From an uncultured Fimbriimonadaceae bacterium (GTDB taxonomy: Bacteria; Armatimonadota; Fimbriimonadia; Fimbriimonadales; Fimbriimonadaceae), in the NCBI GenBank assembly GCA_937961665.1, contig CALGMO010000027.1:1-42531 (forward strand): DNA of 42,531 nucleotides, in the 5' to 3' direction. Shown here piece after piece: positions 1 through 42,531 of this stretch (positions within the stretch are counted from its first letter, which is position 1; the number at the start of each line of letters is the position of its first letter). Position numbers and translations under genes: made by a program. Under the pieces are notes generated by a model, which was not told the origin of the DNA, ran no database searches, and saw only the letters and a list, made by a program, of their open reading frames with translations.

Positions 1-3375
<3,375 letters not shown>

Positions 3376-3444
3376 GGTGGTCCGCCGAGTGTGGGCTGCG
3401 TCGTAGCAGCCGACCCGACAGGCCCCGTCACCTGCGGAACCTTT

Positions 3445-3474
3445 ACTATATTGCAGAAATCCGCCGAATGCCAA
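3445..3474 (-). promoter_or_regulatory. Sigma-70-like promoter of gltB
   Basis: Read on the minus strand, TTGGCA (3474-3469) and TATAGT (3450-3445) are separated by 18 bp. Each box matches the sigma-70 consensus at 5 of 6 positions. The predicted transcript would start near 3438 and carry a leader of about 63 nt before the gltB ATG. It lies in the 205-bp divergent gap to cysK; the rest of that gap shows no other clear feature. Confidence 0.6.
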
Positions 3475-3580
3475 GGCCCCGGAGAGCGGGCGATGGGCGG
3501 TCTTCGGCGTTCGGGAAGAACCGGCGCATCCTAGGCACGTCCCGGCGCAGAGGACCGAACGCCGGGCAAACTTCCGGGGG

Positions 3581-4492
3581 ATGAAGGCGCTGAATATTCT
3601 CCAAACGATCGGCGGGACCCCGCACCTTCGTCTCAACAGGCTCTACTCGCTCGACTTCGAGGTCTGGGTGAAGCTGGAGCGGGCCAACCCCGGCGGCAGC
3701 ATCAAGGACCGCATCGCGCTGTCGATGATCGAGGCGGCCGAGCGCGACGGCACGCTGAAGCCCGGCGGCACCATCGTGGAGCCGACGTCGGGCAACACCG
3801 GCATCGGCCTGGCCATGGTGGCCGCGGTCAAGGGCTACCGCCTGATCCTGGTGATGCCCGAGTCCATGTCCATCGAGCGCAGACGCCTGATGGCGGCCTA
3901 CGGCGCCGAGCTGGTGCTGACCCCCAGGGAGAAGGGCATGAGGGGCGCGATCGAGAAGGCCAAGGAGGTGCTGGCCGAGATTCCCGGCGCCTGGATGCCC
4001 CAGCAGTTCGAGAACCCGGCCAACGTGGAGGTCCACGAGCGGACGACCGCGCGGGAGATCCTGGCCGACTTTCCCGAGGGGTTCGACTATCTGGTCACCG
4101 GCGTCGGCACGGGCGGGCACATCACCGGCTGCGCGCGCGTGCTCAAGGCGGCTTGGCCGAACCTCAAGGTGTGGGCCGTGGAGCCGGAGAAGTCGCCGGT
4201 GATCAGCGGAGGCGAGCCGAGCCCCCACAAGATCCAGGGGATCGGAGCTGGGTTCGTTCCGAAGAACCTCGACACCTCGCTCCTGGACGGCGTGCACCGG
4301 ATCTCCGAGGAGGACGCGTTCGCCTTCGCCCAGAGGGCTGCCAAGGAGGAGGGGCTGTTCCTCGGAATCTCCTCGGGTGCCAGCCTCGCCGCGGTGGCCA
4401 AGACCCTCGAATCCGCGCCCAAGGGGAGCCGCGTCCTGACCTTCTGCTACGACACCGGCGAGCGCTACCTCTCCGTCGAAGGCTTGTTCTAG
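3581..4492 (+). CDS. cysK: Cysteine synthase (O-acetylserine sulfhydrylase)
   Basis: A pyridoxal-phosphate enzyme that replaces the acetyl group of O-acetylserine with sulfide to give cysteine, in the cytoplasm. The 303-aa length is normal for the family. Lys42 in GGSIKDRIA is the expected Schiff-base lysine. The TSGNTG loop at residues 69-74 binds the substrate carboxylate, and the glycine-rich [10 protein letters not shown] segment binds the cofactor phosphate. SSGASLAA near the C-terminus is also typical. It starts with ATG after a G-rich stretch and has no neighbouring cysE. Cystathionine beta-synthase-like activity cannot be excluded because the fold II family is close, but the length and motifs fit CysK/CysM best. 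Confidence 0.93.
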
Positions 4493-4511
4493 CCCTCGCC
4501 CTTGCCATAAT
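4484..4511 (+). promoter_or_regulatory. Possible promoter of pckG
   Basis: TTGTTC (4484-4489) overlaps the cysK stop region and is followed after 16 bp by CATAAT (4506-4511). The -10 box is close to consensus and the -35 box is weak. The predicted leader of about 30 nt includes the GGAG Shine-Dalgarno at 4535-4538. Confidence 0.4.
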
Positions 4512-4546
4512 CAGGAGTGCCGCCGCAACGGCGCGGAGCACCATCC

Positions 4547-6400
4547 ATGAGTCAAATCCCCGATCCCAACGTACCCGTCGGCGAGAGAGTCCTGGAGTTC
4601 GTTCGCAAGGCCGCCGAGCTCTGCAAGCCGGACTCGATCCACTGGTGCGACGGCTCCCAGGAGGAGTACGACCGCCTGTGCCAGGAGATGGTCGCCTCCG
4701 GAACGTTCATCCGACTGAACCCGGAGAAGCGCCCCAACAGCTTCCTCTGCCGCTCCGACCCGGCCGACACCGCGCGCGTCGAGGAGAGGACCTTCATCTG
4801 CAGCAGGCGGAGGGAGGACGCCGGGCCGACGAACAACTGGGTGGACCCCGCGGAGATGCGCCAGACGCTCCTGCGGCTGTTCGACGGCTGCATGCGCGGG
4901 CGCACCATGTACGTGATCCCGTTCAGCATGGGGCCGCTGGGCGGGCCGATCTCCCGCATCGGCATCGAGATCACCGACTCGCCGTACGTGGTGACGAACA
5001 TGCGGATCATGACCCGCATGGGATCCAAAGTCCTCGAGGTTCTGGGCGACGGCGAGTTCGTCCCCTGCATGCACAGCGTGGGCGCGCCCCTGGAGCCGGG
5101 CCAGAAGGACGTGCCCTGGCCCTGCAACAACGACCAGAAATACATCGTGCACTTCCCGGAGGACCGGGAGATCTGGTCCTACGGAAGCGGCTACGGCGGC
5201 AACGCTCTGCTGGGCAAGAAGTGCCTGGCCCTGCGCATCGCCTCGGTGATGGCGCGCGACGAGGGCTGGCTGGCCGAGCACATGCTCATCCTGGGCGTGG
5301 AGGATCCGAAGGGCCGCAAGACGTACGTCGCGGCCGCCTTCCCCAGCGCCTGCGGCAAGACCAACTTCGCGATGCTCGTGCCGCCGCGCGAGATGGAGGG
5401 CTGGAAGGTCTGGACCGTCGGCGACGACATCGCTTGGATCAAGCCCGGCCCGGACGGCACGCTGCGCGCGATCAATCCCGAGGCCGGCTACTTCGGCGTC
5501 GCTCCCGGCACCAGCGAGAAGAGCAACCCCAACGCGATGGCGAGCTGCCGGGCCAACTCGATCTTCACCAACGTCGCGCTGACCGACGACGGGGACGTCT
5601 GGTGGGAGGGCATGACCGACGAGCCTCCGGCGCACCTCATCGACTGGACCGGCCACGACTGGACGCCCGATTGCGGCCGGAAGGCCGCGCACCCGAACGC
5701 CCGCTTCACCGCTCCGGCCTCGCAGTGCCCCTCGATCGACCCCGCTTGGGAGGATCCCGCTGGCGTGCCCGTGGAGGCGTTCGTGTTCGGCGGGCGTCGG
5801 GCCGACACCGTGCCGCTCGTGGTCCAGTCGTTCAACTGGACCTTCGGCGTGTACATGGCCGCCGCCATCGGGAGCGAGACCACCGCGGCCGCCGCGGGGC
5901 TGATCGGGAGGGTCCGGCGCGACCCGTTCGCGATGCTGCCGTTCTGCGGCTACCACATGGGCGACTACTTCACGCACTGGCTCCAGTTCGGGCGCGAGCT
6001 GCCGGAACCCCCGCGCATCTTCGTGGTCAACTGGTTCCAAACCGACGAACAGGGGCGGTTCCTCTGGCCGGGCTTCGGCCAGAACATGAGGGTCCTGAAG
6101 TGGATCGTGCAGCGCGTTCGGGGGGAGGCGCACGCCGTGGAGTCTCCCATCGGCTGGATGCCGCGCTACGAGGACATGGACTGGAGCGGACTGGACTTCT
6201 CTCGGGAGACCTTCCGGCAGATGATGGCCGTGGACCGCGAGCAGTGGCAGGCGGAGATCCTGGCCCAGACCGAGCTTTTCAACCGGCTGTACGACCGCCT
6301 GCCCAAGGAGTTCCTCCACGTCAAGCAGCTGACCCTCTCGAGCATCTGGCGCGCCCCCAAGCACTGGGAGCAGTTCGCCGAGAAGAACGTGGGGCTATAA
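4547..6400 (+). CDS. pckG: Phosphoenolpyruvate carboxykinase (GTP)
   Basis: Interconverts oxaloacetate plus GTP with phosphoenolpyruvate, CO2 and GDP; it is the entry to gluconeogenesis. The 617-aa protein matches the GTP-dependent class: [13 protein letters not shown] carries the nucleotide-binding kinase loop with the reactive Cys at position 269, and [23 protein letters not shown] and FGGRR are family motifs. The ATG at 4547 is preferred over an in-frame GTG at 4517. GGAG at 4535-4538 sits 8 nt before the ATG, whereas the GTG has AGGA immediately adjacent, which is too close. The stop codon is embedded in a TATAAT box that probably drives the next gene. With acs further along, it suits growth on organic acids or amino acids as well as sugars. 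Confidence 0.95.
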
Positions 6401-6401
6401 T
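6396..6401 (+). promoter_or_regulatory. TATAAT -10 box overlapping the pckG stop codon
   Basis: A perfect TATAAT contains the TAA stop of pckG and ends 9 nt before the next ATG at 6411. Transcription from it would start at or within a few nt of that ATG, and no Shine-Dalgarno is present. No convincing -35 box is seen. Confidence 0.5.
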
Positions 6402-6410
6402 CCCGTTCGC

Positions 6411-7046
6411 ATGACCGAGATCCAGCTGCGTGCGGCGCTGTGCGAGGTTGGCCGGAGGCTGTGGCAGCGCGGCCTGATCGGCGCCTCCGAGGGCAACGTG
6501 AGCGCCCGCCTGAGCGCCCGTCAGATCCTCTGCACGCCGTCGGGCGTCAGCAAGGGCCACCTCAAGCCCGACGAGATCGTGGTGGTCGACACCGCTGGGA
6601 ACGTCGTGCGCGGCGGCGAGCCGAGCGTGGAGACGGCTCTGCACCTGCACATCTACCGCCGGCGCCCCGACTGCCAGGCGATCGTCCACGCCCACCCGCC
6701 GATCGCCACCGGCACGGCCTTGGCGGGCGAGGACATCCCGGACAACGTGCTGCCGGAGGCCGCCATCGTGCTGGGAAGCGTCGCGTTCGTTCCGTTCGCC
6801 ATGCCCGGCACGCCCGAGGTGCCCGCCGCGATCGATCCCCTGCTGGACGACCACAAGACGTTCCTGCTGAGCCACCACGGCGCGCTCGCCCTGGGGCGGG
6901 ATCCGTTCGACGCCTACGCCCGCATGGAGACGCTGGAGCGCGTCGCCCACATGCTGTTCGTCGCGCGCCTGCTCGGCGGCCCGAGGCCGATGCCGGGCGA
7001 GGCGTTCGACCGCCTGCTCAAGACGGCGCTCAACGGCGAGCTGTAG
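6411..7046 (+). CDS. Class II aldolase/adducin-family protein (fuculose-phosphate aldolase-like)
   Basis: A zinc-dependent aldolase or epimerase of the FucA/AraD family, 211 aa. It carries the expected metal site: His93 and His95 in VHAHPP and His155 in LSHHGALA, with Glu74 in SVETALHLH as the likely catalytic or metal-interacting acid. SEGNVSARL at residues 26-34 is the phosphate-binding segment, and TPSGVSKGHL is also conserved. Members act on fuculose-1-phosphate, rhamnulose-1-phosphate, ribulose-5-phosphate or methylthioribulose-1-phosphate. The sequence alone does not settle the substrate, and neighbours (pckG, GH94) do not include a matching kinase or isomerase. It has no Shine-Dalgarno and starts just after TATAAT. 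Confidence 0.8.
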   Translation: MTEIQLRAALCEVGRRLWQRGLIGASEGNVSARLSARQILCTPSGVSKGHLKPDEIVVVDTAGNVVRGGEPSVETALHLHIYRRRPDCQAIVHAHPPIATGTALAGEDIPDNVLPEAAIVLGSVAFVPFAMPGTPEVPAAIDPLLDDHKTFLLSHHGALALGRDPFDAYARMETLERVAHMLFVARLLGGPRPMPGEAFDRLLKTALNGEL

Positions 7047-7085
7047 GCGCGCTTTCGGGCCCGCCGGAGGTTCATACTTTAACGG

Positions 7086-9521
7086 ATGAACCCCTACGGC
7101 CGCTTCGACGACGAGAGCCGCGAGTACGTGATCGTGCGCCCGGACACCCCTCTGCCGTGGATCAACTACCTCGGCATGGAGGACTTCTTCGGGATCGTTT
7201 CGAACACCGCGGGCGGCTACTGCTTCTACAAGGACGCCCGGATGCGGCGTCTCACGCGCTACCGCTACAACGACCTTCCGCTGGACTCGAACGGGCGGTA
7301 CCTGTACGTGCGCGACGGGGAGGACGTCTGGAGCCCCATGTGGAAGCCCGTCCGCGCCGAGCTGGAACGGTACGAGTGCCGCCACGGACTCGGCGCGACC
7401 ACGATCCTCGGGCGGCGAGGCGGCATCGAGGTCTCGGTGCGCTACTTCGTTCCCCTCGGATTCGACTGCGAGGTGTGGGACGTGCGGGTGCGCAACCTCA
7501 CATCCGCCCGCAAGCCGCTGCGGCTGTGGGGCTTCGTCGAGTGGTGCCTGTGGAACGCCCTCGACGATATGACCAACTTTCAGAGGAATTACTCCACAGG
7601 CCAGGTCGAGGTGGAGCCGCAGACGGTGTTCCACGTGACCGAGTACCGCGAGCGACGGAACCACTTCGCCTACTTCCACTGCTCGGTCCCGACCTCGGGC
7701 TTCGACACCAGCCGCGACGCGTTTGTGGGCCTCTACGGCACTCTGGCCGACCCGGTCGGCGTGCGCCGGGGCTGCGGCGGCTCGATCGCCCACGGGTGGC
7801 AGCCCGTCGGCGTGCACCAGGTGGACATGGAGCTGGAGCCGGGCGAGGAGGCTCGCTTCCACTTCCTGCTCGGCTACGCCGAGAACCCGGAGGCGGACAA
7901 GTGGGAGGCCAAGGGCGTGGCGAACAAGGCGCCGTTCCGCGAGGTGGCGCGCCGTCTCTCCACGCCGGCGGACGTGGACGCCGCCTTCGCGGCTCTGCGG
8001 GAGCGGTGGGACCGCATGCTCTCGACGTTCCAGTGCGACGTGCCGAACGAGCACCTGGCCCGCATGGTGAACGTCTGGAACCAGGTCCAGGTGATGGCCA
8101 CGCTGAATCTGTCGCGATCCGCCTCGCTGTACGAATCGGGAATCGGCCGCGGCATCGGCTGGCGCGACTGCAACCAGGACCTGCTCGGCTTCGTGCACCT
8201 GCAGCCGGACCGAGCCCGCCGACGAATTCTGGAGCTGGCCGCCACCCAGCTCCGCGACGGCTCCTGCTACCACCAATACCAGCCGCTCACCAAGCAGGGC
8301 AACGCCGAAGTGGGCATGGGCTTCAACGACGACCCCCTGTGGCTGCCTCTCAGCGTGTACGCCTACCTGGCTGAGACCGGCGACTTCCCGATCCTGCAGG
8401 AACCGTGCCCGTTCAGCGACGCACCGGAAGCCGGCGCGACCCTGATGGATCACTTGGAGCGCTCGATGGAGTTCACCTGGCTGAACCGCGGGCCGCACGG
8501 CCTGCCGCTGATCGGCCACGCGGACTGGAACGACTGCCTGAACCTGAACTGCTTCTCCACGACCCCCGGCGAGAGCTTCCAGACGGCGGGCGACATCGAG
8601 GGCAGCGTCGCCGAGTCGGTCATGATCGCCGGCCTGTTCTGCCACGCCTGCCTCAAGATGGCCGAGATCTACCGCCACCTGGGGCGGGACGCCGACGCCC
8701 GGGAGACGCTGGAGCGGCGCGAGGAGATGGTCCGGGCGATCGACGCGCACGGTTGGGACGGTGCGTGGTTCCTGCGAGCCTACGACGCCGCCGGCCGGAA
8801 GATCGGCTCCAAGGAGTGCGACGAAGGGCGGATCTTCATCGAGAGCCAGGGTTGGTGCATCCTCGGGGGCGTGGGCTTGGACGACGGGCGCGCCCTGCGC
8901 GCGCTGGACTCCGTGGCCGAGCACCTGGCCACGCCCAACGGGATCGTGCTGCAGCAGCCCGCCTACTCGGAGTACCGCGTGGAGCTGGGGGAGATCTCCT
9001 CGTACCCGCCCGGCTACAAGGAGAACGCCGGAATCTTCACCCACAACAACACGTGGATCCAGATCGCCGAGGCGATGCTCGGGCGGGGCGACCGTGCCAT
9101 GGAGTACTACCTGGCGGTCTGCCCGTCGGCGAAGGAGCCGCAGATCGACGTGTACCGCTGCGAGCCGTACGTTTACAGCCAGATGACGGCCGGCCCGGAC
9201 GCGCCCACGTACGGCGAGGCGAAGAACTCGTGGCTCACCGGAACGGCGGCGTGGTCGTTCGTGGTGGCCTCCCAGGCGATCCTCGGCGTGCAGCCGACCC
9301 TCGACGGCCTGCGCATCGACCCGTGCATCCCTGCCTCGTGGCGGTCGTTCGCGGTGGTTCGGCGGTACCGGGGCAAGGAGTACCGCATCGCCGTGTCCAA
9401 CCCTCGCGGCGTGTCCAAGGGCGTGCGGCGGATGACGGTCGACGGCGCGGAGGTGCGGGGCAACGTGCTTCCGCCGGATCTCGGAGGTCCGGTGGTGCAG
9501 GTGGAGGTCGAACTCGGCTGA
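7086..9521 (+). CDS. GH94 glycoside phosphorylase, cellobiose phosphorylase type
   Basis: Splits cellobiose with inorganic phosphate into glucose-1-phosphate and glucose, saving ATP relative to hydrolysis. The 811-aa length is that of cytoplasmic cellobiose phosphorylases. The N-terminal beta-sandwich shows INYLGMEDFFG, SNTAGGYCFYKDARMRR and CRHGLG; the (alpha/alpha)6 barrel holds GIGRGIGWRDCNQD and ADWNDCLNLN. Asp483 in the latter is the expected general acid. YKENAGIFTHNNTW and EPYVYSQM are phosphate/sugar-site motifs. No signal peptide is present, so uptake of intact cellobiose by an unseen transporter is implied. Cellobiose is the best call; cellodextrin, laminaribiose or chitobiose phosphorylases belong to the same family. 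The start lacks a Shine-Dalgarno and follows TACTTT (7075-7080) by 5 nt. Confidence 0.9.
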   Translation: MNPYGRFDDESREYVIVRPDTPLPWINYLGMEDFFGIVSNTAGGYCFYKDARMRRLTRYRYNDLPLDSNGRYLYVRDGEDVWSPMWKPVRAELERYECRHGLGATTILGRRGGIEVSVRYFVPLGFDCEVWDVRVRNLTSARKPLRLWGFVEWCLWNALDDMTNFQRNYSTGQVEVEPQTVFHVTEYRERRNHFAYFHCSVPTSGFDTSRDAFVGLYGTLADPVGVRRGCGGSIAHGWQPVGVHQVDMELEPGEEARFHFLLGYAENPEADKWEAKGVANKAPFREVARRLSTPADVDAAFAALRERWDRMLSTFQCDVPNEHLARMVNVWNQVQVMATLNLSRSASLYESGIGRGIGWRDCNQDLLGFVHLQPDRARRRILELAATQLRDGSCYHQYQPLTKQGNAEVGMGFNDDPLWLPLSVYAYLAETGDFPILQEPCPFSDAPEAGATLMDHLERSMEFTWLNRGPHGLPLIGHADWNDCLNLNCFSTTPGESFQTAGDIEGSVAESVMIAGLFCHACLKMAEIYRHLGRDADARETLERREEMVRAIDAHGWDGAWFLRAYDAAGRKIGSKECDEGRIFIESQGWCILGGVGLDDGRALRALDSVAEHLATPNGIVLQQPAYSEYRVELGEISSYPPGYKENAGIFTHNNTWIQIAEAMLGRGDRAMEYYLAVCPSAKEPQIDVYRCEPYVYSQMTAGPDAPTYGEAKNSWLTGTAAWSFVVASQAILGVQPTLDGLRIDPCIPASWRSFAVVRRYRGKEYRIAVSNPRGVSKGVRRMTVDGAEVRGNVLPPDLGGPVVQVEVELG

Positions 9522-9569
9522 GGCGAGTACGGCTCGGCGTCGCGGCCAGGAAGTAGAATCCAGGTTGCC

Positions 9570-10034
9570 ATGGCCGCGAAGGTCCAAGATGCGGGATTGT
9601 TCGTGCTGCGGGTCGGCGTCGGCTTGACCCTCGCCTATTACGGCGCGCAGAAGCTGCTCGGGGTGTTCGGCGGCTTCGGGTTCACGGCCACCCTCGACTA
9701 CTTCCAGCAGTCGCTCGGAGTGCCGAAGTGGCTGGGCAGCCTGGCCGTGTTCGCGGAGTTCTTCGGCGGTCTGGGGCTGGTGTTCGGGGTGCTCACCCGG
9801 GTCGCGGCCCTGGGCATCGCCTGCACGATGGCCGTGGCGACCTACGTGAAGGCCAAGCCGGACGTTCTGAGGCAGATGGTCTCGCCGGGTGAGGGCGTGA
9901 ACGCCGTGGCGGTTTCGTCGGAGGTCTTCTTCCCGTTCGTGCTGCTGGTGGCGTCGCTGGCGATCCTGGCGATGGGTCCGGGCGCCTTGAGCCTGGACGC
10001 GCGTTTCCTGGGGCGAGGGAAGGGGCGCAAGTGA
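9570..10034 (+). CDS. DoxX-family membrane protein
   Basis: A 154-aa inner-membrane protein with about four predicted hydrophobic helices (near residues 8-26, 46-66, 70-90 and 115-135). The N-terminal pattern LRVGVGLTLAYYGAQKLLG and FFGGLGLVFGVLTR are typical of DoxX/YphA/MauE-like proteins. Some members take part in quinone-linked thiol or sulfur redox reactions, but many are uncharacterised, so no specific function is assigned. It has no Shine-Dalgarno; TAGAAT at 9554-9559 lies 10 nt before the ATG. The end overlaps the next gene, so the two are probably co-translated. Confidence 0.82.
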   Translation: MAAKVQDAGLFVLRVGVGLTLAYYGAQKLLGVFGGFGFTATLDYFQQSLGVPKWLGSLAVFAEFFGGLGLVFGVLTRVAALGIACTMAVATYVKAKPDVLRQMVSPGEGVNAVAVSSEVFFPFVLLVASLAILAMGPGALSLDARFLGRGKGRK

Positions 10035-10495
10035 TCCGGCCGGCCCAGAGAAGCGATTGCGCGGCGGTCTGGGGCCTGATCGTGCGGCTGGCCGAGTACG
10101 AGCGGCTCGACCACCTGCTGGCCGGGAGCCCCGAGGCGCTGGAGAAGGCCCTCTTCGACGACCGATGCTGCGAGGCCCTGGTCGCCGAGGAGGACGGCGC
10201 GATCGTCGGCTACGCCCTGTTCTATCCCACGTTCAGCACGTTCCTGGCCAGACCCGGCCTGTGGCTCGAGGACCTGTTCGTGGTGCCCGAGCGCCGGGGC
10301 GCCGGGATCGGCAAGGCGCTCCTGAGCGAGGTCGTGCGGATCGCCAAGGCGAGGGGAGCGGGCAGGCTCGAGTGGTCCGTGCTGGACTGGAACGAGCCGG
10401 CGATCCGCTTCTACGAGTCGCTGGGCGCCCGGCTGGTCCCCGACTGGCGCTTCTGCCGACTGGACGCCGAGGGTTTGGATCGGTTCGTTTGCTAG
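10031..10495 (+). CDS. GNAT-family N-acetyltransferase, SSAT/thialysine acetyltransferase-like
   Basis: Transfers an acetyl group from acetyl-CoA to an amine. In this 154-aa protein RRGAGIGKALL (residues 88-98) is the acetyl-CoA pyrophosphate loop, and LWLEDLFVVPE plus WNEPAIRFYESLGA are the pattern seen in spermidine/spermine or thialysine N-acetyltransferases. The substrate is therefore probably a small polyamine or lysine-like amine, by family resemblance only. It starts with GTG overlapping the DoxX stop by 4 bp (GTGA). Downstream, the 90-bp gap to folE2 contains a long imperfect inverted repeat. Confidence 0.85.
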   Translation: MIRPAQRSDCAAVWGLIVRLAEYERLDHLLAGSPEALEKALFDDRCCEALVAEEDGAIVGYALFYPTFSTFLARPGLWLEDLFVVPERRGAGIGKALLSEVVRIAKARGAGRLEWSVLDWNEPAIRFYESLGARLVPDWRFCRLDAEGLDRFVC

Positions 10496-10499
10496 GACC

Positions 10500-10561
10500 C
10501 TGGGCCCTTCCCGCCGACAGCCGGGCGGAGCCGCGCGTAGGGAAGGGAGCGGGCGGCCCAG
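10500..10561 (+). repeat. Imperfect inverted repeat between the acetyltransferase gene and folE2
   Basis: CTGGGCC (10500-10506) pairs with GGCCCAG (10555-10561), and the adjoining CTTCCC (10507-10512) pairs with GGGAAG (10540-10545). This gives 13 bp of stem interrupted by a 9-nt bulge and capped by a 27-nt loop. No T-run follows. It ends 24 nt before the folE2 ATG, so it could be a terminator for the upstream gene or a leader structure for folE2. It does not match a riboswitch class I recognise. Confidence 0.45.
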
Positions 10562-10585
10562 AGCCGTCCCACGGGGTAGCAGACA

Positions 10586-11389
10586 ATGGCATTGAAGGAA
10601 ATCGGCACGATGGAGCCGCTGGTCGACATCCAGAGCAGCCGCGATGAGCGGAACATCCCGATCGACAAGGTCGGCGTGCGGAACGTCCGGTACCCGATCG
10701 CCGTGAGGGACCGGGAGAAGATCTTCCAGCACACCGTCGGCACGTTCTCGCTCACGGTGGATCTTCCTCGCGAGTTCAAGGGCACGCACATGAGCCGCTT
10801 CATCGAGGTGCTCAGCGAGCACAAGGACGAGTTCAGCGTCGAGAGCATCCCCTCGATCCTGAACCAGCTCAAGGAGCGCCTGAAGGCCGAGGAGGCCCAC
10901 CTGGAGGTTCGCTTCCCGTTCTTCAAGCGGAAGGCGGCCCCGGTGACCGGCAAGGAGAGCCTGATGGAGTACGACTGCGGCTTTCTCGCGGCCGGCAACT
11001 CGCACTTCGACCTCGTGATGGAGGTGAAGGTGCCGGTGACCACGCTCTGCCCCTGCAGCAAGGAGATCAGCGACCGGGGCGCGCACAACCAGCGCGGCAT
11101 CGTGACCGCCCGGCTCCGATTCCGCGGCGCTCTCTGGATGGAGGAGGTGATCGAGGCGATCGAGCGGTGCGCCTCCTGCGACCTCTACCCCCTGCTGAAG
11201 CGGCCCGACGAGAAGTACGTGACCGAGCACGCCTACGACAACCCCCGCTTCGTCGAGGACATGGTCCGCGAGGTCGCTCTGGTCTTCGAGAGGGACGACC
11301 GGGTGGTGTGGTACGAGATCGAGGTGGAGAACCAAGAGTCCATCCACGCTCACAACGCCTACGCGTACCTCCAGCGCGACAAGCGCTGA
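10586..11389 (+). CDS. folE2: GTP cyclohydrolase I type B (FolE2/MptA family)
   Basis: Opens GTP to 7,8-dihydroneopterin triphosphate, the first step to tetrahydrofolate and to queuosine-type precursors. The 267-aa protein has the hallmarks of the type IB family: VGVRNVRYPI, FSLTVDLPREFKGTHMSRF, TTLCPCSKEIS with the active-site Cys155 and Cys157 region, and HNQRG. NQESIHAHNAYA near the C-terminus is also conserved. This is the alternative to FolE and can use metals other than zinc; in several bacteria it is induced under zinc shortage, but no Zur-like palindrome is seen here. No other folate or queuosine gene is adjacent. It is followed by a good intrinsic terminator. Confidence 0.93.
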   Translation: MALKEIGTMEPLVDIQSSRDERNIPIDKVGVRNVRYPIAVRDREKIFQHTVGTFSLTVDLPREFKGTHMSRFIEVLSEHKDEFSVESIPSILNQLKERLKAEEAHLEVRFPFFKRKAAPVTGKESLMEYDCGFLAAGNSHFDLVMEVKVPVTTLCPCSKEISDRGAHNQRGIVTARLRFRGALWMEEVIEAIERCASCDLYPLLKRPDEKYVTEHAYDNPRFVEDMVREVALVFERDDRVVWYEIEVENQESIHAHNAYAYLQRDKR

Positions 11390-11412
11390 CCGTCGCCGGA
11401 AGGCTGGAGGCG

Positions 11413-11448
11413 AGGGCCGGGCGGTCTCCGTCCGGCCCTTTCGTTTCG
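11413..11448 (+). terminator. Intrinsic terminator after folE2
   Basis: GGGCCGGGCGG (11414-11424) pairs with CCGTCCGGCCC (11428-11438) around a TCT loop, giving an 11-bp stem with one G-U pair. It is followed by TTTCGTTT. This is the only hairpin in the window with a real T-rich tail. Confidence 0.75.
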
Positions 11449-11490
11449 GCAAAGCGGATTCGCGGCGTGCCGCGATAAACTGGCGGCGCC

Positions 11491-12492
11491 ATGGCTGAAT
11501 CCAAGCTTTCCGCAGGCATCATCGGGTACGGCGGCGCCTTCAACATGGGCCGGGCGCACGCCGAGTCTCTCCAGAAGGCCGGCATCGGCACGGTGGCCGT
11601 GTGCGACCTGGACCCCGCACGGCTCGAGGCCGCGAAGCGGGAGCTTCCCGGCGTCCGAACCTACACCGACCACCGCGAGCTGCTCGCCGACCCGGAGGTT
11701 GGCCTTGTGGTCAACATTCTGCCGCACAACCTGCACGCATCCGTCTGCGTGGAGGCCAGCAAGGCCGGCAAGCACGTGGTGACGGAGAAGCCGATGTGCA
11801 TCACGGTCGAGGAGGCCGACGCCATGATCGACGCGGCGCGGCAGGCCGGCAAGATGCTCTCGGTGTTCCACAACCGGCGGTGGGACGACGACTACCTGAC
11901 CATCCGCGAGACGGTAGCCTCGGGCCTCATCGGCGACGTGTTCCACGTCGAGTGCTTCATCGGTGGCTTCCACGGCCCCAGAGGCTGGTGGCGCGACGAC
12001 AAGGCGATCTCCGGAGGGGCGCTCTACGACTGGGGCGCGCACTTTCTCGACTGGATTCTGAACCTGATGCCCGCGCCTGTGGCGAACGTCACCGGGTTCT
12101 TCCACAAGCGGCGCTGGACCGAGATGACGAACGAGGACCAAACGCAAGCCATCCTGCGCTTCGAGGACGGGGCCATGGCGGACCTGCAGGTGAGCAGCCT
12201 CGCCGCGGTGGGCAAGCCGAAGTGGCGGATCCTCGGCACCAAGGGCGCGATCGTGGTGAACTGGGGGCAACCGCTGGACGTCACGGTCGAGCACCAGGGG
12301 CACATGGCCAAGATCCAGGTTCCGCTGAAGCAGGGCAGCTGGCAGGCGTACTACGACAACGTCGCGGAGCACCTGCTGCGCGGAGGCGAGTTGGAGGTCA
12401 AGCCGGAGCAGTCCCGCCGCACCATCGCGGTGATCGTGGCGGCGGAGGAGTCGTCCAAGACCGGTCAGGCTGTCGTTCCGAAGTACCGTTGA
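11491..12492 (+). CDS. Gfo/Idh/MocA-family NAD(P)-dependent oxidoreductase
   Basis: An oxidoreductase of the glucose-fructose oxidoreductase/inositol dehydrogenase family, 333 aa. The N-terminal Rossmann fold has GIIGYGGAFNMGRAHA (residues 9-24) for the dinucleotide, and EKP at 99-101 (VVTEKPMCITVEEAD) supplies the conserved active-site lysine. The C-terminal alpha/beta domain shows GGFHGPRGWWRDD and GGALYDWGAHFLDW, the latter carrying the usual catalytic histidine. No signal peptide is present. Family members oxidise or epimerise sugars, inositols and amino sugars; the substrate cannot be read from sequence. It has no Shine-Dalgarno and follows TAAACT (11476-11481) by 9 nt. It converges on the arabinofuranosidase gene. 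Confidence 0.88.
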   Translation: MAESKLSAGIIGYGGAFNMGRAHAESLQKAGIGTVAVCDLDPARLEAAKRELPGVRTYTDHRELLADPEVGLVVNILPHNLHASVCVEASKAGKHVVTEKPMCITVEEADAMIDAARQAGKMLSVFHNRRWDDDYLTIRETVASGLIGDVFHVECFIGGFHGPRGWWRDDKAISGGALYDWGAHFLDWILNLMPAPVANVTGFFHKRRWTEMTNEDQTQAILRFEDGAMADLQVSSLAAVGKPKWRILGTKGAIVVNWGQPLDVTVEHQGHMAKIQVPLKQGSWQAYYDNVAEHLLRGGELEVKPEQSRRTIAVIVAAEESSKTGQAVVPKYR

Positions 12493-12499
12493 GGAGAGG

Positions 12500-12533
12500 G
12501 CGCGGCGGGCGGCCGTGCGGCCACCCGCCGCGC
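12500..12533. terminator. GC-rich hairpin between convergent genes
   Basis: GCGCGGCGGGCGGCC (12500-12514) and GGCCACCCGCCGCGC (12519-12533) form a 15-bp stem with one mismatch and a GTGC loop. It fills the 45-bp space between two converging stop codons, so it may end transcription from both sides. There is no T-run. Confidence 0.55.
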
Positions 12534-12537
12534 GGTT

Positions 12538-14004
12538 CTATGCCAAGCGCAGGGCCGCCACGCTCCGCGTGGGCAGCCTCATCCGCAGAAGGCCGTCCTT
12601 CAGACGAGGCTCGTCCCAGACGATCGGCCGCACCTCGTCCGGTCGGTCGAAGTCGTTGTGGGCGTCGAGCCGGGAGCCATGCAGGAGGCGGGCGGAGCAG
12701 GCCTCGGGAGCCCCGCCGCGGAACTCCACCTCCACCTCAGCCTCGTCGGATGCGTCCAAGTTCGCGGCGGATAGATGGATGGAACCGTCCCCCGAGCGGG
12801 TCGCGGACAGGCTGACCTGCGGCAGGTCCTCGGCCCCGTGGGGCCGGGCGGACGCCAGCGGGTGCACGGGCAGGAACTCCCCGTCCTGGTGGTCCTTCAG
12901 CATCTCGAAGGCGTGGTAGGTCGGGGTGAGGACCGTCTTCGGCCCGTCGGTCAGCGCCATCGCCTGCAGGACGTTCACCGTCTGCGCGATGTTCGCCATG
13001 TGCAGGCGGTCGGCGTGCCGGTGGAACACGTGCAGCGAGGCGGCAGCCAGCACCGCGTCCCGAATGGTGTTCTGCTGATACAGGAAGGCGGGGTTCGTGC
13101 CCGGCTCGGCGTCGTACCAAGCCCCCCACTCGTCCAGGACGATGCCGATTCTGCCCTCCGGGTCGTACCGGTCCAGCCGCGTTCGGGTCGATCGCAGGAA
13201 CCCTTCCACGCCGAGGCCGTTCCTCAGCAGGCCGTACCACTCCTGCTCGGAGAAGCCGGTGGCCGAGCGCTTCACCTCCCAGCTCTCGACGAACGCGTAG
13301 TAGTGCACGCTGAGCCCGTCCATCTGCCGAGCGGCGAGCCGGAGCAGGGTCTCGTTCCAGTCGTCCGTGAAGCCGCAGGCGATCTTGTAAAGGCGTCCTC
13401 CGCCGAAGTGCCGGCAATAGGTCGCGTAGCGTCGGAACTCGTTGGCGTAGTGCTCGGCGGTCATGCCGCCGCCGCAGCCCCAGTTCTCGTTCCCCACGCC
13501 CCAGTACAGGACGTTCCACGGCCGCTCCCTGCCGTTGCCTTTGCGGAGGTCGGCCATGGGGCCTGGCCCGGGGTGCGTGAGGTACTCCAGCCACTCCGCC
13601 ATCTCGCGGACCGTTCCGGACCCGAGGTTGCCCACGATGTACGGCTCGCATCCCAGCCGCTCGCACAGGTCGAGGAACTCGTGGGTGCCGAAGGAGTTGT
13701 CCTCCGTGGTCCCGCCCCAGTGCACGTTGACCATCCTCGGGCGGGTCTCCCGCGGGCCGACGCCGTCCCTCCAGTGGTAGGTGTCGGCGAAGCAGCCTCC
13801 GGGCCACCGCAGGTTGGGCATGCGGAGCGCGCGGAGGGCCTCCAGAAGGTCCAGCCGATGTCCGGCGACGTTCGGGATCGGAGAGTCCTCCCCGACCCAC
13901 AGCCCGTCGTACACGCAGCGGCCGAGGTGCTCGGCGAAGTGCCCGTAGATGTGCCTGGAGACGCGGAACGGGCTGCGGTCGGTGTCGATAACCATTCGAT
14001 TCAT
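12538..14004 (-). CDS. GH51 alpha-L-arabinofuranosidase, intracellular type
   Basis: Releases terminal arabinofuranose from arabino-oligosaccharides by a retaining mechanism. The 488-aa protein lacks a signal peptide, so it likely acts in the cytoplasm. The family pattern is clear: FAEHLGRCVYDGLWVGEDS, NLRWPGGCFADTYHWRDGVGP, GVGNENWGCGG with acid/base Glu173, SVHYYA, and VLDEWGAWYD with nucleophile Glu292. ANIAQTVNVLQAM and PTYHAFEML precede the C-terminal beta domain. The ATG at 14004 has GAGG 6 nt upstream and TAGACT (14028-14023) as a possible -10 box; a second ATG three codons later is possible. It is divergent from the DUF4434-like gene. Confidence 0.93.
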   Translation of the reverse strand: MNRMVIDTDRSPFRVSRHIYGHFAEHLGRCVYDGLWVGEDSPIPNVAGHRLDLLEALRALRMPNLRWPGGCFADTYHWRDGVGPRETRPRMVNVHWGGTTEDNSFGTHEFLDLCERLGCEPYIVGNLGSGTVREMAEWLEYLTHPGPGPMADLRKGNGRERPWNVLYWGVGNENWGCGGGMTAEHYANEFRRYATYCRHFGGGRLYKIACGFTDDWNETLLRLAARQMDGLSVHYYAFVESWEVKRSATGFSEQEWYGLLRNGLGVEGFLRSTRTRLDRYDPEGRIGIVLDEWGAWYDAEPGTNPAFLYQQNTIRDAVLAAASLHVFHRHADRLHMANIAQTVNVLQAMALTDGPKTVLTPTYHAFEMLKDHQDGEFLPVHPLASARPHGAEDLPQVSLSATRSGDGSIHLSAANLDASDEAEVEVEFRGGAPEACSARLLHGSRLDAHNDFDRPDEVRPIVWDEPRLKDGLLRMRLPTRSVAALRLA

Positions 14005-14085
14005 GGAATGCCTCGCGGGCCGAGTCTACCGGACGCCGCTCGGATTTCCGGCCCGGGCACCGGCAGGTAACATCGCCCCAAGTCT

Positions 14086-15015
14086 ATGGCCCATCCGACG
14101 GCTCCCCGCATCACCGGCACGTTCTTGGACGAAATCACCCACGACATCCCGTCGCAGAACTGGGGCGTCGAGGAGTGGCGCAGGGAGTTCCGCCTGTACC
14201 GCGCGATCGGCATCGACACCGTGATCATCATCCGCGCGGGGTACCAGAACAAGTGCATCTTCCCGGCGCGGTCGCTGCCGGACCTCCTTCCGGTGTACGA
14301 GGACCTCGCCAAGGTCTTCCTCGACTTGGCGGAGGAGAACGGCCTCTCGCTCTACTTCGGGACCTACGACTCGGGCTTCCACTGGCACCGAGGCTCCTGG
14401 TGGCGCGAGGTGGAGATCAACCGCCGGTTCGTCGACGAGGTCGTGGAGCGCTACGGCTCGCACCCTGCCTTCCGCGGCTGGTACCTGTGCCACGAGACCA
14501 GCCGCAACTCCTCGTCCATCGTGGAGCTTTTCCGGCGCATCGGGGGCCACTGCAAGGCTGCCAAGGACCTCCCCGTGCTCATCTCGCCCTTTCCCGAGGG
14601 GGACAAGCAGTTCGGGGCGGGCGCGTTCCGGCTCGAGGACTCGCTGGACCATTGGGACCGCATCTTCGCCGAGACCCGCGACGTGATCGACGTGTGCGCG
14701 TTCCAGGACGGCCAGATCCACTACCAGCAGCTGCCGGCGTTCCTCAAGGGCATCGCCGATCTGGGCCAGCGGCACGGAATCCGCATCTGGTCGAACTTGG
14801 AGACCTTCGACCGGGACATGCCGATCAAGTTCCCTCCGGCCGACTGGCGCTACCTGCGCTTCAAGATGGAGGCCGCCGCCACGGTGGCCGAGAAGATCAT
14901 CACGTTCGAGTTTCCGCACTTCGTGTCGCCGTACTCGTGCTACCCGGCTGCGCGCAACCTGTTCCGGCGGTACTGCGAGTACTGCGGCTTCCAGGACGTC
15001 CTCGCCGGGCTGTGA
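14086..15015 (+). CDS. DUF4434-like TIM-barrel protein, putative glycoside-hydrolase-like
   Basis: A 309-aa soluble protein with no signal peptide. ITGTFLDEITHDIPSQNWG at the N-terminus, GIDTVIIIRAGYQ, SLYFGTYDSG, FRGWYLCHETS, VLISPFPEG and IRIWSNLETFDR are spaced as the successive strands of a beta/alpha barrel, resembling DUF4434 proteins of polysaccharide loci. Acidic residues at strand ends (Glu in CHETS and in SNLETF) could be catalytic, but this is inference; I do not know a proven activity for the family. It has no Shine-Dalgarno, with TAACAT (14068-14073) 12 nt before the ATG. The next gene starts 10 nt after its stop, which argues for joint function with the GH20-like protein. Confidence 0.65.
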   Translation: MAHPTAPRITGTFLDEITHDIPSQNWGVEEWRREFRLYRAIGIDTVIIIRAGYQNKCIFPARSLPDLLPVYEDLAKVFLDLAEENGLSLYFGTYDSGFHWHRGSWWREVEINRRFVDEVVERYGSHPAFRGWYLCHETSRNSSSIVELFRRIGGHCKAAKDLPVLISPFPEGDKQFGAGAFRLEDSLDHWDRIFAETRDVIDVCAFQDGQIHYQQLPAFLKGIADLGQRHGIRIWSNLETFDRDMPIKFPPADWRYLRFKMEAAATVAEKIITFEFPHFVSPYSCYPAARNLFRRYCEYCGFQDVLAGL

Positions 15016-15025
15016 GGTGCCAACG

Positions 15026-17536
15026 ATGAGCGTGCTGCTGGCCAGCGTCGTCCTCGGCTTCCAATGGAACGCCGGGCTCACCGCTTCGTTCTCGGGCGTG
15101 CCGGTGGTCCGCGGCACGTCCATCCAGGTCTACGAGCCGGGTTGGACCAAGGGCTACTTCTCCTCCACCTACGGTCAGAAGAAGGTGGACCGCCTGCCCG
15201 ACGGCGGCTACGAGATGAGCTTCGAGACGCCCGACGGCCGCGCCAAGGGCAGGCAGCGCACGACCGTCACGCCGCAGGGGTACCGCACGGAGTACGAGCT
15301 GCTCTGGAGCGGGCCGAAGCCGGCGGCCGCGGAGGTCGCCGCGGCGATCCTCTGGGCTCCGGCCCTGGATCGGGGCTCGCTGGAGGTGGACGGCCGACCG
15401 GCGCGCCCCCTCGTGCCCAGGGCGTTTCCGGAGGGCGCGGGCATCGGCGAGCGCTCGTTCGGGGAGGGGCGTCTATTCCGGTTCGAATCCCCGATCGGCC
15501 GCATCGAGCTCGAAGGCTCCATCGGTGGCTGGGTGGCGTTCGACGCGCGCGGATACAACCAGCCGTTCGCCGAGAACGACGACGTGTTCTGGCTCGGCCA
15601 CACCGGCCTGCCTCTGGAGCCGGGCAAGCCCGTGCGATTCAGCGTGGAGGTGAGGTTCTGGCCGAAGGATCTGCCCTCCGTGCCGGCTGGGGTCGTCGAC
15701 GTCCGGGGGCGCTCCGCTCCGCGAGCCGCCGACGCCGACGGGCCGCTGCCTGTCGTTCCCAAGCCCAAGGAGGTTCGGCTCGAGCGAGGGTTCGTTCCGC
15801 TGGGGCCGAATCCCGCGCTGGACCTGCCGCGGTCCCTCCGCGGGTTCGAGAAGGACTGGATGGACTTCTACGGGGCGCTGTGGGAGCGCACCGGGGGAGA
15901 CTCCGCGACAGTCCGCGTGCGGATCGCCGACCTGGGTCTGCTCGCCGAGGGGTACCGGCTGACGGTGCGGCGGGAAGGCATCGAGGCGGTGGGGCAGGAC
16001 GACGCGGGCGCCCGCAACGCGCTGTACACGCTCGCGCTTCTGGCTCGTCCGGTCGGCGGCCGGCTCCAGGTGCCGCTCGGGACGGTGCGCGACTGGCCTT
16101 CGGCGGGATTCCGCGGGGTGCATCTGTTCGTGGGACCGGACTCGAAGGCGTTCCAGGAGCGCCTGTTCCGGCGGGTGCTGCGGCCCCTGAAAATGAACAG
16201 AGCCGTTTTCCAGTGCGAGCGGACCGATTGGACGGCGTTCCCCGGCATCCGGACCGAGCTGACCATGACGCGGGACGCCCTGGCGGATCGGTTCGCGTTC
16301 GTGCGGAGCCTCGGCATCGAGCCGATCCCGCTCATCCAGAGCCTGGGCCACATGGAGTGGTTCTTCGCCAACGGCCAGAACCTGGACCTCGCCTTCAACC
16401 CGGCGTCGCCGTACACGATCGACCCGCGCAAGCCCGGCGCTAGGAAGGCGCTCGAGGCCATCTGGGACGAGGCCGTCCGGCTTCTGCGACCCAAGACGAT
16501 CCACTTCGGATTGGACGAGATCGACATGGTCGGCTTCCCCGACGACCCGGAGCTTGCCACCAGACTGTGGGAGGAGGCCCTGTCGATCCTCTCGGGCATC
16601 GCGGAGCGGCACGGCGTGAGGGCGATGCTCTGGGGAGACATGGCGCTCGCCCCCGCCGAGGCCGTGGACGCCGCCAACGGCCACGACCCGGAGACCGCCA
16701 GGCGGCGCCGCGCGGCGATCCCCAAGGGCTGGCAGATCGCCGACTGGCACTACGCCGCGCGCCCGGAGCCGGAGCCGTTCCGCAAGTCCCTGCAGGTCTG
16801 GAAGTCCGAGGGCTACCAGCCGATCGCCAGCACCTGGTACTCGCCGGACAACGTCCGCTCGTTCACTCTGGCCGCGATCGCGGAGGGATGCGGCACGCTG
16901 CAGACCACTTGGGCGGGCTACACCTCCACCGAGAAGGCGATGCGCGAGCAGTGGCCCCAGGCCGCGGCGTACGTCCTTTCCGCCGACTACGCTTGGAGCG
17001 GACGCCACGATCGGATCGCGGAGCTGGACTACGTTGCCGGCGACCTGCTTCGGAGGCTGTACGGCGATCGGCCCGGCCGGGTCGCGCCGCGCCGGGGATG
17101 GTTCGCGCTGTGGAAGCCTCTGGGCAGGGAGACGGCGGCCGCCGGCTCGCGCGTGGCGCTCAACGAGCCCCTGGCGCTGACGACCGTCGTTGGCCCGGGA
17201 GGCGAGAGGCTGCCCTCCGAAGTTCGCCTGCGCTGGGAGGTCAGGGGCGGAACCCTGGTGGTGGCCTTGGACGCCGCCGCCCGGAGCCAAGACGGCGAAC
17301 CGATCGGAAGGCTGACGGTGGGGACGGACGAGGGCGAACGGACGCTGGAGCTGCGGTACGGAGCGCACGTCCGGACCGCCGCCGACCGGGGCGCCTTGGC
17401 GGAGGCCGAACGCTCGGCGGACGGGCTGTGCCTGGTCCGGCTCTCGCTCGGCGATCGGGCGCGGGTTCGGGAGGTGGCGTTGGGCGCAGCCAACCGCTAC
17501 TCGGGCCTCCGCTTGCACGGGGCCACCGTCTATTGA
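15026..17536 (+). CDS. GH20-like glycoside hydrolase (beta-N-acetylhexosaminidase type)
   Basis: An 836-aa multidomain protein. Residues 1 to about 220 form a beta-rich region I do not recognise. A GH20b-like alpha/beta domain follows from about 240 to 350 (PKPKEVRLERG, RNALYTLALL), then a barrel beginning at GFRGVHLFVGPDSK. HFGLDEID places Asp497-Glu498 where GH20 enzymes have their catalytic Asp-Glu pair. The pre-barrel motif WHLTDDQGW typical of true hexosaminidases is not present, so substrate and even activity are uncertain. The C-terminus is a beta domain. ATG 15026 is chosen because GAGG (15014-15017) lies 8 nt upstream; an in-frame GTG exists at 15017. The N-terminus is hydrophobic but lacks basic residues, so export is doubtful. 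It overlaps the convergent TfoX-N gene by 7 bp. Confidence 0.7.
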   Translation: MSVLLASVVLGFQWNAGLTASFSGVPVVRGTSIQVYEPGWTKGYFSSTYGQKKVDRLPDGGYEMSFETPDGRAKGRQRTTVTPQGYRTEYELLWSGPKPAAAEVAAAILWAPALDRGSLEVDGRPARPLVPRAFPEGAGIGERSFGEGRLFRFESPIGRIELEGSIGGWVAFDARGYNQPFAENDDVFWLGHTGLPLEPGKPVRFSVEVRFWPKDLPSVPAGVVDVRGRSAPRAADADGPLPVVPKPKEVRLERGFVPLGPNPALDLPRSLRGFEKDWMDFYGALWERTGGDSATVRVRIADLGLLAEGYRLTVRREGIEAVGQDDAGARNALYTLALLARPVGGRLQVPLGTVRDWPSAGFRGVHLFVGPDSKAFQERLFRRVLRPLKMNRAVFQCERTDWTAFPGIRTELTMTRDALADRFAFVRSLGIEPIPLIQSLGHMEWFFANGQNLDLAFNPASPYTIDPRKPGARKALEAIWDEAVRLLRPKTIHFGLDEIDMVGFPDDPELATRLWEEALSILSGIAERHGVRAMLWGDMALAPAEAVDAANGHDPETARRRRAAIPKGWQIADWHYAARPEPEPFRKSLQVWKSEGYQPIASTWYSPDNVRSFTLAAIAEGCGTLQTTWAGYTSTEKAMREQWPQAAAYVLSADYAWSGRHDRIAELDYVAGDLLRRLYGDRPGRVAPRRGWFALWKPLGRETAAAGSRVALNEPLALTTVVGPGGERLPSEVRLRWEVRGGTLVVALDAAARSQDGEPIGRLTVGTDEGERTLELRYGAHVRTAADRGALAEAERSADGLCLVRLSLGDRARVREVALGAANRYSGLRLHGATVY

Positions 17537-17871
17537 GGCCCTTGGGCTCGGTGCGCGCGCTCGGCCGCGGCGATCGCCGACCGCGCCCATTCGCGCAGGG
17601 CGGCGGGCTCGCTCAGGACGTCTTGGGGGACCTCGTAGAACGCGAGGCCCGTCTCCGGCGGGGCGTCCGCGAAGGGCCGGCACCGCGCCCGGAGGAACCG
17701 CTCCTCGCTCTCCGCATCCGCCCTGAGGTAGAGGCTGGAGCCGACCACGATGCCGAACAACAGGCCGCGGTGCACCAGCCCCGCGCCCCCGAACATCGGC
17801 CGGGCCTCGAGCGAGAGCTCCACGGCGAGCGAGGCTTCCACGCTGGCGAGGAACGCGGCGGAGTAGGGCAC
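17530..17871 (-). CDS. TfoX N-terminal domain protein
   Basis: A 113-aa protein with only the TfoX-N domain. RPMFGGAGLVHRGLLFGIV and SLYLRAD are the recognisable signature. In Gammaproteobacteria full-length TfoX/Sxy regulates competence, but stand-alone TfoX-N proteins are widespread and mostly uncharacterised, so no competence role is claimed. It starts with GTG one base after the dnaA stop and so is almost certainly translated from the dnaA transcript. Its 3' end overlaps the end of the GH20-like gene on the other strand. Confidence 0.78.
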   Translation of the reverse strand: MPYSAAFLASVEASLAVELSLEARPMFGGAGLVHRGLLFGIVVGSSLYLRADAESEERFLRARCRPFADAPPETGLAFYEVPQDVLSEPAALREWARSAIAAAERAHRAQGPQ

Positions 17872-17872
17872 G

Positions 17873-19243
17873 TCAGGCCTCCGGGTAGAGGTTGCGGATG
17901 AGGCTGCGCACGGTGGCGTCCAGCTCGCTGTCGCGGAGCATCATCTCGCCGATCTTGGTGCAGCCGTGGATCATCGACGTATGGTCCCGGTTGCCGAACA
18001 GGGCACCCAGGTGCTTCCAGCTGGCGTTGGTGATCTCGCGGGCCACGTAGATCGCCACGTGCCGGGCGTGCACGATCGGCGCCCGCCGCGAGGTGCCCAG
18101 GATCTCCTCTTTGGGCACTTGGAACCGGTCGGCCACCGCCTGAACGATCTGGTCGAAGCTCGGTTTGGCGACGGCGCCCGCCCGGAAGTCGGCGGCCACG
18201 CGCTGCGCCAGATGCAGGTCCATCGGCAGCCCCTCGACGCCGGCGAGCAGGATGAACCGGTTGAGCGCCCCCTCCAGCGTGCGGATGCTTCCGGGCACGT
18301 TCTGGGCCAGGTGCATCGCGACCTCGGGGTCCAGCTCCACTCCCTCCTGCTGGGCCTTGCTGAGCAGGATGGCGCAGCGCGTCTCGGTGTCCGGCATGCG
18401 CACGTCGGCCACCAGCCCCGACTCGAAGCGGGAGCGCAGGCGCTCGTCCAAGATGAGCAGATCCCGCGGCGGCCGGTCGCTGGTCAGGACGATCTGCTTG
18501 CCGAACTGGTGCAGGGCGTTGAAGGTGTGGAACACCTCCTCCTGCGTCTTGTCCCGTCCGGCGATGAGCTGGATGTCGTCGACGAGCCACACGCCGACGT
18601 TCCGCTGGCTCTTGCGGAACTGCTCGATGCGACCCGTCTGCAACGACTGCACGAACTCCTCGGCGAACTGCTGGGCGGTGATCAGGAGGGGCCGCAGGGC
18701 CGCGTCGCGCTTCAGCAGCTCGTGGGCGATGGCGTGCAGCAGGTGCGTCTTGCCCAGGCCCGGGGGGCCGTAGATGAAAAGCGGGTTGAAGCGTCTTCCG
18801 GGATCCTCGGCCACGGCCTTCGCACCGGCGTAGGCCAGACGGTTGGACTGCCCGACCACGAACGTGTCGAATCGGTACCTCTCGTTGGGCTGGAACAGAG
18901 GGGCGGGCGCCGTTCGCTCGAGCGTCGCGGCCTCCCGAGCGTCCGGGGCCTCTCTGCGGGACCCCTTGCCCGCCTCCACCTGGAGCTCGATCGGTCGGCC
19001 CAGCTCGTCCGAGAGCATCGCGCGGAGGGTGGAAGCAAACCGCTCGGTGACCCAGTTGCGCACGAACTGGCCGGGTGCCGTCAGCACCACCGTGTCGCCC
19101 CGCATCTCGGTCGGCTTGAGGGGCAGGATGAACCTGCGGTGCCAGGCGGGCACGATCTCCTCCCTGAGGCGCTCCACGACCTGCATCCACGCCTGCCGAA
19201 GGCGCTCTTGCTCGGGGTCGTCGAACAGACTCTGTTGGCTCAT
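17873..19243 (-). CDS. dnaA: Chromosomal replication initiator protein DnaA
   Basis: The AAA+ ATPase that binds DnaA boxes and opens the replication origin. The 456-aa protein has an N-terminal domain I (residues 10-85), a short linker, the AAA+ core with Walker A GPPGLGKTH (Lys165) and Walker B VWLVDDIQ, a sensor region SDRPPRDL, and the C-terminal DNA-binding domain with the signature RDHTSMIHGCTKI. The start at ATG 19243 gives MSQQSLFDD; a much longer open frame continues upstream but covers non-conserved sequence. No dnaN, recF or gyrB is adjacent, unlike the classic arrangement. It is followed after 1 bp by a TfoX-N gene. Its promoter region contains TATAAT overlapping a DnaA-box-like sequence. 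Confidence 0.96.
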   Translation of the reverse strand: MSQQSLFDDPEQERLRQAWMQVVERLREEIVPAWHRRFILPLKPTEMRGDTVVLTAPGQFVRNWVTERFASTLRAMLSDELGRPIELQVEAGKGSRREAPDAREAATLERTAPAPLFQPNERYRFDTFVVGQSNRLAYAGAKAVAEDPGRRFNPLFIYGPPGLGKTHLLHAIAHELLKRDAALRPLLITAQQFAEEFVQSLQTGRIEQFRKSQRNVGVWLVDDIQLIAGRDKTQEEVFHTFNALHQFGKQIVLTSDRPPRDLLILDERLRSRFESGLVADVRMPDTETRCAILLSKAQQEGVELDPEVAMHLAQNVPGSIRTLEGALNRFILLAGVEGLPMDLHLAQRVAADFRAGAVAKPSFDQIVQAVADRFQVPKEEILGTSRRAPIVHARHVAIYVAREITNASWKHLGALFGNRDHTSMIHGCTKIGEMMLRDSELDATVRSLIRNLYPEA

Positions 19244-19502
19244 GGCGGGAACCGCTCGCTCGGCCCGGGGCCGTCCCTCTCGGAGCGGGACTGCATTATA
19301 CACGCCTGCTCGGGTCTCGCCGCGCCGGGCCAAGATCCACGGAAGTCCGCCCAGCGCCGTCTGTGGCCGTTCAGGAGGATGGAAGGGAATCGGTGAGCGT
19401 CCAGCTTCCGTTTTCTGCGTTTTTCGACCGTTCCGCATTCGGGATTCCGAACCGTATGGACGGTTGTCTACGGGCCTTGCACAGCGGGCTACACTTACGC
19501 TC
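19244..19502. other. dnaA upstream region, weak oriC candidate
   Basis: This 259-bp stretch separates divergent dnaA and the thiamine pyrophosphokinase gene. It contains one good DnaA-box-like 9-mer, TTATACACG (19296-19304, one mismatch to TTATNCACA), and two poor ones, TTGTCTACG (19464-19472) and AGATCCACG. A comparatively T-rich patch lies near 19405-19440. A functional origin normally has several clustered boxes, so the origin may lie elsewhere. Confidence 0.3.
19295..19304 (-). promoter_or_regulatory. dnaA -10 box overlapping a DnaA-box-like site
   Basis: On the minus strand TATAAT (19300-19295) lies 51 nt before the dnaA ATG. The same bases on the plus strand read TTATACACG (19296-19304), one mismatch from the DnaA-box consensus. 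This layout would let DnaA repress its own promoter. No clear -35 box is seen. Confidence 0.5.
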
Positions 19503-20141
19503 GTGGAGCGGGTGCTTGGGGTGCTTGCGGGCGAGCCTCTGCCGGGCGCGGTCTTGGGGGCCTGGTGCGACTCCGCCGACCTCGTTCTGGCGGCCGACGG
19601 CGGGGCGGACCGCGTGCTGGCCGTCGGCAGGCGGCCCCACCGCGTCGTGGGCGACCTGGACTCGCTCTCGGAATCCGCCCGGACGATCGGGCTGGACGTC
19701 ACCCACGACGCCGACCAGGACTCCACCGACTGCGACAAGCTTCTGCGGCTGGCGGAGTCGGCCGGCGCCGCCTCGGTCACGCTCGCCTGCGTCGAGGGCG
19801 GGTACTTGGACCATCTGCTCGCGGTTCTGGCGAGCGCCGCGCGGTCGCCGTTGGGCGTGCGTCTGGCGCTGAGCACCGGCGTCGCGTGGGTGCTGCGCGG
19901 ACCGGTCTCGGCCGAGATCCGGACCCGCCCCGGCCGCCGAGTCTCGCTCCTGCCGCTCACGCGGTGCCGCGGCGTGGGCCTGCAGGGGGTGCGATGGACG
20001 CTCGAGGGGGCGACGCTCGACTGGCTGGGTCTGCTGAGCGTCTCGAACCGCGCCGAGTCCGACTCCGTGCACGCGTCGATCGGCGAGGGATGCGCCGTGC
20101 TGTTTGCGCAGTACGAGCCGGATGAGGTTCCCTTCTGGTGA
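19503..20141 (+). CDS. Thiamine pyrophosphokinase
   Basis: Transfers pyrophosphate from ATP to thiamine to make the coenzyme thiamine diphosphate. The 212-aa protein shows the family landmarks: [11 protein letters not shown] (residues 29-39), VVGDLDSLS (48-56) with metal-binding acids, and DQDSTDCDKLLRLAE (71-85), followed by a C-terminal beta domain for thiamine binding. The GTG at 19503 is chosen because homology begins at once and TACACT (19490-19495) lies 7 nt before it; there is no Shine-Dalgarno. A longer in-frame extension upstream crosses the dnaA promoter and is not coding-like. Its TGA overlaps the start of the transporter gene. Confidence 0.85.
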   Translation: MERVLGVLAGEPLPGAVLGAWCDSADLVLAADGGADRVLAVGRRPHRVVGDLDSLSESARTIGLDVTHDADQDSTDCDKLLRLAESAGAASVTLACVEGGYLDHLLAVLASAARSPLGVRLALSTGVAWVLRGPVSAEIRTRPGRRVSLLPLTRCRGVGLQGVRWTLEGATLDWLGLLSVSNRAESDSVHASIGEGCAVLFAQYEPDEVPFW

Positions 20142-21604
20142 TGCTGCTGCGGTTCACCACGCTCGATCACCTCGTGTTCGCGCTGTTCGCGGCCGCGCTG
20201 CTCGCGCTCGGCTTCTCCGCGCGGCTGAGGGACAGCTCCATCCTGCAGTTTCTGGCCGCCGGAAGGCGCCTGACGCTGCCGATGTTCGTCGCGACGCTCG
20301 TGAGCACCTGGTACGGAGGGATTCTCGGCGTAGGGGAGTCGGTATCCTACTTCGGGCTCGGAAGCTGGGTGATGCTCGGCGTGCCGTACTACGTGTTCGC
20401 CGCCGTCTACGCGCTGCGGTTCGCCGAGCGCGTTCGCGGCGCGGAGCAGATCAGCCTGCCCGAGCGGATGGAGACGCGCTTCGGCAGGAGCATGGCCCTG
20501 GCGGGGGCGGCGCTGGTGTACCTGCTGGCTCTCCCGGCCGCCCACGTTCTGATGCTGGGGGTGCTGGTGCAGGCGTTCACGGGCTGGGCGCTTCTGCCGT
20601 CGATCCTCGTGGGCGCGGCCGTCGGGACGCTGTTCCTGTACAAGGGAGGCCTGCTCGCCGACGCCCGCGTGTCGCTGCTGGCGTTCGCAATGATGTACGT
20701 GGGCTTCGCCGTGATGGTGGCGGCGTGCGTCTCCCGGCAGGCCCCTTGGGTCGCTTGGGCCGGGCTGGAGCCGAAGACCCTTCTGGCCTGGGACGGCGGA
20801 ATGGGCCCGCTCTACGTGCTCAGCTTCTTCCTGCTGGGCGTGTGGACGCTCGTGGATCCCGGCTTCCACCAGCGCGTGGCCAGCGCCGAGTCGCCCGCCG
20901 TGGGCCGCAAGGGCGTGCTGATCTCCATCGCCTGCTGGTTCGCGTTCGACATGCTGAGCATGTCCACCGGGATGTACGCCATGGCCTGGCTGGACCCGAA
21001 GCCGGAGATGGGTCTGCAGGTCTTTCCCGCGTTCGGAGAGCAGATGCTGCCTCCGGGCCTCAAGGCGCTGTTCGTCTGCGGCATGGTCGGCACCATCGTG
21101 TCGGCGATGGTCGGCTACACGCTGGTTTCCGGGGCGACGCTCGGGCGCGAGGTGGTCGCCCGCCTGCTCGGCTGCGGGGACGACGCCAGGGTCAAGGCGT
21201 GGACGCGCGCGGGGTTCGCGGTCTCGACGCTGCTCGCGGTGGCTCTGGCGGTGTGGGTGGAGAGCGTCGTCTCGCTATGGTACGCGTGGGCGGGCGCGGT
21301 CGTCGGCGCGCTGCTCGTGCCGGTGAGCCTGTCCTACGGGCTGCTGTGGAGGGCGAAGTGCCCGGGCGGCTGGATGGCGGCCTCGTCGCTGGCCGCCTTC
21401 GCCGTCTCGCTGGCTTGGATGGTCCACGGGTTCCGAACGGGGAACCCGTCGCTGGACGTCCAGGTCTTGGGACACAGGTTCTCGTTGGGTACCGTTCTGC
21501 CGGGGCTGGCGGTGTCGCTGGTCGGCATCCTGCTGGGCGAGGCCGCGGCGAGGAGGAGCGAACATGGACGAACCGATGGAGCATCGATCGGCCGAGTCTC
21601 TTGA
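20141..21604 (+). CDS. Sodium:solute symporter (SSS) family transporter
   Basis: A polytopic inner-membrane protein of 487 aa with about 12-13 hydrophobic helices. LAAGRRLTLPMFVATLVSTWYGGILGVGESV near the N-terminus matches the SSS family (PutP, PanF, SglT), including the sodium-site region. Substrates in the family range from sugars to amino acids, vitamins and urea. Its reading frame begins inside the stop codon of thiamine pyrophosphokinase (TGATG), so it may import thiamine or a related pyrimidine, which is inference from position. A GTG one codon earlier (20138) is an equally possible start, with GAGG at 20124-20127. It overlaps the next gene by 41 bp. Confidence 0.85.
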   Translation: MLLRFTTLDHLVFALFAAALLALGFSARLRDSSILQFLAAGRRLTLPMFVATLVSTWYGGILGVGESVSYFGLGSWVMLGVPYYVFAAVYALRFAERVRGAEQISLPERMETRFGRSMALAGAALVYLLALPAAHVLMLGVLVQAFTGWALLPSILVGAAVGTLFLYKGGLLADARVSLLAFAMMYVGFAVMVAACVSRQAPWVAWAGLEPKTLLAWDGGMGPLYVLSFFLLGVWTLVDPGFHQRVASAESPAVGRKGVLISIACWFAFDMLSMSTGMYAMAWLDPKPEMGLQVFPAFGEQMLPPGLKALFVCGMVGTIVSAMVGYTLVSGATLGREVVARLLGCGDDARVKAWTRAGFAVSTLLAVALAVWVESVVSLWYAWAGAVVGALLVPVSLSYGLLWRAKCPGGWMAASSLAAFAVSLAWMVHGFRTGNPSLDVQVLGHRFSLGTVLPGLAVSLVGILLGEAAARRSEHGRTDGASIGRVS

Positions 21605-21965
21605 AGACTCGGTGGAGCGGCCGGCGGCGGCACCGACCGCGCGCTTGGTCCTGAAGCGCAACGGCGCCGAGACGGAGGTGGACTTCGTGGTGCATCCGCC
21701 CTCGGTGGTGGGTCGGTTCGACCCGGACGTCGGCCCGATCGACGTCGACCTCGGCCTGTTGCCGGAAGGCATGTACGTCTCGCGGCGGCACGCCCGCATC
21801 GAGTTCGCCGACGGCGCCTGGAGGATCACGGACCTGGGTTCCTCGAACGGCACGTTCCTGCTGAGGCCCTCGGCCGGGCAGTTCGAACGCATCCAGGAGG
21901 CGGAGCTGGAGGACGGCGGCGAACTCGCCTTCGGAAACGTGCGCTTCGTCTTCCGCGTGGGCTGA
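21564..21965 (+). CDS. FHA-domain protein
   Basis: A 133-aa cytoplasmic protein that is mostly one forkhead-associated domain, which binds phosphothreonine peptides. The key residues are present: Gly50-Arg51 in VVGRFD, Ser73-Arg74-Arg75-His76 in YVSRRHARIE and DLGSSNGTFL at 90-99. The first 25 residues are acidic and probably disordered; FHA tails of this sort are often phosphorylated, but that is inference. AGGAGG (21551-21556) sits 7 nt upstream of the ATG, inside the end of the transporter gene. No Ser/Thr kinase is encoded nearby, so its partner is unknown. Confidence 0.88.
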   Translation: MDEPMEHRSAESLEDSVERPAAAPTARLVLKRNGAETEVDFVVHPPSVVGRFDPDVGPIDVDLGLLPEGMYVSRRHARIEFADGAWRITDLGSSNGTFLLRPSAGQFERIQEAELEDGGELAFGNVRFVFRVG

Positions 21966-22066
21966 GGCGCGCCTTGGGAACCGTTCGGCCGTCGGGGACC
22001 GTAGGAAGGCCCGGAGGGTACGCCCGGACCCGCCGCGGGCCCGACCGCAGGCGGTAAGGTTCCATC

Positions 22067-23356
22067 ATGCTTCTTGGTCAGTCCAAAACGGCCGCCCTGG
22101 GGGTCGCCGCGGCGCTCTGCGCCCTTGCGCCCGCCCAGCAGACGCTCGACCTGCAGCGCTGCCTCTCCTTGGCCAAGGAGAGGAACGGCACCGTCCGCGC
22201 GGCTTTCCTCGCAGCGGAGTCGGCCCGCAGCCGCAAGCTCCAGTCGCTGGCCGCGTTCTATCCCACGGTCACGCCGAGCTACGAGTACCTCTCGAGCCGG
22301 GTGGACCGGGAGACGGGGCCCTTCCGCGGCCTCACGAAGTCGGACACCAACACCAGCGAGGTCTCCGCGCGGTGGCAGCTGCTGGATTCCGGCGAGCGCT
22401 CTTGGGCGCTCAGCGCGAGCCGCCTGAACGAGGAGGCCCAGCGCCTCACGGCCCTGCAGACCCTGCGCCGGGTGCTGTTCTCCGTGCATCAGCAGTACTT
22501 CGACGCGCTGCGCGCGCACGAGCTGCTCCGCGTGGCGCAGGAGCAGGTGTCGCTGGCTGAGAACATCCTGAACCAGACGAGGGCCTTGGTCGAGCAGGGC
22601 GAGAGCCCCGCCAAGGACATCCTCCAGGCCGAGGCCGACTTCTTGAACGCGAAGGTCCAGCTGTTGGTGGCCAAGAACCAGGTGGCCACGGCCGAGGCCT
22701 CCGTCAGGGCGGCGATCGGTTGGCCCGCGAGCGAGCCGCTGCCCTCTCTGGCCGCAGTCGCGGAGCCCACGGCCGACGCGCCGGAGCCGCTCGACGCCCT
22801 CGTGCGGCAGGGGCTGGACGCCAGGCCCGACCTGGTGGCCGAGCGCCTGCGCACTCGGGCCGACCGGTTCGAGGTTCTCCGCGCCGATCAGGCGAGCAGG
22901 GCCAGCTGGTCGCTGGACGCCAACTACGCCCGCCAGTTCAGCGACGACGTCGTGGAGAGGCAGTCGCTGAGCTTCGTGGTGTCGCTGCCGCTGTTCGACG
23001 GCGGGAGGACGCGGGAGGCCGCGCGGCAGGCTCGCCTGGCTTGGCAGGCCAATCTCGAGTCGCTCGCCCAGCTGGAGCGGGACGCGCGAGCCGAGATCGA
23101 GTCCGCGTTCGCGGTGTTCCTCCAGAACGCGGAGCGCGTCGGGGCGGCGCGGGCCGCGGTCGAGGCCGCGCGCAAGAACTTCGAGGCGGCCGAGGGTTCC
23201 AGGGCTGCGGGCGCGTCGGACCTGATCTCGACGCTCACCGCCCGCGTCAGTCTGGCGACGGCCGAATCGAACTACGTGCAGGCGGTCTACGACACGCACA
23301 TCGCCGACGTGCGGCTGAGGCTGGCCGTGGGTCGCGAGATTCCGGGAGAGAGGTGA
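22067..23356 (+). CDS. TolC-family outer-membrane efflux protein
   Basis: The outer-membrane channel component of a tripartite exporter, 429 aa. A signal peptide ends near APAQQ (about residue 23). The two repeated TolC halves are visible as LDLQRCLSLAKERNGTV and DALVRQGLDARPDLVAERLR, each followed by long amphipathic helices, and VVSLPLFDGGRTREAARQA is a hallmark. It leads a four-gene operon with an adaptor, a permease and an ATPase. Its presence implies a diderm envelope. The ATG has no Shine-Dalgarno and follows TAAGGT (22055-22060) by 6 nt. The intergenic stretch 21966-22066 contains several GC-rich short repeats but no clear terminator. Confidence 0.92.
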   Translation: MLLGQSKTAALGVAAALCALAPAQQTLDLQRCLSLAKERNGTVRAAFLAAESARSRKLQSLAAFYPTVTPSYEYLSSRVDRETGPFRGLTKSDTNTSEVSARWQLLDSGERSWALSASRLNEEAQRLTALQTLRRVLFSVHQQYFDALRAHELLRVAQEQVSLAENILNQTRALVEQGESPAKDILQAEADFLNAKVQLLVAKNQVATAEASVRAAIGWPASEPLPSLAAVAEPTADAPEPLDALVRQGLDARPDLVAERLRTRADRFEVLRADQASRASWSLDANYARQFSDDVVERQSLSFVVSLPLFDGGRTREAARQARLAWQANLESLAQLERDARAEIESAFAVFLQNAERVGAARAAVEAARKNFEAAEGSRAAGASDLISTLTARVSLATAESNYVQAVYDTHIADVRLRLAVGREIPGER

Positions 23357-23360
23357 AGGT

Positions 23361-25070
23361 TTGAAGCGTTGGGGCGTTCTGATCGCGGCGGTCGTGCTCG
23401 GTTTCGTCGGATACCTCGTGTTCGCGAGCCGTGGCTCCGAACCCGAGATCGAGTACCGTTACGCTCCCGTCGAGCGCAAGGAGCTGGTGCTGTCCACCTC
23501 CGCGACTGGGCAGCTGGTGCCGCTCACCACCGTGGACGTCAAGTCCAAGGCCGGAGGCAAGGTGGTCCGGCTTGCGGTGGACGAGGGCACCCGGGTGCAG
23601 GCGGGGGACCTCGTGGCGGTGATCGACCCCTCGGACACACAGGCCGCGTTCGACCAAGCCAGCGCCGACCTGACGGCCGCCGAGGCCAGGGCCCTCCAGG
23701 CCGAGAAGAACTACGAGCTCCAGCTCCGCCAGACCGAGAACGGCATCCGCCAGGCCCAGGCGAACCTCGAGACGGCGAAGGCCCGGTACGAGAGGGCGAG
23801 GATCGAGGCCGAACGCCAGCCCGTGGTGTCGGAGAGCGCGCTGCGCAGCGCCCAAGCCGCCCACGACGCGGCCCTCGCCGACCAGAGGCGGCTGAAGGAG
23901 GTCACGGTGCCCCAGCTCCGGCGAGAGACGGCCGCCAACCTGGACCGCGCGCGCACCGACCTGCAGACCGCCGAGGCCGCCCTTCGCCGGGCCCGGGAGC
24001 TGCTGTCCAAGGGATACGTGAGCCAGGCGGAGGTCGATCGCGCCGCATCCGCCCACGCCTCGGCCAAGGCGGCCTACGAGACGGCGCGCCAGCGGGCGGA
24101 CACGCTGGAGCGCGACCTCGCGGCGCAGATCGAGGCGCAGGACAACGCGGTGAAGCGAGCCGCCGCGGCTCTGGAGCAGGCGAAGGCGGGCCTCCGCGAC
24201 GTGGAGGTCAGCCGTCGCAACCTGGAGGAGGCCAAGGCCAACCTGGAGGCCGCGCGCGTCCAGCTGCGCAACGCCCAGGACGCGCGCCTGAACGTTCTGA
24301 TCCGCCAGAGCGAGATCCAGGCGGCCAAGGCGGGCACCGTGCGCAGCAAGGTGAGCCGGGACAACGCCAAGGTCCAGCTGGACAGCACCACGGTCGTCGC
24401 ACCGCGGTCCGGCGTGGTCACGCTGAAGTACCTCGAGGAGGGAACGATCATCCCGCCCGGCACCAGCACCTTCTCGCAGGGGACCAGCATCGTGCAGATC
24501 AGCGACGTCACGCGGATGTTCGTGGACTGCGCGGTGGACGAGACCGACATCGGCAAGATCCGCGTCGGCCAGCAGGTGCGCATCCTCACCGAGGCGTACC
24601 CCGGCAGGCCGCTGCCGGGCGTGGTGCGGAGGATCAACCCCGCCGCGACCACCGAGCAGAACATCACGGCGATCAAGGTGCGGGTCGAGATCCTGAACTT
24701 CCAGAACCTCGACCTGAGGCCCGGCATGAGCGCCACGTGCGAGTTCATCCTTCTGGCCAAGCCGAACGTGCTCGTCGCGCCGGCCCAGGCCGTGCGCAAC
24801 GAGAACGGCCGGACCTACGTCAAGGTCAAGACGGCGAACCCCGCGAAGCCCGCCGAGCGCGACGTCAAGCTCGGTGAGGCGGGCAACGACGGCGTCGAGG
24901 TGCTCGAGGGCCTGAAAGAGGGCGAGGAGGTCGTGGTGGCGGAGATCGACCTGGCCCAGCTCCGGGAGACCCAGCGGAAGATGCTCGAGGCCCAGCAGGG
25001 CGGAGGGTTGGCGGGCGGCGGCCCGCGGCCCGGCGGAGGCCGTCCGGGAGGCGGAGGAAGGCCCAGATAG
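23361..25070 (+). CDS. MacA/HlyD-type periplasmic adaptor protein
   Basis: Links the inner-membrane transporter to TolC. The 569-aa protein starts with TTG at 23361, 4 nt after the tolC stop, giving MKRW and one membrane anchor (residues 5-22). A lipoyl-like half (GGKVVRLAVDEGTRVQAGDLVAVIDP) is followed by a very long coiled-coil region of about residues 90-340, then the second half LDSTTVVAPRSGVVTLKY, a beta-barrel and a membrane-proximal domain ending in LEGLKEGEEVVV. The tail is rich in Gly, Pro and Arg. The coiled coil is much longer than in MacA of about 370 aa, suggesting an extended hairpin reaching further across the periplasm. Confidence 0.9.
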   Translation: MKRWGVLIAAVVLGFVGYLVFASRGSEPEIEYRYAPVERKELVLSTSATGQLVPLTTVDVKSKAGGKVVRLAVDEGTRVQAGDLVAVIDPSDTQAAFDQASADLTAAEARALQAEKNYELQLRQTENGIRQAQANLETAKARYERARIEAERQPVVSESALRSAQAAHDAALADQRRLKEVTVPQLRRETAANLDRARTDLQTAEAALRRARELLSKGYVSQAEVDRAASAHASAKAAYETARQRADTLERDLAAQIEAQDNAVKRAAAALEQAKAGLRDVEVSRRNLEEAKANLEAARVQLRNAQDARLNVLIRQSEIQAAKAGTVRSKVSRDNAKVQLDSTTVVAPRSGVVTLKYLEEGTIIPPGTSTFSQGTSIVQISDVTRMFVDCAVDETDIGKIRVGQQVRILTEAYPGRPLPGVVRRINPAATTEQNITAIKVRVEILNFQNLDLRPGMSATCEFILLAKPNVLVAPAQAVRNENGRTYVKVKTANPAKPAERDVKLGEAGNDGVEVLEGLKEGEEVVVAEIDLAQLRETQRKMLEAQQGGGLAGGGPRPGGGRPGGGGRPR

Positions 25071-25080
25071 GGGGTTCCCC

Positions 25081-26298
25081 ATGAACATCGGCGACAGCCT
25101 GGAGAGCGCCCTGAGGGCGATCGCGGCCAACAAGCTTCGGTCGTTCCTCACCATGCTGGGCGTGGTCATCGGCGTCGGATCCGTGATCGCGATGATCGGC
25201 ATCGGCGAGGGCACCAAGCGCAAGTCCCTCGAGAACATCGAGATCATGGGCACGAACATGCTCACGGTGGTGCCCAACTGGATGCGGGGCGGCCGCTCGA
25301 TGGGCGCGCAGGCCGGCGCCACGCTGCGGCCGGAGGACGTGGAGGACCTAAAGCGGTTCGTGCCGACGATCAACCTGATCAGCGGCGGGGTGCAGGACCG
25401 CGGGGTCATGGTGAAGTTCGGCAACCGCAGCTACAACACCACCGTGCTGGGCTGCGAGCCGCAGATGGCGATCATCCGCAACGCCACCAAGATGCAGGCC
25501 GGCAGGTGGTTCACGGCCGAGGACGACGCCATGCTCGCCGAGAAGGCCGTCCTGGGGTGGCTGGTGTACGACCAGCTGTTCGACGGCGAGAACCCGATCG
25601 GCGCCACCATCAAGATCAAGGGTCGCAACTACGAGGTGGTCGGCGTGGTGGCCTACAAGGGCGGCTCCGGCTGGATGAACCCCGACGACCAGATCTACAT
25701 CCCCCTGCAGACGGCCCAGAGGCGACTGATGGGCAAGGTCGACCGTCTCGACCTGATCTCGATCCAGGCGATGAACACCGAGTTCCTGCCCTACACGCAG
25801 GCCCGGGTCGAGGAGGTGCTGGCCATGAAGCGCCGCTCGGCCGCCGGCGACGAGCTTTTCCGCGTGTTCAACCAGGGCGAGTGGATCGAGCAGATCCAGA
25901 CCCAGACCCGGTTGCTGGGCTTCCTGCTGGCGGGCATCGCGAGCGTGTCGCTGCTCGTCGGCGGCATCGGCATCATGAACATCATGCTGGTGTCGGTCAC
26001 CGAGCGCACGCGGGAGATCGGCCTGCGGAAGGCGATCGGGGCCAAGCGGGGCTCGATCCTCGCGCAGTTCCTGCTGGAGTCGGTGGTGATGTGCCTGTCG
26101 GGCGGGATCATCGGCATCCTGCTGGGGTACGCGGCCACGCTGTTCGTCGCGGGGCTGCTGAAGGTCCCGCCGCTGATCAGCCCGCAGGCCGTGGCGTTGG
26201 CGTTCGGCTTCTCGGCGATGGTAGGTTTGTTCTTCGGGCTGTACCCGGCCCTGCGGGCCAGCAAGCTGGAGCCGATCGAGGCCCTGCGCTACGAGTGA
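25081..26298 (+). CDS. MacB-like FtsX-type ABC transporter permease
   Basis: The membrane subunit of the efflux system, 405 aa. It has the MacB arrangement of four helices: one near residues 18-42 ([21 protein letters not shown]), a periplasmic domain of about 45-265, and three C-terminal helices starting near 278 with [29 protein letters not shown]. The ending [20 protein letters not shown] is characteristic. Unlike Escherichia coli MacB the ATPase is not fused; it is the next gene, 4 nt downstream. The substrate (macrolide, peptide, lipid or other) cannot be deduced. Confidence 0.92.
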
Positions 26299-26302
26299 AC
26301 CC

Positions 26303-27076
26303 ATGAAGAGGATCATCGAGACCCACGACCTGTGCAAGGACTACGTGATGGGCGACGTGGTCGTGCACGCGCTCCGGCACATCAACCTGCAGATCGAGGA
26401 GGGGGAGTTCGTGGCCATCATGGGTCCCTCCGGCTCGGGCAAGTCCACGTTCATGAACCTCATCGGCTGCCTGGACCGGCCGACCCGGGGCGAGTACATC
26501 CTGAGCGGCCAGCGGACCGCGGGCCTCAGCGAGAACGAGCTGGCCGAGATCCGCAACCGGTACATCGGCTTCGTGTTCCAGACGTTCAACCTCCTTCCGC
26601 GGACCTCCGCGCTGAAGAACGTGGAGCTGCCGCTGGTGTACGCCGGAGCGAAGAACCGCCAGCAGCTGGCGGAGCGGGCGCTGGAGCGCGTCGGACTGGC
26701 GCAGCGCATGCACCACAAGCCGAACGAGCTCTCCGGCGGGCAGCAGCAGCGCGTGGCGATCGCGCGCGCCATCGTGAACGACCCGGTGCTGATCCTGGGG
26801 GACGAGCCCACGGGCAACCTGGACTCGCGCACCGCCGAGGAGATCATGGCGCTGTTCCAGGAGCTGAACCGGGAGGGCAAGACGGTGGTGATCGTCACGC
26901 ACGAGCCGGACATCGCCAACCACTGTCGAAGGATCATCCGCTTCAAGGACGGCCGGGTGGTGTTCGACGGTCCGGTGGAGAAGCCGGTGGACGCTCTGGA
27001 GCTGCTCAAGTCGATGCCGTCGATGGACGAGGACGACGAGCAGCCGGCGGCCGCGGCGCCGGGCTTCCAGGTGTAG
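26303..27076 (+). CDS. ABC transporter ATP-binding protein, MacB/LolD type
   Basis: The cytoplasmic ATPase that powers the preceding permease. The 257-aa protein contains Walker [10 protein letters not shown] (41-49), Q-loop [10 protein letters not shown], signature LSGGQQQR (from 143), Walker [13 protein letters not shown] (Asp167, Glu168) and the switch His200 in VTHEPD, all intact. The C-terminal 30 residues are an acidic tail rich in Asp, Glu and Ala not seen in LolD. It is the last gene of the operon; a short hairpin follows its stop. Confidence 0.94.
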
Positions 27077-27078
27077 GC

Positions 27079-27092
27079 GGGCCTTTCGGCCC
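27079..27092 (+). terminator. Short hairpin after the efflux operon
   Basis: GGGCC (27079-27083) pairs with GGCCC (27088-27092) around a TTTC loop, three bases after the ATPase stop. The stem is only 5 bp and lacks a T-run, so termination is uncertain. Confidence 0.3.
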
Positions 27093-27097
27093 AGCTC

Positions 27098-27115
27098 CGA
27101 GGATACGAATTCCCG
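27098..27115. promoter_or_regulatory. Distal LacI-family operator (copy 1)
   Basis: CGAGGATACGAATTCCCG is an 18-bp near-palindrome sharing 16 of 18 bases with the second copy at 27227-27244. The two copies are 129 bp apart, centre to centre, in the gap before the lacI-type gene. Confidence 0.6.
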
Positions 27116-27226
27116 GTCCGGGGCCTTCGGAGGCTCCCCTCCGGCGCCCGGCCGGGCCCGGCCCCCGCGAAAATCCCCTGTTCCGGCGGAATCGGAGGCC
27201 CGATCGGCCGAAAAGTGGTGTAGAAT

Positions 27227-27244
27227 CGAGAATACGAATTCTCG
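27227..27244. promoter_or_regulatory. Proximal LacI-family operator (copy 2)
   Basis: CGAGAATACGAATTCTCG has perfect 7-bp arms (CGAGAAT / ATTCTCG) around ACGA. It lies directly after TAGAAT (27221-27226), a possible -10 box, and 4 bp before the regulator ATG at 27249. Binding there would block transcription start, so negative autoregulation is likely. Confidence 0.68.
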
Positions 27245-27248
27245 GGCC

Positions 27249-28298
27249 ATGGGACACCGCCGTCCGAACAAAGTGACCCAGCTGGACATCGCTCGCCTCG
27301 CGGGCGTGTCGCAGTCCACCGTCTCCCGCGTGATGGCGGGCGACCCCAAGGTGGAGCCCGAGCTCCGCGAGCGGGTCCTCCAGGCGGCTCGCCTGCACTC
27401 CTACCTCCCCGACGCCCGCGCCCAGTCCCTTCGGCGGCGCGAGTCCGGCATGATCGGCCTGGTGATCAAGCGGCCCCGCGGCGGATTGGCCGGCGACGCC
27501 TTCTTCTCGAACCTGATCGGCGAGATCATGGACCGCCTCCACGACGCCGGTAGCCGGCTGTGCCTGGAGCTGGTGCACGGCGACGAGAACGAGGTCAGCG
27601 TCCACGAGGCCCTGCTGCGCAGCAAGCGCGTCGACGGCGTGATCCTGGTCGAGTCGGTGGTGCACGACAGCCGACTGGAGCTGCTGCAGCGCGACCGCTT
27701 CCCGTTCGTGCTCATCGGCAACCCGATGCGCAGCCACGTGTGGTCGGTCGACAACGACAACGTCGCGGCGGGTGCGCTCGCGGCCGAGGAGCTCATCCGC
27801 TCCGGGTACCGCCGCATCGCCATGCTGGCCGGCCCTCCCGGCATCACCGTCAGCGAGGACCGCATTCTGGGCTATTCCAGGGCGCTGGACGCCGCGGGAA
27901 TGCCCTGCCGCATCTGGCACTCCGACTTCGGCATCGAGGCCGCGCGCCTGGTCGCCGAGGAGGCCCTGGCCGGCCCCATGGCGCCGGACGCGCTGGTGGT
28001 CCTGGACGACCTGATGGCCATGGGCGTCGTGCTGACGGCTCGCGAGCAGGGCCTGCGCATTCCCGACGACCTGGGGCTGGTCAGCTTCAACGACACGCAC
28101 CTGTGCCACGTGCTCGAACGCGGCCTCACCTCGGTCAGCCTGAACATCGAGGCGCTGGTTCGCGAGGCCGTCGACTGCCTGATGGCGCAGATCCGGGGCG
28201 AGGGCCCGAGCGAGCCCCGACGCATCCTGGTCCCCTGCCAGCTCAAGCGCCGCGGGTCGTCGGCGCCCCTGCCCCGCGGCGAGGAGGCCCTGCGGTGA
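27249..28298 (+). CDS. LacI-family transcriptional regulator
   Basis: A 349-aa repressor. The N-terminal helix-turn-helix and hinge helix read [21 protein letters not shown] (residues 9-29, slightly longer than quoted motif usage) and [21 protein letters not shown]. The rest is a periplasmic-binding-protein-like sensor domain with [27 protein letters not shown] and [13 protein letters not shown]. Its stop overlaps the GTG of a GH13 enzyme, so it very probably controls alpha-glucan use in response to a sugar. Two matching palindromes flank its promoter region. No Shine-Dalgarno is evident. Confidence 0.93.
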
Positions 28299-30397
28299 CC
28301 GCTCTGCTGCTCGCCCTGGCGCTCGCCGGCTCGGTGCAAGGGGTCCGCTGGCGATTCCTCTACGAGTCGCCCGAACCCGTCGCCAGCGTGAGCGTGGCCG
28401 GAACGTTCAACGGCTGGTCGACGACGGCGAACCCGATGCGGCCGGACGCCGACCGGCGGCGCTGGACGCTCTCGCTGGAGCTTCCCGTCGGCCGGCACGC
28501 CTACAAGTTCGTCGTGGACGGGTCCCGCTGGGTCCTCGACCCGAAGAACCCGCGGTCCGAGGACGACGGAGCGGGCAACGTGAATTCGATTCTCACTGCG
28601 CTGCCTCCCGACTACTCCAGGCCGGCCAGGGCCGGCGACGGGAGGATCGCCGCGTCCGGCGTGTCGCACCACCCCGAGCGGGGCGACGCGGTCTGGGACC
28701 GGGGCCGGCTGTTCCTGACCGTGCGCACGCGGCCGGGCGACGTTCGGTCGGTGCGCTTCGTCCCGGAGTCCGGCCCTTCGGTGGCGCTGAGCCCCGGCGA
28801 CGCCGACGAGTTCCAGGCGGTCTGGAAGGGCCTCGTGCGGTGGGATGCCCGGCAGACCCTGCGCTACCGCATCCGGCTGGAGGACGGAGCGAGCTGGTGG
28901 CTCGGCCCCCGCGGACTCTCGGCCGAGGAGCCGGGCGAGCGGTTCGCGATCCGCCCCGAGCAGGCCGCGCCGCTGGTTCCGCCGGCTTGGGTCGAGAGGA
29001 CCGTCTTCTACCAGATCTTCCCCGACCGCTTCGCCAACGGCGACCCGGGCAACGACCCGGCGACGGTCGAGCCTTGGGACGCCCAGCCGAAGTGGTTCAC
29101 GTTCCTGGGCGGGGACCTGGCCGGGGTGCTCCAGAAGACCGGGTACCTGGAGCGGCTGGGGATCCGCGCCGTGTACCTGAACCCGATCTTCGTGTCGCCC
29201 TCGGCGCACGGGTACGAGACGACGGACTACCTGCGCATCGAGCCCCGGTTCGGAACGAACGAGCTGTTCGTCCGGCTCACCCGGGATCTGCGGGCCAAGG
29301 GAGTCCGAACGGTGCTCGACGGCGTGTTCAACCACACGTCGGTGGACTTCTTCGCCTTCCGGGACCTGAGGGAGAACGGCGAGCGCTCGCGCTACCGCTC
29401 GTGGTACACGCCGCACTCCTTCCCGATCCGAGTCCAGGATCCGCCGAACTACCACGCCTGGTTCAACTTCCCGTCGATGCCGAAGCTGAACCACGCCGAT
29501 CCGGAAGTGCGGGCCTACCTCTTGGGCGTGCCCAGCTTCTGGATGTCCCGGGCCGACGTGGCGGGCTGGCGCCTGGACGTCGCCGACGAGGTGCCCGACG
29601 ACTTCTGGCGGGACTTCCGAAGGACCGTCAAGTCGATCGACCCCGAGGCGTGGATCGTGGGCGAGGTCTGGGGCGACGGCAAGCGCTGGCTGGGGGGCGA
29701 CCAGTGGGATTCGGTGATGAACTACCGCTTCCGCGACGTCGCCGTGCGCTTCTTGGCGCAGCGCTCGGAGCCCGCCGAGCGGGCCTGGTCCAGGCTCGAG
29801 GCGCTGTACTGGCGCTATGGGCCGACCGTCTCGCGCAACCTGCTGAACCTTCTGTCGAGCCACGACACGCCTCGGTTCCTGACCCTCTGCCGAGGGGACC
29901 GGTCGCTGGCCAAGCTCGGAGCGACCCTTCTGCTCACCTGGGTCGGCGCCCCGTGCGTTTACTACGGCGACGAGCTTGGCATGGAGGGCGGGCCGGACCC
30001 CGACAACCGGCGGGGCATGCGCTGGGACCTCGCGCGCGACGACAACGACCTGCTCGCCTGCCACCGCTCGCTGATCGCGGCGAGGAACGCCAGCCCGGCG
30101 CTGCAGAGCGGCGACCCCGTTCTGCTGCTGGCGCGGGGCGACCTGCTGGCCTTCGCCCGCGTTCTCGACGACGATTTGGCCGTAGTCGCCCTGAATCGGG
30201 GCGACCGGCCGGCCGATCTGCGGCTGAGGATCCCTCGGCCCGGAGTTTCGTCCACCCTGACGCTCACGGATGCGATGACCGGCCAGAGCCGGACCGTCCG
30301 TCGCGGCGTCCTCGACCTGACCCTTCCGGCGCGGAGCTCGGCGGTGCTGGTCCCCGCGCGCGGAAACGACCCCGCTCCGGATTCGGAACGACCTTGA
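28295..30397 (+). CDS. GH13 alpha-amylase-family enzyme with starch-binding module, neopullulanase-like
   Basis: Hydrolyses alpha-glucans or their oligosaccharides. The 700-aa protein begins with GTG at 28295, overlapping lacI by 4 bp, with GAGGAGG (28281-28287) 7 nt upstream. A short hydrophobic N-terminus (to about residue 16) may be a signal peptide. Residues about 25-105 are a CBM48-type module (VSVAGTFNGWSTTANPM, GRHAYKFVVDGSRW), followed by a second beta domain to about 230. The GH13 barrel begins at VFYQIFPDRFANGDP; catalytic residues are Asp428 in GWRLDVADE, Glu457 in VGEVWGD and Asp524 in SSHDTPR, all intact. The ending is a standard beta domain. Cyclomaltodextrinase or maltogenic amylase activities are alternatives. 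Confidence 0.92.
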   Translation: MTALLLALALAGSVQGVRWRFLYESPEPVASVSVAGTFNGWSTTANPMRPDADRRRWTLSLELPVGRHAYKFVVDGSRWVLDPKNPRSEDDGAGNVNSILTALPPDYSRPARAGDGRIAASGVSHHPERGDAVWDRGRLFLTVRTRPGDVRSVRFVPESGPSVALSPGDADEFQAVWKGLVRWDARQTLRYRIRLEDGASWWLGPRGLSAEEPGERFAIRPEQAAPLVPPAWVERTVFYQIFPDRFANGDPGNDPATVEPWDAQPKWFTFLGGDLAGVLQKTGYLERLGIRAVYLNPIFVSPSAHGYETTDYLRIEPRFGTNELFVRLTRDLRAKGVRTVLDGVFNHTSVDFFAFRDLRENGERSRYRSWYTPHSFPIRVQDPPNYHAWFNFPSMPKLNHADPEVRAYLLGVPSFWMSRADVAGWRLDVADEVPDDFWRDFRRTVKSIDPEAWIVGEVWGDGKRWLGGDQWDSVMNYRFRDVAVRFLAQRSEPAERAWSRLEALYWRYGPTVSRNLLNLLSSHDTPRFLTLCRGDRSLAKLGATLLLTWVGAPCVYYGDELGMEGGPDPDNRRGMRWDLARDDNDLLACHRSLIAARNASPALQSGDPVLLLARGDLLAFARVLDDDLAVVALNRGDRPADLRLRIPRPGVSSTLTLTDAMTGQSRTVRRGVLDLTLPARSSAVLVPARGNDPAPDSERP

Positions 30398-30406
30398 AAC
30401 GAACCT

Positions 30407-30421
30407 TTGGAGGTTATCCAA
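30407..30421 (+). promoter_or_regulatory. Small hairpin covering the pilin ribosome-binding site
   Basis: TTGGA (30407-30411) can pair with TCCAA (30417-30421) around GGTTA. The stem includes the first three bases of the GGAGG Shine-Dalgarno. It is short and could be chance. Confidence 0.25.
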
Positions 30422-30423
30422 CC

Positions 30424-31350
30424 ATGCGCAATCAGCGAAGATTGGGCTTCACGCTCATCGAACTCCTCGTCGTGATCGCGATCATCGCCATCCTGGCGGC
30501 GATCCTCTTCCCGGTGTTCGCCCAGGCGAAGGTTTCGGCCAAGAAGACCGCAGACCTGTCGAACCTGAAGCAGAACATGACGGCGACGCTCATGTACGCC
30601 AGCGACTACGACGACCGCCTGCCGCACACCAACTGGCAGGAGGACTACGTGTTCGCCGCCCGGGTGTTGCCCTACACCAAGAACCGCCAGATCTTCAAGA
30701 ACCCGGCCAGCCCGAACAAGCGCGGCACCGTGCAGCGGCAGAAGGCTGAGAACGGCTTCGGCAACTACATCCTCGACCCGAGCGACGGGTGCGTCGGCTT
30801 GGGCGTCTCGGCGCGCGGCCGCGACAACTACTTCGACGACATCTACCCGCCGATCGACTACCGCCTGAACCCGAACATCTTCGGCTACCAGGGCGGTCAG
30901 TGCACCGGCCTGTACGGCTACTACGCTCCGGCACCGAGCGCCACGTCGGGCGGCCCCGGCGGCGAGGGCGTGGAGGGCGTCGGCCCCGGCTCGCTGGAGT
31001 TCGTGAACCCGGCCCGTGTGGTGGTCTGGCACAACTTCCCGACTTCGGCGATGACCTGGCCCGGCAACCAGAGCGGCCTGCAGGGCTTCTGGGGCATCAA
31101 GACCGGCTACTTCAACGACGGCAGCAACGTCGCGTTCGTCGACGGCCACGCCGCGTTCTTCAAGGGAGTCCAGTTGCTGCCCAACCTGAAGGCGGACGGC
31201 ACCCTGCTGTACACCGACACCTGGTGCGGCGGCGAGGGCGGATCCTGCCCGTACGGCGCCTCCTGGTCCGGCGGCGCTCCGCACGCCGAGCAGAACGGCC
31301 GCGCGTTCAACTGGTGGGGCACCAACTACGCCCACCCGGACTTCCAGTAA
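30424..31350 (+). CDS. Type IV pilin-like protein (prepilin signal, DUF1559-like)
   Basis: A 308-aa protein made as a prepilin. MRNQRRLG is the leader; the peptidase would cut between Gly8 and Phe9 of GFTLIELLVVIAIIAILA, leaving the usual Glu at mature position 5. The helix runs into FPVFAQAK, a pattern frequent in Armatimonadota. The C-terminal part has NVAFVDGHAAFFKG (Asp240-Gly241-His242), the motif of DUF1559-like proteins. It has several aromatic and glycine-rich segments and one cysteine pair late in the sequence. GGAGG (30409-30413) lies 10 nt before the ATG. It sits between two amylase genes, not with pilus assembly genes, so an enzyme-display or sugar-binding role is possible but unproven. 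Confidence 0.9.
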   Translation: MRNQRRLGFTLIELLVVIAIIAILAAILFPVFAQAKVSAKKTADLSNLKQNMTATLMYASDYDDRLPHTNWQEDYVFAARVLPYTKNRQIFKNPASPNKRGTVQRQKAENGFGNYILDPSDGCVGLGVSARGRDNYFDDIYPPIDYRLNPNIFGYQGGQCTGLYGYYAPAPSATSGGPGGEGVEGVGPGSLEFVNPARVVVWHNFPTSAMTWPGNQSGLQGFWGIKTGYFNDGSNVAFVDGHAAFFKGVQLLPNLKADGTLLYTDTWCGGEGGSCPYGASWSGGAPHAEQNGRAFNWWGTNYAHPDFQ

Positions 31351-31363
31351 TCCGATCCTCTTC

Positions 31364-31391
31364 GGGCGGGGCGCCCTCGGGCGCCCCGCCC
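31364..31391 (+). terminator. Perfect 13-bp inverted repeat after the pilin gene
   Basis: GGGCGGGGCGCCC (31364-31376) and GGGCGCCCCGCCC (31379-31391) are exact inverted copies 2 bp apart. It starts 13 bp after the pilin stop and lacks a T-run. It could end transcription or protect the 3' end of a strongly expressed pilin message. Confidence 0.6.
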
Positions 31392-31418
31392 CACGACCCT
31401 CCGAGATCGTCCCAAGCC

Positions 31419-31697
31419 ATGCAGAACAAGCCGAGCATCTGGATGTCGTTGTTGCCGCTCGCCGCGGCGATCGCAGGTTGCTCCAGCCTGGGCAACGCCC
31501 CGGCCGGAATGTCCGAGGAGGACGCCAAGGCCGCCATCGAGCGCATGTCGCCCGAGGACAAGATCCGGGCCATCGCCAGCAGCCCCATGCCTCCTCAGGA
31601 GAAGGAGAAGAAGTTCAAGGAGATCGAGGAGCAGACGGGCGTGAAGGCGTCCGACGTGCTCGCTCCGAAGCCGGCCGGCACCGGCATGGGCAACTAG
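31419..31697 (+). CDS. Small lipoprotein of unknown function
   Basis: A 92-aa protein with a type II signal peptide: MQNKPSIWMSLLPLAAAIAGC, with the lipidated Cys21 in the lipobox AIAGC. The mature part is charged and likely helical (residues 31-75), with MSEEDAKAAIERMSPEDKIR and PPQEKEKKFKEIEEQTG, and ends in a Gly-rich tail. I recognise no domain. It sits 68 bp after the pilin stop and 11 bp before the second amylase, so it is likely translated with the latter and may be a surface or periplasmic accessory of the locus. Confidence 0.72.
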   Translation: MQNKPSIWMSLLPLAAAIAGCSSLGNAPAGMSEEDAKAAIERMSPEDKIRAIASSPMPPQEKEKKFKEIEEQTGVKASDVLAPKPAGTGMGN

Positions 31698-31708
31698 CCC
31701 TCACCCCG

Positions 31709-33247
31709 ATGGTGGCGGCTTGGATCGGACTGGCGGCGTTGGCCGCCGCCTCCCCTCGCGCCGAGGCCATGCGCCGTCGCGAGGCCGATTGGCGCGTGGG
31801 CCCGGTGGTGTACCAGGTCTTCGTCGACCGGTTCGCCCCGTCCCCGCGCCTCGAGGACAAGCGAGGCCTGTACGGCGCGCCGCGCAGGCTCCGCGCATGG
31901 ACCGACCTGCCCGAGCCGGGCTCCCCGGTGCCGGAGCTCGGCGTTTGGAGCCACGAGCTCGACTTCTGGGGAGGGGATCTGCAGAGCCTGATCGGACGGC
32001 TGGACCACGTGCGCTCGCTCGCGGAGGTCCTCTACCTCAACCCGATCCACGACGCGCTCACCAACCACAAGTACGACGCCACGGACTGGTTGCGCGTCGC
32101 CCCGGAGTACGGCGATTGGGCCGACTTTCGGAGCTTGGCGCGGGCCTTGCACGCCTCCGGCGGAAGGCTGGTGCTGGACGGGGTCTTCAACCACTGCGGG
32201 CGCTCCAACCCGATCTTCCAGGAGGCTCTGAGGAATCCCGGCTCCCAGCGTCGGAACTGGTTCTTCTTCGACGGCGCCTACCCGGCCGGCTACCGCGCGT
32301 GGGCCGGCGTGGCCAACCTTCCCGAAGTGCGTCTGGAGAACCCCGAGGTCCGGCGCTATCTGTGGAACGGCCCGGACTCCGTGGTGGCCCGGTACCTGAA
32401 GGAGGGCGCGGACGGGTGGCGGCTCGACGTGGCCCACGAGGTGGGTCCGGCCTTCCTCGCGGAACTCGCCCGGGCCGCGCACCGGCACAAGCGGGGCAGT
32501 CTGGTCCTCGGCGAGGTATGGAACTACCCCGAGGGATGGACCTCGGTTCTGGACGGGGTCCTGAACATGTTCCTCGGGCGCGCGATCCTCGAGCTCACGG
32601 AGGGCCGCCTGTCGCCGCGGCAGTTCGGTGCGGCCCTGAACGAACTGCTTCGGGACTGCGGCGCAGAGCCTCTCCTGCGGTCTTGGATCGTGCTCGGCAA
32701 CCACGACACTCCCCGTCTGGCGACGGTGCTGCCGGATCGGGCGCAGAGGCGCTTCGCCCAGGCCCTGCAGTTCTCGCTGCCCGGCTCGCCGCTGATCTAC
32801 TACGGCGACGAGCTGGGAATGACGGGAGGGGACGACCCCCGCCAGCGAGCGCCGATGCGGTGGGATCTGGCCACGGCGGACAACCCGGACCTGCGATGGG
32901 TGACGAAGCTGGTCGGGATGCGCCGAGACCTGCGGGCCCTGCGCATCGGCGACTGTCGGGCGCTGCACGGCGAGCGCGCGCTGGCCTTTCTGCGCACCAC
33001 GGAGCGGCCGCTGGAGGCCGTGGTCGTCGTCGCGAACCCGTCCGAAGTCAGCGTCGAAGAGACGTGGATCGTGCCGGACGGAACGCTGATGGGCTACACG
33101 CTGCTCCGGGACGCGCTGTCCGGCGCGACGGCGCGCGTCCTCGCGGGAACCCTGCGGGCGACGATCCCTCCCCGAACGGTGAGGGTGTTCGCCATCGACC
33201 CCGAGGCGAGGGGCCGGGGGCAGTACAAGCGCATGCCGGAAGGCTGA
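31709..33247 (+). CDS. GH13 alpha-amylase-family enzyme (no binding module)
   Basis: A second alpha-glucan hydrolase, 512 aa, shorter than its neighbour because it lacks the N-terminal modules. The catalytic set is complete: Asp240 in GWRLDVAHE, Glu269 in LGEVWNYPEG and Asp333 in GNHDTPRL. VVYQVFVDRFAPSP opens the barrel and YYGDELGMTGGDDP follows. The N-terminus MVAAWIGLAALAAASPRAEA is hydrophobic and ends in an AEA-like cleavage site, so export is possible though it has no basic residues. It starts 11 bp after the lipoprotein stop and has no clear Shine-Dalgarno. Confidence 0.9.
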   Translation: MVAAWIGLAALAAASPRAEAMRRREADWRVGPVVYQVFVDRFAPSPRLEDKRGLYGAPRRLRAWTDLPEPGSPVPELGVWSHELDFWGGDLQSLIGRLDHVRSLAEVLYLNPIHDALTNHKYDATDWLRVAPEYGDWADFRSLARALHASGGRLVLDGVFNHCGRSNPIFQEALRNPGSQRRNWFFFDGAYPAGYRAWAGVANLPEVRLENPEVRRYLWNGPDSVVARYLKEGADGWRLDVAHEVGPAFLAELARAAHRHKRGSLVLGEVWNYPEGWTSVLDGVLNMFLGRAILELTEGRLSPRQFGAALNELLRDCGAEPLLRSWIVLGNHDTPRLATVLPDRAQRRFAQALQFSLPGSPLIYYGDELGMTGGDDPRQRAPMRWDLATADNPDLRWVTKLVGMRRDLRALRIGDCRALHGERALAFLRTTERPLEAVVVVANPSEVSVEETWIVPDGTLMGYTLLRDALSGATARVLAGTLRATIPPRTVRVFAIDPEARGRGQYKRMPEG

Positions 33248-33275
33248 GCGGGCCTCAAGGTAACCTAGAGCGTCC

Positions 33276-34328
33276 ATGCTGAGCCGTCTGCTGTGGCGGG
33301 CCGATGCGCGTCTGGGGCGCATGTCGCGCCGCAGGATCACAGCGTTGGCGCTGCTGATCGCGGTCGCGGTCGGAGTCGCGGACCACTTCTCGCCGCCGGA
33401 TCTGCTGGTGCTGTACCTCGTGCCGGTCATGGTCGCGGCTTGGTACGGCGGCCGCCGCCCCGGCATGGTCGTGGCCCTCTACGCCGCCGCGTCGGCGTTC
33501 CTCACCCAGGCGCTCGCGCGCGGTCCGGGGCAGATGGTGGACCCGGTGTCGGTCGTCAACCTCGGCATCCGCCTCGCGTCGTACCTGGCCATGGTGTGGG
33601 TGGTCGCCCGGCTGAGGGAGTCCCGCAGGCAGCAGCAAGAGCTGATCGGGTTTCTGGTGCACGATCTCCGGTCGCCGCTCTCCAGCGCCATCACGGGCCT
33701 GCTCACGTTGCAGCAGAACCACACGAGTCTGGAGGACGTTGAGCGGGAGATGATCGAGCTCGCTCTGGTCTCGAACCAGAGGGCCTTGACGCTGGTGAAC
33801 TCGATCTTGGACGTGGCCAAGCTCGAGGGCGGCAGGATGCCCGTGCGCTGCGTGGAGACGGACCTTTCGGAGCTGGTCCGGCACGCCCTGGAGGGGTTGG
33901 AGCTTTGGGCCAGGGGCGCGGAGGTGGCGCTGGAGTCGAACCTCAGGGTGGATCGCTGGGTGCTGGATCCGGACCTGACCGCCCGCGTGCTGACGAACCT
34001 GGTCGGCAACGCGCTCAAGTTCAGTCCGCCGGGCTCGCGGGTCGTCGTGGCCGCGGAGTCGGACCCGCACGGCCTGCGGTTCACCGTCAAGGACCAAGGG
34101 CCGGGGATTCCACCCGAGGTCGCGGAGGAGATCTTCGAGCCGTTCGTGCAGGTCAAGGGCACGCGGGGAGGAACTGGGCTGGGCCTCACGTTCTGCCAGC
34201 TCGCGGTCCGAGCGCAGGGAGGCAGGATCGGCGTGCAGAGCGCCTTGGGGCAGGGCAGCACGTTCTGGTTCGTGCTGCCTCCGCACCGACCCGGAGAGTC
34301 CGCCGCCTGCGAGCCGGACGGGGAGTGA
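33276..34328 (+). CDS. Membrane sensor histidine kinase (orphan)
   Basis: A 350-aa inner-membrane kinase. Four hydrophobic segments (about 22-36, 43-57, 63-82, 94-112) form a compact sensor with almost no periplasmic loop, so it probably senses a membrane or intracellular signal. The HisKA box FLVHDLRSPL gives phosphoacceptor His129; the ATPase domain has N box NLVGNALKFS (Asn245), G1 DQGPGIP and G2 GTGLGL. No response regulator is next to it. The start lacks a Shine-Dalgarno and follows TAACCT (33261-33266) by 9 nt. Confidence 0.9.
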   Translation: MLSRLLWRADARLGRMSRRRITALALLIAVAVGVADHFSPPDLLVLYLVPVMVAAWYGGRRPGMVVALYAAASAFLTQALARGPGQMVDPVSVVNLGIRLASYLAMVWVVARLRESRRQQQELIGFLVHDLRSPLSSAITGLLTLQQNHTSLEDVEREMIELALVSNQRALTLVNSILDVAKLEGGRMPVRCVETDLSELVRHALEGLELWARGAEVALESNLRVDRWVLDPDLTARVLTNLVGNALKFSPPGSRVVVAAESDPHGLRFTVKDQGPGIPPEVAEEIFEPFVQVKGTRGGTGLGLTFCQLAVRAQGGRIGVQSALGQGSTFWFVLPPHRPGESAACEPDGE

Positions 34329-34365
34329 CGATGGTGTATCATCGCTCCATCGGCGAGGGCTCCCC

Positions 34366-35712
34366 ATGCTGTTCCGCGAAGCGAAGCCAGAAGACCAGAT
34401 CCGCGACGAGGCCGGCCTGAGGAAGGCCGTCGACGAGGCCCTGAAGTCCGTCCGCGTGTTCGACGTGCACACGCACCTGTTCCCGTTCTCCTTCGAGCGG
34501 CTGTGCAAGTGGGGCATCGACGACCTGCTGACCTACCACTACCTGGTCGCCGAGCTGTTCCGGGCGTGCGAGATCTCGCCGAAGGCGTTTTTCGAGATGC
34601 CCCAGAGCAGGCAGGCGGACCTCGTGTGGCGCAAGCTGTTCGTGGAGAGTGTCCCGCTGAGCGAGGCCGCGGCGGGCGTGTGCACGGTGCTGACCTCGCT
34701 CGGCCTGAACCCGCGCGCCAAGGACCTCACGGAGGCGCGCGAGTACTTCGCGGAGGTCGACCCCCACGAGCATCTGGACGTGGTGCTGGAGCTCGCGGGC
34801 GTCTCGGACGTGGTGATGACCAACGACCCGCTGGACGACCAGGAGGCGATCTACTGGCAGTCCGACTCGTTCGTGGACCCGAGGTTCCACGCGGTGCTGC
34901 GTCTGGATCCGATCCTGTGCCAGTGGGAGCAGACGTGGCGCAAGCTGGAAGCCCGCGGCTACAAGGTGGACGCGGAGGCGTCGCCGAAGGCCGTGGACGA
35001 GGTGCACCGCTTCCTGGACAGCTGGAGCGGCCGCCTGCACCCGCTCTACCTGGCCGTCTCGCTGCCCCCGGACTTCGTCTATCCGGACGACTCGCCGCGC
35101 ACGCGGCTGCTGGAGGGAGCGGTGCTGCACGTGTGCCGAGAGCTGGACGTGCCCCTGGCGCTCATGGTGGGAGTGCGGCGCGGCGTGAACCCCGAGCTGC
35201 AGCTCGCCGGGGACGGAGTGGGCTGGGCGGACGTGTCGTCCATCGAGCGCCTCTGCGCCCGCTGGCCTGAGAACCGGTTCCTCGCCACGGTTCTGGCTCT
35301 GGAGAACCAGCACCAGCTGATCGTGGCGGCCCGCAAGTTCGCCAACCTCACGCCGTTCGGGTGCTGGTGGTTCGTGAACAACCCCTCGACGATCGAGTCG
35401 ATCACCCGGCTCCGCTTCGAGATGCTGGGCCCCACGTTCATCCCCCAGCACTCCGATGCTCGGGTGCTGGAGCAGCTGATCTACAAATGGGCGCACAGCC
35501 GCCGCGTGGTCGCCGACGCGCTCTACCCGTCGTTCCGCCAGCTCCAGCTGGCGGGCTGGTACCCGACCCGGGCCGAGGTGGAGGCGGTGGCCGACCGGCT
35601 CTTCCAGGGGTGCGCCCGGGACACGCTGTGCCTCGACCGGACCCAGGCGCCGCTCTCGGTGGAGGTCCGCCCCGCGATGAGCCAGGTCAGCGAGCGGCGG
35701 CCGCAGGGCTGA
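34366..35712 (+). CDS. Uronate isomerase-like protein of the amidohydrolase superfamily
   Basis: Resembles UxaC, which isomerises glucuronate to fructuronate and galacturonate to tagaturonate. The 448-aa protein is close to the family length of about 470. DVHTHLFP supplies His35 and His37 for the metal site, and GCWWFVNNPSTIESI followed by HSDARVLEQLIYKWAHSR echoes the UxaC C-terminal region. The identity is moderate, and no uxuA, uxuB or kduI neighbours support pectin or glucuronan use, so a divergent substrate is possible. TATCAT (34337-34342) lies 23 nt upstream of the ATG and GAGG lies in the short leader. Confidence 0.72.
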   Translation: MLFREAKPEDQIRDEAGLRKAVDEALKSVRVFDVHTHLFPFSFERLCKWGIDDLLTYHYLVAELFRACEISPKAFFEMPQSRQADLVWRKLFVESVPLSEAAAGVCTVLTSLGLNPRAKDLTEAREYFAEVDPHEHLDVVLELAGVSDVVMTNDPLDDQEAIYWQSDSFVDPRFHAVLRLDPILCQWEQTWRKLEARGYKVDAEASPKAVDEVHRFLDSWSGRLHPLYLAVSLPPDFVYPDDSPRTRLLEGAVLHVCRELDVPLALMVGVRRGVNPELQLAGDGVGWADVSSIERLCARWPENRFLATVLALENQHQLIVAARKFANLTPFGCWWFVNNPSTIESITRLRFEMLGPTFIPQHSDARVLEQLIYKWAHSRRVVADALYPSFRQLQLAGWYPTRAEVEAVADRLFQGCARDTLCLDRTQAPLSVEVRPAMSQVSERRPQG

Positions 35713-35930
35713 GGCCCGCGATCCCGGCGAAAAAACCTGGACTGAAACCGAACCTTCGGCGGGGTTGGTTGCGTCTGCTACTTGGTTCCGGCGGCGCGAG
35801 GCCGGATTCGCGAGTCGCCCGTCGGGTAGTCTCTGAGGGCGTCTTCCGGGTCCGCCGGCGCCGAGCGGGCCCATCCCCCGGCGTTGTGGGAGAGCCTGTT
35901 CCCGATCCTACGGCAACGAGCGTCCTAGCC
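35713..35930. other. Intergenic gap with one short hairpin
   Basis: This 218-bp stretch holds no convincing gene. AACC-AACC (35746-35754, split by a G) can pair with GGTT-GGTT (35763-35770) around TTCGGCGG. Just before it is a run of six A. No T-run follows the hairpin on the plus strand and no clear promoter boxes were found. Confidence 0.4.
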
Positions 35931-36434
35931 ATGACCTACGAACGCTTCGAGATGGCTCCGGCCTGGAAGGCCTCGATCGAGCTGGCCGAGATGGTTCTCG
36001 GCCTGACCAACGCCGCCGGCGACAGGCTGGCCTCCTCCCCGTCCCTGCGCGATTCCCTCGAGCGCGCGGCCATCGCCGTCGCCAACCACCTCGCCGCGGG
36101 CTTCGAGCAGGGCACGACGCAGGCGATGATCTCCGCCCTGGAGTCCGCGCGGGGCGCCGCCGGCGAGGTTCGCTCGATGCTTTGGCTGATGGAGAAGATG
36201 CCCGCCTACGCCGCCCACCGTCCGGCTCTGGCGGAATGCAGGGCCAAGACGGAAACCTGCGGCCGGCTGCTGAACGAGTGGCACGACGGCGTCCGGCACC
36301 TGGCCGAGTTCGGTCAGCGCCAGTACCTGGACGCCGTGCGAGAGGAGGAGCGCCGCAGGCAGGAGCGGGAGCGGCTGGCGGCCGAGCGCCGCGCCATCTA
36401 CGAGGACCTGCGCCGCCTCAGTCAGCAGAGCTGA
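35931..36434 (+). CDS. Four-helix-bundle protein (23S rRNA intervening-sequence type)
   Basis: A 167-aa helical protein. Residues 1-120 fit the small four-helix-bundle family first seen inside 23S rRNA intervening sequences: YERFEMAPAWKASIELAEMVLGLTN, LRDSLERAAIAVANHLAAGFE and SARGAAGEVRSML. The function of the family is unknown. Here it is free-standing in a protein region, and residues 128-167 add a highly charged Arg/Glu coiled-coil tail that typical members of about 120 aa lack. The 3' end overlaps the convergent VOC gene by 17 bp. Confidence 0.75.
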   Translation: MTYERFEMAPAWKASIELAEMVLGLTNAAGDRLASSPSLRDSLERAAIAVANHLAAGFEQGTTQAMISALESARGAAGEVRSMLWLMEKMPAYAAHRPALAECRAKTETCGRLLNEWHDGVRHLAEFGQRQYLDAVREEERRRQERERLAAERRAIYEDLRRLSQQS

Positions 36435-36816
36435 CTTCCGCGCCGCCCGGCCATCGCGGATCCTCGAACCGCTGGACCTCCAGGCGGTAGCCGTCCGGCG
36501 ACTCCGCGTAGAAGTGGAAGATCCGGAAGGCGGCGTTCAGCCGGGGCTCGCCGTCCGTCGGCACGCCGGCTTCCGAGAGCCTGCGGTGCCAGCCCTCGAC
36601 GTCGCGGGTCACCAGGGTCAGGACCACGCGGCCGCTCGGTTGCGGGGGCTCGCCCGACGCGCAGAAGCCCAGGTATCCGCCGTCGGCGACGCGATAGATC
36701 CTGCAGGAGCCTTGGTCCAGCGCGAGCTCCAGACCCACCACGCCGCGCCAGAAGCGGTCCGCGGCCTCGAGGTCCCGCGTCGGCAGGAAGGCGATGAGCG
36801 ACTCCAACTCCGGCAT
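36418..36816 (-). CDS. VOC-superfamily protein (glyoxalase/bleomycin-resistance fold)
   Basis: A 132-aa protein with two beta-alpha-beta-beta-beta modules: IAFLPTRDLEAADRFWRGVVGLEL, then VVLTLVTRDVEGWHRRLSEAGV and FYAESPDGYRLEVQRFEDP. The Glu in YRLEVQ is the usual metal ligand, but the first-module histidine ligand is not evident, so metal binding is uncertain. The start is ATG at 36816; the open frame continuing upstream belongs to a different frame of the Fic-like gene. It lies 5 bp after the Fic-like stop and is probably co-transcribed with it. Confidence 0.8.
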   Translation of the reverse strand: MPELESLIAFLPTRDLEAADRFWRGVVGLELALDQGSCRIYRVADGGYLGFCASGEPPQPSGRVVLTLVTRDVEGWHRRLSEAGVPTDGEPRLNAAFRIFHFYAESPDGYRLEVQRFEDPRWPGGAEVSSAD

Positions 36817-36821
36817 GGCGC

Positions 36822-37247
36822 TCAGGCGGCTCGGCTGGTGAAGCCGAAGCGCTCCATCTCGGTGGTGATCGCGCCGAGGACGTCGGGCTCTTCGTCGTCG
36901 GCGCGGGGCACGGGCGCGCACAGAGGCTCCAGCGTCTCGCCGTCGAAGGTTTCCGCCCAAGCCAAGGGATCCTTCCCTCCGAGGCTCAGCTCGTACCCGT
37001 TCAGTCGGAGGAACGCGGCGGTGGCCACCAGTCCCGTCTCGGCGTTCCCCTCGGCGAACGGCTTGCGCGCGACCATGGCCCCCAACAGCCGCGCGGCCTG
37101 CCGGGGCACGTCGAGGCTCCTGCCGAGCTGGTACTGGCAGTAGGAGGCGTCCTCCAGCACCGCGTAGTCGAACGGCACCGTCCTGCCGACGAGCCGGAAG
37201 TTGATCCACAGGATGTCCTGTACCGTGAGCGTGTGCAACCGGGCCAT
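36822..37247 (-). CDS. Fic/Doc-like protein with a degenerate active site
   Basis: A 141-aa protein with the Doc-type beginning LTVQDILWINFRLVG and the core segment ARKPFAEGNAETGLVATAAFLRLNGYEL. In active Doc/Fic proteins this core reads HPFxxGNxRT; here Lys62 replaces the catalytic His and Ala69-Glu70 replace the basic residues, while Pro63, Phe64, Gly67 and Asn68 remain. AMPylation or kinase activity is therefore unlikely, and a binding or structural role is inferred. No Phd-like antitoxin gene precedes it; acs is upstream on the same strand and the VOC gene follows. Confidence 0.72.
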   Translation of the reverse strand: MARLHTLTVQDILWINFRLVGRTVPFDYAVLEDASYCQYQLGRSLDVPRQAARLLGAMVARKPFAEGNAETGLVATAAFLRLNGYELSLGGKDPLAWAETFDGETLEPLCAPVPRADDEEPDVLGAITTEMERFGFTSRAA

Positions 37248-37255
37248 AGAACAGC

Positions 37256-37282
37256 GGGCCGAGCCGCCGCGCGGCCCGGCCC
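37256..37282 (-). terminator. GC-rich hairpin after acs
   Basis: On the minus strand GGGCCGGGCCGC (37282-37271) and GCGGCTCGGCCC (37267-37256) form a 12-bp stem with one G-U pair and a 3-nt loop, between acs and the Fic-like gene. No T-run follows; it is better paired as minus-strand RNA than as plus-strand RNA. Confidence 0.45.
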
Positions 37283-37305
37283 GAAGGATACTCCATCCGT
37301 CCGGC

Positions 37306-39336
37306 TCAGCCTGCGGACTCGTACTTGTCCTTGAGGGCGTTCACCACGTTGGGGTCGGCGAGCGTGGTCGTGTCGCCCAGCGCCCTGCCCTCGGCCACGT
37401 CGCGCAGCAGGCGCCTCATGATCTTGCCGGAGCGCGTCTTGGGAAGGTCGGCGCAGACGATCACGTCGTCCGGGCGGGCGATCGCACCGATCTTCTTGGC
37501 CACGTGGGCCTTCAGCTCGTCGACGATCTCGGGGCCGCCCTGGTACCCCGCCTTCAGGATCACGAAGGCCGCGATCGCCTGCCCCTTCAGCTCGTGGGCC
37601 TTGCCGATCACCGCCGCCTCGGCCACGGCCGGGTGGTCCACCAAGGCGGACTCCACCTCCATGGTGCTGATGTTGTGTCCGGCCACCAGCATGATGTCGT
37701 CCACCCTGCCGAGCAGCCACACGTAGCCCTCCTCGTCCACCTTCGCGCCGTCGCCGGTGAAGTACGCGCCGGGGAAGCGCGACCAGTAGGTCCGCTTGAA
37801 GCGCTCGGGGTCGCCGTAGATGCCGCGGAGCATGGCCGGCCACGGCTGGGTCAGCACCAGATACCCGCCGACCGAGTCGGTGGCCTCGCCCGCCTGCACC
37901 CTGCGGATGTGCTCCGCGTAGAGGTCCTCGCCGAGGTCGTTGTAGATGCCGATGGACACGCCGGGCAGGGGCCGTGTGGCGGATCCGGGCTTCGTCTCGG
38001 TCAGGCCGGGCAGGGGCGAGATCATGATCTGGCCCGTCTCCGTCTGCCACCAGGTGTCCACGATGGGGCAGCGTCCGCCGCCGATGTGCTGGTGGTACCA
38101 CACCCAGGCCTCCGGGTTGATCGGCTCTCCGACCGTGCCCAGAAGCCGGAGAGACGAGAGGTCGCAGCGCTCGGGGTACTCCGTGCCCCACTTCATGAAC
38201 GCGCGGATCGCCGTGGGGGCGGTGTAGAGGATCGTGGCCTTGTGCCGCTCGATGATCCTCCAGAAGCGGTCCTTGTCCGGGGTGTCCGGCGCGCCCTCGT
38301 ACATCAGCACGTGCGCCCTGTTGGCCAACGGCCCGTACACCACGTAGCTGTGGCCGGTGATCCAGCCGCAGTCGGCGGTGCACCAGTAGAGGTCTTCCGG
38401 CTGGATGTCGAACACGTAGCGGAACGTGGCGGATACGCCGGTGAGGTACCCGCCCGTGGTGTGCACGATCCCCTTGGGCTTGCCGGTGGAGCCGGAGGTG
38501 TAGAGGATGAACAGCAGGTCCTCGCTGTCCATCGGCTCGCAGGGGCACTGCGCGCTCTGACCCGGCACCAGGTCGTGCCACCAGACGTCGCGGCCCTCGA
38601 CCCAGGAGCCGCGGTCGTACTCCGGCGTGGCGAGGCCGTTGGTGACCGTGCCCGGTTCCCCGGCCCGGCGCAGCACCAGAACCTTCTCCACGGTCGGGCA
38701 ACCGAGCTCCAGGGCCTCGTCGACCGCCTTCTTGAGAGGAACGATGGCGCCTCGGCGCCAGCCGCCGTCGGCGGTGACCACCACCTTCGCTCCAGCGTCC
38801 TGGATGCGCTCCTCGAGCGACTCGGCGCTGAAGCCCCCGAACACCACGGAGTGCGCGGCGCCGATCCTGGCGCAGGCGAGCATGGTGATCGCCAGCTCGG
38901 GCACCATGGGCATGTACACGCACACGCGGTCTCCCTTGCCGACGCCCAGAGCCTTGAGGGCGTTGGCGGCGCGCGCCACCTCGCACTGCAGCTCCTCGTA
39001 GGTCAGGCTCCGAACGTCGCCCGGCTCTCCCTCCCACACGATGGCCGTTGCGGCGCCCGCTCCGGCGGCCACGTGGCGATCCACGCAGTTGTGGCAGGCG
39101 TTGATCTTTCCGCCCACGAACCACTTGGCGAACGGCGGGTTCCACTCCAGCGGCTTCGTCCACGGCTCGAACCAGTCCAGCTTGCGGGCCCACTCCTCCC
39201 AGTAGGCGACGGGGTCCGCCGCGGCGCGGTCGTAGACCGAGGGGTCGTTGAAGAACGCCTTGGCGGCGAACTCCTGGGGCGGCGCGAACTTGCGGTTCTC
39301 GGCGAGCAAGGCTGCGATCGTATCGGACACCTTCAT
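37306..39336 (-). CDS. acs: Acetyl-CoA synthetase (AMP-forming)
   Basis: Activates acetate to acetyl-CoA through acetyl-AMP. The 676-aa protein has the ANL-family landmarks: [11 protein letters not shown] (AMP-binding loop), [10 protein letters not shown] (acetate and ATP site), [23 protein letters not shown] (hinge) and [15 protein letters not shown] with the conserved lysine that is regulated by acetylation in many bacteria. The C-terminal VAGHNIST differs from the more common GHRLGT. ATG 39336 is chosen over an upstream in-frame ATG at 39360 because the latter falls inside the TAGAAT promoter box. GGAGG touches the chosen ATG directly, which is unusually close. Confidence 0.95.
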
Positions 39337-39358
39337 CCTCCGGGTCGAAAGTGCTAGC

Positions 39359-39364
39359 ATTCTA
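39359..39364 (-). promoter_or_regulatory. -10 box of acs
   Basis: TAGAAT on the minus strand (39364-39359) ends 22 nt before the chosen acs ATG and includes the alternative ATG at 39360. No good -35 box is seen. A start near 39352 would leave a leader of about 15 nt. Confidence 0.45.
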
Positions 39365-39399
39365 ACGCAGGCCCGGTTCGGGTTCTAAGCCCAACGGCC

Positions 39400-39897
39400 A
39401 TGGTTCTGAGGGTTCCGTTCGATTCGTTCGCCGAGACGGTGAAGAGGCGGTTGCCGGGTGCGGAGGCGTACGTCGCCCCGCGGCCGTTCGGCAGCGTGGT
39501 CACGGCGGCCCAACCGGGTCGCGCGCTGGTGGTGGTGGGTGTGTGCCACCGGCCGCCGTCGGAGGCTCGGCGCGCCCTCGAGGCCGAGGGGCTGGAGGTG
39601 CGCGAGGGAGAGTGGTGCCACGAGGGCGCGCCGATCGAGGCGACGGAGGACCGTTCCGAGCTGCACGTGGGCGCCGTGGCCTATCGCAGCGGCGAACCGA
39701 TGCCGGGCCTCTGGGTCGACGCCTTTCTCGGGCCCAGAACCCCCGCCGAGGTTCTCCGGGCGCTCTACGAGGAGTTCCTGGAGACCGGTGAGCTGCGCGA
39801 CTGCACGTTCGAGGAGTTCGTCCGGACTGCCCAGCCCAACGTGGTGGTCCTCGGGCCGGAGGAGCTCGCTCGGCTCTCGCAGAGGAAGAAGCCATGA
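39400..39897 (+). CDS. Protein of unknown function coupled to a URO-D-family gene
   Basis: A 165-aa soluble protein that I do not recognise. It has a mixed alpha/beta look: an early strand-rich part (RALVVVGVCHRPPSEARRAL), a central WCHEGAPIEATEDRSELHVGAVAYRSGEPMPGLWVDAF and a helical C-terminal third (PAEVLRALYEEFLETGEL). No signal peptide or membrane helix is present. Codon use matches its neighbours. It overlaps the following gene by 4 bp (ATGA), so the pair is probably made together. Confidence 0.65.
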   Translation: MVLRVPFDSFAETVKRRLPGAEAYVAPRPFGSVVTAAQPGRALVVVGVCHRPPSEARRALEAEGLEVREGEWCHEGAPIEATEDRSELHVGAVAYRSGEPMPGLWVDAFLGPRTPAEVLRALYEEFLETGELRDCTFEEFVRTAQPNVVVLGPEELARLSQRKKP

Positions 39898-40988
39898 GCG
39901 GGGATCGGTCCTGGCTGGCCGCCTTCTGGGAGGAGAACCGCCTCTGCGAGGGCAAGCCGTTCCGCACCGACAAGCCGCGCGCGCCGGTCTCGATGCACTT
40001 CGACGACCACTTCCTGATGGGCCTGGTGCCGTACAGCGTGGTCCGCTATCACTCGGACGCCGCCTACCAGGAAGAGGTGCACCGCCGGGCGAACGACATC
40101 CTGGAGGCCGAGCTGGGCCGGCGGTTCTATCCCGAGGTCGTCTGTCCGGTGCATCCCCAGCGCATCGAGTTCGTCTTCGGGGCCTGGTACGAGATCCACG
40201 AGGGGTCCACGCCCTGGCTCGCCAACTCCGTGCGGTCGATCGACGACGTCCGGCGCCTGATCGAGCGGGTGGAGAGCGAGCCGATCGACGAGCGCCTGCT
40301 GCCCGAGGGTTGGGAGGCGGAGGTTCGCCGCTACCAGGAGCGCGCCGGGGGCAAGGTCGCATGGGGCACGGGCGGCCGGGGCCCGGTCACGGTCGGCACG
40401 TCGGTGCTGGGCGCCGAGAACCTGTGCCTCTGGATGGTGGAGGAGCCGGAGACCATCGGGGAGTTCTACAGCCTGCTGGCGAGGAAGTACGTGGAGTGGG
40501 CCCGCTTCCTGCGCGAGATTTCCGGCTTCCAAGGGTTGGGCTGGTGGGTGACCGACGACGATTCCTGCCTGATCTCGCGGGATCTGTACGAGCGGTTCTG
40601 CGAGCCGGTGCTCCGCGCCCTGTTCGACGCCTTCGCTCCGGGGCCGGACGACCGGCGCTACCACCACTCCGACAGCGCGATGGGCCACCTGATGCCCGTG
40701 CTCCGCAGGCTCGGCGTGAACGCGGTCAACCTCGGGCCGACCATCCACCCGGCGGAGATCCGGGCCGCCCTGCCCGAGGCTGTGGTCGAGGGCCAGATCC
40801 CGCCGTTTCTGCTGCGCAACGGCACGGAGGAGGAGATCCGGGCGTGCGTGCTCCGCGACTTCGAGGCCGCCGGCCTGGACGGCGGGCTCGTTTGCACGCC
40901 CGCGGGCAGCTACGCCGAGGGCACGCCGTTCGAGAACCTCCGCGCCTATCTGCGGGTTGTGCAGGAGCTCACGCGGTACGACCGCTGA
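39894..40988 (+). CDS. URO-D-superfamily protein (not haem uroporphyrinogen decarboxylase)
   Basis: A 364-aa protein of the uroporphyrinogen-decarboxylase/MtaA fold. RYHHSDSAMGHLMPVLRRLGVNAVNLGPTIHP and EGQIPPFLLRNGTEEEI are typical of the large uncharacterised URO-D-like group. The N-terminal RQAGR motif of genuine HemE is missing, and the His-x-Cys zinc motif of corrinoid methyltransferases is not clearly present, so the reaction is unknown. Family relatives in environmental bacteria often sit in sugar or methyl-transfer loci. It starts with ATG 39894 overlapping the upstream stop and converges on the TPR gene with a 3-bp gap. Confidence 0.8.
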   Translation: MSGDRSWLAAFWEENRLCEGKPFRTDKPRAPVSMHFDDHFLMGLVPYSVVRYHSDAAYQEEVHRRANDILEAELGRRFYPEVVCPVHPQRIEFVFGAWYEIHEGSTPWLANSVRSIDDVRRLIERVESEPIDERLLPEGWEAEVRRYQERAGGKVAWGTGGRGPVTVGTSVLGAENLCLWMVEEPETIGEFYSLLARKYVEWARFLREISGFQGLGWWVTDDDSCLISRDLYERFCEPVLRALFDAFAPGPDDRRYHHSDSAMGHLMPVLRRLGVNAVNLGPTIHPAEIRAALPEAVVEGQIPPFLLRNGTEEEIRACVLRDFEAAGLDGGLVCTPAGSYAEGTPFENLRAYLRVVQELTRYDR

Positions 40989-40991
40989 GCC

Positions 40992-42531
40992 CTAGGGCGC
41001 GGGCACGACGGGCATCTTGCCGTAGCGCTCGAAGTACTCGAACGCCTCCGCGGCCTTGGGCACGGCCGCCAAGCCGGCCAGCTGCGTGCGGTCCCGCTTG
41101 CCAGCCTCCTCCTTGCTGCGGAAGGCGCGCTGGTTCACCTCTCGGGCGAGCGCCATGGTCGCCTCGGCGTCCTTGTTGCGCCCTTCGGCCTGCTGCCGGG
41201 TTGCGAGCGTGCGGAGCTCGCCCTCATAGTCGGCCAGCGCCGCCGCGAGGGTGTAGTGCCCCGGGGCGTAGTCCGGTCCGGCCTTGACGGCCGCCTCGGC
41301 GAAGCGGATGGCGTCGCGGGTCTGCTTGCGCATCAGGTGCATCGTGGCCAGGCCCGTCAGAGCCTCGGGAGACTCCGGCTTGGCCTCGAGAGCCACCTCG
41401 AAGTACGTCTTGGCCCGCGCGTACTGGAAATCGGCGTCCTTGGAATCCTTCTCCCTCTGCGAGGCGCGCAGGGCCTGGATGCCCTTGTCGATGTACACGT
41501 CGAACAGCATCGGCTCGGCGAGCACCGCCCGTTCGAAGGCCTTGCTGGAGGCGTCGTAGTCCTTCGCGAAGTCGTACAGCGCGGCCAGGTAGTACTCGAC
41601 GTATGGGGAGGCGTCGACCTCCCGCGCGAGGTCGGTCACGATCGTCCTCAGCACGTTCAGGTCCCTCTTGCGGAGCGCCAGATACGCCTGGGCGAGGCGC
41701 ACGCCGATGTTCTGGGAGTCGGAGAGCACGGCCTCCTTGAGCGCCTCCTCCGACTTGGCCGGCTCGCTGAGGAACGAGAGAAGCATGGCCGCCAGCGCGT
41801 GCCCGTAGGCGTCCATCTGCTTGGTCCGGGCGTGCACGTCCAGCACGGTCAACGACTCTTGGAAGCGCCCGTCGCGCATGAGCGCGTAGGCCAGGCGGTT
41901 GGCCACGTCGGCCCTGCGGTCGTCCTTCTCGAAGGCGGGCCGCAGAGCGCCGGCCGCCAGCCGATACCGCCCGAGCAGGATCGCCGTGTCGGCGTAGCGC
42001 AACAGGTTGGCCTCGTTCGGCTGTCCCATGGCCTCCAGCTGGGCCTCCAGCACCGCCTTGCGCGAGTTCACCGCGGCCTTGAGCGCCGAGCCGATCGCCT
42101 CCAGGTTCTGCATCCGGTCGGCGGAGGCGCCCACGCCGAACGCCCGCTTGAGGTTCACCGCGGAGACGAGCTGCAACGCGGGGGCGTTCTTCGGGTCGAC
42201 CGCCAGAACGTCCTCGGCGTACCGCTGCGCGCTGTCGTACACGCCCTTGCCGAAGTACGCCCGTGCCATGGCGAGCTTGGCCGGCAGGCTGCCGGGGTCG
42301 GCCTTGAGCGCCACGCGCGCCGACTGGATGGCCGCATCCCACTTGCTGTCCTGAAGGCTCTCCTCGGCGGCCCGCACGTGAAACTCCGCACCCTTGGACA
42401 CGCCGCTGTCGATGCGCACGCGCACCGTCTTCTTCGCGCTGTCGCCCTCGGTGGTGTACGCCGCGAAGGTCAGCGCCAGGTCGCCCTCCGGCTCGTCCAG
42501 CGGGTCGATCTTGAACTCGTAGGGCGTGCTG
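40992..42531 (-). CDS. TPR-repeat protein with preceding beta domain, 5' end cut by window edge
   Basis: At least 512 residues are visible and the frame stays open to the right edge, so the true start is outside. The first 37 residues (YEFKIDPLDEPEGDLALTF and so on) look like the end of an Ig-like or carboxypeptidase-regulatory-type beta domain. The rest is a chain of helical repeats such as DAAIQSARVALKADPGSLPAKLAMARAYFGKG and YARAKTYFEVALEAKPESPEALTGLATMHL, typical tetratricopeptide repeats for protein binding. An internal GTG at 42425 would give 477 aa but leaves the upstream coding-like part unexplained. A cell-envelope or scaffold role is plausible; no enzyme motif is seen. Confidence 0.75.
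   Translation of the reverse strand, partial: STPYEFKIDPLDEPEGDLALTFAAYTTEGDSAKKTVRVRIDSGVSKGAEFHVRAAEESLQDSKWDAAIQSARVALKADPGSLPAKLAMARAYFGKGVYDSAQRYAEDVLAVDPKNAPALQLVSAVNLKRAFGVGASADRMQNLEAIGSALKAAVNSRKAVLEAQLEAMGQPNEANLLRYADTAILLGRYRLAAGALRPAFEKDDRRADVANRLAYALMRDGRFQESLTVLDVHARTKQMDAYGHALAAMLLSFLSEPAKSEEALKEAVLSDSQNIGVRLAQAYLALRKRDLNVLRTIVTDLAREVDASPYVEYYLAALYDFAKDYDASSKAFERAVLAEPMLFDVYIDKGIQALRASQREKDSKDADFQYARAKTYFEVALEAKPESPEALTGLATMHLMRKQTRDAIRFAEAAVKAGPDYAPGHYTLAAALADYEGELRTLATRQQAEGRNKDAEATMALAREVNQRAFRSKEEAGKRDRTQLAGLAAVPKAAEAFEYFERYGKMPVVPAP

Follow-up and report, generated by a model that had tools for sequence, protein, structure and literature searches.

The window analyzed here, a 42,531-nt stretch from the 2.88-Mb, 142-contig genome of an uncultured Fimbriimonadales bacterium, carries two candidate operators for a LacI-family repressor encoded just downstream. 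We propose that the operator next to the gene mediates autorepression of a regulator–amylase operon and that the second, farther upstream, serves as a lineage-specific auxiliary site, and we give this explanation as a whole a probability of about 0.8. It is most likely a common type of switch that has now been mapped in this bacterial group; a text search returned no LacI-family literature on the group, and the motif string GAATACGTATTC was absent from the searched papers. For such a group, the analysis supplies a testable operator code together with a first outline of a starch/maltodextrin regulon.

Both candidate operators are 18-mers read on the forward strand. The proximal (main) candidate, CGAGAATACGAATTCTCG, occupies positions 27227–27244, with a core, GAATACGAATTC, at 27230–27241 and a central CG at 27235–27236. 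The distal (auxiliary) candidate, CGAGGATACGAATTCCCG, lies at 27098–27115, with its core, GGATACGAATTC, at 27101–27112. The preliminary description of this DNA had presented them as twin sites, and its particulars held on re-examination: the two are 129 bp apart (start to start) and identical at 16 of 18 bases, the 7-bp arms of the proximal copy, CGAGAAT and ATTCTCG, match perfectly, and this copy is placed between a TAGAAT hexamer and the regulator ATG at 27249. The same description saw no other copy of the motif in the window, and this extends to the whole genome, where no further match was found at ≤3 mismatches; shuffling gives an expectation of 0.03 such matches in the window, as compared to those found. 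By mononucleotide shuffling, a second core with ≤1 mismatch would occur 30–500 bp upstream of the gene with a chance of ~0.0005. Matches to the core with one mismatch do exist elsewhere in the genome; the four of these contexts that we examined (C138, C41, C125, and C98) all fall within long open frames, and we rejected them as operators. The distal copy is the less symmetric of the two, its left half reading GGATAC vs GAATAC in the proximal copy, and since NT-5 of this left half is G where the proximal copy has A, in the window and in the sister species alike, the distal operator is probably the weaker one.

The gene behind these sites (27249–28298, forward strand) encodes a 349-aa LacI-family repressor with helix-turn-helix, hinge, and sugar-binding domains (PF00356, PF00532, and PF13377, all above cut-off), and is likely autoregulated. 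Even palindromes with a central CG are the dominant operator form in this family, 72% of whose studied members autoregulate (PMC4052901). Across 93 operator sites gathered from the window and its relatives, C and G occupied the center in 93 of 93, although the collecting core already included this CG, with one mismatch allowed. The recognition helix reads Q-[S/A]-TVSR; the TVSR arginine has been tied to an operator G at NT-6 (PMC2978694), and here R27 is invariant in 10 orthologs and G is found at this position in 89 of the 93 left halves. The hinge residue L61 is likewise invariant in the 10-ortholog alignment. All NCBIfam equivalog models for known LacI-family regulators (RbsR, CcpA, CytR, PurR, GalR, MalI, and others) were missed by a wide margin, the best being RbsR with 146.8 bits vs a cut-off of 531, so that none of the established names, RbsR and CcpA included, can be applied to it. 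This also sets the protein apart from the CcpA/MalR-type starch and maltose repressors, with which it shares the LacI fold and, most likely, the control of amylase genes.

Next, we evaluated how far the proximal operator has been kept along with the protein. Regulator orthologs occur at 45–58% protein identity in most genomes of the family, with the next paralogs falling to ~34%, and the set used here comprises 62 copies: 60 fetched loci, the sister species (G002/L033, a Fimbriimonadales metagenome-assembled genome whose regulator is 93% identical), and the window itself. A separate scan of genome contigs for relatives returned this sister genome and two unrelated regulators only. Requiring ≤1 mismatch to GAATWCGWATTC within 500 bp upstream, we found a core 11–88 bp before the regulator match in 61 of the 62 copies, these operator-bearing orthologs spanning the same 45–58% identity range aside from the sister; the single exception is G107, and the distal sites of the window's genus lie further out. 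In the order-level orthologs L028–L032, whose upstream DNA we inspected, GAAATCGTATTC or a near copy stands directly behind a TATAAT-like box. With conservation in relatives having been the check proposed beforehand, this comparison provides strong support for the putative operators and for autoregulation.

The position of the proximal operator is consistent with a role at the promoter. In the window, the candidate −10 box TAGAAT (27221–27226, forward strand) is followed directly by the 18-mer and ends 3 bp before its core; the operator therefore overlaps the expected transcription start. No clear −35 accompanies this box, and a consensus scanner found no sigma-70 promoter pair in the region, chiefly for lack of a −35. 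In most orthologs the operator likewise follows a −10-like box: a good hexamer lies ≤20 bp before an operator in 41 of 61 cases, whereas shuffled sequences gave 14.4 on average and 24 at most. More than one upstream site was detected in 25 of the 62 copies, at spacings of 12–16 bp, 30–33 bp, as triples (32 + 15), in overlapping 6-bp steps and, in two cases, at 128–129 bp. One genome holds two regulator copies ~6 kb apart (L096 and L097; G063:C1:2413451 and 2419810), each with operator registers overlapping in 6-bp steps.

Downstream, a GH13 alpha-amylase/maltodextrinase-like gene with an N-terminal CBM48 (28295–30397, forward strand) begins with a GTG that overlaps the TGA stop of the repressor, and the two genes are thus probably co-transcribed; their order is kept in most orthologs. 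A prepilin-like gene with an N-terminal methylation motif follows (30424–31350, forward strand), probably on the same transcript, as judged from its orientation and tight spacing, and then a second GH13 gene, cyclomaltodextrinase-like, on the same strand as the repressor (31553–33247). The two GH13 genes are thereby separated by the prepilin-like gene, and similar prepilin genes adjoin the regulator in several relatives (L098, L101, L097, and L124). The upstream neighbor, an ABC transporter ATPase gene (26303–27076, forward strand), probably does not belong to the regulon.

From operator sequence, uniqueness, conservation, and gene order, we infer that both 18-mers would be bound by the adjacent regulator. 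A repressor dimer at the proximal operator would cover the transcription start and block initiation of the regulator–amylase (–prepilin–GH13) operon, so that the regulator would repress itself and control starch/maltodextrin breakdown along with it, and a sugar ligand would presumably act as inducer and relieve repression. The distal operator, a weaker and one-sided copy, may strengthen repression through cooperativity, through a loop, or by stopping read-through from the upstream ABC operon. This general arrangement resembles the local carbohydrate regulons of the LacI family (Ravcheev et al. 2014, PMC4052901), in which an even palindrome with central CG lies close to the start of a regulator that adjoins carbohydrate genes, and multiple sites precede ~20% of operons. 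The spacings differ, however: the published peaks are at 13, 22, and 32 bp, compared to 12–16, 30–33, and 128–129 bp plus overlapping 6-bp steps here.

In the sister species the distal core is kept at 12 of 12 positions, and the spacing is 128 bp, as compared to 129 bp in the window. When three conserved blocks are set aside, namely the distal core, a proximal 16-mer, and a small hairpin, the intergenic DNA of the two species agrees at 52% of 130 aligned positions, and its longest identical run is 7. The hairpin (GGGCC-TTTC-GGCCC, GGGCCTTTCGGCCC; 27079–27092, forward strand) lies between the ABC gene and the distal operator, lacks a T-run, and is conserved at 14 of 14 positions in the sister. 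On conservation alone, and given 52% identity, chance would leave all 12 positions of such a core unchanged somewhere along ~150 positions in ~6% of cases; the conservation of the distal core appears convincing through its combination with the motif match, and less so by itself. A site at 128–129 bp was found in none of the other relatives in the 62-copy set. Within the genus, the pair occurs in both of the two genomes that have the gene, and a third member (G001, 73% complete) yielded neither regulator nor motif. As far as these genomes indicate, the distal operator is a genuine feature, though one restricted to this genus.

The preliminary description had proposed autoregulation by looping. 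The autoregulatory part is well supported by the comparisons above, whereas looping is a possibility. Two repressor dimers, one bound at each operator, would interact and draw the intervening 129 bp, promoter included, into a loop like the one that LacI forms between O1 and O3; this amounts to a stronger version of the role that our preferred explanation leaves to the distal site. Two conserved operators do lie around the promoter, and their spacing has been kept within 1 bp even though the intergenic DNA is ~52% identical; LacI itself forms ~150-bp loops even with out-of-phase operators (PMC2553838). However, E. coli LacI loops as a tetramer, and the alignment of the window's regulator to LacI ends at residue 332–333 of 358–360, short of the C-terminal tetramerization helix; orthologs end likewise, in RGSS and a few residues. 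The spacing of 128–129 bp corresponds to ~12.2–12.3 helical turns, and the layout is absent from all other genera. On balance, we hold looping autorepression as a tentative possibility, and one that we would not expect to be the case. In the E. coli gal system, the promoter lies amid two operators separated by slightly more than 100 bp, and GalR, a dimeric repressor lacking a tetramerization tail, forms a loop with HU. The window shares with gal a tail-less LacI-family repressor and two operators around the promoter at a distance of this order, but the operator sequence is different, and nothing here points to an HU-type site or to GalR–GalR contact.

The distal site could instead act as a road-block or insulator against presumed read-through from the ABC operon into the regulator–amylase operon, making no contact with the proximal site, and we regard this as somewhat unlikely. 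The distal operator follows the ABC stop by a few bases, on the same strand and behind a conserved hairpin devoid of a T-run, and LacI is known to autoregulate by road-block at O3 (PMC3711431); yet no such site occurs in other genera. A GalR-like dimer–dimer loop and an ABC read-through road-block appear, in our analysis, equally compatible with the evidence. It seems improbable that the proximal operator works alone and that the distal copy arose by chance or survives from an operator duplication without a function: this copy is less symmetric and missing outside the genus, but its core is unchanged in the sister while its surroundings turned over, and a second such core has a chance of only ~0.0005.

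In other genera, further copies of the core lie near the start of the co-transcribed amylase gene. Exact cores were observed ~57–78 bp after the regulator end in L114, L120, L019, L129, L131, L132, L134, L135, and L140 (and in L101, where the site, at 59 bp, is intergenic), and ~293–308 bp after it in L089, L094, L103, L107, L133, and L136. The cores at the first position are read as E-F-V-F, and those at the second as N-T-N-S. Among EFVF-reading genes, 8 of 9 use exactly GAATTCGTATTC compared to 0.25 predicted when the codon usage of each gene is taken into account, and the exact operator occurs in 6 of 25 G[N/H]TNS-reading genes compared to ~0.06 expected (summed over GNTNS genes only), contrasts that involve several genera but do not translate into probabilities, since related genomes are not independent. 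These intragenic cores are candidate auxiliary operators like lacZ O2. In the window and the sister species, neither position carries one.

Considered together, these arrangements recall the E. coli lac operon (O1, upstream O3, and intragenic O2), with the main operator placed where transcription is expected to start, an auxiliary one upstream of it here and putative intragenic ones in relatives, although here the repressor gene heads the operon and its product lacks the LacI tetramerization tail. Operators >1 kb away within the amylase gene would act most easily by looping or road-blocking, which lends some weight to a loop in the window as well. A broader version, in which a tail-less LacI-family repressor relies on distant auxiliary operators moved by lineage (tandem at 13–33 bp, 129 bp upstream, or in amylase coding sequence >1 kb downstream), strikes us as unlikely; if true, it would imply that the whole group relies on looping, through dimer–dimer contact or a helper, or on a regulated road-block. 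In any case, an auxiliary operator that changes place repeatedly, even entering coding sequence, may offer a natural series on the gain and loss of remote LacI-family operators.

Finally, we examined where else the core occurs. Relatives that have it carry 1–9 copies per genome vs 0–2 for a reversed control, often upstream of solute-binding/permease fusions, GH13 amylases, GH15 enzymes, and secreted PEP-CTERM-type proteins, and in one genome upstream of a dehydrogenase E1 gene; the core-bearing genes thus point to starch/maltodextrin use. The loci of other genera in which a core stands upstream of a gene for a transporter (solute-binding/permease fusion), a GH13 or GH15 enzyme, or a secreted protein are L143, L149, L151, L162, L144, L157, L158, L172, L147, L159, L173, and L174. 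Not every match qualifies as an operator, as some fall within coding sequence repeated between genomes (e.g., L154, L160, and L169). In the window's genus, no operator was found at the ortholog of the sugar transporter (62% identity), unlike at the operator-controlled gene of the relatives, and no further convincing site was found in the genomes of the genus; the regulon there thus seems reduced to the regulator's own operon. A search for GH15 homologs came back empty, which by itself shows nothing. Solute-binding and transporter permease domains are fused in one ~815-aa open frame (L143:6–2450, reverse strand, and L180) that is present in this group, including the window's genome.
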